Origin: a virus
Direction: 5' to 3' (one strand)
Virus record (IMG/VR): IMGVR_UViG_3300048797_000370
Coordinates: 1 to 45,391 of that record
Length of the DNA: 45,391 nucleotides
Made by a program: the position numbers and the translations under genes. This document shows, piece by piece, positions 1 through 45,391 of this stretch. Positions within the stretch are counted from its first letter, which is position 1, and each line of letters starts with the position of its first letter. The notes under the pieces were generated by a model. It did not search any database. It worked only from the letters and a program-made list of their open reading frames with translations, and had not been told where the DNA came from.

Positions 1-1362
1 TCATGCCATTGCCTCCTCGCGCTGGGGTTCAGCACGATCGGGACGCAAATCCGTCACCAGTCTTTCGATACCATTGGCGCGCAGTCGAACTTCTAGGTCA
101 TTGGGCGTCACGATCACTTTCTCGACCAGCATCTTCACTATTCGCGTCTGTTCAGCAGGGAACAGTTGATCCCAAATTGCATCCAGGCGCTTCATGGCCA
201 CCGTGACCTTGGCTTCGTCGAGGGTCGGATCCAGCTTAATGGCCTGTGGCATCACATCTCTGAGCAAGTCCGGGGACCGCAGGATGCCGCGCAGTTGGTC
301 GAGCACGGCGGACTCCAGTTCCGCCGCCGGCAAACGTGGCAGGCCAGACGCACCCGAATGCTCCTTGATGTCGCGCGTGGAGAGGTAATAGCGATACCGC
401 TTTCCAGTCGCTTTTTTGGTGCTGTGCCAGGGCGTCAAGGCACGGCCGTCGCAACCAAACACGATCCCCTTGAGCAAAAACGGCGTCGTTGAACGAGTGT
501 TGTTGCCTCTGACATGACTGTTTGTCGCAAGAATGGCGTGAACGTCGTCCCACAACTCCTGCGGCACGATGCGTGCGTGCTGCCCTTCATACCATTGCCC
601 CTTGTGGTGAACTTGACCAAGGTAGTTTCGGCTCTGAAACAGTTTGTAGACCATCCCCTTGTCAATCGGCTTGCCATCACGGACTTTTCCCTCCTGGGTG
701 GTCCACGCCTTCGATGTCACGCCATCGAGACGGAGTTCTTTGACCAGTTTGGTCGTTGATCCGAGCTCGACGAATCGCTTGAAGATGTGCATGACAAGCT
801 TGGCCTCCTTGGCATTGGTTACCAATTTCCGGTCGGCTACGTCATACCCGAGCGGTGGCACGCCGCCCATCCACATGCCTTTGCGTTTGCTGGCCGCAAT
901 CTTGTCGCGGATCCGCTCTCCGGTGACCTCGCGCTCGAATTGGGCGAAAGACAGCAGCACGTTGAGCATCAGTCGGCCCATAGACGTGGTGGTGTTGAAC
1001 TGCTGGGTGACGGACACAAAGGACACGCCCTGGCGCTCGAACACTTCGACCATCTTGGAAAAGTCAGCCAGGCTGCGTGTCAGTCGGTCAATTTTGTAGA
1101 TCACGATCACGTCGATCTTGCCGGCCTCAATGTCGGCCATCAGGCGTTTGAGGGCAGGGCGCTCCATGTTGCCGCCCGAGAAGGCGGGGTCGTCGTAGTC
1201 GTCGGCCACGGCAATCCAGCCCTCGGCGCGCTGGCTGGCCACATAGGCCTGGCCAGCGTCACGTTGGGCATCAATCGAGTTGTATTCCTGATCCAGTCCT
1301 TCCTCGCTGGACTTGCGCGTATAGACGGCGCAGCGCATGCGCTTTTTGAGAACTTCAGTCAT
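1..1362 (-). CDS. Serine recombinase, likely prophage integrase
   Basis: A 453-residue serine recombinase expected to catalyse site-specific DNA breakage and rejoining. The N-terminal resolvase domain carries YTRKS near residue 14, with Ser18 as the likely nucleophile, and the arginine-rich YKIDRLTRSLADF segment. A recombinase domain and a helical C-terminal region follow. The zinc-ribbon area keeps only one obvious cysteine, so it looks degenerate. I chose the ATG at 1362 rather than 1437 because it overlaps the DUF2924 stop codon as ATGA and starts just before the catalytic domain. It is the only recombinase seen, so integrase is the natural role, although related three-gene cassettes also travel alone on mobile elements. 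Confidence 0.9.
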   Translation of the reverse strand: MTEVLKKRMRCAVYTRKSSEEGLDQEYNSIDAQRDAGQAYVASQRAEGWIAVADDYDDPAFSGGNMERPALKRLMADIEAGKIDVIVIYKIDRLTRSLADFSKMVEVFERQGVSFVSVTQQFNTTTSMGRLMLNVLLSFAQFEREVTGERIRDKIAASKRKGMWMGGVPPLGYDVADRKLVTNAKEAKLVMHIFKRFVELGSTTKLVKELRLDGVTSKAWTTQEGKVRDGKPIDKGMVYKLFQSRNYLGQVHHKGQWYEGQHARIVPQELWDDVHAILATNSHVRGNNTRSTTPFLLKGIVFGCDGRALTPWHSTKKATGKRYRYYLSTRDIKEHSGASGLPRLPAAELESAVLDQLRGILRSPDLLRDVMPQAIKLDPTLDEAKVTVAMKRLDAIWDQLFPAEQTRIVKMLVEKVIVTPNDLEVRLRANGIERLVTDLRPDRAEPQREEAMA

Positions 1363-1859
1363 GGCCGGCCTGCCTTCCTGGCGGAAGATATCTTCGTGGT
1401 CCGTGCTTTGAGTCCGAAGAACAGAGGCCCTGACCACCGCGTGCCTGTGATCTCGCGGGCAATGTGGGACAGGCTTTGAAAGGTTCTTCCGTTGAAGTCG
1501 TAGTTGCCATCGGCGGTGGCGATAACGCGGTATTCCTTGTCCTGGTACTCGCGGGTCAGGACGGTGCCGGCGACAGGTCGGTAGTTGGACTCACGCGTTT
1601 TGAGTTTGCCAGTGTCCATCAACGACTGAATGCCACGCTTGTTGCGATCGAGCAGGTTTGGGTCGATCTTGCGATATTCGATCTCCTGCAACTTGTAGGC
1701 GATGCGGCGTTCCAGGAACTGGCGATTGTGGTTCGGCACGTCACCATGAAATATCTTCTGCCAGAGTGATCTGATCGCTGACATCTCCAGTTCGGGCAAC
1801 TTGCTGATTTGTGAAACCACCGATGGTGGCGTGGGGGGAATGGCTTTTGTGGATCTCAT
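1359..1859 (-). CDS. DUF2924 domain protein
   Basis: This 166-residue basic protein matches what I know of DUF2924, a family of unknown function often encoded directly upstream of serine recombinases. Seen here are a central run of charged helix (ERRIAYKLQEIEYRKID), followed by a region resembling the family's C-terminal half (PVAGTVLTREYQDKEYRVIA, then NFNGRTFQSLSHIAREITG-like sequence). Its start overlaps the stop codon of the 71-residue gene, and its own stop overlaps the recombinase start, both as ATGA, so the three genes are translationally coupled. A DNA-binding or recombination accessory role is inference from context. Confidence 0.85.
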   Translation of the reverse strand: MRSTKAIPPTPPSVVSQISKLPELEMSAIRSLWQKIFHGDVPNHNRQFLERRIAYKLQEIEYRKIDPNLLDRNKRGIQSLMDTGKLKTRESNYRPVAGTVLTREYQDKEYRVIATADGNYDFNGRTFQSLSHIAREITGTRWSGPLFFGLKARTTKISSARKAGRP

Positions 1860-2074
1860 CAGGACTGCGCATTTCTATAGTTGACGGGGTCTGAATGAAC
1901 GCTCTGGTCGCCAGAAAAGGCAAGTGAAACATCACTCGCTGTGGCTATGTTCGCGAATGGCGGAGACTGCGCCATGCGCAGGCGAACCAGCCCTCGGGCC
2001 AAGATGGACGCGACCTCGCAGCGACGCTGCTCAGGCGTCATGCGCTCTGGTGGTGTTTGGTTGATTTCATGCAT
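1859..2074 (-). CDS. Small protein leading the recombinase cassette
   Basis: A 71-residue protein with the motif MTPEQRRCEVASILARGLVRLR. I recognise this as typical of short proteins that precede DUF2924/recombinase pairs; its function is unknown. The stop codon overlaps the DUF2924 start. The last 20 or so codons (GDQSVHSDPVN and neighbours) coincide with a copy of the leader repeat found at 18.1-19.8 kb. The reading frame may therefore have run into what was once a 5' leader of the DUF2924 gene, and the functional part is probably the first 45 residues. A GGAAGGA-type ribosome site lies upstream of the ATG. Confidence 0.65.
   Translation of the reverse strand: MHEINQTPPERMTPEQRRCEVASILARGLVRLRMAQSPPFANIATASDVSLAFSGDQSVHSDPVNYRNAQS
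1895..1924 (-). repeat. Conserved leader repeat, copy A
   Basis: Reading the + strand, ATGAACGCTCTGGTCGCCAG continues into AAAAGGCAAG. This matches copy E at 19755 (ATGAACGCTCTGTTCGCCAG, then TGAAGCCAAG) with few differences. It lies 36 bases upstream of the DUF2924 start, in the same orientation to its gene as copies B to E. Confidence 0.6.
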
Positions 2075-2205
2075 TGGTGATCAGTCCTTCCAGTCAAACT
2101 TGCTTGAAGCAAAATTGTCCTGAAGAACCGTCATCAACACTATGAGGGAGTTTCGGGCGAACGCGGATTGGTGCGGATTAATGCAAAAAACCGGGCCGGG
2201 TGCTC

Positions 2206-3120
2206 TTACCTTCTGTCGGGAAACTGGCCGTTATTTATGAAGCGGTCAAAGGTGTCCTCTTCAGGCTCACCATCGTCATGTTGTGGCTGCCGCCATTCAG
2301 CTTCTGGCATTAGCAGCAGGGAGAGTGTGTAGTCGTAGTTGCCAGCAACCTTGGTCATCTCGGTCAATTCCACGTAGGAAGGTTCACGAGGAAACCAAAC
2401 ATTGGCCCGAATATTTTGATTTTCCACGGTTCCAGAATTGTGATCGCTGTGGGCAATGGACTCCGGTGGCACTTCGATGGTGTTTTTTCTGGTCGCGAAA
2501 AATGCCCCTGACTTGAATGCTGCGTCGTTGGACTTGGCCCACAGCATGAAATCATCACGACTAGCGACCAGAACAGCACGGTTATCGGCGATTTCAATCC
2601 AGTGCAACGCGACCGCAGTCAGCGACACACCATAACGATCGGCACAGTGGCCCAGAAGATCGAAGCTGATGGCGTGCCCATCGACCTGTTTGCGGAAATC
2701 GTCCAAGGGCATCAATAGGGTCGATGCAAACTGATCGGCATCGGTTTCGATGCCATTTTTGTCGCCGCCGCCGGTCTCGATATCATCGTTACCGCATTGA
2801 AATTCTGCTTGCTGATCCCGGTGCAAAAGGTAATGACCAAACTCATGTGCAATGGTGAATCGCTTGCGCCCTGGCGAAGTTACCGCGCTGTTGTAGAGAA
2901 TTCGCCATTTCGAGCGTGCCTTATTTGCGGCGAGCATGCCATCAAAGCCTTCGAGAGCATGACCCTCGACCTTTTCGACGGGTGAGTCAGGGAAACATTG
3001 ATGGGAATATTCAAGTGCGACTTCGTCCGCCTTGACGGGGAACCGGGCGTCACCCAAGACGATCCTCAGCACATTTGAGATGCGATTGGCCTGTGCTTTA
3101 GGCTGCTTGGTTTCGGTCAT
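2206..3120 (-). CDS. ImmA/IrrE family zinc metallopeptidase
   Basis: A 304-residue protein with the zinc-protease motif HEFGH at residues 92-96 and a downstream acidic helix (ETDADQFASTLLMP, about 125-138) that supplies the third metal ligand. In characterised members (ImmA of ICEBs1, IrrE/PprI of Deinococcus) the enzyme cleaves a partner XRE repressor and so derepresses genes. The start overlaps the stop codon of the XRE gene as ATGA, so the two are coupled and presumably act as a pair. The C-terminal third (from about residue 170) is a sensor-like region without a motif I can name. The likely target is the adjacent repressor, controlling the divergent pair at 3640-5839. Confidence 0.9.
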   Translation of the reverse strand: MTETKQPKAQANRISNVLRIVLGDARFPVKADEVALEYSHQCFPDSPVEKVEGHALEGFDGMLAANKARSKWRILYNSAVTSPGRKRFTIAHEFGHYLLHRDQQAEFQCGNDDIETGGGDKNGIETDADQFASTLLMPLDDFRKQVDGHAISFDLLGHCADRYGVSLTAVALHWIEIADNRAVLVASRDDFMLWAKSNDAAFKSGAFFATRKNTIEVPPESIAHSDHNSGTVENQNIRANVWFPREPSYVELTEMTKVAGNYDYTLSLLLMPEAEWRQPQHDDGEPEEDTFDRFINNGQFPDRR

Positions 3121-3437
3121 TCATGTTCCCATCCCTCGAGAATCTTGCGAATCTGCTTCTTGGTCCCTTCGGGCATGTTCTGGTACTTGCGAAAAAACGC
3201 CTGATCAAGGACTTCCCCGTCGGGCGTAGAGGCCGAGGTGCTCAGTAAAAATTCAGTGGTCACATCGAGAGCCGCGGCGATACGAGCCACTTTTTCTGCC
3301 GAAGGGTTGGGAGTATCCTTATTTTCCAATTCCCACATATAGCTCTTGCTGGAGTCGGTCAGTTCAGCAAGTCGTTCAAGACTGAGCTTCTTTTGCTTGC
3401 GCAGAGCGCGGATCTTGTCACCTAGGGGCGATGGCAC
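3117..3437 (-). CDS. XRE-family helix-turn-helix repressor
   Basis: A 106-residue protein. Residues 6-65 form a classic Cro/CI-type HTH (IRALRKQKKLSLERLAELT, then SSKSYMWELENKDTPNPS, then IAAALDVTTEFLL). The C-terminal 35 residues are helical and may be the ImmA/IrrE cleavage or dimerisation region. It starts at GTG, with AGGAG six bases upstream. The neighbouring inverted repeats ACCGAACG and CGTTCGGT lie between this gene and the divergent one, which fits autoregulation and control of the rightward promoter. It could be the phage repressor or a dedicated regulator of the 3640-5839 cargo; no CI-like protein is seen elsewhere. Confidence 0.9.
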   Translation of the reverse strand: MPSPLGDKIRALRKQKKLSLERLAELTDSSKSYMWELENKDTPNPSAEKVARIAAALDVTTEFLLSTSASTPDGEVLDQAFFRKYQNMPEGTKKQIRKILEGWEHE

Positions 3438-3484
3438 TTATTACTCCTCATCTATTCCAAAAACTTTGCAAATAATACCACTCT

Positions 3485-3558
3485 ACCGAACGATTATGTA
3501 TTTGCTTGACAAACCCATATCTGGTCTGAAATAATCCTAAACGTTCGGTTTAGCGAAC
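3485..3558. promoter_or_regulatory. Shared operator region between XRE gene and divergent pair
   Basis: ACCGAACG at 3485-3492 is the inverted repeat of CGTTCGGT at 3542-3549. A second palindrome, GTTCG-GTTTAG-CGAAC, occupies 3543-3558, right where transcription from the rightward promoter should begin. On the other strand, the left half-site falls just upstream of a TATTAT box that could serve the XRE gene. This layout would let one repressor control both directions. Confidence 0.55.
3506..3535 (+). promoter_or_regulatory. Sigma70-like promoter for the 3640-5839 pair
   Basis: A perfect TTGACA (3506-3511), an 18-base spacer and AATAAT (3530-3535, five of six matches). The predicted start near 3542 is covered by the operator palindrome. 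Confidence 0.6.
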
Positions 3559-3639
3559 AAATAAGGCCTGTACACCTAAACAATGACAAGTAGGAGAACC
3601 GGGCTGCACACAAGCGTTTAAACATCAATAAGGAAAAAA

Positions 3640-4869
3640 ATGAACGATTCAGAAAATTTGTCAAAGTTGCTCTGCCACCTGCCACCATCTGTCTTTCGTG
3701 AATTCATCGTCAATGAATTCGGCGTGGCAATCCCGGCGCTGGAGCCGGAGCAGGGAAAGCGTGAGCAGCGTGCCGCCATGGAGGCGGTTTTGGCGGCTAT
3801 TCCCGTCGGCGATCGCCAGAAGATCGAGGAAGTCGTTGAGCGCATCGTGCTGCTGTCAGACGGCGCAGGTCAAGACGTGATCGAGGGTTTTAAGGATGGT
3901 ATCTTTGGCGATGAAGGAAAGGCAGCATTCGAGGTGATTCACAATCAGTACGAGCGCGCTCTGTGGCTCTACAACAATGAGCCAAAGTTGTTCAAGGAAG
4001 CTGTGGATGCACGCCAGGCTGACGTTTTCCGTCAAAGTACGTCCTGCTTTTCAGGCTTCATTGCACCCGTGAAATTGGCTGTGAAAAGTGACATGGTTTC
4101 CCGGGCTGAATTTCACAAACGAGTTGCTGCGCACCTTGGCTGTGCAGCTGAGTCAGTTGCAATTCAGATATTCAAACGCCTGCGTCCGGATACCGACACG
4201 GGCGAAGACGTTGATCTGTATCAGATCAGCGTCCACCATAACCGCCCGCCCGAGCTAATCGACTGTGTACAGGCCAGTGAATTGGTGCCACAGGAGGTCA
4301 TTCGGGCAGTGTCATCGCACATCACTTACGAGCCTGCCAATGGTCACCTGGAGGTGCTGTCCAAGGATACGGACGGACGCGAAAAGCTGGCCAGCATCAT
4401 GGCTGAGTGTTTGTTGCAGTCCCCCATCACTGGCGAAAAAATTCCAATCAAACAGTACGACTACCAAAGTCTGGCGACTTTGCGCAACCTTGATCTGACT
4501 GGCGAGAACGTGGCATCTGTCAAGGTCATCGAACTGGGGTACTCGGTTGCCGGCAACCGGTCGCTGCTGGTGAAGATTTGGAGCAACGATGCCGACAACA
4601 TCTACTCAGCTGCTCGATCACTCACGAACCCATTGTTTGATTTTAGCAACCACCGCCTGAATTTCGCGAAGCTGTCCATTCGCCTGAAGAAGGTCGGGAT
4701 TGAGCGGGCACGCACGATCAGCGTCATCCTGCGCGAGGACAACAAATGCAACATCAAGACCAAGCGCGAGAAGGATCGCTCGCTGTGTGACCGACTTCTT
4801 GCCAAATGGCATTTGGTGAAGGTGATCGGCGATGCCGGCGCGCCCGCTGTCCACGCAATCGCTGCTTGA
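3640..4869 (+). CDS. Protein of unknown function, first gene of ImmA-linked pair
   Basis: I do not recognise this 409-residue protein. It has no signal peptide or membrane segment. The N-terminal 110 residues are largely helical and acidic (MEAVLAAI, QKIEEVVERIVLLSDG). The middle (about 150-260) mixes strands and helices, with HHNRPPELIDC. The C-terminal part is basic and strand-rich (NHRLNFAKLSIRLKK, then TISVILREDNKCNIKTKREKDRSL). An AAGGA ribosome site precedes the ATG. It is driven by the promoter at 3506 and overlaps the next gene by 38 bases, so the two products are probably made together and may act as a complex. It is under likely control of the XRE/ImmA pair. A defence, immunity or lysogenic-conversion role is inference only. 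Confidence 0.8.
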   Translation: MNDSENLSKLLCHLPPSVFREFIVNEFGVAIPALEPEQGKREQRAAMEAVLAAIPVGDRQKIEEVVERIVLLSDGAGQDVIEGFKDGIFGDEGKAAFEVIHNQYERALWLYNNEPKLFKEAVDARQADVFRQSTSCFSGFIAPVKLAVKSDMVSRAEFHKRVAAHLGCAAESVAIQIFKRLRPDTDTGEDVDLYQISVHHNRPPELIDCVQASELVPQEVIRAVSSHITYEPANGHLEVLSKDTDGREKLASIMAECLLQSPITGEKIPIKQYDYQSLATLRNLDLTGENVASVKVIELGYSVAGNRSLLVKIWSNDADNIYSAARSLTNPLFDFSNHRLNFAKLSIRLKKVGIERARTISVILREDNKCNIKTKREKDRSLCDRLLAKWHLVKVIGDAGAPAVHAIAA

Positions 4870-5839
4870 GCTGCTCGATCTGTTCGAGCAATCGGACCAG
4901 TCGATCAGTGATGCCGATGGACAGAGACTGTGCGGGTTTCCGGGGTGGGACCTCGCCAGGCTGCAATCATTGAGGCATCCGGATCGGCTGGACTGGCTGG
5001 TCTGCAATGGATATGCTGGTCGCTACCCGGCATCCCGCGGCGACGAACATGTGCCGGTTGAACTGGAAGAGGATGATGTTCCAGGGCGGTACGCATACCG
5101 GTGCCCCGAGACCTTTCGCAAGAAATTTGTTTCAGCGTCCGAGGTGGCCGTCTACTCAGTATCAACCACGAAAATTCTGGGGCAGATTGCCACGCTTCTG
5201 GAAACTCCACTGGCGCACCGGCGAGGCATCGAATCACCGGCGATAGACAGTGTGCTCTGGAATCTCGGAAAGACCCGCATTGGCTCTTCTCATGTGGATG
5301 TTTGGTTTGTCCGTGGTTTCGCGCGGTCCGCTGATGCGGTGTTTCGGTACTTTCATTCGGCAACCCTGGTGGAGCAGGGGCTGATTCTGAGCTCCGGGCA
5401 ACCCCTGCCTGAGTTTGTGCGGCCGCCGCGAAACTATCGATTTGCCACCATGCGCCAGGTACTGGTCGACTATGTGCCAAAGCCCTGCATTGACATGACA
5501 CTGCTTCATCGCATTCTGACGACACCCGCTGATGGCACTTTGCCGTCGGTGTTAGCCGTGTTTTTCGATGAAATCAACAAGGTGCTCACGATCCGCACGA
5601 AGAAGGACCCGTGGCATATCAAAGGAGCGCGCCAAGCTGCAGCGGTGAACTACATGTACCAGCAAGCCTGCAAAAACCGCTGGCTGCTTGATGCCGGCGA
5701 AATTCTTGCCGCTGCCTACCCCAAGGAGCAGCAGGTCGGCAAGAGCCGCACGATGCAGAGCCTGTTCAGTGGCAACAAGGAGTGGAAGGACTACATAGCC
5801 AATCCAGAGAAAGGAACGTACAGTTTTTGCATGGACTGA
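4832..5839 (+). CDS. Protein of unknown function, second gene of ImmA-linked pair
   Basis: A 335-residue soluble protein that I cannot assign to a family. Seen: a helical N-terminus (QSLLELLDLFEQSDQSISD), a central segment with SVLWNLGKTRIGSSHVDVWFVRGFARSADAVFRYF (given in two parts: residues about 136-153, then 154-171), and a basic C-terminal part (INKVLTIRTKKDPWHIKGAR; later QACKNRWLLDAGEIL). DVWFVRGF followed by a patch of aromatic and basic residues may be a catalytic or binding core, but no known motif fits. It begins inside the upstream gene (38-base overlap), with GGTGA before its ATG, and ends 25 bases before a terminator. The pair forms a closed transcription unit. Confidence 0.8.
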   Translation: MPARPLSTQSLLELLDLFEQSDQSISDADGQRLCGFPGWDLARLQSLRHPDRLDWLVCNGYAGRYPASRGDEHVPVELEEDDVPGRYAYRCPETFRKKFVSASEVAVYSVSTTKILGQIATLLETPLAHRRGIESPAIDSVLWNLGKTRIGSSHVDVWFVRGFARSADAVFRYFHSATLVEQGLILSSGQPLPEFVRPPRNYRFATMRQVLVDYVPKPCIDMTLLHRILTTPADGTLPSVLAVFFDEINKVLTIRTKKDPWHIKGARQAAAVNYMYQQACKNRWLLDAGEILAAAYPKEQQVGKSRTMQSLFSGNKEWKDYIANPEKGTYSFCMD

Positions 5840-5863
5840 ACAAGCGACAGCTATTTGCACCAC

Positions 5864-5891
5864 GCACAACCGCCTTAGGGCGGTTTTGTGC
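5864..5891 (+). terminator. Intrinsic terminator after the unknown pair
   Basis: AACCGCC (5868-5874), a TTAG loop and GGCGGTT (5879-5885) form a GC-rich stem followed by TTGTG. The outer bases GCAC/GTGC extend the stem past a two-base bulge. Confidence 0.75.
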
Positions 5892-5925
5892 TTTCTGGAG
5901 CCCTAAATCACCTGTAAATGTCGCG

Positions 5926-5969
5926 CCCGTACATGAGCCCGTACATGGCGGTGCTTGTCACCCGTACAT
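5926..5969. repeat. Three CCCGTACAT direct repeats upstream of the early operon
   Basis: CCCGTACAT occurs at 5926-5934, 5938-5946 and 5961-5969, at spacings of 12 and 23 bases (about one and two helical turns). A weaker version, CCTGTAAAT, lies at 5911-5919. The array sits between the terminator and the first early gene and is placed as an operator for the early promoter. The repressor that binds it is unknown; no good -35/-10 pair stands out. Confidence 0.6.
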
Positions 5970-6021
5970 CTCGAAACCCAAACTTCATCACGTTTTCGCA
6001 ATCACATGAAAGGACAAAAAC

Positions 6022-6246
6022 GTGACTATCAAACACCTCAATCAACGCCAATTGGCCGACCGTTGGGATCTGAGCGAGGCATCGCTCGAACGCTGGCGGA
6101 CCGAAGGTATCGGACCGGTATTTCTGAAACTGCAAGGGCGCGTGCTGTACCGCGTCGAGGACGTGGAAGCGTTCGAGAACGACAGCCTGCGCAAAAGCAC
6201 ATCCGAACGCGCAACCGCAGTGCTTGCCGTGGGAGGTGCAGCATGA
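6022..6246 (+). CDS. Small HTH (excisionase/MerR-like) DNA-binding protein
   Basis: This 74-residue protein consists mainly of one winged HTH of the HTH_17/AlpA type: LNQRQLADRWDLSEASLERW, then a wing GIGPVFLKLQGRVLYRVEDVEAF. Such proteins act as excisionases or early transcription regulators in phages. The start is GTG at 6022, preceded by AAAGGA. It is the first gene of a chain in which each member overlaps or abuts the next; its stop overlaps the next start as ATGA. The CCCGTACAT repeats directly upstream are possible autoregulatory sites. Confidence 0.8.
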   Translation: MTIKHLNQRQLADRWDLSEASLERWRTEGIGPVFLKLQGRVLYRVEDVEAFENDSLRKSTSERATAVLAVGGAA

Positions 6247-6722
6247 GCACCTTAGCCCAAGAGAGTGTGCTTGCCATCCCTGTAGGCAACCTGGCCGAGC
6301 AGTCCAGCCAGTCGTTGTTCGAGCTCAAAAGCAATGCTGCCGCTTTGCAAACCCAAGCCAAGGCTATCAGCGATCACATCGATCGCGCGGTGGAATTGAA
6401 GTTCGCCGGTCGTGCTCACGACCTCCGTCTGGGCGCAGGCAAGGATACCGGCATCGTGCATTTTGAGGACGGAACGGTGCACATCACAGCCGACCTTCCC
6501 AAAAAGGTGGAATGGGATCAAGCAAAACTTGCCGACATCACCCGCCGCATCGCGGCCAACGGCGAAGACCCGGCGCAATACGTCGAAATCAGCTACCGCG
6601 TGTCCGAGACCAAGTTTGGGGCCTGGCCAGAAACATTGAAGTCGGCCTTTGTACCTGCACGCACCCTTAAAACCGGCAAACCGAGCTTTCGCCTGGCGTT
6701 GGTGGAAGGAGACCAAGCATGA
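6243..6722 (+). CDS. Conserved phage early protein of unknown function
   Basis: A 159-residue acidic protein without a known catalytic motif. The N-terminal half is helical (SLFELKSNAAALQTQAKAIS), followed by a strand-rich part (GIVHFEDGTVHITADLPKKV). The C-terminus ends with a basic stretch (PARTLKTGKPSFRLALVEG). I know similar proteins as conserved neighbours of Sak4-type ATPases in phage recombination modules, function unassigned. The ATG at 6243 is preferred over the upstream in-frame start at 5955, because that longer version would read through the HTH gene in another frame. Coupled to both neighbours by ATGA. Confidence 0.75.
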   Translation: MSTLAQESVLAIPVGNLAEQSSQSLFELKSNAAALQTQAKAISDHIDRAVELKFAGRAHDLRLGAGKDTGIVHFEDGTVHITADLPKKVEWDQAKLADITRRIAANGEDPAQYVEISYRVSETKFGAWPETLKSAFVPARTLKTGKPSFRLALVEGDQA

Positions 6723-7618
6723 GTCTCAAAATTTATACCGCCGATCAACGATTGACCGAACAGCGCGGTGTCAAAGGCGTGCTCGTTGGTAAGAGTGGTT
6801 TGGGCAAAACATCCCAACTCTGGACGCTCAACCCAATTGCTTCCCTGTTCTTTGATCTTGAGGCTGGCGACCTTGCGGTCGAGGGGTGGTTGGGTGACAC
6901 CATCCGACCGCGCACATGGCAGGAATGCCGTGACTTCGCCGTCTTCATCGGCGGACCCAACCCGGCATTGCGTGACGATCAGCCCTATAGCCAGGCGCAC
7001 TTCGATGCAGTCTGCGCGAGCTTTGGTGACCCATCAGTGATGGATAAGTATGAAACCATATTTGTCGATTCAATCACAGTGGCGGGCCGCCTGTGCATGC
7101 AATGGTGCAAAGGTCAACCCCAAGCCTTTTCAGAAAAAACTGGCAAACCCGACAGCCGAGGTGCCTATGGTTTGATGGGTTCAGAAATGATTGGCTGGCT
7201 GACGCATTTGCAGCATACCCGGCGCAAAAACGTCTGGTTCGTCGGCATTTTGGACGAGAAGCTTGACGACTTCAATCGGCGTGTTTTTTCTCTACAGATT
7301 GATGGCTCGAAAACTGGGCTCGAGTTGCCCGGGATTGTTGACATCGTCATCACTCTGGCCGACATCAAAGGCGACGATGGACAAAGCTACCGCGCTTTTG
7401 TCTGTCAAACGCTCAATGCGTGGGGTTATCCCGCCAAAGATCGATCGGGTCGTCTTGACCTGATTGAAGAACCGCATCTGGGTCGCCTGATGCAAAAGGT
7501 CACCGGCCCGGCCAAACCGGCACCCGAGCGGCTCAATTTCTCACGACCCACACCCAGTGTCAGTCCAACTGACACCCCTGTTTCCATGTCTGTAACCCAA
7601 CCCACCCAGGAGTCCTGA
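6719..7618 (+). CDS. Sak4-like RecA-fold ATPase (AAA_24)
   Basis: A 299-residue phage nucleotide-binding protein. Walker A is GKSGLGKT at residues 24-31; a Walker B-like segment, YETIFVDSIT, lies near 113-122. The core is a compact RecA fold, and the last 40 residues are a Pro/Thr/Ser-rich tail (SVSPTDTPVSMSVTQPTQ). Proteins of this type (Sak4) promote single-strand annealing during phage recombination and usually sit beside an ssDNA-binding protein, as here. The start overlaps the upstream stop codon as ATGA. Confidence 0.85.
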   Translation: MSLKIYTADQRLTEQRGVKGVLVGKSGLGKTSQLWTLNPIASLFFDLEAGDLAVEGWLGDTIRPRTWQECRDFAVFIGGPNPALRDDQPYSQAHFDAVCASFGDPSVMDKYETIFVDSITVAGRLCMQWCKGQPQAFSEKTGKPDSRGAYGLMGSEMIGWLTHLQHTRRKNVWFVGILDEKLDDFNRRVFSLQIDGSKTGLELPGIVDIVITLADIKGDDGQSYRAFVCQTLNAWGYPAKDRSGRLDLIEEPHLGRLMQKVTGPAKPAPERLNFSRPTPSVSPTDTPVSMSVTQPTQES

Positions 7619-7620
7619 TC

Positions 7621-8220
7621 ATGACCTATTTCGATTTCAACTCGGCCGCTGAACAATCTTCATTCGACCCTATTCCAAAAGGCACCAACGTCCGAGTGCA
7701 CATGACTATCCGCCCGGGTGGTTTCGATGATGTGGCCCAGGGTTGGACCGGTGGCTACGCCACCCGTAACGACAAGAGTGGTTCGGTCTACCTGAACTGT
7801 GAGTTCGTGGTGACCGAGGGCGAATTCGCTCGGCGCAAGATGTGGTCGCTGATCGGCTTGCACAGCCCCAAAGGCCCGGAGTGGGCCAACATGGGCCGCA
7901 CCTTTGTCAAGGCGATCCTCAACTCGGCGCGCGGGATTCATCCCGGTGATAACAGCCCGACCGCGCAGAACGCCCGACGCATCAGCGGCTTCACCGATCT
8001 GGATGGCATCGAATTTCTGGGCAAGGTTGACTGGGAGAAAGACCAGAACGGCCAGGACAAGAGCGTCATCAAGTCGGCCATCACCCCCGACCACAAGGAC
8101 TATGCCGCCCTGATGGGGGCTGCTCGCCCCGCCTCACCTCCTGCAGCCAGCACGCCCAACGCCTACGCCCAGGCCAGCGGTCGCGCACCGGTGCCGGGTC
8201 GTCCGAGCTGGGCGCAGTAA
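7621..8220 (+). CDS. Putative phage ssDNA-binding protein
   Basis: A 199-residue protein with an OB-like strand pattern (NVRVHMTIRPGGFDD, GSVYLNCEFVVTEGEFARRKMW) and a disordered Pro/Ala-rich tail ending in SWAQ. The layout resembles phage proteins of the DUF669 kind that act as single-stranded DNA-binding proteins. The position directly after the Sak4-like ATPase, two bases after its stop codon, supports this. Without a search, the family assignment remains tentative. Confidence 0.6.
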   Translation: MTYFDFNSAAEQSSFDPIPKGTNVRVHMTIRPGGFDDVAQGWTGGYATRNDKSGSVYLNCEFVVTEGEFARRKMWSLIGLHSPKGPEWANMGRTFVKAILNSARGIHPGDNSPTAQNARRISGFTDLDGIEFLGKVDWEKDQNGQDKSVIKSAITPDHKDYAALMGAARPASPPAASTPNAYAQASGRAPVPGRPSWAQ

Positions 8221-8233
8221 AGGGGCCGCCACC

Positions 8234-9907
8234 ATGATGCTACGTCCCCGCCAAGCCCTGTTGGTCGAGCGCACCTTAGCGGCGCTGCACCAGCACGGCA
8301 ACACCCTGGCTGTCGCACCAACCGGTTCAGGCAAGACCATCATGCTGTCGGCGGTGGCCGGCAGCCTGCTGGCCGAGCCTGATGCCAAGGCCTGCATCCT
8401 TGCGCACCGCACTGAACTGACGGGTCAGAACCGTGCCAAGTTCGCACGGGTCAACCCAGGTCTGAGTACCTCGGTATTTGATGCCCAGGAGAAATCATGG
8501 GAAGGAAATGCCACCTTCGCCATGGTGCAGACCCTGTCGCGCCCATCGCACCTGGATCAAATCCCCACGCTTGATTTACTGGTCATCGATGAGGCGCATC
8601 ACGCGTCATCACCGAGCTACCGGGCCGTCATCGAGAAGGTGCAAAGCCGCAATCCCAAGGCGGCCATCTGCGGTTTGACTGCTACCCCGAACCGGGGAGA
8701 CGGCCAGGCTCTGCGCGACATCTTCTCCAACCTGTCGGACCAAATCACCTTAGGGGAGATGATCGCCAGCGGTCACTTGGTTTCGCCCAGGACCTTTGTG
8801 ATCGATGTCGGCGCCCGGGAAGCGCTGCAAAACGTTCGGCGCACGGCCACAGACTTCGACATGGACGAGGTCGCCTCCATCCTGAACAAGACGCTGGTCA
8901 CAGATGCCGTCATCAAGAACTGGAAGGACAAGGCCTTCGGTCGCAAGACCATCGTCTTCTGCTCGACCGTGGCCCATGCTCAAAACGTGTGTGACGGATT
9001 CTGTGAAGCTGGCGTGCGCGCAGTCCTGATTCACGGCGAGTTGTCGGACACCGAACGCAAGGCGCGGTTGACCAGCTACGAGTCCGGCGATGCGCAAGTG
9101 GTTGTAAATGTGGCCGTCCTGACTGAGGGCTACGACTACACGCCGAGCGCCTGTGTGATCCTGCTTCGCCCCAGTTCCTACAAGTCCACCTTCATCCAGA
9201 TGGTGGGGCGCGGCCTGCGCATCGTCGATCCGCAGGAGTTCCCCGGTGTCATCAAGACCGACTGCATCGTGCTGGACTTCGGCACGGCCAGCCTGATGCA
9301 CGGCGCGCTGGAGGAGGATGTCAATCTTGACGGCCATCTGCATGATGGTGAGGCGCCCACCAAAGACTGCCCCCAATGCGGAGCGATCGTTCCGCTGGCT
9401 GTGATGGAGTGCCCGTTTTGCGATCACACCTGGAAGCACCAACCCGAGCAGGACGGCGTTTTAAGCGATTTCGTCATGAGCGAAATTGATTTACTCAAGC
9501 GCTCCAACTTTCGCTGGTGTGATTTGTTTGGCTGCGACGATGCCTTGATGGCCACGGGTTTCAATGCCTGGGGTGGTGTGTTCTTCCTCAATGGACGCTG
9601 GCATGCGGTTGGCGGCGGCCGGGATTTGCCGTCCCGGCTGCTTGCCGTCGGTGACCGCATGGTCTGCATGGCACAAGCTGACGACTGGCTCAACGAGCGT
9701 GAATCTGCGGACTCTGCGCATAAGACGTGCCGCTGGCTCAATGAGCCGCCGACATCGAAGCAACTCCAGTACCTGCCGCAAGCGATGCGCGCCGATTTCG
9801 GTATGACCCGCTATCAAGCCTCGGCCTTGCTCTCCTTCCAGTTCAACAAGTCGCAAATCCAGCGACTGGTGGTGGCTGCCAACGACGCTTATCGGGAGGC
9901 TGCGTGA
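8234..9907 (+). CDS. DEAD/DEAH-box superfamily 2 helicase with zinc ribbon
   Basis: A 557-residue SF2 helicase: Walker A TGSGKT at residues 30-35, DEAH at 119-122, SAT-like motif III as GLTATPNRGDG, and the second RecA domain with MVGRGLRI near residue 322. A CPQC/CPFC zinc ribbon (Cys379, 382, 393, 396) follows, then a 150-residue C-terminal extension of unknown function. It is expected to unwind or remodel DNA during phage replication or recombination. It lies in the early operon, and its stop overlaps the next start (GTGA). Confidence 0.9.
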   Translation: MMLRPRQALLVERTLAALHQHGNTLAVAPTGSGKTIMLSAVAGSLLAEPDAKACILAHRTELTGQNRAKFARVNPGLSTSVFDAQEKSWEGNATFAMVQTLSRPSHLDQIPTLDLLVIDEAHHASSPSYRAVIEKVQSRNPKAAICGLTATPNRGDGQALRDIFSNLSDQITLGEMIASGHLVSPRTFVIDVGAREALQNVRRTATDFDMDEVASILNKTLVTDAVIKNWKDKAFGRKTIVFCSTVAHAQNVCDGFCEAGVRAVLIHGELSDTERKARLTSYESGDAQVVVNVAVLTEGYDYTPSACVILLRPSSYKSTFIQMVGRGLRIVDPQEFPGVIKTDCIVLDFGTASLMHGALEEDVNLDGHLHDGEAPTKDCPQCGAIVPLAVMECPFCDHTWKHQPEQDGVLSDFVMSEIDLLKRSNFRWCDLFGCDDALMATGFNAWGGVFFLNGRWHAVGGGRDLPSRLLAVGDRMVCMAQADDWLNERESADSAHKTCRWLNEPPTSKQLQYLPQAMRADFGMTRYQASALLSFQFNKSQIQRLVVAANDAYREAA

Positions 9908-10326
9908 AATGCGCGGTCTGCTCACGCGAAGCCAGGCACCTGGGCTGGTTCAACCCGCGGCTCAAGCGCAACGATCCCGCGCGCTACTCGGACCGATGGG
10001 TGTTCTGCTCCAAGGCGTGCCAGAACGCGTTCTCTCAAATCATGAACAAAACGGAGGGTCAAATGGTCGATCCGAGTGAGATGGAAATTGCGGCAATGCA
10101 TTCCTGCCTGCTTCCGCTTGGTGAATTCGTGGGCGCGATCGGCATGACGCGGGCGCTGGCCGACTACAGCCGCGAGGAGATTTTGACCTTGGTCGAGGTG
10201 GTGGTCACGGCCTATCAAAACCACATGCTCGCCGAGCACGAGCGCGAAGCGGCCAAAGACAGGGCCTACTTTGAAAGACTCTTTGCCGAGCAGGAACGCA
10301 CTTCATCAATGGGGAATGCAAAGTGA
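9904..10326 (+). CDS. Small zinc-finger phage protein (DUF6511-like)
   Basis: A 140-residue protein with an N-terminal cysteine pattern, CAVC near residue 3 and CSKAC near residue 36, which probably binds one zinc. The remainder is helical and acidic (SREEILTLVEVVVTAYQNHM, then EHEREAAKDRAYFERLFAEQ). It resembles DUF6511 proteins, which often sit between a helicase and a PD-(D/E)XK nuclease in phage early operons. Function unknown. It begins at GTG overlapping the helicase stop, and its stop overlaps the nuclease start, so it is translationally coupled on both sides. Confidence 0.7.
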   Translation: MKCAVCSREARHLGWFNPRLKRNDPARYSDRWVFCSKACQNAFSQIMNKTEGQMVDPSEMEIAAMHSCLLPLGEFVGAIGMTRALADYSREEILTLVEVVVTAYQNHMLAEHEREAAKDRAYFERLFAEQERTSSMGNAK

Positions 10327-11081
10327 CGCTGGACTTTAATCACCGGCCCACGCTTGAAGATCAGATTTGCGGCCTGATTGATGTCGCTCTAAGTTGCGAG
10401 CGTGATGGTCAGACGCCGCGTGACTACCTCGGTGCATCCCGCTTGGGCGTGACCTGTGAGCGTGCGCTGCAGTACGAGTACACCCACACGCCAGTCGATG
10501 CCGGACGGGACTTTTCCGGTCGTTTGCTTCGTATTTTCGAAGTTGGCCACACCCTGGAGGACCTAGCGGTGCGCTGGCTGCGTCTGGCTGGGTTCGACCT
10601 GTATACGCGCAAGACCAAAGGTGGCCAGTTCGGGTTCTCGGTGGCGGGTGGACGGATACGGGGCCACGTTGACGGCATATTGGATGGCGGCCCTGTCGAT
10701 ATTGGTCTGAGATACCCAGCGATCTGGGAGTTCAAGACCATGAACGACAAGTCCTGGCGTGACACCGTTAAACAGGGTGTGGCCAAGTCAAAACCGGTCT
10801 ATGCGGCACAGGTCGCGGTCTACCAAGCCTACATGGAGGCCAGCATCCCAGGTGTCTCAGACAACCCGGCGCTGTTTACGGCCATCAATAAAAACACCCA
10901 GGAAATCTGGTTTGAGTTGTTGCCCTTTGATGGTGGATTGGCGCAGCGCATGTCTGACCGTGCGGTCAAAGTTATTTCGGCCACCGAAGCTGGTGAACTA
11001 TTGCCGCGCCACACCACAACACCCACGCACCAGGAGTGCAAATTCTGCTCATGGCAAGACCGGTGCTGGAGCGCTGCATGA
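10323..11081 (+). CDS. PD-(D/E)XK family nuclease (RecB/Cas4-like)
   Basis: A 252-residue nuclease. The core GHVDGILDG (near residue 117) followed by WEFKTMND (near 136) fits the D...ExK active site, and QVAVYQAYM supplies the conserved QxxxY helix. The C-terminal CKFCSWQDRC has cysteines like those that hold an iron-sulfur cluster in Cas4/AddB-type nucleases, although only three are visible here. It probably resects DNA ends for the Sak4-like annealing system. The start is GTG overlapping the upstream stop, and its stop overlaps the primase start as ATGA. Confidence 0.85.
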   Translation: MTLDFNHRPTLEDQICGLIDVALSCERDGQTPRDYLGASRLGVTCERALQYEYTHTPVDAGRDFSGRLLRIFEVGHTLEDLAVRWLRLAGFDLYTRKTKGGQFGFSVAGGRIRGHVDGILDGGPVDIGLRYPAIWEFKTMNDKSWRDTVKQGVAKSKPVYAAQVAVYQAYMEASIPGVSDNPALFTAINKNTQEIWFELLPFDGGLAQRMSDRAVKVISATEAGELLPRHTTTPTHQECKFCSWQDRCWSAA

Positions 11082-13255
11082 CGGTTGAAATTTTGAATTG
11101 GTTGGATTTCAATGATGCGCCACAGCAGCGTGCCGATTTGAGCGAGGAAATCCATGCCTTGCGCACTGGTCTGATGGATCGGTTGGAAGCAGTCTTGCGC
11201 TACCTCTTTCCCGCCGGTCAAGTCAAAGGGAACAAATTCTATGTGGGCGATGTTGACGGCACACCGGGCAAAAGCCTCGTGGTGGAACTCGAGGGGCCAC
11301 GCCGAGGTTTATGGAAGGACTTTTCCAACGACGATGGTGGCGATCTGATCGACATCTGGGCCATGTCGCGCGGTCTATCGGTGAAACATGATTTTGTGCA
11401 AGTGCTCCAGGAGGTCAGCCAGTGGCTTGGATTTGCGCCACCTATCACACGACCAATTCGTCGTGATGCACGCAGCGCACCCACCGATGACCTTGGTCCA
11501 TACACTGCAAAGTGGGATTACCTGTCCACTCAGGGCGAACTGATCGCCTGTGTGTATCGCTACGACCCAACCACGGGTAAGGAGTTCCGGCCATGGGATG
11601 TTTCCAGCCGGATGTGGCGCGCGCCGGATTCAAGGCCTTTGTACAACTTGCCGTCAGTTGCTGCATCTCGCCAAGTCGTCCTGGTTGAAGGTGAAAAATG
11701 TGCCGATGCACTGATTGGCATCGGCATCACTGCCACAACGGCTATGAACGGTGCAAAAGCACCTATCGATAAAACCGACTGGAGTCCACTCAAAAGCAAA
11801 GACGTTGTCATTTGGCCGGATCGGGATTGTCCTGGCATGGATTACGCCCAAAACGCCGCCCGGGCCAGTGTGCTGGCAGGCTGTGCATCTGTGTGCATTT
11901 TGGTGCCGCCCGATGACAAACCGGAAAAGTGGGATGCCGCCGACGGTGTTGAGGAGGGCTTTGACTGCTTAACTTTCATTGCCGAAGGCCAGCGCCAGGC
12001 CATCAAGGTAGCAGCGCCTGTTTTACCGAGCTTCTCACTGGGCCAACTGCTCGACGACGACTCCCCAATGCCGCCGGACATCATCGCTCCAAAGGTGCTG
12101 ACACCGGGGAGTTTGACGGTCTTTGGCGGTGCGCCCAAAGTCGGCAAAAGCGACTTCCTTCTGGCTTGGCTCGCGCACATGGCCGCAGGGATGACCTTCC
12201 TGGGCATGCATCCACCGCGCCCCTTGCGCATTTTTTACCTGCAAGCGGAGGTGCAGTACTACTACCTGCGCGAACGTGTCAAAGCCATCAAGCTGCCATC
12301 ACACCGCATCAAAGATGCGCGCCAAAACCTGTTCTGCACACCGCAGGTTCACCTAATTCTCAATGAAAGTGGTGTGGCTCAGGCGATTGCGGCCATCAAA
12401 GATGCCTTCCCCCAGGAACCCCCAGACATCATCGCCATTGACCCGCTGCGCAATGTGTTCGACGGCGGCGAAGGTTCTTCTGGAGAAAACGACAACGCGG
12501 CAATGCTTTTCTTTTTGCAGCAAAGAATTGAACGCATCCTCATAGCAGTCAATCCTGACGGGGGTGTGATTTTGGTGCACCACACCAAGAAGATGGGTAA
12601 GAAACAGTTCGAAGAGGATCCGTTTCAGGCATTCGCCGGCGCTGGCAGTCTGCGCGGCTTTTACTCATGTGGGCTGGTACTGCATCGCCCGGACGAGTCA
12701 AGCAGCATACGGCAACTGATTGTTGAGCTACGCAACGGTCCAGCCATCCCCACAAAGCATGTTGACAAGATCAATGGTGAGTGGCGTGAAGTGGACTCCA
12801 ACCGACGCCTGGTCTTGCAAGATCACGGCGCAAAACTCGATGCCGAGCGCAGGCGCAAGCACGACACCATCTTGCAAATCCTGTTCGACGAGGCTGGGCG
12901 TGGGCGTTGCTACACGGCCAATCAATTCGCCGATAGCTTTGAAGGCAAGGCAGGCCTGGGTGCCAGCCGAACCATCAACGAGCGCTTGGCCGTGTTGGCC
13001 AGCAAAGGCTACGTCAAATTCTGCAAAGACAACGCGCCCTACGGTTTGCCCTCCGTTGGGCGCAGCAAGTTTGGCTACCTGTGCGTCGAGGACATGCTGT
13101 TGACGCGCCCCATTGGCCCGCCCGATGAGGTGACCGGAGAGGTTCATACCGACTCACTGAGGATCTACCCGACCCACTACAAGTGCCCCCAAACCGGTGC
13201 TCTGCTGCCCGTTGAAAACCCCGATGTCTGGATATATCAAGAGGAAATATTATGA
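11078..13255 (+). CDS. Toprim primase fused to RepA-type helicase ATPase
   Basis: A 725-residue replication protein. After an N-terminal region that may bind DNA (residues 1-150), a Toprim domain carries VEGEKCADAL (Glu204-Glu206) and WPDRDCPG (Asp248, Asp250). A RepA/AAA_25-type ATPase follows with Walker A GGAPKVGKS at 350-358 and an IIAIDPLRN Walker B. The C-terminal 150 residues contain a winged-helix-like segment (FADSFEGKAGLGASRTINER). It would prime and unwind DNA at the phage origin. I chose the ATG at 11078, which overlaps the nuclease stop, over 11036. The repeat array directly downstream is a likely target. Confidence 0.9.
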   Translation: MTVEILNWLDFNDAPQQRADLSEEIHALRTGLMDRLEAVLRYLFPAGQVKGNKFYVGDVDGTPGKSLVVELEGPRRGLWKDFSNDDGGDLIDIWAMSRGLSVKHDFVQVLQEVSQWLGFAPPITRPIRRDARSAPTDDLGPYTAKWDYLSTQGELIACVYRYDPTTGKEFRPWDVSSRMWRAPDSRPLYNLPSVAASRQVVLVEGEKCADALIGIGITATTAMNGAKAPIDKTDWSPLKSKDVVIWPDRDCPGMDYAQNAARASVLAGCASVCILVPPDDKPEKWDAADGVEEGFDCLTFIAEGQRQAIKVAAPVLPSFSLGQLLDDDSPMPPDIIAPKVLTPGSLTVFGGAPKVGKSDFLLAWLAHMAAGMTFLGMHPPRPLRIFYLQAEVQYYYLRERVKAIKLPSHRIKDARQNLFCTPQVHLILNESGVAQAIAAIKDAFPQEPPDIIAIDPLRNVFDGGEGSSGENDNAAMLFFLQQRIERILIAVNPDGGVILVHHTKKMGKKQFEEDPFQAFAGAGSLRGFYSCGLVLHRPDESSSIRQLIVELRNGPAIPTKHVDKINGEWREVDSNRRLVLQDHGAKLDAERRRKHDTILQILFDEAGRGRCYTANQFADSFEGKAGLGASRTINERLAVLASKGYVKFCKDNAPYGLPSVGRSKFGYLCVEDMLLTRPIGPPDEVTGEVHTDSLRIYPTHYKCPQTGALLPVENPDVWIYQEEIL

Positions 13256-13275
13256 AAATCAGCGCCAAAAACCAT

Positions 13276-13468
13276 CCGCAATCTGGATTTTTTTTCCGCA
13301 ATCTGGACCCAGATTGCTGCAATCTGCAATCTGGCCGCAAACTTAGTTCGTTGATTTATATAGGTTTTCCGGGAAAATCCAGATTGCGGATTCCAGATTG
13401 CGGCGAGTCCCCGCAATCTGGAATTTACCCTAATAAATCAACAACTTACGAAAATTTCCAGATTGCGG
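13276..13468. repeat. CCGCAATCTGGA repeat array, putative replication origin
   Basis: Full 12-mers in + orientation start at 13276, 13296 and 13411; inverted full copies (TCCAGATTGCGG) start at 13378, 13392 and 13457. Partial copies lie at 13309-13317 (inverted), 13319-13326 and 13326-13334. The first two are exactly 20 bases apart. An AT-rich stretch, about 13339-13377, lies in the middle and another at 13423-13456. Repeats of one word in both orientations around AT-rich DNA, directly after a primase-helicase gene, fit an iteron-type origin or a large operator. Confidence 0.65.
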
Positions 13469-13477
13469 GGAACCCCT

Positions 13478-13521
13478 TCTCCCTACGGGAGAGAGGTAAA
13501 CCCCGCTTACGCGGGATTACC
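13478..13521. other. Two adjacent hairpins before the RuvC-like gene
   Basis: TCTCCC-TAC-GGGAGA (13478-13492) is followed by GGTAA-A-CCCCGC / GCGGG-A-TTACC (13495-13521). Neither has a clear T-run, so they may be origin structures or an attenuator rather than terminators. Together with the repeat array they account for the 310-base gap between the primase and RuvC-like genes. Confidence 0.5.
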
Positions 13522-13565
13522 TCTTGTGCTGTTTTGTCCATGATGGGTGGCAGTGGAGGTACGGT

Positions 13566-14030
13566 ATGAGCACCACCATCCTGACCCTGGACTTGGGCAC
13601 GACTACTGGCTGGGCACTGCGACCCCATGACGGCAACACCGCCCACGGCTTCGTCAGCTTCAAGTCGCAGCGCTTCGAAGGCGGTGGCATGCGCTACTTG
13701 CGCTTCAAGCACTGGCTGACTGAGCTCAAGAACATCACGGGTGACATCAACGTCGTGTACTTCGAGGAGGTACGCCGACACGTTGGTGTGGACGCAGCCC
13801 ACGTTTACGGCGGCTTGATGGCAACGCTCACCGCTTGGTGCGAGCACCACCGCATTCCCTACCAGGGTGTACCAGTTGGCACGATCAAGAAGCACGCAAC
13901 CGGCAAAGGCAACGCGGGCAAGACGGAAGTCATTGCCGCCATGCGCGCCCTCGGTCACCCCGTCACTGACGACAACGAAGCCGATGCCCTGGCCATCCTG
14001 CACTGGGCAATCGATACACAGGAGGCTTGA
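13566..14030 (+). CDS. RuvC-like Holliday junction resolvase
   Basis: A 154-residue RNase H-fold nuclease with the acidic residues expected of RuvC: Asp9 in LTLDLGTTTGW, Glu67/68 in VVYFEEV, and Asp135/136 and Asp140 in DDNEADALAILHW. Phage members cut branched DNA before packaging. The ATG at 13566 is preferred over 13524, because GGAGG lies nine bases upstream and the fold begins there. Next gene starts one base after the stop. Confidence 0.85.
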   Translation: MSTTILTLDLGTTTGWALRPHDGNTAHGFVSFKSQRFEGGGMRYLRFKHWLTELKNITGDINVVYFEEVRRHVGVDAAHVYGGLMATLTAWCEHHRIPYQGVPVGTIKKHATGKGNAGKTEVIAAMRALGHPVTDDNEADALAILHWAIDTQEA

Positions 14031-14031
14031 C

Positions 14032-14244
14032 ATGAAAATCCCCGCCCACAACTACCAATGCCCTCTGGGTCGCCTGCAGCCTCAGGTCACCGATCTGGAC
14101 GCAGTCAAGGAGCAAGGCTGGCGCGACCAGCACATCCTTGTCGTCAACGCCGAGGACAAGCGATTGGACTTTTGCGAGCGAGAGCTGGTGCGCCGCATCG
14201 GTGAGCGACTCTATGGTCAAGGAGGTCGTCATGCAAAGGCTTAA
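14032..14244 (+). CDS. Small conserved phage protein, unknown function
   Basis: A 70-residue protein starting MKIPAHNYQCPLGRLQPQ, preceded by GGAGG. It has no motif that I can name. Its end (ERELVRRIGERLYGQGGR) is basic and helical, and it overlaps the start of the next gene by 14 bases. I believe similar short proteins recur between RuvC-like and DUF6362 genes in betaproteobacterial prophages. The role is unknown. Confidence 0.7.
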   Translation: MKIPAHNYQCPLGRLQPQVTDLDAVKEQGWRDQHILVVNAEDKRLDFCERELVRRIGERLYGQGGRHAKA

Positions 14245-14677
14245 AACAGTCTCAGAGTCTCGAACCCACGATGATGCAACGTGGACTTCAGATGCGGTCG
14301 CTGTGCGTTTTCAGGACGCTGCTACCACCGCCAGACGACTGCCTTCAGCGAAGGTGCAGGGCTACTTCAACGCATGGCCTGACATCGTGCGCTGCCAATG
14401 GGAAGTGCTCGCGGCCGAAGAGCGTGTGGTCTGCAGTTTCCCACCGACTCCGAAGGATGTTGAGAGAATGCTCGAAGTCATGCGCTGGGTGCAGTGGCTC
14501 GAAGTTGAGCAGCGCCACCTGGTCTGGATGCGCGCCAAACGCTACGGCTGGCGCGAGATTTCCATTCGCTTTGGCTGCTGCACCAAGACGGCACAGCGTC
14601 ACTGGCAAATGGCGATGCAATGCATGATTGAGCAGCTGAATGGTGTACCTGGCGCAACGAAAAGCAACAGAGATTAA
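14231..14677 (+). CDS. DUF6362 family protein
   Basis: A 148-residue protein that fits DUF6362: RFQDAATTARRLPSAKVQGY, then WPDIVRCQW, then a middle helix VMRWVQWLEVEQRHLVWMRA and a C-terminal HTH-like region, YGWREISIRFGCCTKTAQRH. Proteins of this kind are common at the end of phage early modules and look like DNA-binding regulators, perhaps of late genes. The ATG at 14231 has AAGGAGG upstream. It is the last gene before a long non-coding stretch with a terminator. Confidence 0.8.
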   Translation: MQRLKTVSESRTHDDATWTSDAVAVRFQDAATTARRLPSAKVQGYFNAWPDIVRCQWEVLAAEERVVCSFPPTPKDVERMLEVMRWVQWLEVEQRHLVWMRAKRYGWREISIRFGCCTKTAQRHWQMAMQCMIEQLNGVPGATKSNRD

Positions 14678-14975
14678 GGATGCTTTAGGGTCGTTTCAAA
14701 AGCCTGCGCAAAGATGACAAAAGTGGCTTCTTGTGGCTTGTCGCAAAGCAGGTCGTTTTGGACTACATTTGCGGCTATGGATGGGTAAAAGCGCTGGCAA
14801 CAAAGCCGGTTCCCCGAGTGAGAGGGGTCCTTCCTCGCCAAAATCCAATGCGGGGGGAAAAAGCGCAAGACTGCCCTACAGTCAGACTGCAAACTTAGGT
14901 TTGCGGTAGTTTGCACCACAGCAGGTTTGCACCCCTGGCTTCCAGGTTTTTTGATCCCCCTGATTCATTTTTCTG

Positions 14976-15010
14976 AACCCGCCATCGGTCTTTTCTGACG
15001 GCGGGTTTTC
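14976..15010 (+). terminator. Terminator closing the early operon
   Basis: AACCCGCC (14976-14983) pairs with GGCGGGTT (15000-15007), followed by TTCTATTTT. The loop also contains short complementary segments (GTC/GAC). Confidence 0.75.
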
Positions 15011-15103
15011 TATTTTCCTCCGGTGCTCGCAGTCGCGAGCTTCGCGGCCCGTTACAGGTTTCCTCCATTCCTGTGCGGGCCGCACTTTTTTGAAATCAAT
15101 CCA

Positions 15104-15175
15104 TTGAATCCTCTCAACGTCGAATACCGCAAGGTTGACGCGCTCATCAGCTATGCCAGCAATCCAATCAAATGA
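15104..15175 (+). pseudogene. Duplicated N-terminal remnant of a ParB-like protein
   Basis: Read from TTG at 15104, the bases give LNPLNVEYRKVDALISYAS then NPIK and a stop at 15173. NVEYRKVDALI-YA matches the usual first segment of phage ParB/methyltransferase proteins. The neighbouring gene restarts at 15194 with its own equivalent (TAKLLPYARNSRTH). This looks like a leftover from an earlier copy or from a recombination point. It could instead be a short leader peptide. Confidence 0.5.
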
Positions 15176-15193
15176 ATCCGCAGAGGTAAATCC

Positions 15194-16474
15194 ATGACCG
15201 TATCCTGGCTGGCCAACAAAATTGAGCAGTGGCCAACCGCCAAACTCTTACCCTACGCACGCAATTCGCGCACGCACTCGGAGGAGCAAGTGGCTCAGGT
15301 CGCCGCATCGATCGTTGAGTTTGGATTTACAAATCCGATTCTTTGCGGCAGCGACGGCATCATCGTAGCTGGACATTGCAGGCTCGCCGCTTCACATAAG
15401 CTCGGCCTTGAATCCGTTCCGGTGGTCGTGCTCGACCATCTGACACCCACCCAACGCCGAGCCCTGGTCATTGCGGACAATCGCACCGCCGAATTGGCAG
15501 GCTGGGACGACGCGCTGCTGCGGGTCGAACTCGATGCGCTGCGCGACGACGATTTTGATTTGTCGCTCACAGGGTTTGATGCTGACGCATTGGCTGATCT
15601 GTTCGAGGGCGAGGAAGGCGACACGGGCCAAACGGGTGACGATGACGTACCCGAGTCGCAAGAGGCTGCGATCTCGCGCCTTGGCGACGTGTGGCTGCTC
15701 GGTGGCCACCGTGTGCTGTGTGGCGATGCCACCGTGGCCGAGAGTTATGAACAACTGCTCCAAGGTCAGAAGGTGGACATGACGGTCACCGACCCGCCGT
15801 ACAACGTCAACTATGCCAACAGCGCCAAGGACAAGATGCGTGGCAAAGACCGCGCCATCCTCAACGACAACTTGGGCGACGGCTTCTACGACTTCTTGCT
15901 GGCCGCACTCACGCCCATCATGGCCAACTGCACAGGCGCTGTTTACGTGGCCATGTCGTCCAGCGAACTAGACACCCTGCAGTCCGCGTTTCGCGAGGCA
16001 GGTGGCAAGTGGTCAACCTTCATCATCTGGGCCAAGAACACCTTCACCATGGGGCGCTCGGACTACCAGCGCCAGTACGAACCGATTCTGTACGGCTGGC
16101 CCGAGGGTGGCACACACCACTGGTGTGGCGACCGAGACCAGAGCGATGTCTGGCAGATCAAAAAGCCCCACAAGAACGATCTGCACCCGACAATGAAACC
16201 AGTCGAGTTGGTCGAGCGTGCCATTCGCAACTCCAGCAAGCCGGGTGACGTCGTGCTTGACCCCTTCGGTGGATCCGGTACGACGCTGATCGCTGCAGAA
16301 AAGTCAGGTCGCACGGCGCGCCTGATGGAACTCGATCCCAAGTATGTTGACGTTATTGTCCGGCGCTGGCAGGACTGGACCGGCAAACTTGCCAATCGCG
16401 AGAGCGATGGCATCGGCTTTAACGATATGGCCAGTGTTGGTGCCCTCGACCAGAAAATTGAAGATAAGGCGTGA
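15194..16474 (+). CDS. ParB-like domain fused to DNA methyltransferase
   Basis: A 426-residue fusion. Residues 1-110 form a ParB/Sulfiredoxin-like domain (NPILCGSDGIIVAGHCRLAA). Residues 165-410 form an N6-adenine or N4-cytosine methyltransferase with DPPYNV at 200-205 and the SAM-binding DPFGGSGTT at 356-364; this order of motifs marks the beta class. Phage enzymes like this protect DNA from host restriction and often sit beside the terminase. An AGAGGT ribosome site precedes the ATG. No restriction nuclease is nearby, so it is probably an orphan. The target sequence cannot be told. Confidence 0.9.
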   Translation: MTVSWLANKIEQWPTAKLLPYARNSRTHSEEQVAQVAASIVEFGFTNPILCGSDGIIVAGHCRLAASHKLGLESVPVVVLDHLTPTQRRALVIADNRTAELAGWDDALLRVELDALRDDDFDLSLTGFDADALADLFEGEEGDTGQTGDDDVPESQEAAISRLGDVWLLGGHRVLCGDATVAESYEQLLQGQKVDMTVTDPPYNVNYANSAKDKMRGKDRAILNDNLGDGFYDFLLAALTPIMANCTGAVYVAMSSSELDTLQSAFREAGGKWSTFIIWAKNTFTMGRSDYQRQYEPILYGWPEGGTHHWCGDRDQSDVWQIKKPHKNDLHPTMKPVELVERAIRNSSKPGDVVLDPFGGSGTTLIAAEKSGRTARLMELDPKYVDVIVRRWQDWTGKLANRESDGIGFNDMASVGALDQKIEDKA

Positions 16475-16570
16475 AGCAGTCGCTCTGGATGTCATTGGTG
16501 AAGTCGCCGGCTCAACCTGAGCGTGCGGCAATTTCGGCTACCAAGCAACGCATAGTTCGCGGCGAATAAC

Positions 16571-16599
16571 TTGACCATGCGGCGAATGCTAGTCATAAT
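16571..16599 (+). promoter_or_regulatory. Promoter of the Fic gene, apparently leaderless
   Basis: TTGACC (16571-16576), a 17-base spacer and CATAAT (16594-16599, five of six). The predicted transcription start, about seven bases on, coincides with the ATG at 16606, and no ribosome site precedes it. GCGGCGAAT occurs at 16559-16567 and 16579-16587, with TTCGC-G-GCGAA as a small palindrome at 16557-16566. These may be operator sites. Confidence 0.6.
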
Positions 16600-16605
16600 C
16601 ACCGC

Positions 16606-17727
16606 ATGATTAGCGGACATAAAAGGTACATCTGGCAGCAAGACGACTGGCCGCACTGGGCGTATGACCTCAAGCGGCTCGCGCGCTTGTTGGCCCAGGT
16701 ACACCAGGCGCAGGGCAATTTGCTGGGTCGGATGCACGATCTGGGCATGGACTTGCGCGATCAGGCCACCTTGCAGGTGCTGACCGAGGATGTGCTCAAA
16801 AGCAGCGAGATCGAAGGTGAGAAGCTTAATGCGGAGTCAGTGCGTTCGTCGATTGCCCGGCGACTGGGTGTGGACATCGGGGCGCTGGCTGCAGCCGACC
16901 GTCATGTCGATGGGGTGGTGGATATGGTGCTCGACGCCACGCAGCAGTATCAGACCCGTCTGACGCCCGAGCGGCTGTTTGGCTGGCATGCGGCGATGTT
17001 TCCGACTGGCTTTAGTGGGCTGAGCGTGATTCGCGTCGGCGCCTTGCGCGATGATGCACATGGGGCGATGCAGGTGGTCTCTGGCCCCATCCACAGGCGC
17101 AAAGTGCATTACGAGGCGCCGCCTGCTGCCTTGCTTGATGCAGAGCTATCTGACTTTCTGCTCTGGTTGGAAATCGATCAGCAAGACGACCCCGTCATCA
17201 AGGCTGGCCTGGCCCACTTATGGTTTGTCACCATTCACCCCTTCGAAGATGGCAACGGGCGGATGGCCCGCGCCGTGGGCGACATGGCTCTGGCCCGCGC
17301 CGAACAATCATCGCAGCGCTTCTACAGCCTGTCGGCCCAGATCCAGCGCGAGCGCAAGGATTACTACGACATGCTGGAACAAACCCAAAAGGGAACGCTC
17401 GATGTAACCGAGTGGTTGCAGTGGTTCCTGGGCTGCTTGCTGCGCGCCATACAAGGTGCGCAAGACACGCTCTCGGTCGTACTGGTCAAGGCCAATTTTT
17501 GGCGGCTCTGGGTTGGCACTCCGATGAATGAGCGCCAAATCAAACTGCTCAACAAACTGCTTGACGGTTTTGAAGGCAAGCTGACCAGCAGCAAATGGGC
17601 GACCATTGCCAAGTGTTCGCCAGACACTGCGTTGCGAGACATCACTGATCTGCTTGATCGGGGTGTGCTAATGAAGTCCGCAGCCGGTGGCCGCAGTACC
17701 AGCTACGAATTGAAGCCAATTACCTGA
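16606..17727 (+). CDS. Fic family protein (AMP-transferase type)
   Basis: A 373-residue Fic protein with the complete active-site loop HPFEDGNGR starting at His211. Upstream, SSEIEG at residues 66-71 fits the (S/T)xxxE(G/N) inhibitory helix, so it is a class II, self-inhibited enzyme with its inhibitory segment in the N-terminal (DUF4172-like) region. A winged-helix-like region lies near the C-terminus. Fic enzymes usually attach AMP to target proteins; the target here is unknown. It has its own promoter and lies outside the phage operons, so it reads as cargo. Its stop codon lies one base from that of the convergent gene. Confidence 0.9.
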   Translation: MISGHKRYIWQQDDWPHWAYDLKRLARLLAQVHQAQGNLLGRMHDLGMDLRDQATLQVLTEDVLKSSEIEGEKLNAESVRSSIARRLGVDIGALAAADRHVDGVVDMVLDATQQYQTRLTPERLFGWHAAMFPTGFSGLSVIRVGALRDDAHGAMQVVSGPIHRRKVHYEAPPAALLDAELSDFLLWLEIDQQDDPVIKAGLAHLWFVTIHPFEDGNGRMARAVGDMALARAEQSSQRFYSLSAQIQRERKDYYDMLEQTQKGTLDVTEWLQWFLGCLLRAIQGAQDTLSVVLVKANFWRLWVGTPMNERQIKLLNKLLDGFEGKLTSSKWATIAKCSPDTALRDITDLLDRGVLMKSAAGGRSTSYELKPIT

Positions 17728-17728
17728 T

Positions 17729-18103
17729 TCACTGCTCAGTTGGCGCCATCTCTTCCATGATTTCGCAGTGGATCACAAACCCGGTGAGGTAGGGCAGGCC
17801 GCTTGGTATGCCGTAGTCTTTGTTGGTGAGACGGTTGGTGCGCCAAGACATCCATTGTTGGATGGCGGCGTGGATGGCATCGGCAAGGGCTTCTCCTTTA
17901 TATAAATGGTTTTGCACCTCGTCAGCAAAGTGGCGACCGTGGCGGCTGTCCAGGAAGGCTCGGACTTGTTCGGGCTCGCAACCGGTGACCGTTGTAATGG
18001 ATGGCAATGCAATCGCCCACGCTGCTGGTGCTTCTTCTTTCATGGTGCCCCAAAAGCCCCAGGATTCGTTTTGGGTGGCGAGGGTCTGTGTTGCGTTGGT
18101 CAT
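17729..18103 (-). CDS. Orphan protein in the leftward cargo island
   Basis: A 124-residue protein of unknown family. It contains SWGFWGTMKEEAPAAWAIAL, EPEQVRAFLDSRHGRHFADE and IQQWMSWRTNRLTNKDYGI. A conserved aromatic, basic stretch (RHGRHFADEV) may bind a partner, but nothing identifies a role. It is preceded by a full copy of the repeated leader (B), with GGAG eight bases before its ATG, so it may be transcribed separately from its neighbours. It is the last gene of five that run leftward between the Fic and terminase genes. Confidence 0.75.
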   Translation of the reverse strand: MTNATQTLATQNESWGFWGTMKEEAPAAWAIALPSITTVTGCEPEQVRAFLDSRHGRHFADEVQNHLYKGEALADAIHAAIQQWMSWRTNRLTNKDYGIPSGLPYLTGFVIHCEIMEEMAPTEQ

Positions 18104-18179
18104 TTCAATCTCCGTTTGGTGTGTTGCGATGCTTGTAGTAACGCTCTGTTTGAGAGGGAAGCCAAGCTAATTTGGCTTC
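18104..18179 (-). repeat. Conserved leader repeat, copy B
   Basis: It shares TCCGTTTGGTGTGTTGCGAT with copy E and contains AACGCTCTGTT and AAGCCAAG of the consensus. Its outer end is a perfect hairpin, GAAGCCAA-GCTAAT-TTGGCTTC (18158-18179). Confidence 0.6.
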
Positions 18180-18194
18180 TTTATTCAATCTTTT

Positions 18195-18554
18195 TTAGCC
18201 AAGCCTCGCACAATAGCGACAGTAATCACTTCCCTCTGGATTAACGTAAAGGTAAGGGCGACCCGGCGCTGTGATTTCAATGCAGAGGGCGCCTTCTGCG
18301 GTGCTACCGCCCTTGCCACTGAGCCAGGTGCGTGAGCGCATCAGGTTGTCAGCAAACTCGTCAAATTCGATGGTGTCCATCTCGCGGGTTTCAGTGACCA
18401 GCACTTTGGCGGGTGATCCGCCACCGAGTTCGCTCAAGTCAGCAGGCTTGCGGGCAAAGGGCAGCGTGATACCCAATTCCTCTACTTCGATGGTGGTGTT
18501 GCCGAGTTGTACGGTACGTGGTGTGCGCTCGATGGTGATGGTCATGGTGGTCAT
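18195..18554 (-). CDS. Orphan protein in the leftward cargo island, beta-rich
   Basis: A 119-residue protein with alternating strands (TITIERTPRTVQLGNTTIEV), then DTIEFDEFADNLMRSRTWLS, then EITAPGRPYLYVNPEG. It ends with CRYC, a possible half of a metal-binding site. I do not recognise the family. Starts at 18554 or 18545 are both possible. A leader copy (C) precedes it. Neighbours in the same orientation share this leader, which suggests common control rather than one long message. Confidence 0.75.
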   Translation of the reverse strand: MTTMTITIERTPRTVQLGNTTIEVEELGITLPFARKPADLSELGGGSPAKVLVTETREMDTIEFDEFADNLMRSRTWLSGKGGSTAEGALCIEITAPGRPYLYVNPEGSDYCRYCARLG

Positions 18555-18574
18555 TGCGGTTTTCCTAAAAGTTT

Positions 18575-18626
18575 GTCGTCAATCGCGACACCTCTATGAA
18601 CGCTTCACTTCGAAGTGAAGTCAAGC
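18575..18626 (-). repeat. Conserved leader repeat, copy C
   Basis: CTCTATGAACGCTTCACTTC matches the consensus up to ATGAACGCT, then runs into a perfect 18-base palindrome, CTTCACTTCGAAGTGAAG (18603-18620). Confidence 0.55.
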
Positions 18627-18661
18627 AATTCAATAAAAATATTTGATGCCAAGAATTTCTG

Positions 18662-18898
18662 TCAATTCAAGGTGGCCCGGTGGAGCTTGTTCAAGACCGT
18701 GAGAAGGTCATCGTCAAACTCGAAATCATGATTCTCAAGTAAGCCCTCGCGCTCCAAGATGCGCCAGCGAGCGCCGTCAGATTCAGCCTTCTGAACTTCC
18801 TCGTTCAAATGGGTGAGATACAAATCTTCCTCAACCGTGAGCGGGCGAGGTTCTTCGCGCAATGACCGCAGAATGGTGATCAGGTTCAGAGTTCTCAT
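18662..18898 (-). CDS. Small orphan protein after the DUF3489 gene
   Basis: A 78-residue acidic, helical protein (ITILRSLREEPRPLTVEEDL, then EEVQKAESDGARWRILEREG). Family unknown. The ATG at 18898 overlaps the stop codon of the DUF3489 gene as ATGA, so it is translationally coupled and does not need its own leader. The longer in-frame start at 19021 would cross most of the coupled gene and is rejected. Confidence 0.65.
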   Translation of the reverse strand: MRTLNLITILRSLREEPRPLTVEEDLYLTHLNEEVQKAESDGARWRILEREGLLENHDFEFDDDLLTVLNKLHRATLN

Positions 18899-19416
18899 AT
18901 TGTTGACTCCAGGATGCGGTAAACCCTTTCGCCGTCCTGTGCCTTGGTCGATGCGATATCGAGGTGAAGTTTCTTCTTGAAGGCACCGGCAAACGTCCCT
19001 CGCACGGTATGAGCCTGCCAATTAGTGGCTGCACAGATCTGCGCGATGGTGGCACCCTCGGCTCGCTTGAGCATGCTGATGACCGTGGCTTGTTTGCTGT
19101 TGTCACGGGTGCGTGGCTTCGGTGCTTCGGCCTGTTGCGCTGCTTCTGCATTTGCAATGACGGTGTCGAGTTTGGCCAGCGTGATCGGCGCTGGACGAGG
19201 CAGACCCAGCGCGTCATAAGCTTCTGCGGCGACAAACCAGTCGTCGCCCAGTGGCGTAATGAGCGCGCGGTTGAACAGTCCTTGCAGAACTTTCTGGCGC
19301 GCGCCGCCCTTGATGTGATCGGGAAACCAGATGATCTTTCCCTGGTTGTGCTCAACGGCGTAGGTCAGCACGGCGTGTTGGGTAGGATTGATTTCGATGG
19401 TTTTGGTGCTTGTCAT
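18895..19416 (-). CDS. DUF3489 domain protein
   Basis: A 173-residue protein. The C-terminal half matches DUF3489: SKQATVISMLKRAEGATIAQ followed by ICAATNWQAHTVRGTFAGAF and a KKKLHLDIASTKAQDGERVYR end. This looks like a winged-helix DNA-binding domain. The first 75 residues (LTYAVEHNQGKIIWFPDHIK) form a second helical unit common in the family. Its function is unknown; it is frequent on plasmids, ICEs and prophages. The ATG at 19416 follows AAAGGA and leader copy D. Confidence 0.85.
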   Translation of the reverse strand: MTSTKTIEINPTQHAVLTYAVEHNQGKIIWFPDHIKGGARQKVLQGLFNRALITPLGDDWFVAAEAYDALGLPRPAPITLAKLDTVIANAEAAQQAEAPKPRTRDNSKQATVISMLKRAEGATIAQICAATNWQAHTVRGTFAGAFKKKLHLDIASTKAQDGERVYRILESTI

Positions 19417-19442
19417 GATTTGTCCTTTAAAGGATTTGTTTC

Positions 19443-19490
19443 GGGATGGCGATGAACGCTCTGTTTTGAGGGTGAAGCCAAGCTTTTTCT
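19443..19490 (-). repeat. Conserved leader repeat, copy D
   Basis: GATGAACGCTCTGTT followed by GAAGCCAAGC; AAGCCAAGC and GCTTGACTT could pair across TTTTTCT. Confidence 0.6.
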
Positions 19491-19504
19491 GCTTGACTTG
19501 TGAT

Positions 19505-19720
19505 TTAAATTGAAGTGTTGGCAATTTCTGACTCTGTAGGCTTTGGCATCGATAAGCCAAGCTCCACGCCTGCTTTGAAGGCGGCTTCCAGCGCGCTGTG
19601 CACACCCCAGACCGAAACGTCATGAAAGTCCAGGCTATCTGAGTTGCGTTTCTCAAGGGTTTCGATGTTGAGGTGTTTTTCGGCAATCTTGCTAAAAGTC
19701 AGGTCGATGGTGGCTGTCAT
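19505..19720 (-). CDS. DUF6900-like small protein
   Basis: A 71-residue protein containing IAEKHLNIETLEKRNSDSLD and FHDVSVWGVHSALEAAFKAG. I recognise this as the DUF6900 signature, a short protein of unknown function often found near DUF3489 genes on mobile elements. The ATG at 19720 is preceded by GGAGA within leader copy E. It is the first gene of the leftward island, so the island promoter should lie between it and the terminase gene. Confidence 0.8.
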   Translation of the reverse strand: MTATIDLTFSKIAEKHLNIETLEKRNSDSLDFHDVSVWGVHSALEAAFKAGVELGLSMPKPTESEIANTSI

Positions 19721-19790
19721 TTGATTTCTCCGTTTGGTGTGTTGCGATACCTCTATGAACGCTCTGTTCGCCAGTGAAGCCAAGTCAATT
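19721..19790 (-). repeat. Conserved leader repeat, copy E
   Basis: The most complete copy: TCCGTTTGGTGTGTTGCGAT, then CCTCTATGAACGCTCTGTT and AGTGAAGCCAAG. On the opposite (+) strand from 19755 it also reads as a 16-codon frame, MNALFASEAKSISIFI, which may be chance. Confidence 0.6.
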
Positions 19791-19833
19791 TCAATCTTTA
19801 TTTGATTGTTCTTTTGCTTTAGATCAAGCCACC

Positions 19834-19887
19834 AACCTTCTGCAAATTTGCCGAAGGTTCCACCCCACCAGACATGCAAATTTGCAT
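19834..19887. other. Palindrome pair upstream of the small terminase gene
   Basis: AACCTTC-T-GCAAATTTGC-C-GAAGGTT (19834-19859) is a 26-base palindrome with one mismatched pair. ATGCAAATTTGCAT (19874-19887) is a perfect 14-base palindrome sharing the GCAAATTTGC core. Both lie between divergent genes and could be operator, terminase-binding (cos-flanking) or DNA-bending sites. Confidence 0.55.
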
Positions 19888-19946
19888 CGCTGCCTGACGG
19901 CCCTGAGGCCAAACCGACCTTGCAATGAAGAACACACACCACACCC

Positions 19947-20522
19947 ATGGGACTATCGATACGCGCCTACGCCCGCCGCAGAGGGGTCACCGACACCGCC
20001 GTGCACAAGGCCATTCGCACGGGTCGAATCACGCCGCTGTCGGACGGGACGATTGACCCCGAGAACGCAGATGAACAGTGGACGCGCAACACCAGCGCGC
20101 CTAAAACCGGCACGACCAGGCAAGCGGTCAAAGTCTCGGTGCCCGAGGATCATGGTGAGGCAAGTACACCCGTCAGTGCTGGCGCAAGTGCGTCGGGCAT
20201 GTCAGGTGCAGGACCCGTTGGCGGCACCGGTGGCACTTCGCTTTTGCAAGCGCGCACCGTCAACGAGGTGGTCAAGGCGCAAACCAACAAGGTGCGACTG
20301 GCCCGGCTCAAGGGCGAACTCATGGATCGTTCGCAGGCCATTGCCCACGTGTTCAAGTTGGCAAGGTCTGAGCGTGATGCCTGGTTGAACTGGCCGGCGA
20401 GGATTTCCGCGCAGATGGCGGCCAAGTTGGAGATTGACGCGCACACCATGCACATCGCACTGGAAAACGCCGTGCGTGAGCACTTGCAGGAATTGGGCAA
20501 TTTGATGGCCAGTGTGGACTGA
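19947..20522 (+). CDS. Terminase small subunit (Nu1-like)
   Basis: A 191-residue protein with an N-terminal winged HTH (LSIRAYARRRGVTDTAVHKA, IRTGRITPLSDGTIDPENAD) as in lambda Nu1, then a Gly/Ser-rich linker (about 70-100), then a helical C-terminus (VRLARLKGELMDRSQAIAHV) for assembly with the large subunit. It would recognise the packaging site. The stop overlaps the large terminase start (TGATG). Two palindromes upstream are possible binding sites. Confidence 0.85.
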   Translation: MGLSIRAYARRRGVTDTAVHKAIRTGRITPLSDGTIDPENADEQWTRNTSAPKTGTTRQAVKVSVPEDHGEASTPVSAGASASGMSGAGPVGGTGGTSLLQARTVNEVVKAQTNKVRLARLKGELMDRSQAIAHVFKLARSERDAWLNWPARISAQMAAKLEIDAHTMHIALENAVREHLQELGNLMASVD

Positions 20523-22558
20523 TGCAAGCAAATACGCAGGCCGATCATTACGACGGAGCGATTGAAATCGAGCGTGCGTGGCGTGATGGGCTAACCCCCG
20601 ACCCGCTGCTCTCGGTGTCCGAGTGGTCAGATCAGCACCGAATGTTATCGAGCAAATCCTCTGCTGAGCCCGGTCGTTGGCGCACCAGTCGCACGCCGTA
20701 TTTGAAAGACATCATGGACTGTCTCTCACCGAGTTCACCGGTAGAGCGCGTGGTGTTTATGAAAGCAGCGCAGGTCGGCGCCACTGAGATGGGCTCGAAC
20801 TGGATTGGCTACGTGATCCACCATGCTCCCGGCCCCATGATGGCGGTCTGGCCCACAGTGGACATGGCAAGGCGCAATTCCAAGCAGCGCATTGACCCCC
20901 TGATCGAGGAGTCAGCGGCGCTGCGGGAATTGATATCGCCACCCAGGTCGCGGGATTCTGGCAACACCATCCTGGCCAAAGAGTTCCGGGGCGGCGTGCT
21001 GGTGATGACCGGTGCCAACAGCGCGGTGGGTCTGCGCTCAATGCCGGTGCGCTATTTGTTTTTGGATGAGGTCGATGGTTATCCGCTGGATGTGGAAGGC
21101 GAAGGCGATGCGATATCGCTGGCCGAAGCGCGCACACGCACTTTCGCACGGCGCAAGATATTCATTGTCTCGACCCCAACCATTTCGGGCGTCTCAGCCA
21201 TTGAGCGCGAGTACGCGGCCAGTGATCAACGCCGTTTCTTTGTTGCCTGTCCGCATTGCGAGTACCGCCAGTGGCTGCGCTTTGAGCAACTGCGCTGGGA
21301 GAAAGCCAAACCAGAGACCGCAGTCTATGTTTGTGAGAGTTGTGAGCAGCCCATTGCCGAGCACTACAAGACGCAGATGTTGGAGACCGGCCAGTGGCGA
21401 AGCACGCTTGAAGTGGACGCGAAGCAGGCATCTATTGGCGGCAAAGTTAAAAAGACCGCTGGCTTTCACTTGTCCAGTTTGTACAGCCCGGTGGGATGGC
21501 GAAGCTGGCGCGACGTTGCGGCAGCGTGGGAGAGTGCGGTGAGCAAAGAAAGCGGATCGGCGGCTGCGATCAAGACGTTCAAGAACACGGAGCTCGGTGA
21601 AACCTGGCTCGAAGAAGGCGAGGCGCCCGATTGGCAGCGCCTGATTGAGCGCCGGGAAGATTACCGAATCGGCACCGTGCCCACGGGCGGCCTGCTGCTG
21701 GTCGGTGGTGCCGACGTGCAAAAAGACCGCATTGAAGCATCCGTCTGGGCATTTGGTCGGGGCAAGGAATGCTGGTTAATAGAGCACCGGGTCATCATGG
21801 GAGACACCGCGCGCGATGATGTCTGGAAGGGTTTGGCAGAAATGCTCAGCGAGCGCTGGACGCATGAGAGTGGTGCGCTGATGCCATTGGTCCGACTGGC
21901 GCTTGATACCGGCTTTGCCACGCAGGAGGCTTATGCCTTTGCGCGCGGTTGCCGCGACCCGCGTCTGATGCCCATCAAAGGTGTTCGCAGCGGTGCCATG
22001 GGAGGCGCAGCCTTGATTGGCACACCCACAGCGGTCGATGTGACGCAAGGGGGCAGACGCCTGCGCCGGGGCATCAAGCTTTATTCGGTGGCGGTGGGCA
22101 TGGCCAAGATGGAGTTCTACAACAACCTGCGCAAAAGCGCTGAGGTGGCACAGGACGGCCAGACCCCGATTTACCCGGCCGGCTACGTGCATTTGCCCAA
22201 GGTCGATGCGGAGTTTGTGCAGCAGTTGTGCGCCGAGAGTTTGATCACCCGCCACGACAGAAACGGCTTTGCGCACCGCGAGTGGCAAAAGATGCGCGAG
22301 AGGAACGAAAGTTTGGATTGTTTTTGTTACGCCCGGGCAGCGGCATCCAGTGTCGGTCTGGACCGCTTTGAGGAACGCCACTGGCGCGAGTTAGAAAAGC
22401 AGCTCGGACTGGAGCACCCACCCGACCCGCAAGTCAATGTCAATCCTGCAAATTTGCCCCTGCAAACCCCTGATGCCAGCCCCAGTGCTGGCATTGGTGC
22501 TTCTGGGGCACCCAAACCCGCTCGACGCGTCATCCGCAGCCCCTGGCTGAGGCGCTGA
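20522..22558 (+). CDS. Terminase large subunit, GpA family
   Basis: A 678-residue packaging motor and nuclease of the lambda GpA type. The Walker A-like KAAQVGATE lies at residues 81-89, and the Walker B FLDEVDGY includes Asp182-Glu183. A zinc-finger-like CPHC / CESC pair lies near residues 240-280. The nuclease half follows (LLVGGADVQKDRIEASVWAF, in which the aspartate is probably catalytic). The length matches the family. It cuts concatemeric DNA and pumps it into proheads. Confidence 0.95.
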   Translation: MQANTQADHYDGAIEIERAWRDGLTPDPLLSVSEWSDQHRMLSSKSSAEPGRWRTSRTPYLKDIMDCLSPSSPVERVVFMKAAQVGATEMGSNWIGYVIHHAPGPMMAVWPTVDMARRNSKQRIDPLIEESAALRELISPPRSRDSGNTILAKEFRGGVLVMTGANSAVGLRSMPVRYLFLDEVDGYPLDVEGEGDAISLAEARTRTFARRKIFIVSTPTISGVSAIEREYAASDQRRFFVACPHCEYRQWLRFEQLRWEKAKPETAVYVCESCEQPIAEHYKTQMLETGQWRSTLEVDAKQASIGGKVKKTAGFHLSSLYSPVGWRSWRDVAAAWESAVSKESGSAAAIKTFKNTELGETWLEEGEAPDWQRLIERREDYRIGTVPTGGLLLVGGADVQKDRIEASVWAFGRGKECWLIEHRVIMGDTARDDVWKGLAEMLSERWTHESGALMPLVRLALDTGFATQEAYAFARGCRDPRLMPIKGVRSGAMGGAALIGTPTAVDVTQGGRRLRRGIKLYSVAVGMAKMEFYNNLRKSAEVAQDGQTPIYPAGYVHLPKVDAEFVQQLCAESLITRHDRNGFAHREWQKMRERNESLDCFCYARAAASSVGLDRFEERHWRELEKQLGLEHPPDPQVNVNPANLPLQTPDASPSAGIGASGAPKPARRVIRSPWLRR

Positions 22559-22576
22559 CGCGCGGGCTCTTTGTCC

Positions 22577-22602
22577 GGGCACTTTGAGTGCCCATCTTTT
22601 TT
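22577..22602 (+). terminator. Intrinsic terminator after the large terminase
   Basis: GGGCACT-TTG-AGTGCCC is a perfect seven-base stem, followed by ATC and TTTTTT. It separates the terminase genes from the rest of the head operon, so head genes may have a further promoter or rely on antitermination. Confidence 0.85.
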
Positions 22603-22637
22603 CTTGTTCCTTCCATTTTTAACTGGAGTTTTATCCC

Positions 22638-23144
22638 ATGAGTTTGCAAACACGCGTTGAATCCCTGGTCCTGCGCTTAGCCGCTGAGTTCAAGACCATT
22701 TATGCCCAAGTCGGCACGCTGGCCAATCTGTCGACCACCGACAAGACCAATCTGGTATCAAGCATCAATGAGTTGCGCAGCCAGATCAGCACGTTGGCCG
22801 GCATCACCATCATCGATGATGCCAACTCGGCGGCCATTGCCACCACGTTCTCGGCCAGCAAGATCACCACTTTGCTCGATGCCCTCAAGGCCGACTTGCT
22901 CGGTGGCGCAGATGCAGCGTTCGACACCCTCAAGGAATTGCAAACTGCCATTCTGAGTGACGAGAGTGGCATTACCGCGCTGCTGACAGCGGTGGACAAG
23001 CGCGTGCGTTTTGATGCGGCGCAGGCGCTCACGGCACCCGAGCAGGAGCAGGCGCGTCAAAACATCGGTGCCATCTCGGGGGCGTCCATTGGCAACCCGG
23101 ACACCGACTTCGTCGCTGCGTTCGAAGCCGCTCTCATTGCCTGA
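22638..23144 (+). CDS. Fibre-like structural protein
   Basis: A 168-residue protein built of helical, probably coiled-coil segments typical of phage fibre shafts: LSTTDKTNLVSSINELRSQI, then LLGGADAAFDTLKELQTAIL and LTAPEQEQARQNIGAISGAS. The last motif recurs in tail-fibre proteins. The location between terminase and gpW suggests a head fibre or a decoration attached to the capsid rather than the tail tip. It ends 24 bases before the next gene. A GGAG ribosome site is present. Confidence 0.65.
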   Translation: MSLQTRVESLVLRLAAEFKTIYAQVGTLANLSTTDKTNLVSSINELRSQISTLAGITIIDDANSAAIATTFSASKITTLLDALKADLLGGADAAFDTLKELQTAILSDESGITALLTAVDKRVRFDAAQALTAPEQEQARQNIGAISGASIGNPDTDFVAAFEAALIA

Positions 23145-23168
23145 TCGATTTGACCTGAGCGCTCAATC

Positions 23169-23561
23169 ATGACCCTGGCTCAACACATCACCGAATTGGC
23201 GCAAAGGCTGGCGCGCGAGATCAAGACTCGCATCAACGCCGATCACCCGGGCGTGGCCAAAGCCTGGGTCTGCTTTGGCTTTGAGAACAGTGATGTAGTG
23301 ATTCGGGCCTCTTTTAATGTCAGCACCGTAACGCGCATGGGCTCGGGCGTGTACCGGGTGAGTTTCACTCTCGCAATGGTCGATGCCAACTACTGCTGGC
23401 AGGCCTTTGCGCGTAACGCAGGCAATCAGTCCTCCATGAAGCAAGCCGCGGCGCGCTTGTTGGCTGAGACCAAAACTCCTGAGTTTGTGGATGTGATTTG
23501 CACGACCGCCTCTGGCACTTTGTCTGACACCACCGAGATGAACATCACTGTTTGGCGCTGA
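23169..23561 (+). CDS. Structural protein partner of the fibre-like gene
   Basis: A 130-residue protein with a beta-rich central part (AWVCFGFENSDVVIRASFNV, MGSGVYRVSFTLAMVDANYC) and an end of TTEMNITVWR. This looks like a small globular tip domain as found at the ends of phage fibres. No catalytic motif. It presumably works with the preceding shaft-like protein. The function is inferred from the layout. Confidence 0.6.
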   Translation: MTLAQHITELAQRLAREIKTRINADHPGVAKAWVCFGFENSDVVIRASFNVSTVTRMGSGVYRVSFTLAMVDANYCWQAFARNAGNQSSMKQAAARLLAETKTPEFVDVICTTASGTLSDTTEMNITVWR

Positions 23562-23562
23562 T

Positions 23563-23784
23563 ATGTCCTACACACAAGACCAACTCGAAGCCCTACAGGC
23601 GGCGCTCGCCCATGGAGAAAGACGCGTCACCTTTGGTGACAAGACGGTCGAATACCGATCCATCGAAGAACTGCGCGAGGCTTTGCACGAAGTGCAAAGC
23701 GGGATGTTCAAGCAAGCCGTCGCCACTGGTTTATGGCCGCGCGCACCCCGGCAAATCCAGATCAACACCTCCAAGGGCACCTGA
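23563..23784 (+). CDS. Head-to-tail joining protein, gpW family
   Basis: A 73-residue protein with the usual gpW pattern: YTQDQLEALQAALAHGERRV at the start, DKTVEYRSIEELREAL in the middle, and a short tail. In lambda, W fills the portal channel and allows tail attachment. It lies directly upstream of the portal gene, as in lambda, and its stop overlaps the portal start (TGATG). Confidence 0.9.
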   Translation: MSYTQDQLEALQAALAHGERRVTFGDKTVEYRSIEELREALHEVQSGMFKQAVATGLWPRAPRQIQINTSKGT

Positions 23785-25304
23785 TGCAAAAACGTCCCTT
23801 GATGGGCTGGTTCAGTACCATTCGTAAAAAACTCCTGGCTCCAACGCCCACTTACGACGGCATCGGTCCCGGCAGGCGCGCGCTGGCCTGGTCGGTGGGC
23901 AACCCCGGCGCAGTCTCAGCCATGCTGTTCAATCAAAATGAACTGCGCGCCAAGAGCCGCGACCTGGTGCGCCGCAATGCCTGGGCCAACTCGGCGTTGG
24001 AATCCTATGTGGCCAATGCCATCGGCACCGGGATCAAACCACAGTCGATGCTCACCAATGCTGTGCAGCGCGAAGCCGTGCAGGCGTTGTGGCGCAACTG
24101 GACGGTGGATGCTGATGCTGCGGGACTCACCGACTTCTACGGCCTGCAAGCCATGGCGTGCCGCGCCATGCTCGAAGGTGGCGAGGCCCTGGTGCGCCTG
24201 CGCTACCGCCGACCTGAGGATGGCCTGAGTGTCGCCCTGCAACTGCAAGTGTTGGAACCAGAGCACTTGCCGGTGCACCTGAACACCACTACGGACAGCG
24301 GCAACCTGATTCGCGCGGGCATCGAGTTTGACCGCCTGGGCCGACGCGTGGCCTACCACCTGTACCGCGCGCATCCCGAGGACGGCATGCTCGCGCCGAT
24401 GTCGGGTGCCGGGGACCAGAGCACGGTTCGGGTCGATGCCAAAGAAATCGTGCATCTGTACCGCGCCCTGCGCCCGGGTCAGATTCGCGGTGAGCCGTGG
24501 CTGGCACGAGCACTGGTGAAGCTGCACGAACTCGACCAGTATGACGATGCGGAGTTGGTGCGCAAGAAGACTGCGGCCATGTTTGCCGGCTTTGTGACAC
24601 GCCTCACCCCCGAAGACAACCTGCTCGGTGAAGGGTTGCCTGATGCAAGCGGCGTGGCGCTGGCCGGGTTGGAACCGGGAACTATGCAGATTCTTGAGCC
24701 AGGTGAGGACATCAAGTTCTCGCAACCGGCCGATGTGGGCGGGTCTTACTCGGAATTCTTGAGGATGCAGTTTCGCGCGGTGGCCGCCGCCATGGGTGTT
24801 ACTTATGAGCAACTCACCGGCGACCTCACCCAGGTCAACTACTCCTCGATTCGCGCCGGACTGCTGGAATTTCGGCGCAGGGTGGAGTCCTTGCAGCATG
24901 GTGTGATCGTGCACCAGTTGTGCCGACCGATCTGGCAAGCCTGGATGGATCAGGCGGTGCTCGAAGGTGCTTTGAATCTGCCGGGCTACGGTTTGGGGAG
25001 CAACGCGCAAAGACGGGACTACCAGATATGCAAATGGATTCCGCAGGGCTGGCAGTGGGTTGACCCCTTGAAGGAAGCCGATGCCATGAAGGCGGCGATT
25101 CGTTCAGGCCTCATGAGTCGCTCTGAGGCGATCTCGGCCAATGGCTATGACGCCGAAGACGTTGATCGGGAGATTGCCGCAGACAACGCGCGCGCTGACA
25201 GCTTGGGTCTGGTGTTTGACTCAGATCCGCGCAATGAATTGGCTGCGGCACCGACAGTTACCGCTCCTGTGGTCGCCCCAGATACCTCACCTCAAGGAAA
25301 CTGA
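23784..25304 (+). CDS. Portal protein (lambda gpB family)
   Basis: A 506-residue portal. Seen are RRNAWANSALESYVANAIGT near the N-terminus, LQLQVLEPEHLP, and the family signature FRAVAAAMGVTYEQLTGDL with NYSSIRAGLLEFRR near residues 330-365. The C-terminal 60 residues are acidic and disordered-looking. Twelve copies should form the DNA channel at one capsid vertex. The ATG at 23784 overlaps the gpW stop and is preferred over 23733, which would overlap gpW by 50 bases. Confidence 0.95.
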   Translation: MQKRPLMGWFSTIRKKLLAPTPTYDGIGPGRRALAWSVGNPGAVSAMLFNQNELRAKSRDLVRRNAWANSALESYVANAIGTGIKPQSMLTNAVQREAVQALWRNWTVDADAAGLTDFYGLQAMACRAMLEGGEALVRLRYRRPEDGLSVALQLQVLEPEHLPVHLNTTTDSGNLIRAGIEFDRLGRRVAYHLYRAHPEDGMLAPMSGAGDQSTVRVDAKEIVHLYRALRPGQIRGEPWLARALVKLHELDQYDDAELVRKKTAAMFAGFVTRLTPEDNLLGEGLPDASGVALAGLEPGTMQILEPGEDIKFSQPADVGGSYSEFLRMQFRAVAAAMGVTYEQLTGDLTQVNYSSIRAGLLEFRRRVESLQHGVIVHQLCRPIWQAWMDQAVLEGALNLPGYGLGSNAQRRDYQICKWIPQGWQWVDPLKEADAMKAAIRSGLMSRSEAISANGYDAEDVDREIAADNARADSLGLVFDSDPRNELAAAPTVTAPVVAPDTSPQGN

Positions 25305-25306
25305 CC

Positions 25307-26842
25307 ATGTTTTTGCCACACTTGGCGTCTCGTCTTTACGGGACGCCGCTGCTGCTTGCGCGCTCCAAACTCGACATCATCCTCTCGGTGCTGGGTAGTC
25401 GCGTTGGCTGGAGCGAATCTGCGCCGGATCTGGCGCATTCGGCCAATTCGGCCCATTCGTCTCGATTGGGACCGTTTTCTTTGGTGAATTTGCCCCAAGA
25501 CCTCTCCAGTACGACCAGCGGTATCGCCATCATCAGCGTCACAGGCTCACTGGTGCGCCGAAGTATCGGTGTGGATGCGCAATCAGGCTTGATGAGCTAC
25601 GCGGAGATCGCCAGTGCGATGGACAGTGCGGCAAATGACCCGTCAATCTCGGGGATCTTGCTCGATATTGACTCACCCGGAGGCGAAGCCGGTGGTGTCT
25701 TTGAATTGGCGCAGCACATTCGCGAAATCGATGCCATCAAACCGGTGTGGGCGCTTTCCTGCGACAGCGCTTATTCCGCCGCCTATGCCATTGCCTGCGC
25801 GGCGTCGCGAGTATTGGTGACCCAAACCGGCGGTGTGGGCTCGATCGGCGTGATTGCCATGCATGTTGATCAATCGGCTCGTGATGCCCAGCAGGGTTAT
25901 CGCTTTACTGCGGTGACCGCGGGGGAATGCAAGAACGACCTTTCGCCGCATGAACCCATGAATAAGGCATCAACCGCGCGACTGCAAGCCGAGGTGGACC
26001 GACTCTATGGTTTGTTTGTTGATCATGTGGCCGCCATGCGTGGCATCTCAGCAAAAGCAGTGCGCGCCACCCAGGCAGCGAGTTACTTCGGACCCGAAGC
26101 CGTGGATGTAGGGCTCGCGGATGCGCTCTGCGCCTCGGATCAGGTCATCGCAGAGTTTGCCGCTTACTTGGCGGGCAGTCGGGTGCCCAGTCTGGTGCGA
26201 GCAAGTGCCACTCGGGTGATTTCCACATCGGCTGCGGCCTTTGCTGCGGATGACTCGGATTCTGCTGCGACAAAGCCAATGCAACCACCAAGTTCACCCC
26301 TTCTTAACGTCAACTCAAAGGAGATTCTTATGACGCAAGACTCACGGCCCAATACGGTGCCGATTACCCCAGATGCCATCACTCCAGTGCCAGCAACAGC
26401 TGCTGATCTGCCAACCACTGACGGCAAGCCCGATGAGGATGTGGCCCCAGGTGCAGTGCCAGCGCCTGCATCCAAGCCAGATCAAGCCGTAGTGAGTGAG
26501 GCGACAAGCTCTGCAAACGCTTCTTCCACATCGAGTGCGATGCCAATTGCAACGCCCAATGAACTCTCCGGCGCGATTGCCAGCGCAACGCTCGCAGCGC
26601 ACGCACAGGCCCAGGAAATTGCCGAGTTGTGTCAATTGGCTGGTCAAAGCACGCGCATTGCCAGCTTTTTGGCCCAAGGAGTGACATCAAACCAGGTGCG
26701 GCAAACCCTGTTGCAGGCGCGCGCCCAAAGTGAAGAAATAACTTCCCTGATCCACCCGGATGCGCCATCAAAAGCCGCTGCGGCCAACGCCGGTGTCTCC
26801 GCCATCCTGATGGCCGCTGTTAGAAAACTAACAGCGCATTAA
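25307..26842 (+). CDS. S49 head maturation protease with scaffold tail (gpC-like)
   Basis: A 511-residue protein. Residues 60-300 are an SppA/S49 peptidase: SGILLDIDSPGGEAGG, then SAYSAAYAIAC with Ser157 as likely nucleophile, and TAGECKNDLSPHEPM with Lys209 as the likely base. From about residue 310 it changes to a Pro/Ala/Ser-rich linker and then helices typical of a scaffold. As in lambda C, the enzyme would cleave the portal and itself during prohead maturation. An internal ribosome site at residue 342 produces the scaffold separately (see nested entry). Confidence 0.9.
   Translation: MFLPHLASRLYGTPLLLARSKLDIILSVLGSRVGWSESAPDLAHSANSAHSSRLGPFSLVNLPQDLSSTTSGIAIISVTGSLVRRSIGVDAQSGLMSYAEIASAMDSAANDPSISGILLDIDSPGGEAGGVFELAQHIREIDAIKPVWALSCDSAYSAAYAIACAASRVLVTQTGGVGSIGVIAMHVDQSARDAQQGYRFTAVTAGECKNDLSPHEPMNKASTARLQAEVDRLYGLFVDHVAAMRGISAKAVRATQAASYFGPEAVDVGLADALCASDQVIAEFAAYLAGSRVPSLVRASATRVISTSAAAFAADDSDSAATKPMQPPSSPLLNVNSKEILMTQDSRPNTVPITPDAITPVPATAADLPTTDGKPDEDVAPGAVPAPASKPDQAVVSEATSSANASSTSSAMPIATPNELSGAIASATLAAHAQAQEIAELCQLAGQSTRIASFLAQGVTSNQVRQTLLQARAQSEEITSLIHPDAPSKAAAANAGVSAILMAAVRKLTAH
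26330..26842 (+). CDS. Nested in-frame scaffold protein (Nu3-like)
   Basis: Within the protease gene, AAAGGAG at 26318-26324 lies six bases before an in-frame ATG at 26330. It would give a 170-residue protein identical to the C-terminal third of the protease. It begins with a disordered Pro/Thr-rich part and ends in helices (ASATLAAHAQAQEIAELCQL, then a stretch with QVRQTLLQARAQSEE). Lambda makes its scaffold Nu3 from within gene C in just this way. The strong ribosome site argues that it is real. Confidence 0.75.
   Translation: MTQDSRPNTVPITPDAITPVPATAADLPTTDGKPDEDVAPGAVPAPASKPDQAVVSEATSSANASSTSSAMPIATPNELSGAIASATLAAHAQAQEIAELCQLAGQSTRIASFLAQGVTSNQVRQTLLQARAQSEEITSLIHPDAPSKAAAANAGVSAILMAAVRKLTAH
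26816..26835 (+). other. Perfect hairpin at the end of the protease/scaffold gene
   Basis: GCTGTTAG-AAAA-CTAACAGC is an eight-base stem inside the last codons, four bases before the stop codon. No T-run follows, so it may stabilise or punctuate the message before the highly expressed decoration and capsid genes. Confidence 0.5.
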
Positions 26843-26894
26843 ACGGCTGAAATTCACAAATTTCTCTCAACCATTTTGAAACAAGGACTCCCTT

Positions 26895-27275
26895 ATGAAC
26901 ACGATCAACGAAGCGCCCAACCTGGGCGACCTGCTCAAGTACGAAGAAGACTCTCTGCGCTACTCGCGCGAGGTCGCCACCGTCGCGGCTGGCCAAAACC
27001 TGGAACTCGGCGCGGTGGTTGCGCGTGAGACTGCCTCGGGCAAGCTCAAACGACTCGACCCGGCAGCCTCTGACGGCACCGAAGTAGCGACTGGCATCTT
27101 GCTGCTCGCAGTTGACGCCAGTCTGATGGATGTGGCGGGCTCGCTCCTTCTTAGTCGTCACGCGGTGGTGGCATCCAGCGCGGTGATCTGGCCTGTAGGC
27201 ATCAGCGCGCCAGACCAGACAGCGGCTACGGACACCCTGGCAACGCTTGGCATCCTGATTCGTCAATCCGCCTGA
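26895..27275 (+). CDS. Head decoration protein (gpD-like)
   Basis: A 126-residue protein with the family pattern: VATVAAGQNLELGAVVARET, then TGILLLAVDASLMDVAGSLL and a C-terminal LGILIRQSA. It is slightly longer than lambda D (110). Trimers should bind and stabilise the expanded capsid. It sits between the scaffold and major capsid genes, as in lambda. AAGGA precedes the start. Confidence 0.85.
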   Translation: MNTINEAPNLGDLLKYEEDSLRYSREVATVAAGQNLELGAVVARETASGKLKRLDPAASDGTEVATGILLLAVDASLMDVAGSLLLSRHAVVASSAVIWPVGISAPDQTAATDTLATLGILIRQSA

Positions 27276-27303
27276 TTCACCCTTTTATTTGGAGACCCTC
27301 AGC

Positions 27304-28308
27304 ATGAACAACCCTTTCAACAATCCCGCCTTCTCGATGGCATCCTTGAGCGCCGCCATCAACATCATTCCGAACCGCTTTGGCCGCATCGAGGCTTTAA
27401 AACTCTTTCCAGAAAAACCGGTGCGCACGCGTCAGATTCTGGTGGAAGAACAAAACGGTGTGCTCAACTTGCTGCCGACTCTGCCACCGGGCTCGCCCGG
27501 CACGGTGGGCACGCGAGGCAAACGCAAGATGCGCTCGTTTGTGATTTCTCACATCCCGCATGATGATGTGGTGCTGCCCGATGAAGTCCAGGGCATTCGC
27601 GCCTTTGGCAGTGAGACCGAAATGGAAACCATCGCTTCGGTGATGGCCCGCCACCTACAGACCATGCGCAACAAGCATGCGATCACCCTGGAAAACCTGC
27701 GCATGGGTGCTTTGAAGGGTGTCATTCTTGATTCAGACGGATCGGTCATCTACAACCTTTTTGATGAGTTTGGCATCACGCCCACCGCGATCAACTTCGA
27801 TCTGGCCAATGCCGCGTCCAACGTCAAGAAGAAGTGTGCTGATGTGCTGCGCCACTTTGAGGACAACCTCAAGGGAGAATTCATGACAGCGGTGCACTGC
27901 CTGTGTTCACCCGAGTTCTTTGATGCGCTGACCGATCACGTCAAAGTGAAAGATGCATTTGCCTACAGCCAGCAGCGTGCGGTGCTGATTGACGATATGC
28001 GCGCCGGGTTCACGTTTGGTGGTGTGACGTTCGAAGAATACCGGGGCCAGGCCACGGACATGGACGGCGTGACGCGGCGCTTTATTGCGGCGGGCGAAGC
28101 GCATGCGTTTCCGCTGGGCACGGTCGACACGTTCAGCACCTACTACGCTCCGGCCGACTTCAACGAGACTGCCAACACGCTGGGCCAGGCCCTGTACGCC
28201 AAGCAGCAACCGCGCAAGTTCGAGCGCGGCACCGACTTGCACACGCAGAGCAACCCGCTGCCGATGTGCCACCGCCCGGGCGTGCTGGTCAAGCTGACGA
28301 TGGCTTGA
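27304..28308 (+). CDS. Major capsid protein (gpE family)
   Basis: A 334-residue capsid protein with the gpE signatures RTRQILVEEQNGVLNLLPTL and KMRSFVISHIPHDDVVLPDE, plus the strand-rich DADG-like end (TFGGVTFEEYRGQATDMDGV). It folds in the HK97 manner. The ATG at 27304 follows GGAG and is preferred over 27289. The stop overlaps the next start (TGATG). Confidence 0.95.
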   Translation: MNNPFNNPAFSMASLSAAINIIPNRFGRIEALKLFPEKPVRTRQILVEEQNGVLNLLPTLPPGSPGTVGTRGKRKMRSFVISHIPHDDVVLPDEVQGIRAFGSETEMETIASVMARHLQTMRNKHAITLENLRMGALKGVILDSDGSVIYNLFDEFGITPTAINFDLANAASNVKKKCADVLRHFEDNLKGEFMTAVHCLCSPEFFDALTDHVKVKDAFAYSQQRAVLIDDMRAGFTFGGVTFEEYRGQATDMDGVTRRFIAAGEAHAFPLGTVDTFSTYYAPADFNETANTLGQALYAKQQPRKFERGTDLHTQSNPLPMCHRPGVLVKLTMA

Positions 28309-28613
28309 TGGTGACGCTGATCGAGCGCGTGTATGCATCGGCTGCCAGTGCGGGGTTTTTAAAGACCTGCGTCTGGCAGCCCTTGGATGGCAGCGCTGTC
28401 CAGACCCACTCGGTGGGCTGGGTGGCGGCGGACCAGGATGTGCTCTCGGGACTGACTTCCAGCACCGAGTATGTGATGACGTACCCGAACACCGCCTTTA
28501 CCGGCTTGGCGTCGCGTGACTCCGTGCAGATTGGCGGTGTGGCGTATCAGGTGCGTGAAGTTCAGGCCGTCGGCGATGGCTCTGAACTCCGGGCCAAACT
28601 GATGCGGGTGTAG
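28308..28613 (+). CDS. Head-tail connector protein (gpFII-like)
   Basis: A 101-residue beta-rich protein (SVQIGGVAYQVREVQAVGDG, ending ELRAKLMRV), the layout and size of lambda FII-type head-tail attachment proteins, which close the head after packaging. Position directly after the capsid gene supports this. The ATG at 28308 overlaps the capsid stop; the longer start at 28266 lies inside the capsid gene and is rejected. Confidence 0.7.
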   Translation: MVTLIERVYASAASAGFLKTCVWQPLDGSAVQTHSVGWVAADQDVLSGLTSSTEYVMTYPNTAFTGLASRDSVQIGGVAYQVREVQAVGDGSELRAKLMRV

Positions 28614-28616
28614 ATC

Positions 28617-29063
28617 ATGGCCGTCAACTCCATTCGAGAACGAATCTTGCAAACCATCGTAGCCACCTTGACCCCTGTGGCCACAGCCCAGGGTGCCACG
28701 GTCTGGCGCACACCGGCAGTGGCCATCACGCGCGATCAATGTCCGGCGCTGGTCGTGTTTGCCGAGAGCGAGTCGATCGCTGAGCGCTGCAATGATCGTG
28801 TCAGCCGCGAACTTATTGTTCGCCTTGTGGCGCTGGCGCGCGCCGTGCCGCCATTGGTTCCCGAAACCCTGGCCGATGAGTTGCTCTGCGCAGCGCATGC
28901 CGCACTCATGCTTGACACCAATCTGGGCGGTCTGGCGTTTGGCATCCGGGAGGTCGAGTGCGATTGGGAAGTGGAGGATGCCGATGCGCTGGCTTGCGCT
29001 ATTCCGGCGCGCTACCAGATCACTTATCGCACGCTGGTCAGTGATCTCTCAACCCTTGGATAA
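28617..29063 (+). CDS. Tail terminator/completion-like protein
   Basis: A 148-residue protein with an N-terminal helix (IRERILQTIVATLTPVATAQ) and later strands (RVSRELIVRLVALARAVPPL, ...YQITYRT). This resembles tail terminator (lambda U) or minor tail Z proteins in overall layout. The position between the connector and the tail tube genes supports a role at the head-tail joint. The exact class is uncertain. Confidence 0.6.
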   Translation: MAVNSIRERILQTIVATLTPVATAQGATVWRTPAVAITRDQCPALVVFAESESIAERCNDRVSRELIVRLVALARAVPPLVPETLADELLCAAHAALMLDTNLGGLAFGIREVECDWEVEDADALACAIPARYQITYRTLVSDLSTLG

Positions 29064-29068
29064 AAACC

Positions 29069-29296
29069 ATGACCCAACTTGTTTTATTGAAACCGCACAC
29101 CCACGCGCTCGTTGCCCATTTGCCGGGTGATCGGATCGATGTGGATCCTGTGACTGCCCAGTGGCTTCTGACGCACGGTGTGGCGGCCGCAGTGCCACCA
29201 AAAGCTGAACCCCAAACCAAAGCAGCCAAATCAGCCAACTATTTCCAGGCATCACCCACTCATCAACCAACTTTTAAGAAGGAACCTCAACCATGA
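29069..29296 (+). CDS. Small phage protein of unknown function (DUF7210-like)
   Basis: A 75-residue protein. The first half (LLKPHTHALVAHLPGDRIDV followed by TAQWLLTHGVA) resembles short proteins found in many phages between head and tail genes (my recollection is DUF7210). The second half is a disordered, Lys/Pro-rich tail. Stop and next start overlap (ATGA). The function is unknown. Confidence 0.65.
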   Translation: MTQLVLLKPHTHALVAHLPGDRIDVDPVTAQWLLTHGVAAAVPPKAEPQTKAAKSANYFQASPTHQPTFKKEPQP

Positions 29297-30045
29297 GCAC
29301 TTATGCATCTTTCCAGGGCCGCGTATTCTTGGGTAAACGCGACATTGATGGCAAGCCCACCGAGGTGCGCTCACCCGGTAACGTGGCCGAACTCAAACTC
29401 TCGCTCAAAACCGATGTGCTCGAGCACTACGAGAGCCAGAGCGGCCAGCGCACGCTCGACCACCGCATGGTCAAGCAAAAGTCGGCCACGGTGAATCTGA
29501 CGATCGAGGAATTCACCAAAGAAAACCTGGCACTTGCCCTGTACGGCAACTTTGTGGTCGGCACACCCGGCACCGTCACTGATGAACCTGTGGGTGGCGC
29601 TGAACCGGTGATCGGTGAGCGCTACTTTCTGGCGCACCCCAAGGTCGACACTTTGGTGGTGGTCGACTCTGCCGGCACACCTGCAACGCTGACTGCTGGC
29701 ACGCACTACACGGCCGATGCCGATTTCGGGGCGGTGCAGTTTCTGGACGTTGCCACGTTCACTGCGCCTTTCAAGGCCAGTTATGCCTTTGGTGTGGCCA
29801 CCGAGATCGGCATCTTCACGCAGCCCTTGCCCGAGCGCTACCTGCGTCTGGAAGGACTCAACACGGCGCAAGGCAATGCCAAAGTGCTCGTTGAGTTGTA
29901 CCGGGTCGCGTTCGATCCCTTGAAAGAGATTTCGTTTATCTCGAACGAGTACAACAAGTTTGAGATGGAAGGCTCGCTTTTGGCGGACTCAAGCAAACCG
30001 TTCGACGCGGTGCTCGGACAGTTCGGAAAAATCGTTCAAGTCTAG
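29293..30045 (+). CDS. Major tail tube protein
   Basis: A 250-residue, strand-rich protein of the size expected for a siphovirus tail tube subunit. It has an N-terminal ASFQGRVFLGKRDIDGKPTE, an insert rich in Gly/Thr (VVGTPGTVTDEPVGGAEPVI) and a C-terminal end (EFISNEYNKFEMEG-like, then PFDAVLGQFGKIVQV). It is placed between the connector genes and the tail chaperone, the standard position. ATGA coupling to the upstream gene. Confidence 0.8.
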   Translation: MSTYASFQGRVFLGKRDIDGKPTEVRSPGNVAELKLSLKTDVLEHYESQSGQRTLDHRMVKQKSATVNLTIEEFTKENLALALYGNFVVGTPGTVTDEPVGGAEPVIGERYFLAHPKVDTLVVVDSAGTPATLTAGTHYTADADFGAVQFLDVATFTAPFKASYAFGVATEIGIFTQPLPERYLRLEGLNTAQGNAKVLVELYRVAFDPLKEISFISNEYNKFEMEGSLLADSSKPFDAVLGQFGKIVQV

Positions 30046-30060
30046 ATTGCGAGATGAACC

Positions 30061-30453
30061 ATGACTGATTTAGAAAAGCTGATTCCACAAGACACCTTGC
30101 TTGAGATCGCAGGCGAGGGCGTGGCAATCTCACCGCTCAAAGTGGGCCAGTTGCCCGCATTTCTGCGCTGCATCTCACCGATGATTGGACAACTCAATAC
30201 GCCGCAAATCGACTGGCTCACGCTCTTGGGTGAGCACGGCGACGATTTGTTGTCCGCCATCGCCATTGCGGTCAAAAAGCCGCGCGAGTGGGTCGATGGT
30301 CTGGCCGCCGATGAAGCGCTCTTGCTGGCGGCCAAGGTGATGGAGGTGAACGCTGATTTTTTTACCCGGACGGTGATCCCCAAACTCGACGCTCTGTTCA
30401 ATCAGAGCCAAGGGATCATGGCAAGTTCTGGTTTGACCTCGTCCAGCGCCTGA
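30061..30453 (+). CDS. Tail assembly chaperone, short form (gpG-like)
   Basis: A 130-residue helical protein (ISPLKVGQLPAFLRCISPMI, then DWLTLLGEHGDDLLSAIAIA and AKVMEVNADFFTRTVIPKLD) that resembles phage tail assembly chaperones binding the tape measure. It ends in a Ser/Thr-rich tail. Seven Ts at 30357-30363, in register T-TTT-TTT, allow a -1 slip into the following frame. Position just before the tape measure module is diagnostic. Confidence 0.8.
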   Translation: MTDLEKLIPQDTLLEIAGEGVAISPLKVGQLPAFLRCISPMIGQLNTPQIDWLTLLGEHGDDLLSAIAIAVKKPREWVDGLAADEALLLAAKVMEVNADFFTRTVIPKLDALFNQSQGIMASSGLTSSSA

Positions 30454-30671
30454 TCTGTCACGGTCACCGATTGAGCGACGTTCTGAACTACACATTGGCG
30501 CAGGTGCGCGGCTTTGCCAGTGCCATTAACCGCCTGGACGCCGCGCGCGACGCGCAACTCCTGTCTCTGATTGCCATCGGCAGCCGGGGTGATGCAAAGA
30601 ACCTGGATCAAACGCTAGAGCGCCTGAGCACCACCGCCCATCTTCATGAAAATATCCTTCAGCATCGATAG
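30363..30671 (+). CDS. Tail assembly chaperone extension, -1 frame (gpT-like)
   Basis: This frame has no good start: the only candidate, TTG at 30471, lacks a ribosome site. But it stays open back through 30363 and encodes conserved-looking sequence before that TTG (GKFWFDLVQRLICHGHRLSD), then VLNYTLAQVRGFASAINRLD. Such a segment fits the T part of a G-T frameshift product. The slip is placed at the seven-T run but could be elsewhere before 30420. It ends inside the next gene (26-base overlap). Confidence 0.65.
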   Translation, partial: YPDGDPQTRRSVQSEPRDHGKFWFDLVQRLICHGHRLSDVLNYTLAQVRGFASAINRLDAARDAQLLSLIAIGSRGDAKNLDQTLERLSTTAHLHENILQHR

Positions 30672-31287
30672 CGCCGCCGCTCAGGCGCAACTGCGCCGCT
30701 GGGGTGGTGAGTTCCAGGACAAGGTAAAAAAGGCAGTCGCAAAAGCCATGAGCAAGGAGGCCGCCGACATCAAGCAAGATGTGCGCGCTCAGGTGGCCTC
30801 GCAACTCACGGTGGTCAAGAAGAACTTCCTCAAGGGTTTCACCGCCTATGTGATCGACAAAGACCCGAGCCGACTGCCCGCGCTCTACGTGGGCTCACGC
30901 ATCCCCTGGGTTGGCATGCATGAGAGAGGGGGGACCATCTCGGCCAAGATGCTGATCCCACTTCACGGCCGGGTCGGTCGCAAGCAGTTCAAGGCGCAAA
31001 TTGCTGAGCTCATGCGTGCTGGCAACGCCTACTTCATCAAGAACGCCAAAGGCAACGTGGTGCTGATGGCCCAGAACCTCAAAGAGAGTAACCAAAGCCT
31101 GGCTGGATTTAAACGCCGCTACCGCAAAGTACAAGGCATCAAGCGTTTGAAACGCGGTGCCGACATCCCCATTGCAGTGCTGGTGCCGCGCGTCATGCTT
31201 AAAAAACGGCTCGATATTGAACGACTGGTGCTGCGGCGCATTCCAAAGTTGGCCCTCGAGGTAGAAAAACAACTTCGCACCATCTGA
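30646..31287 (+). CDS. Minor tail protein upstream of tape measure (DUF6441-like)
   Basis: A 213-residue basic protein. It has a helical N-terminus (DKVKKAVAKAMSKEAADIKQ), a strand-rich middle (LPALYVGSRIPWVGMHERGG) and AYFIKNAKGNVVLMAQNLKE, then a C-terminal IPIAVLVPRVMLKKRLDIER. It resembles phage proteins classed as DUF6441, usually found just before the tape measure. A structural or assembly role is inferred from position. It overlaps the chaperone extension by 26 bases. Confidence 0.65.
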   Translation: MKISFSIDSAAAQAQLRRWGGEFQDKVKKAVAKAMSKEAADIKQDVRAQVASQLTVVKKNFLKGFTAYVIDKDPSRLPALYVGSRIPWVGMHERGGTISAKMLIPLHGRVGRKQFKAQIAELMRAGNAYFIKNAKGNVVLMAQNLKESNQSLAGFKRRYRKVQGIKRLKRGADIPIAVLVPRVMLKKRLDIERLVLRRIPKLALEVEKQLRTI

Positions 31288-31314
31288 TTTTTATCGTTTT
31301 ATCCATTCTCACCC

Positions 31315-34300
31315 ATGGCCAACAACCGCATTGCCGTCCTAGTCGCCCTTGAAGGCGCCGATGACGGGCTCAAACGCGCCTTGAATTCTGCCCAGCAGAG
31401 TCTGGGTGAACTCTCAGCGAGCGCCAAGACCGCCGGTCAGAAGGCCGCCGCCGGCATGGCCGAGGTCAAAGCCGGGTTGAGCGCGTTTGGGGACCAGGTA
31501 TCGAGCGCCAAGACCCAACTGCTGGCCTTCCTGTCGATCAATTGGGCCGCAGGCAAAGTGCAGGAACTCGTCCAGGTAGCCGATGCCTGGAACATGATGA
31601 ATGCGCGCTTGAAACTCGCCACCACGGGCACCAGTGAATTCAATGTTGCGCAAAAGGCGCTCTTTGACATCGCCCAGCGCATTGGCGTGCCGATCCAGGA
31701 AGCCGCCACTCTGTATGGGCGTTTGCAGCAAGCCGTGCGCATGCTCGGTGGCGAGCAAAAGGATGCACTCACCATTACCGAGAGCATCTCGCAGGCGTTG
31801 CGACTCTCGGGTGCGACCGCCACAGAAGCGCAGTCCTCGCTCCTGCAATTGGGTCAAGCGCTGGCCTCGGGTGTGCTGCGCGGCGAGGAATTCAACTCCG
31901 TTGTAGAGAACAGCCCCCGACTGGCCAAAGCCCTGGCTGATGGTTTGAACGTGCCCATTGGTCGTCTGCGAAAACTCGCGCAAGAGGGCCAACTCACGGC
32001 CGATGTGGTGGTCAAGGCCTTGCTGAGCCAGAAGGACAAACTCTCTCTTGAGTACTCCCAATTGCCCGCCACGGTCAGCCAGGCCTTCCAGCGTCTGCAA
32101 AACGCCTTCGGCCAGTGGATCTCTCAAGTCGATACGTCAACGGGCCTCACCAAAAAACTCGCTGATGCTCTGAGTTGGGTGTCCATTAACCTGGACACGG
32201 TGATGCAGTGGCTCAAAAAAATTGCCGAAGTGGGCCTGACGGTTCTGGTTTACCGTTTGCTGCCAGCCCTGGTCACTGCTTGGCAGACCGCAGGAGCGGC
32301 GGCCATCACGGCGGCCACAGCGACTTCGGCTGCCTGGGCCACGGTCAATTTGTCGGTGTCCGCAGCGATTGGCAGTGTGGGTTTGCTTAAAACCGCCTTC
32401 GCAGTGCTGGGTGCCTTCGCCGTTGGCTGGGAAATCGGCACCTGGCTCTCCGATAAATTCGAGATTGTGCGTAAAGCTGGCATCTTCATGGTCGAAATCC
32501 TGGTCAAGGCGGTTGAGCAGTTGCAATACCGCTGGGAAGCGTTTGCCGCGATCTTTACTTCAGACACTATTGACGCTGCGACCAAGCGTCATGAAATGCG
32601 TCTGGCCGAGATGAACCTGATCTTTGCCCAGATGTATGCGGATGCCACCAAGGGTGCCGACGCGGCCAAAGGCGCCATGACCACGGTGGCCACCACGGCT
32701 GAGGAAATTGCCAAGAAGTTAGATGCCGTGCGCCAGGGCACGCAAGAAGCAGTCGGGCGTGGCGTCGATGCGGTTCATTCGGCTGTGCAAAAGCTGATCG
32801 ACCGCTTGGGCGAGGTTGATCAGGCGCTGAACAAGGCCAATGCGGTTGTCACTGACGCAACCGCCAAGATGGCCGATGCCTACAAGGGTCTGACCGGCGT
32901 GATCGAGGCCCATCTGCAAAAGCAGGTCGACGCTGTCAAGGCACGCTACCTGCAAGAGCAGATGGCCCTTGATCTGTCCAAACAGTCCGAAGCCGCGCAA
33001 ATCGCCAAATCCACGCTGCTGCTCACCGATGCGCTGATCCAGCAAACCAATCTGCGTCAAAAGGCTACCACCGATACCTTGAAACTCATCGATGACGAGT
33101 CCAGGGCCAGGATCGAAGCGGCCAAGCGTCAAGGTGCGACGGAGGCCGAGCGCAGTGCTAACGTGACTCGTGTAGAAAATGAGATTCTGGCCACCAAACG
33201 CCAGTCCATGACGCAGGCCGCCACCGAGTACACGGCGCACATCAATGCCTTGAACGCTGAGGCGAATCGACATTTGGCAGAAGTGGTGCGAATCGAGGAG
33301 GCCAAGCGCCAACTCTCACTCACTACTGAAGAGAAGATCCGTGAACTGACCCGTCAAGGAATGACGGAATACGAGGCCACCCAAGACAGAAAACGCCAAG
33401 TCACCGAGCTTCAAACCCAAGCCAGAGAAGCACTGGCCAATGGCGAGTTTGAAGAGTCAAAACTTCTGGCACAAAAAGCCATGGATCTGGCGGTTCAAGT
33501 GGCGACCAGCCAAACGACCGAGGCCAAACGGGCAGAAGATGCAAAAAAGCAATCCGAACAAGCCCACACCCAGATCGTGCAACTTGAAGCGCAATCCCGC
33601 CAAGCCAGCGGCAAACAAGAATTCGACTCCGCGACCGATCTGATGCGCCAGGCCGATGCACTGCGCGCTGAATTGGCGCAAAAGACGACTGCCGCCGATG
33701 CGGCAATAGTCCAGGGCAAGCAAGGCATCAATTCGGCTATTGGCGATATCCGAACATCGGAAGAAATCCTCAACAAAACACTCGATGCCCAAGCCCTGGC
33801 GCACCAAAACGCGGCCAAATCAGCGCTGGACGCGCGCGAGCAGATCAAAGAGACGCTGAGCCAGACTGAGGCCCAGATCGACCAGATCACGGCCAAGTTG
33901 CAGCAGGGCCTCAAAGTCACGCTTGATGCCGACAGCAGTCGCTTTGACAAGGCCATCACCGAGATGGACCGCGCCCTTGCAGAAAAACAATACCTGCTGC
34001 CCATCAAGGCTGACCTGGAGCAAGCGCAAAAGAAACTCCAGGAATACGAGCTGATTCTCAAAGAGGGCAAGACGCTGCCCGTGGACGCCGATGTGACGCA
34101 GGCCAAAGCGGCGCTGGACAAACTCACGGCTTACGCCAAACAGAACTCCCTGCTGGAGCTCAAAGTCACTACAGAAAAAGCCCAGGCCTCGATCACCAAC
34201 GTGCAGGGCATGATCAATGCGCTCGCTCGCATCCGTACCGAGTCCGAGCACCGGGTGAACACCAATGCAGATGCGGCCAAGGCCGAGATTCAAAGTTTGA

Positions 34301-35319
34301 ATGGCCAGAACACGTCGAGCACGCACACTATTTATGTTCAGAAGGTCGAGGCCAACGCGATCGGTGGACTGGTTGGAGATGGCGTGCACAAATTTGCGCA
34401 AGGTGGTGGCGTTTCTGCCTCGTTTCCAAGAATGCAAGGCGGCTCGGTGCCGGGTACCGGTGACCAGGATTCTGTGCCACGCACTTTGGACGCGGGTGCC
34501 TTTGTCCTCAAAAAAGCAGCCGTGCGCAAGTACGGCAGCAGCGTCCTCGCAAAACTTGCCAATGGTGTTGCAAGCTTTGCCACCGGTGGCTCGGTCACTC
34601 CTTCCGGTGGCCAAGTGATCAAACGCAACAAAGATGCTGCCGAAGCGCAAAAGATGATCGACCTGGGCCTCGCGGGCATGCGCGACTACACCCACTGGAT
34701 GCGAATGAACTGGGGCGCGGCCCTGAGCGTGAACTTCGAGCACGACACTTTGCAAAGCTATGGCCAAAGCGCCGATGCCGACCGCAGAACGCTGGGTGCT
34801 CTTGCCAACCGCGCCCAGCTCACCGGCAACGAGCGTCAAAAGGTGGACGCGATCAAATCAACCTGGCGCCAAGCGATGGCGCAGCCTCTTATGTGGGGCA
34901 AAGACCTGGAGCGCGAGCTGATCGACTACATGGAGAAGAGTCAGGGGCAGTTCTTTCGCAGCGGTGGCAGCGTGTCATCCGACACAGTGCCTGCCATGCT
35001 CACCCCGGGCGAATTCGTTGTCAAACCTTCGGTCGTCTCAAGACTGGGTGCCGGGTTCTTTGAAGCGATCAACAGGCTCTCCATGCCCGCCCAAGCCCTG
35101 GGGGCGCATGTGCAGGGTTTTGCCAGCGGTGGCTTGGTGTCTTCGCTCGCATCAGCCGTGGCTCTGCCAAGCCCGGCTTTTGCAGGTGTGGGCGCGCCGG
35201 TGCGAACGGTTCGCGTGGAACTGGCCTCTGGAGCTCGCACTGTGAACGCCACGGTCGATGAAAGAGACGAGTCACGCCTGCTGGAACTCTTGAAGCAAGC
35301 CAAGTCACGCGTTTTTTGA
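31315..35319 (+). CDS. Tape measure protein
   Basis: A 1334-residue protein, the longest in the window, which sets tail length. The N-terminal domain (about 60-240) fits the tape-measure core (RIGVPIQEAATLYGRLQQAV, then LGQALASGVLRGEEFNSVVE). Hydrophobic segments follow at about 300-375 (AVLGAFAVGWEIGTWL), then 650 residues of long Ala/Gln/Lys-rich coiled coil. The C-terminus has two Gly-rich units with related words, DSVPRTLDAGAFVLKKAAV and DTVPAMLTPGEFVVKPSVV. A tail of about 150 nm is expected if the usual length scaling applies. Confidence 0.95.
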   Translation: MANNRIAVLVALEGADDGLKRALNSAQQSLGELSASAKTAGQKAAAGMAEVKAGLSAFGDQVSSAKTQLLAFLSINWAAGKVQELVQVADAWNMMNARLKLATTGTSEFNVAQKALFDIAQRIGVPIQEAATLYGRLQQAVRMLGGEQKDALTITESISQALRLSGATATEAQSSLLQLGQALASGVLRGEEFNSVVENSPRLAKALADGLNVPIGRLRKLAQEGQLTADVVVKALLSQKDKLSLEYSQLPATVSQAFQRLQNAFGQWISQVDTSTGLTKKLADALSWVSINLDTVMQWLKKIAEVGLTVLVYRLLPALVTAWQTAGAAAITAATATSAAWATVNLSVSAAIGSVGLLKTAFAVLGAFAVGWEIGTWLSDKFEIVRKAGIFMVEILVKAVEQLQYRWEAFAAIFTSDTIDAATKRHEMRLAEMNLIFAQMYADATKGADAAKGAMTTVATTAEEIAKKLDAVRQGTQEAVGRGVDAVHSAVQKLIDRLGEVDQALNKANAVVTDATAKMADAYKGLTGVIEAHLQKQVDAVKARYLQEQMALDLSKQSEAAQIAKSTLLLTDALIQQTNLRQKATTDTLKLIDDESRARIEAAKRQGATEAERSANVTRVENEILATKRQSMTQAATEYTAHINALNAEANRHLAEVVRIEEAKRQLSLTTEEKIRELTRQGMTEYEATQDRKRQVTELQTQAREALANGEFEESKLLAQKAMDLAVQVATSQTTEAKRAEDAKKQSEQAHTQIVQLEAQSRQASGKQEFDSATDLMRQADALRAELAQKTTAADAAIVQGKQGINSAIGDIRTSEEILNKTLDAQALAHQNAAKSALDAREQIKETLSQTEAQIDQITAKLQQGLKVTLDADSSRFDKAITEMDRALAEKQYLLPIKADLEQAQKKLQEYELILKEGKTLPVDADVTQAKAALDKLTAYAKQNSLLELKVTTEKAQASITNVQGMINALARIRTESEHRVNTNADAAKAEIQSLNGQNTSSTHTIYVQKVEANAIGGLVGDGVHKFAQGGGVSASFPRMQGGSVPGTGDQDSVPRTLDAGAFVLKKAAVRKYGSSVLAKLANGVASFATGGSVTPSGGQVIKRNKDAAEAQKMIDLGLAGMRDYTHWMRMNWGAALSVNFEHDTLQSYGQSADADRRTLGALANRAQLTGNERQKVDAIKSTWRQAMAQPLMWGKDLERELIDYMEKSQGQFFRSGGSVSSDTVPAMLTPGEFVVKPSVVSRLGAGFFEAINRLSMPAQALGAHVQGFASGGLVSSLASAVALPSPAFAGVGAPVRTVRVELASGARTVNATVDERDESRLLELLKQAKSRVF

Positions 35320-35332
35320 ATCAGACCTATCC

Positions 35333-35740
35333 ATGCAACTCAAAAACCTCTCCGATGAGGTAATCCTTATCTTGCCCGACGATCTGCTGTGGAGCGATGA
35401 ACACGGCTGGAGCCCGGCGGTAGCCAGTGTGTCTTACCTGATCACGGGCGCGCTCTTGGTGCAGTCCGCCATTCGCCAGACCGGGCGACCCATCACTTTG
35501 ACAGGATTGGCTGACATGGCCTGGGTGACGCGCTCAGTGCTGGGTGCCTTGTATGACTGGGCGGCGCTGCCCCTGGGTGATGCCACGGGTCGCTTTGAGT
35601 TGACCTTGCTTGACGCCCGGGTGTTCACCGTGGCCTTTCGACACGGTGACGGAGCCATTGAAGCCGAGCCCGTCACCGGATTTCCGGCCCGCTCTGACGC
35701 TGATTTTTATCGCATCACGCTGCGCTTGATGCAAATCTGA
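35333..35740 (+). CDS. Small tail-tip protein, unknown role
   Basis: A 135-residue protein of strand-rich type (LKNLSDEVILILPDDLLWSD, then GALLVQSAIRQTGRPITLTG, then ARVFTVAFRHGDGAIEAEPV). It lies directly after the tape measure, where distal tail components are encoded, so it may be a distal tail-type protein, but I do not recognise the family. It is followed by a short hairpin, GCTGCG-CAT-CGCAGC (35761-35775), next to the ribosome site of the large gene downstream. Confidence 0.65.
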   Translation: MQLKNLSDEVILILPDDLLWSDEHGWSPAVASVSYLITGALLVQSAIRQTGRPITLTGLADMAWVTRSVLGALYDWAALPLGDATGRFELTLLDARVFTVAFRHGDGAIEAEPVTGFPARSDADFYRITLRLMQI

Positions 35741-35785
35741 ATTTCCTTCTTTATCTGTTTGCTGCGCATCGCAGCGGAGTAACTC

Positions 35786-38700
35786 ATGCCCATTCTCACC
35801 GGCGACATCAAACTGGTCGCCTCCCAAGTCATGGACGATGTGCCCGAGGGCGGTGGCGCGCCCACCGCCAAGGTCATTGCCGACGGGGTGTCAAACGCCA
35901 TCTTCCCAGACATCAGTGAACTCGACCGCGCCGGTGGCCGGGTCAATTTGAGGAAGCTCCATGTGAGTGTCCAAACCGATGACACCGACACCTATATGGG
36001 CTCGAACGTCATCGTCGCTGAGCCCCCGGCGGATCCGCGTGTGAGCGTGACGCTCTTTACCACCAACAGCACCTTCGATCGGCGCACCCAGGCCGCCAGC
36101 CGGGTCGAGAGCTACCTCAACAAAGGCCCGCTCTGGCCCGGCATCCTTTATGAAAATCACATTGCCGGTCAGCGCAGCGTGCAAGTGCTCCAGGAGACCA
36201 AGACCGAGTTGCCAGCCATTGGACAAACCCTGGTGCTGGTGCAGTATGAGGGCGCCAGTAACGAAGTGCAGCAGTACATCCGCACCACGGCGGTCGAGTC
36301 AGTCACCCGCACGTTTTATGACACAAGTGGCAACGCCTTTGAGAAGGCCGTGGTGACGCTCTCGATCAGCGACGCGCTGCGCACCGACTTTATTGGCAGC
36401 CCCGCGAGCAAGCAGCTTAACCTTGCCACCAATGCCGCCAAGATGCGCGACACCGTGGTGGCAGATGCGGGCGTCTATGTGGGTGTGAGCCCCTTGGCCA
36501 GTGCCGCCTCGTTGGGATCCTTTACCGTTAACGCCACCTCAGTATTCACCCAGTTGGTGCCCAGCGCGCAGACGGAAACGCCCATATCGGATGTGCGCAC
36601 CAATGGCCTCAGTGCAGCGTTGGTGCCCACCGGTGGCGCTGTCACCCAAACCATCAGCATGGGATTGACCACCAGCACCAATATGTTTGTGGGTGGTCCC
36701 ATTTACCCCGGTAGTTTGAACATCACCCGCTCTGGCGTGACGGCCACAGACGCTGGAGGCCTGCTGATCAGCTCTGCTCAAGAAGTCGGGCAGGTGGACT
36801 ACGACAATGGCATTGTCAAGCTCAGCACCAATGTCTGGGGCGCCGGCGCTGGTTCGCATCAGGTGACGTTCACACCCGCTGCTGTGCCCGACTTGATCAG
36901 CGACCAGCGCGCCATTCGCGTCACCGCCGAGTCTCGCGCTCTGAACTATGCCTTTGTCATGGACGACGTGCCGCTGAAGCGCACCCTGAGCCTGAGCTAC
37001 CTGGCGCAGGGGAGGTGGTATGTGCTGCGCGACAACGGTGCAGGCGTGCTCAGTGGTGTGAGCAGCGCCTACGGCATGGGCACCATCAACTACACCACCG
37101 GAGCCGTCAGCGTGACGCTGGGCGCGCTGCCCGATGTGGGCTCTAGCGTGGTGGTGCAAAGCTACAGCAAGGCAACAACCGTTGCCAGCAACACGCTTTT
37201 ACTCAATGGCGGTCGGGTCTTCGTTCCCATCAACAGCGACGGCCTGATCACTGAAGACAAGGGCAGCAAAACCATCGGTGTTGGCCACTTGACCGTTACC
37301 TGGAGCCACCAGGGCGCTACCAAACACGCTTATGACAATGCTCTGGGCGGATTCACAGGCGACGCCAGTGGCAGCATTGACTACGCGCAGGGCGTGGTGC
37401 GCATCAGTCCGAACGAATTGCCAGAGCCCGGTACGGTCTTTAGCCTGATGGTCGATGCCCTTGGTGATGGCTACAGCACTGCCGCTGTGCAACTGCATAA
37501 CGCCAACCCGCCCACTTACACCATCCCGGGCAGCCCCGGCTACACCATCCCGGCCGCCACGGTGCACCTGATGGTCCAACCCGGCACCACCACAGTCACC
37601 TACCCGACACCGGGAACTTTCTCCCTGACACGCGTAGCCACCATTTACTACTTGCCCCCGGAACTGGCTGGGCGCTCAGGCAACGTCAGCAATTACACCC
37701 CGGCGTTTGACAACCGACCCGTTACCGTCACGATCACTGACAACGGGCAAGGCGAGTTGTCTTGCATGGTCGAAGGTGTCAAGGTCGTGGTGGGCGCCGT
37801 GGACTATGCCTCAGCCCAATTCACCTTGGGTCAGGATTTTGCGCTGGCGCAAGCCGATCCCAAAGGCCCGGTGTTCATGTCACATTCGGGTTACGTCAAA
37901 ACCTGGACTGAGTTGACTGCGGGGGATGCCACCAGCACCCGGACCCTGATGTTGTGGGAGGGCACTGGTCTGCATCAGATCCCACCAAGCTACACCTACA
38001 CACCACCTGTTTATGAGGATGTCGCGGTGGCTGCGGTCGATGTGCCGCCGGTCAACCCGGTCGTTCATGTTGACGCACAAATTCCCCCGCCTCCCACCAC
38101 CACGCTGACCACGGCGCTTGTCAGCCAATACCTGGTGCGTACCCTGATGGTGCCCAACTACACATTGAAGGGCGTGGGCTTTGCACTGGGTACCACCCGC
38201 TACCAGCAACTCACAGACGGAACACTGCTTAAAGACGTGGTGCCCACGACGGGCGGCGGCACCCCGGCAGGCTCGGTGTCGGCTGCCTTGGGCACTGTGT
38301 ACCTCAGCTCTTGGCCCACGGGCGCAAGCCCGGTACTCACCGACTGGCGCGCCCTGATTGCCCCACCGGCTGTCGGCGTTGAAGCTCCGTTTACCGCGTT
38401 CTCCAGCACCTTTCGCACGGCATCAAGTCCACTGCGTCCGGCCAGCGTCAGTGTTTTAGGAACTATGCAGGATGGCACCGCCTTTAACGTCACTGCTGAC
38501 ACAGACGGCAAGATCAATGGCACACACGTCAAGGGGCGGGTTGACTACCAATATGGCTTGGTTGAGTTGTATTTCGTCAATCCGGCAGGCGATGTGTCGG
38601 GCAATGTTGACCTGTCGTTCTTAGGCGTCGCGGGTCTTGCCACCATCCCAGCTGATTTGGTCATGCTCAGCAGTGTGCGCTACAACGCCGTGGCCTACAG

Positions 38701-39568
38701 CTATTTGCCACTCGATGCCGCCCTGCTTGGCATTGACCCGGTGCGCCTGCCTAGTGATGGGCGCGTGCCAATCTTTCGCTCGGGCGGCTTTGCCGTGGTG
38801 GGCCATACGGGGTCGATCACGGCGACCGTCTCAAACGCGCAAACCATCGACTGCGCCCGGGTGCGCTTGAGTCGGGTGCGGGTCGTTGGGCTGGACGGTG
38901 TGGTGATCAATACGGGTTACAGCGCCGACCTGGAAGCGGGCACGGTCACCTTTACTGCCGTTGGCGGCTACAGCCAGCCGGTGACCATTGAGCACCGCAT
39001 TGAGGACATGGCGGTGGTGCGTGAGGCCCAGATCAGCGGGGAAGTGACATTTACCCGTGCCATCACCCACGACTACCCATTGGGCAGTTATGTCAGCAGC
39101 GCTCTGGTGGCAGGGGACTTAAAAAGTCGTGTGTCGGTGCTATTTGACCAGTCCACCTGGAACGGCACCACCTGGCTCGATGCGGTCAGTGGAACTGCTG
39201 CAACCGGCACCTTCAACGATGTGCTGGCCCCTATCGTGGTGACCAACAAGGGGGCAGTGTCCGAGCGCTGGGCGCTGGTGTTCACCAATACCACCACTTT
39301 CAACATTGTGGGCGAGCACGTCGGGGTGATTGGCACCGGCAATATCAATGCCGATACCAGCCCGGGCAACCCGGCCACAGGCACGCCGTATTTCACGGTA
39401 CCGGCCCTGGGTTGGGGCATTGGCTGGAGCGCCGGCAATATGGTGCGCTTGAACACCGTAGGCGCAATGACACCGGTGTGGGTGGTGCGCACCATCCAGC
39501 AAGGCCCCAACACGGGCACAGAACATTCGTTCACGCTGCTTAGCCGTGGCGATGTGGACCGGCCCTAG
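35786..39568 (+). CDS. Large beta-repeat tail protein
   Basis: A 1260-residue protein probably forming the tail tip or a long side fibre. It contains at least five related segments with a (G)x(I/V)(D/N)Y..G.V.(L/V) pattern: GQVDYDNGIVKLSTNV, GTINYTTGAVSVTLGA, GSIDYAQGVVRISPNE, VDYASAQFTLGQDF and GRVDYQYGLVELYFVN. This suggests tandem beta-sandwich domains. The first 150 residues look different (VNLRKLHVSVQTDDTDTYMG) and may anchor it to the tail. No enzymatic motif. Highly Thr/Val/Ser rich. Confidence 0.75.
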   Translation: MPILTGDIKLVASQVMDDVPEGGGAPTAKVIADGVSNAIFPDISELDRAGGRVNLRKLHVSVQTDDTDTYMGSNVIVAEPPADPRVSVTLFTTNSTFDRRTQAASRVESYLNKGPLWPGILYENHIAGQRSVQVLQETKTELPAIGQTLVLVQYEGASNEVQQYIRTTAVESVTRTFYDTSGNAFEKAVVTLSISDALRTDFIGSPASKQLNLATNAAKMRDTVVADAGVYVGVSPLASAASLGSFTVNATSVFTQLVPSAQTETPISDVRTNGLSAALVPTGGAVTQTISMGLTTSTNMFVGGPIYPGSLNITRSGVTATDAGGLLISSAQEVGQVDYDNGIVKLSTNVWGAGAGSHQVTFTPAAVPDLISDQRAIRVTAESRALNYAFVMDDVPLKRTLSLSYLAQGRWYVLRDNGAGVLSGVSSAYGMGTINYTTGAVSVTLGALPDVGSSVVVQSYSKATTVASNTLLLNGGRVFVPINSDGLITEDKGSKTIGVGHLTVTWSHQGATKHAYDNALGGFTGDASGSIDYAQGVVRISPNELPEPGTVFSLMVDALGDGYSTAAVQLHNANPPTYTIPGSPGYTIPAATVHLMVQPGTTTVTYPTPGTFSLTRVATIYYLPPELAGRSGNVSNYTPAFDNRPVTVTITDNGQGELSCMVEGVKVVVGAVDYASAQFTLGQDFALAQADPKGPVFMSHSGYVKTWTELTAGDATSTRTLMLWEGTGLHQIPPSYTYTPPVYEDVAVAAVDVPPVNPVVHVDAQIPPPPTTTLTTALVSQYLVRTLMVPNYTLKGVGFALGTTRYQQLTDGTLLKDVVPTTGGGTPAGSVSAALGTVYLSSWPTGASPVLTDWRALIAPPAVGVEAPFTAFSSTFRTASSPLRPASVSVLGTMQDGTAFNVTADTDGKINGTHVKGRVDYQYGLVELYFVNPAGDVSGNVDLSFLGVAGLATIPADLVMLSSVRYNAVAYSYLPLDAALLGIDPVRLPSDGRVPIFRSGGFAVVGHTGSITATVSNAQTIDCARVRLSRVRVVGLDGVVINTGYSADLEAGTVTFTAVGGYSQPVTIEHRIEDMAVVREAQISGEVTFTRAITHDYPLGSYVSSALVAGDLKSRVSVLFDQSTWNGTTWLDAVSGTAATGTFNDVLAPIVVTNKGAVSERWALVFTNTTTFNIVGEHVGVIGTGNINADTSPGNPATGTPYFTVPALGWGIGWSAGNMVRLNTVGAMTPVWVVRTIQQGPNTGTEHSFTLLSRGDVDRP

Positions 39569-39609
39569 TGGGCTCTGGCTTTATGACATCAATTACACAG
39601 GAATAGTTT

Positions 39610-40770
39610 ATGGGTACCAATACCAAATCATTCACCAGCGTCATGAGTGGCGCACCCGTCCTCTCAGGCAGCGCCGGCGCATTGATTTCGGTGCTCGACG
39701 CTGTGCTGGTCACCGGTTTCGGCTTGCAAACCGCCACTTCCCTCGTTGTCGCCAGTGGTGTAGCCACCGCTACTGTGCCTGCTGCACCAGGCGCTTTGGT
39801 GGGCAGCGTGATCCTGGTGGCAGGGGCAACACCTTCGTCTTTGAATGGTGAGAAGCGCGTCACTGGCGTGACTTCGAGCAGCGTAAGTTTTGCGAGCGCC
39901 GAAGCCGACACCAGCGCCAGTGGCAGCATCACGTTGAAGGTAGCTGGCGCTGGCTGGACCAAGCTTTACACCGATACCAACCGGGCCGCTTACAAGATTA
40001 CACCGCCAACCGGGACGGGCTGCGTCCTGTGGGTTGATGACACCGGCACCACCGTGGCGCGTGTGCGGGGGTATGAGGCCATGACGGGTATCACTACAGG
40101 TACGGGACCATTCCCCAGCACCGCACAGTTTGCATCGGGCCTGTGGTGGAGCAAGTCCAACGCTGCGAGCTCGGCGGCAAGAGCGTGGCGCATTGTGGCC
40201 GACGACAGGGGTTTCTTTTACTTTGTAAAAAACGCAGACACCGCCTCGGAGCATCAGGGCGGATACTTTGGTGACATTGCGCCGATCAAGAGCAATGATC
40301 CGTATGCCTGTGTGCTGCGGGCCAACTCGGCTGATCGCAGCGCTTCTGTCACGGCGATCAGTGATAGTCTGGAATCCGCAGACTCATCTTCTTCCTACCC
40401 AGGCTTGTACGCCGCGCGTGCGGCCAACACTCTGGGCGGGGCAATTCAAAACTTCCAATGTCCGGTTCTGGCGGTTGGGCTGCCTTTGCTGCATACCAGC
40501 GGTGCAGTGGGCTGGCCTTACCCTTCAGCGGTGGACAACGGTCTGATGCTCACGCCAGTTTGCATTTACTCAGCCGCAGGTTACCGGGCGTACTTTCCTG
40601 GGTTGAGGTTCAGCCCACAGCTCACGAATTCAGCCTTTGCGACAGGAGACGCCATCGTAGGCAGTGGCGACATGGCAGGTAAAACCGTCACCGTTATCAA
40701 AATGGGTGCGCCCTCGGCGGGCTCCGGCCAAGGCGTGGTGTTTATCGACGCAGTCTCTGACTGGAGATAA
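39610..40770 (+). CDS. Tail-associated structural protein, unknown family
   Basis: A 386-residue protein, strand-rich and Ser/Ala/Gly-rich at its N-terminus, with a middle segment (YTDTNRAAYKITPPTGTGCV, VRGYEAMTGITTGTGPFPST) typical of phage tail proteins that display surface loops. It ends GVVFIDAVSDWR. It has no recognisable enzyme motif. It lies between two tail-tip genes in one operon and is presumed to be part of the adsorption apparatus. Confidence 0.65.
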   Translation: MGTNTKSFTSVMSGAPVLSGSAGALISVLDAVLVTGFGLQTATSLVVASGVATATVPAAPGALVGSVILVAGATPSSLNGEKRVTGVTSSSVSFASAEADTSASGSITLKVAGAGWTKLYTDTNRAAYKITPPTGTGCVLWVDDTGTTVARVRGYEAMTGITTGTGPFPSTAQFASGLWWSKSNAASSAARAWRIVADDRGFFYFVKNADTASEHQGGYFGDIAPIKSNDPYACVLRANSADRSASVTAISDSLESADSSSSYPGLYAARAANTLGGAIQNFQCPVLAVGLPLLHTSGAVGWPYPSAVDNGLMLTPVCIYSAAGYRAYFPGLRFSPQLTNSAFATGDAIVGSGDMAGKTVTVIKMGAPSAGSGQGVVFIDAVSDWR

Positions 40771-40772
40771 GC

Positions 40773-42284
40773 ATGTCGATTAGTCGTTATTGGCGGATCG
40801 TTGGTTTTGCTACCCGAGGCAATGGGGCGCTGGAGTTGTCTGAGGTGCGTATTTATGAATCGGGCTTACTTGCCGACACTGCGGCCACCTTGTCTGCCAC
40901 GATAGAGCCCGTCAGTGGGGCGCTGACTGATTTGAGCGACGGTGTGGCAACGAGTGTCGTGTCATGGCCTTATGTCAGCTATTCGAAACCGGGTTTTGCG
41001 CTGGTGTGGGACTTTGGCCCAGGTGGTGGGGTGGAGTTTCCGGGGTTGCGTCTGGGCTCTGGCGCCAGTGCGGAAACATTTCCACAAGATTTGATTGGTC
41101 AGTCCTCTGTCGACGGGGTGAACTGGAACCTCTACGCAACCATTGCATCGATCACCTACCCAGGGTCAAACGCACTGGCTCCTGTGCCCGTCACTGGGGT
41201 GAGTTCAGACCCGAACTTCAGTAACGTTTCCCTGCTGCTGCATTTCGACGGGAACGACAACAGCAGTACGTTCATTGACAGCAGCCCCCTGTCGAGCAGC
41301 AACGTCATCTCCGGAGCAGGGGGTGCCGTGATCAAAACCGCCAACAGCAAGTTTGGCGGGTCATCGCTCGCACTCCTCAAAGTCAGTGCCCAGTACCTGG
41401 CTCTGGAAAACGGAGCGGCGTTCAACTTTGGAACAAGCGATTTCACGATTGAACTATGGTTTTACCTGACCAGCCTCACCACTGAAGCCGGGCTATTCAT
41501 AGCATCGAACATGGTCAGCGGGGGTGGGGTAGCCGGGGGCGTGCGGGTGGACGCCTATGGCCGGATCATCTGGGGCGCATTTGGGAGTCAAACCATGCAC
41601 CCAGGCCTTTATACGGTGTCCGTGGGAGCGTGGCATCACGTCGCCCTGGTGCGAACTGGCACGACGGCCAATTGCTATTACGACGGCGCGACGGTGGGCT
41701 CAACAATATCTTTCGCTGCTGGCACCCAGCCCTGGCCGTACAACGCCACTTACCCTATCCAGATAGGGACCTATGACCGAAGCGGCAACAATTTTGTTAA
41801 TGGCTACATTGATGAGGTTCGGGTAACCAAAGGGGTCGCAAGGTACACCGCCCCTTTCACCCCACCAGGCCTTGCATTTGCTGGCATGACCGGTGTATTT
41901 TTACCATCGACTCCTCTGAGCCGGTTCAGCAAGTTATCGCCCAGCCCCGAGCGTCTGCTGCCAGGTATTGCATTGCCCGAGACCACGGCCAACACGCACC
42001 TGCGCGAGTACCCGTTCTTTGATGCCTACAACGGTGGCTTGGGCATCGTCAAAGGAACCGTCAAAGGAAAAGGTACGCCCGACGTGCCACTGCACCGCAA
42101 AGTGTGGCTGATGGACCAAGCCAGTGGCATGGTGGTGCGCGAGACCTGGAGCAGCGCGAGCACCGGAGTCTATGAGTTCAAGGGGGTTCGACAAGACGCG
42201 CTCTATAGCGTTATCAGTTATGACTACACGCTCGCCTTTCGGGCCGTGATCGCTGATCGGGTGCTGCCCGAGCTCATGCCATGA
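40773..42284 (+). CDS. LamG-like (concanavalin-fold) tail protein
   Basis: A 503-residue protein. The N-terminal 140 residues form a discoidin-like beta domain (YWRIVGFATRGNGALELSEV). A LamG/concanavalin-like domain follows at about 145-365, seen from VSLLLHFDGNDNSSTFIDSS, DFTIELWFYLTS, AWHHVALVRTG and GYIDEVRVTKGVARYTAPF. The last 120 residues are a separate domain with a carboxypeptidase-regulatory-like pattern (GTPDVPLHRKVWLMDQ). Such domains bind sugars, so it is a good candidate for receptor contact. ATGA coupling to the next gene. Confidence 0.8.
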   Translation: MSISRYWRIVGFATRGNGALELSEVRIYESGLLADTAATLSATIEPVSGALTDLSDGVATSVVSWPYVSYSKPGFALVWDFGPGGGVEFPGLRLGSGASAETFPQDLIGQSSVDGVNWNLYATIASITYPGSNALAPVPVTGVSSDPNFSNVSLLLHFDGNDNSSTFIDSSPLSSSNVISGAGGAVIKTANSKFGGSSLALLKVSAQYLALENGAAFNFGTSDFTIELWFYLTSLTTEAGLFIASNMVSGGGVAGGVRVDAYGRIIWGAFGSQTMHPGLYTVSVGAWHHVALVRTGTTANCYYDGATVGSTISFAAGTQPWPYNATYPIQIGTYDRSGNNFVNGYIDEVRVTKGVARYTAPFTPPGLAFAGMTGVFLPSTPLSRFSKLSPSPERLLPGIALPETTANTHLREYPFFDAYNGGLGIVKGTVKGKGTPDVPLHRKVWLMDQASGMVVRETWSSASTGVYEFKGVRQDALYSVISYDYTLAFRAVIADRVLPELMP

Positions 42285-42688
42285 CGCTGGCGATATCTCC
42301 GGCTCACCAGGCAGCGCGTCTGGCCGGAACGCTGAGCTTTGCTGACGCGGGCGTGGGCAACAGCCGGATTCGCGTGTACGCGACAACCCAGCCAGCAACA
42401 GGAGTGGACGCCGCAGGTGCGCCGCTGGTGGAAATCCTGCTGGCCAAACCTTGCGGAACTATTGCGGCCAATGTGCTGACACTGATTCAAGCAGAGCCAT
42501 CGGGCGACTTGATCATGGAAACCGGCACGGCAATCTGGGCACGCTGGATCAACGGCAGCGACGAGATGGTGGCTGATGGATCGGTCAGCGATGGGGCAGG
42601 CGAAGGTGACTTCAAGCTCTCGGGAACAACTGGAACGGTTTTGTACGCCGGAGCGTATGCATTATTGGGTGAATGCACCTTGACTTGA
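42281..42688 (+). CDS. Small tail protein of unknown function
   Basis: A 135-residue protein starting TLAISPAHQAARLAGTLSFA. It is strand-rich, with EAGPS-like turns and GDLIMETGTAIWARWINGSD in the middle. It lies in the tail-tip operon, coupled by ATGA to the LamG-like gene. Similar short proteins occur in the same position in other phages with this tail type, to my memory, but without a known role. Confidence 0.6.
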   Translation: MTLAISPAHQAARLAGTLSFADAGVGNSRIRVYATTQPATGVDAAGAPLVEILLAKPCGTIAANVLTLIQAEPSGDLIMETGTAIWARWINGSDEMVADGSVSDGAGEGDFKLSGTTGTVLYAGAYALLGECTLT

Positions 42689-42706
42689 TAAATAAGAGGC
42701 TGCCCC

Positions 42707-44665
42707 TTGCCAGAAAACCTGCTCTTTGCCAGCACTCCGTTAACTGAGCAGCCACTGGGGTTGGTTTTTGGAGAGGAGCTAAGTGAGCCGAATGCCAGAA
42801 ACACTGATCTGGTGTTCACCCTTTTACCCAAAACACACCCGACACTGCTGGTGTTTGGTGAGAGTGACACCAGCACGCATCCGGATGCGGTGGTAACAAT
42901 CAATGCGATGCTGCCAGGGCTTGCGGGCCATTGGGTCGTGGCACTCGGTGTGCCGGTGGCCTTGCAGGCGGTGTTGCCTGATCTGGCTGGCGCGGTTGTT
43001 GTGCTGTACCAGAGTCAGACGCAGCGTCCCACCGTGGCCCAGGTGCAAACGCACTCGCAAATCGCCCGGGTCACAGAGTCTGGTCTGACGCAGCCGCAGC
43101 AGCATGGCCAGCGCGTTTCATCCGGCACGCAGCATCACGCGCAAGACGCAACAGGTCTGCACGCGGGTGTGAAACCAAGCTTTGCCCAGGCCCTGTGGGC
43201 CAACCGGTACCTGGGTGCGAAGTTTCAGGATGGCAGCAAAACCCAATCAGGCTTGCACGCCAACTGGTCAGACGGACTGGATGACCGCCGGGTCAGGTTA
43301 AGCAGTGCGTTTCAGGAAGGCAATCGTGCTGCGGAGGTTCGCCTTGTAGGCCACTTTGAGGACGGCTTGCATGACAGGCGTGTCAACGTCCAGAGCTACT
43401 GGACAAACGCGGTTGTACGGCGAAAGAGTTACACCGGCCGCGTTGGTGCGGCCTTACCCCGGCGCTTCTATCGCAAGGGCGTGTTTCAAGAGGCTTGGGT
43501 ACCGCGAGCAGACATTCATCTGCCGCTGGTGAGTCCTGACATTGCGCCCGCTTATTGGGGTACGCAGTTGGTTTTTGCCTGCCCACCGTTGGCAGCACCC
43601 CTGCTGCTGTTTGGCCTGCGTCAATGTGAAATTGCCCCTGCCGGCATCGTGACCGTTCCGGTCAGAAAGGTTTACTTTGTGATCAATGCTGTCACGCTGA
43701 TTCGTGTTGCCGATGGCGCGCCAGTGCCGGTGATTAGCCTTTCGTTGTCGCTTGATGCATCAAGCTGGACTTGGGGGTTCGAGGCGGTGTTGCCACTGAC
43801 TGCGCTTGGCTTGGTCGAGCCCGACCCTGCGTTGGGGCCGACAGAACTGATGGCCAGTGTAAATGGCACTCAGTTTCGTTTGCTGGTCGAGACCATCAGC
43901 CGCGAGCGCACCTTTGGAGAGTCAAGTATCCACATCGCCGGACGCGGTCACAACGCCGTGCTGGCCGCACCCTACGCACCGGTGATGACGTTTGCCAATA
44001 CACAAGCCAGAACAGCGCGCCAACTGATGGACGATGTGCTCACTATCAATGGTGTGGCTATGGGCTGGTCGGTGGATTGGGGTCTGACGGACTGGAACGT
44101 GCCTGCGGGCGTGTTTGCGCATCAGGGCACTTGGATGGAGGCATTGAGTGGCATCGCTGCTGCCGCCGGTGGCTATCTGATGCCACATCCGACCGCCCAG
44201 ATCATCCGCGTGCGACATCGCTACCCGGTTGCTCCTTGGGATTGGGCTACGGTCACGCCCGACTTTGTGTTGCCGGTGGACGCGGTGCAGCGCGAATCCC
44301 TGCAGTGGTTGGAAAAGCCTGCCTACAACCGGGTGTTTGTCTCGGGACAGGAAGCCGGCGTGCTCGCTCAAGTCACGCGCGCTGGCACGGCTGGCGATGT
44401 GCTCGCGCCCATGGTGGTTGATGCTCTGATTACCGATGCGACGGTTGCACGACAGCGTGGTATTGCTGTGCTGGCAGATACCGGCCGCCAGATTGAGGTT
44501 GGTTTGCGTCTGCCTGTTTTGTCTGAGACGGGAATTATTGAGCCCGGTGCCTTTGTTCAGTACCAGGACGGCAGTGTCAGTCGGTTGGGTCTGGTGCGCA
44601 GTACCAGCGTGCAGGCCGGGTTTCCTGAAGTCTGGCAGACATTGGGAGTGCAGGCCTATGCATAA
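42707..44665 (+). CDS. Tail hub/tip protein
   Basis: A 652-residue protein starting at TTG (42707) with AAGAGG upstream. The first 100 residues are strand-rich and variable. Residues 100-240 are polar and repetitive (Gln/His-rich, HGQRVSSGTQHHAQDATGLH; later ANWSDGLDDRRVRL and GHFEDGLHDRRVNV as repeats). The C-terminal 400 residues resemble a tail hub: VEPDPALGPTELMASVNGTQ, then LVETISRERTFGESSIHIAG and PAYNRVFVSGQEAGVLAQV. It would form the central piece of the tail tip. The stop overlaps the next start. Confidence 0.7.
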   Translation: MPENLLFASTPLTEQPLGLVFGEELSEPNARNTDLVFTLLPKTHPTLLVFGESDTSTHPDAVVTINAMLPGLAGHWVVALGVPVALQAVLPDLAGAVVVLYQSQTQRPTVAQVQTHSQIARVTESGLTQPQQHGQRVSSGTQHHAQDATGLHAGVKPSFAQALWANRYLGAKFQDGSKTQSGLHANWSDGLDDRRVRLSSAFQEGNRAAEVRLVGHFEDGLHDRRVNVQSYWTNAVVRRKSYTGRVGAALPRRFYRKGVFQEAWVPRADIHLPLVSPDIAPAYWGTQLVFACPPLAAPLLLFGLRQCEIAPAGIVTVPVRKVYFVINAVTLIRVADGAPVPVISLSLSLDASSWTWGFEAVLPLTALGLVEPDPALGPTELMASVNGTQFRLLVETISRERTFGESSIHIAGRGHNAVLAAPYAPVMTFANTQARTARQLMDDVLTINGVAMGWSVDWGLTDWNVPAGVFAHQGTWMEALSGIAAAAGGYLMPHPTAQIIRVRHRYPVAPWDWATVTPDFVLPVDAVQRESLQWLEKPAYNRVFVSGQEAGVLAQVTRAGTAGDVLAPMVVDALITDATVARQRGIAVLADTGRQIEVGLRLPVLSETGIIEPGAFVQYQDGSVSRLGLVRSTSVQAGFPEVWQTLGVQAYA

Positions 44666-44879
44666 CGTTTTTGAGAAATTCCGTCAGTTGTTGCCTGATC
44701 CACCTTTGCAGGTGGGAATGGTGACCGAGGTTGGCTCGGGCGTGGTCACCGTGGAGTTACCCGGTGGCGGCGTGACCCGCGCACGAGGAAGCGCGGCAGT
44801 GGGTGAGAAGGTGTTTGTGCGCGACGGTGTTGTTGAAGCCATTGCGCCGAGCTTGACGCTGGAGATTATTGAGATTTAG
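44658..44879 (+). CDS. Small late protein with beta-barrel pattern
   Basis: A 73-residue protein (DPPLQVGMVTEVGSGVVTVE, LPGGGVTRARGSAAVGEKVF) that looks like a single OB/SH3-like barrel. Similar folds occur in tail spike and baseplate tip proteins. It overlaps the upstream gene by eight bases and is the last gene before the late terminator. Confidence 0.7.
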   Translation: MHNVFEKFRQLLPDPPLQVGMVTEVGSGVVTVELPGGGVTRARGSAAVGEKVFVRDGVVEAIAPSLTLEIIEI

Positions 44880-44909
44880 GCGCTGCCAGTTACCGATTTA
44901 TTAACCCCG

Positions 44910-44952
44910 AAGCCCGCCATGGTGTTTGCGCATCTGGCGGGCTTTGCATTTT
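44910..44952 (+). terminator. Terminator at the end of the late operon
   Basis: AAGCCCGCCA (44910-44919) pairs perfectly with TGGCGGGCTT (44935-44944) around a 15-base loop and is followed by TGCATTTTT. Confidence 0.85.
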
Positions 44953-44964
44953 TGGAGAACGCAA

Positions 44965-45075
44965 ATGAACGCACCGACTGTTACCGAGGGCATGGTCACC
45001 TTGCCAAAAGATGAGTTTGAGCAGTTGCTCGAACATGTTGCTGAGCTTGGAGCGCGACGTGCTCTGGGCGCCAGT
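44965..45075 (+). pseudogene. Truncated DUF6127-like phage gene
   Basis: Starting at ATG 44965 after GGAG, the protein reads MNAPTVTEGMVTLPKDEFEQ then LLEHVAELGARRAL, which fits the N-terminus of DUF6127-like phage proteins. The family normally continues with a helix and a C-terminal membrane segment, but here the reading frame enters unrelated, Arg/Pro-rich sequence that is antisense to another gene. The phage part therefore ends near 45065-45075. Confidence 0.65.
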
Positions 45076-45391
45076 CCGCCATGGTTGGAAGCTTCAATAC
45101 ACCTGCGCTACCCACGTGCTCTGGCGAGGCGGCCATTAGATAGAAGTCCTGCCAACTTAGTCGCACACGTCCTGCATCCTGCTCGGCGAAGCCCTCTTCC
45201 TCCAGTTGACCAAGCAGCATGGCCAGTTCCGCATCCGCGCCGAATTGTCCGGACTCGGACAACCAACTCTCGCGCTCTGGTTGCGCCCGATATTCAATGC
45301 CATCGCGATTCCACGACACAAGAATCGTCGAGGCGGGGGCACTGTCAGCACTGGACCCGCCGCTCTTGGACATAAATGGTGACCATTGCAT
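44996..45391 (-). pseudogene. Truncated leftward gene at prophage edge, probably host
   Basis: From MSKSGGSSADSAPAST (start at 45373, or further right) the frame reads ILVSWNRDGIEYRAQPERES, then WLSESGQFGADAELAMLLGQ and LEEEGFAEQDAGRVRLSWQD: a well-formed soluble N-terminal domain. After LKLPTMADWRPE, near 45065, the frame enters phage DNA and stops at 44996. The rest of the gene should lie beyond the other end of the prophage. The family is not certain; the style recalls N-terminal regions of large helicases in defence loci, which I cannot verify. Confidence 0.55.

What the first reader, a model, noticed from the sequence alone, without database searches (positions are those of the whole stretch)
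2206..5891. Four-gene XRE/ImmA-controlled cassette with two unassigned proteins
Seen: an XRE repressor gene and an ImmA/IrrE protease gene, coupled by ATGA, diverge from two overlapping genes (409 and 335 residues) that fit no family I know. The divergent region holds inverted repeats and a strong promoter, and the rightward pair ends at its own terminator. Known: ImmA/IrrE enzymes cleave XRE repressors in response to DNA damage or other signals. Inference: the pair is an inducible effector unit (defence, superinfection exclusion or induction control) carried by the prophage. This is my leading candidate for an undescribed system.
Basis: partly seen in the sequence, partly recalled or inferred. 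Interest (0 to 1): 0.65.

Follow-up and report, generated by a model that had tools for sequence, protein, structure and literature searches.

The report
Two-protein relay switching on a prophage
In this prophage a DNA-damage-sensing repressor and protease pair appears to control two previously undescribed proteins that bind a set of matching DNA repeats and most likely turn on the virus's early genes; related phages keep the two proteins and the repeats but swap the damage sensor, and a bacterial ubiquitin-like operon carries the same pair and repeats.

Summary
The anatomy is confirmed. The leftward pair is CapH-CapP, a known DNA-damage sensor pair (PADLOC 104 and 241 bits). The rightward genes (A, 409 aa; B, 335 aa) have no described family except phrog_37634 (unknown). 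They are not optional defence cargo: A-B is core to a large proteobacterial prophage family, between the repressor and the early operon. B ends in an OmpR/PhoB-type winged helix; A resembles RdgC/CENP-N. Between B and the early operon lie three direct repeats (CCCGTACAT at 5926, 5938, 5961). All 77 distinct gaps examined carry such a triple at 12/23 or 12/22 spacing, before a -10-like hexamer at fixed distance. The repeat sequence varies between phages in concert, and B residue 313 tracks it perfectly (Lys with C, never with G/A; 7/7 and 68/68; five concerted changes on the best tree). The sensor in front is swapped (CapHP, one-chain XRE-ImmA, S24/LexA-like, WYL, probably host LexA) while A-B and array stay. 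Best reading: a two-protein relay that switches on the early operon after damage; three Bub-type ubiquitin-like operons also carry it. Repeat binding by B is well supported; activation rather than repression is inferred. Nothing was tested at the bench.

The parts
2206..3120 (-). CapP-like ImmA/IrrE (M78) metalloprotease, HEFGH motif
   Evidence: capP 3.9e-72, 240.6 bits; Peptidase_M78
3117..3437 (-). CapH-like XRE repressor, GTG start, ATGA overlap with capP
   Evidence: capH 2.2e-30; XRE HTH Pfam hits
3485..3492 (.). Putative CapH half site ACCGAACG, between the capH and A promoters
   Evidence: Conserved in most of 32 aligned divergent regions; inverted-repeat arm; CapH binding is inference
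3506..3535 (+). Promoter PA of A-B: TTGACA, 18 bp, AATAAT
   Evidence: 11 of 12 consensus; TTGACA in 71/72 relatives
3543..3558 (.). Putative CapH operator GTTCGGTTTAGCGAAC just downstream of the PA -10
   Evidence: kept in 69/72 relatives
3640..4869 (+). Protein A (409 aa): helical N-terminal part plus RdgC/CENP-N/TBP-like domain; conserved partner of B
   Evidence: Model pLDDT 85; Foldseek RdgC 2.9e-5 then CENP-N/Chl4; top 16 structural rows all CENP-N/L or RdgC, Z up to 8.3
4832..5839 (+). Protein B (335 aa), C-terminal OmpR/PhoB-type winged helix
   Evidence: Model pLDDT 89; residues about 241-335 match CovR, VanR, YycF, ToxR, OmpR-type domains, Z up to 7.4
5768..5770 (+). Codon of B Ser313, the residue that tracks the repeat sequence
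   Evidence: MCC 1.00 over 75 phages, next best column 0.75; 5 concerted changes on the tree
5868..5885 (+). Terminator-like stem-loop plus T-rich tail closing A-B
   Evidence: conserved in relatives
5925..5934 (+). Repeat 1, GCCCGTACAT
5937..5946 (+). Repeat 2, GCCCGTACAT
5960..5969 (+). Repeat 3, ACCCGTACAT, between the -35-like and -10-like hexamers
5955..5984 (+). Putative early promoter PE: -35-like TTGTCA (5955-5960), 18 bp, -10-like CAAACT (5979-5984)
   Evidence: A at position 2 and T at position 6 of the -10 hexamer in 77/77 relatives at fixed distance from repeat 3; weak consensus otherwise
6022..6246 (+). First gene of the early operon: excisionase/AlpA-like HTH protein (hth74)
   Evidence: phrog_66 excisionase and transcriptional regulator 4.2e-6
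6243..13255 (+). Rest of the putative controlled early region: phrog_2480, Sak4-like annealing protein, DNA helicase, Cas4-type exonuclease, primase/helicase

Best explanation
A and B form a two-protein, DNA-damage-induced transcription relay of a temperate phage. In the lysogen CapH represses the strong promoter PA. When CapP is activated (by ssDNA in the published CapHP system) it cleaves CapH and A-B is made. B binds the three direct repeats upstream of the early operon with its OmpR-type winged helix, helped by the RdgC/CENP-N-like protein A, and activates the weak promoter PE, turning on excision, recombination and replication genes. Shown by sequence: gene identities, near-obligate A-B pairing, the array, its fixed geometry, covariation of B313 with the repeat, sensor swapping. 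Inferred: that A and B bind together, that the effect is activation, and that CapH binds the palindromes.
For: Array: in 77/77 distinct B-hth74 gaps (window plus relatives) the best 9-mer triple lies at 12/23 spacing (12/22 in one), identity score 21-27 of 27 against shuffle means near 15; unique in the 45-kb window. The repeat sequence differs between phages but the copies change together. B313: Lys in 7/7 phages with C at repeat position 4, never Lys in 68/68 with G/A; best of all columns of A, B, hth74, x and CapH; five concerted changes, three on supported branches. Distant arrays lean the same way (post hoc): Arg/Lys/His with C in 8, small residue or Asn with A/G in 8, three exceptions, Fisher p 0.003, 0.028 after removing near copies. 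B's C-terminal fold is OmpR/PhoB-type, a family whose known DNA sites are all direct repeats (PMC4832192). PA is near consensus and overlaps palindromes, whereas PE is weak, with A2 and T6 of the -10 fixed in 77/77 at constant distance from repeat 3: a repressed strong promoter feeding a helper-needing one. The sensor in front of A-B varies among damage-type regulators: CapHP, one-chain XRE-ImmA (L039), S24/LexA-like (L078, L199), WYL (L191), and consensus LexA boxes at -84 in L041/L042, which lack a local repressor (0 of 66 CapHP phages have one). A-B lie in one frame in L217, L219 and L051. Three Bub-type operons have A-B and repeats but no hth74. CapP is activated on ssDNA and cleaves CapH (PMC13373217).
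Against: Activation is not shown; repeat 3 lies between the -35-like and -10-like hexamers, where binding could also block polymerase. Only 3-5 independent B313 changes, too few for a sign test alone, and three distant exceptions (L196, L211, L214). Seven of the 75 compared rows carry Lys313, so the association rests on few lineages. The Bub array has a slightly different geometry and only three loci. A's structural match is at the edge of noise (Z 8.3), though the top rows agree. B residues 1-240 have no assigned fold. In the Bub loci no damage sensor was recognised next to A-B.
Confidence: 0.66

Rival explanations
1. A-B is a repressor pair (Cro-like or a second immunity repressor): B bound at the array, one copy inside the promoter, shuts the early operon off, with A perhaps sensing damage as CapK does for CapS.
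For: Repeat 3 sits between -35-like and -10-like hexamers. Known Cap controllers of Bub operons are repressors with a damage sensor (PMC13373217), and three A-B pairs precede Bub-type operons with no other sensor recognised beside them.
Against: A-B itself sits behind damage-released repressors or a probable LexA box, so it would be made on induction, when early genes are needed. PE lacks a good -35, which suits an activator.
Confidence: 0.2
2. The array is a replication origin or partition site and A-B its initiator or segregation complex.
For: Iteron-like arrays in front of replication genes; A resembles RdgC and kinetochore CENP-N; two relatives are on plasmid records.
Against: The same A-B plus repeats precede ubiquitin-like operons with no replication genes next to them; a -10-like hexamer stands at constant distance in 77/77.
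Confidence: 0.07
3. The repeats are sites of the excisionase-like hth74 protein and have nothing to do with A-B.
For: hth74 starts about 50 bases after repeat 3; excisionases often bind direct repeats (own knowledge).
Against: No hth74 column is among the 15 best associations with the repeat sequence, whereas B313 is perfect; Bub loci have the repeats but no hth74.
Confidence: 0.04
4. Defence or superinfection-exclusion effector pair under CapHP control.
For: CapHP normally controls immune operons (PMC13373217); the pair precedes an immune-type operon in three loci.
Against: No defence-model hit for A or B; kept as core with the early operon; DNA-binding architecture.
Confidence: 0.03

Closest known systems
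CapH-CapP (controllers of CBASS, Bub and other immune operons)
   Same: XRE repressor plus ImmA/IrrE protease; the sensor half of this locus is a member by profile score
   Different: Here it stands before a phage early-gene relay, not an immune operon
SXT SetR-SetCD relay (own knowledge)
   Same: Damage-released repressor controls two overlapping genes whose products jointly activate the element's genes
   Different: SetCD is FlhDC-like; A and B are unlike it in predicted fold
Pyocin PrtR-PrtN relay (own knowledge)
   Same: Repressor controls an activator that binds sites upstream of phage-like genes
   Different: One activator protein of a different family; RecA-dependent repressor
OmpR/PhoB winged-helix regulators
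   Same: B C-terminal fold; direct-repeat sites; promoter-proximal placement
   Different: No receiver domain recognised; no sequence-profile match; 12/23 rather than about 10-11 bp spacing
RdgC and CENP-N/CENP-L fold group
   Same: Predicted fold of A, with a helical part before it as in CENP-N
   Different: No sequence-family match; paired with a transcription-factor-like partner
CapK-CapS
   Same: Two adjacent genes upstream of Bub-type operons, the second with a winged helix
   Different: A has no GHKL kinase match; B has an OmpR-type rather than MarR/ArsR-type winged helix

Membership tests
CapH-CapP | XRE-type CapH plus M78-type CapP encoded together | tested here: met
   PADLOC capH 103.8 bits, capP 240.6 bits; ATGA overlap
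CapH-CapP | CapP activated by ssDNA and cleaving CapH | not testable with these tools
   Published for the family (PMC13373217)
CapH-CapP | Adjacent to an immune operon (usual, not strictly defining) | tested here: not met
   Adjacent genes are A-B and then phage early genes
OmpR/PhoB winged-helix regulators | Winged-helix fold of that type | tested here: met
   Rows 1-16 by Z all of this type, Z 4.8-7.4 over about 85-90 residues
OmpR/PhoB winged-helix regulators | Detectable sequence similarity to the family | tested here: not met
   No Pfam match; B profile against E. coli PhoB E 0.3
OmpR/PhoB winged-helix regulators | Direct-repeat DNA sites | tested here: met
   Array with B313 covariation; binding itself not assayed
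RdgC | RdgC fold | tested here: inconclusive
   Foldseek 2.9e-5, Z 7.2 over 118 residues; phage RdgC also hit
RdgC | RdgC sequence family | tested here: not met
   No Pfam or NCBIfam match
CENP-N/CENP-L | Helical N-terminal domain plus CENP-L/N-type fold | tested here: inconclusive
   Z up to 8.3; alignments spanning about residues 57-274
CapK-CapS | GHKL kinase domain in the first protein | tested here: not met
   No Pfam match in A or its Bub homologue; predicted fold RdgC/CENP-N-like
CapK-CapS | STAS plus MarR/ArsR-type winged helix in the second protein | tested here: inconclusive
   No STAS match; winged helix is OmpR-type; CapS sequence not compared directly
Bub operon (for L050, L052, L053) | Ubiquitin-like protein, E1 and JAB-type genes together | tested here: met
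   Multi_ubiq 1.6e-34, ThiF 9.1e-35, Prok-JAB 0.0054 below its cut-off in L050; same genes in L052, L053; an E2 was not demonstrated
Known anti-phage effectors | Match of A or B to a PADLOC model | tested here: not met
   No hits up to E 1
SetCD / PrtN relays | Sequence or fold relation to SetC, SetD or PrtN | not tested
   Comparison is of circuit logic only, from own knowledge

The most novel reading that the evidence does not exclude
A is a prokaryotic member of the RdgC/CENP-N fold group that, with a winged-helix partner of evolvable specificity, forms a new kind of two-protein activator on 12-bp-spaced repeats. This output module is portable: it is plugged behind at least four types of damage sensor in prophages and is also used in front of ubiquitin-like immune operons.
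Probability: 0.35. Interest if true: 0.75.

Novelty: new variant of a known kind. Interest (0 to 1): 0.62.

Why it matters
It would give the missing middle step of induction for a large group of proteobacterial prophages, and a natural series of protein-DNA specificity changes (Ser to Lys with G/A to C) that can be tested directly. It also shows phages and an immune-type operon sharing the same output module, and it warns that a CapHP pair next to unknown genes need not mark a defence system.

Tried and rejected
Profile libraries gave nothing for A or B beyond phrog_37634. PDB sequence searches with single proteins and with profiles gave only chance-level hits. No relatives in the annotated phage collection; two plasmid records only. 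An early thought that A-B is CapK-CapS, prompted by the Bub neighbours, was dropped because A shows no GHKL domain and B's winged helix is of another type. A direct profile alignment of B to PhoB failed (E 0.3), so the placing of residue 313 in the recognition-helix region rests on the predicted model and sequence context, not on that alignment. Foldseek alone gave no significant match for B; the winged helix came from the second-look aligner. A LexA-box search across all upstream regions found strict boxes in L041 and L042, plus one in L226 at -177 that was not followed up. The register of repeats in distant loci was set by eye after the near-family rule was seen, so that test is post hoc. 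Literature searches found no description of A or B.

Full report
What is there. The four genes are as described. The leftward pair is CapH-CapP by profile (capH 103.8 bits, capP 240.6 bits). The rightward proteins, called A (409 aa) and B (335 aa) here, have no Pfam, NCBIfam or PADLOC match; A matches phrog_37634 of unknown function. The window is a 45,391-base IMG/VR virus record.

Where the pair occurs. Scans of viral contigs and of one genome per species and tblastn of the window's genes on the fetched loci show a constant order: serine recombinase, DUF2924, a 71-aa protein, CapP, CapH, A, B, an excisionase-like gene (hth74), an unknown gene (x), a Sak4-like gene, an unknown gene, helicase. 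Nearly all loci with A have B beside it, in this order. Profile searches in Pseudomonadota and reading of the regions add about 40 distant loci, mostly in serine-recombinase prophages, again A followed by B. In L217, L219 and the Agarilytica plasmid L051 the two lie in one open reading frame (the B part of L217 and L219 is weak, E 0.0003-0.002).

Exceptions that teach. Three loci outside the phage order, a Candidatus Tenderia plasmid (L050) and two gammaproteobacterial MAG contigs (L052, L053), have A-B directly before a Multi_ubiq, JAB-like and ThiF operon. That is the make-up of Bub operons, which are often associated with CapH-CapP or CapW and sometimes CapK-CapS (PMC13373217).

Structures. 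A was predicted at pLDDT 85 from 28 sequences. Foldseek puts RdgC first (2.9e-5) and CENP-N/Chl4 next; the second-look aligner fills ranks 1-16 with CENP-N, CENP-L/Iml3 and RdgC, best Z 8.3. Chl4/Iml3 (CENP-N/L) are known to resemble RdgC and TBP (PMC4080450); phage RdgC proteins and viral TBPs appear in the viral library. The Z values are at a level where chance cannot be excluded, but the agreement of the top rows is notable. B was predicted at pLDDT 89 from 47 sequences; residues about 241-335 match OmpR/PhoB-type DNA-binding domains (Z up to 7.4). Residues 1-240 have no assignment.

The array. The 182-base gap between B and hth74 holds a terminator and three direct repeats, GCCCGTACAT, GCCCGTACAT and ACCCGTACAT, starting at 5925, 5937 and 5960. 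CCCGTACAT occurs nowhere else in the window. The sequence itself varies: CCCGTACAT in most, CCCCCACAT, CCCATACAT, CCCCCATAT, CCAGTACAT, CCCCTACAT or CAGTACAAA in others, with the copies in one phage changing together. Distant phages have arrays of 11-12 base period after B with other sequences, and the Bub loci have TTCACACC- or TTCACCCC-type repeats.

Who reads the array. Among all columns of A, B, hth74, x and CapH, one is perfectly associated with whether position 4 of the repeat is C: B313, Lys in 7 of 7, Ser (once Ala) in 68 of 68; the next best column scores MCC 0.75. On a tree built without that column both traits change five times, always together, three on well supported branches, including sister pairs L049/L143 and L055/L007. 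The sign test alone cannot reach 0.05 with so few pairs. In distant arrays Arg, Lys or His goes with C and small residues or Asn with A or G, with three exceptions (register set by eye). B is also the least conserved of the compared proteins (mean pairwise identity 0.55, against 0.75 for A, 0.81 for hth74 and 0.84 for CapH).

Two promoters. PA, between CapH and A, has TTGACA in 71 of 72 relatives and a palindrome just downstream of the -10 in 69 of 72, the look of a strong repressed promoter. The putative early promoter PE has a poor -35 and a -10-like hexamer whose A2 and T6 are fixed in 77 of 77 at constant distance from repeat 3. OmpR/PhoB proteins bind direct repeats as tandem dimers (PMC4832192), and in a model of the PhoB initiation complex the PhoB sites overlap the -35 region (PMC3348028). 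This favours activation but does not prove it.

Swapped sensors. In place of CapHP some relatives have a one-chain XRE-ImmA protein (L039), a LexA-like S24 repressor (L078, L199) or a WYL protein (L191) in front of A-B. L041 and L042 have no repressor gene there but a consensus LexA box at the same place, -84 from A, with different inner bases. CapP-like proteins lie by A-B in 16 of the distant loci at E below 1e-38. These are regulator types tied to DNA damage in published systems (PMC13373217 for CapHP and CapW; LexA from general knowledge). If A-B is made on damage, its job in a prophage is more likely to start the early operon than to stop it.

Best account. CapH-CapP senses damage and releases PA; A-B is made; B, with A, binds the array and turns on PE and the early region, whose genes include an excisionase-like protein, Sak4, helicase, Cas4-type exonuclease and primase/helicase. 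That A-B is a regulator and B reads the repeats is well supported (about 0.85 in my judgement); activation as the sign of the effect is inference, which brings the whole account to about 0.66. Rivals are listed with their tests.

Known or new. The sensor pair is known. The relay logic resembles SetR-SetCD and PrtR-PrtN (own knowledge). The A-B family, its array, the residue-313 relation and its presence before Bub-type operons were not found in the literature searched. I therefore call it a new variant of a known kind.

Noticed in passing
L010:1169-2383 and the same place in many relatives: An accessory gene of about 404 aa on the minus strand lies between the 71-aa gene and CapP; absent from the window; only a sub-threshold DUF6880 match and no PADLOC match.
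   Followed up: partly
L009:4856-6055: A 399-aa ORF that looks like an IS transposase (by eye) lies between B and hth74, in the gap that carries the array in relatives.
   Followed up: no
L041 and L042, -84 from the A start: LexA boxes CTGTTTTTACACACAG and CTGTTATTTCATACAG in phages without a local repressor gene.
   Followed up: yes
window 15194-16474: Fusion of a ParB-like nuclease and a DNA methyltransferase (phrog_498, 7e-164).
   Followed up: no
L188 (G009:C1:376000-394000): A second, diverged A-B locus in an Accumulibacter genome that also carries a phage-type copy; TCAGTAA-type repeats follow B.
   Followed up: partly
L227: A shortened A-like gene (289 aa) without a recognised B, next to CapP/CapH-like genes and followed by S24 and DinB/UmuC-like cluster members.
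   Followed up: no
L226, -177 from the A start: A further CTGT-N8-ACAG box in a locus that also has CapHP-like genes.
   Followed up: no
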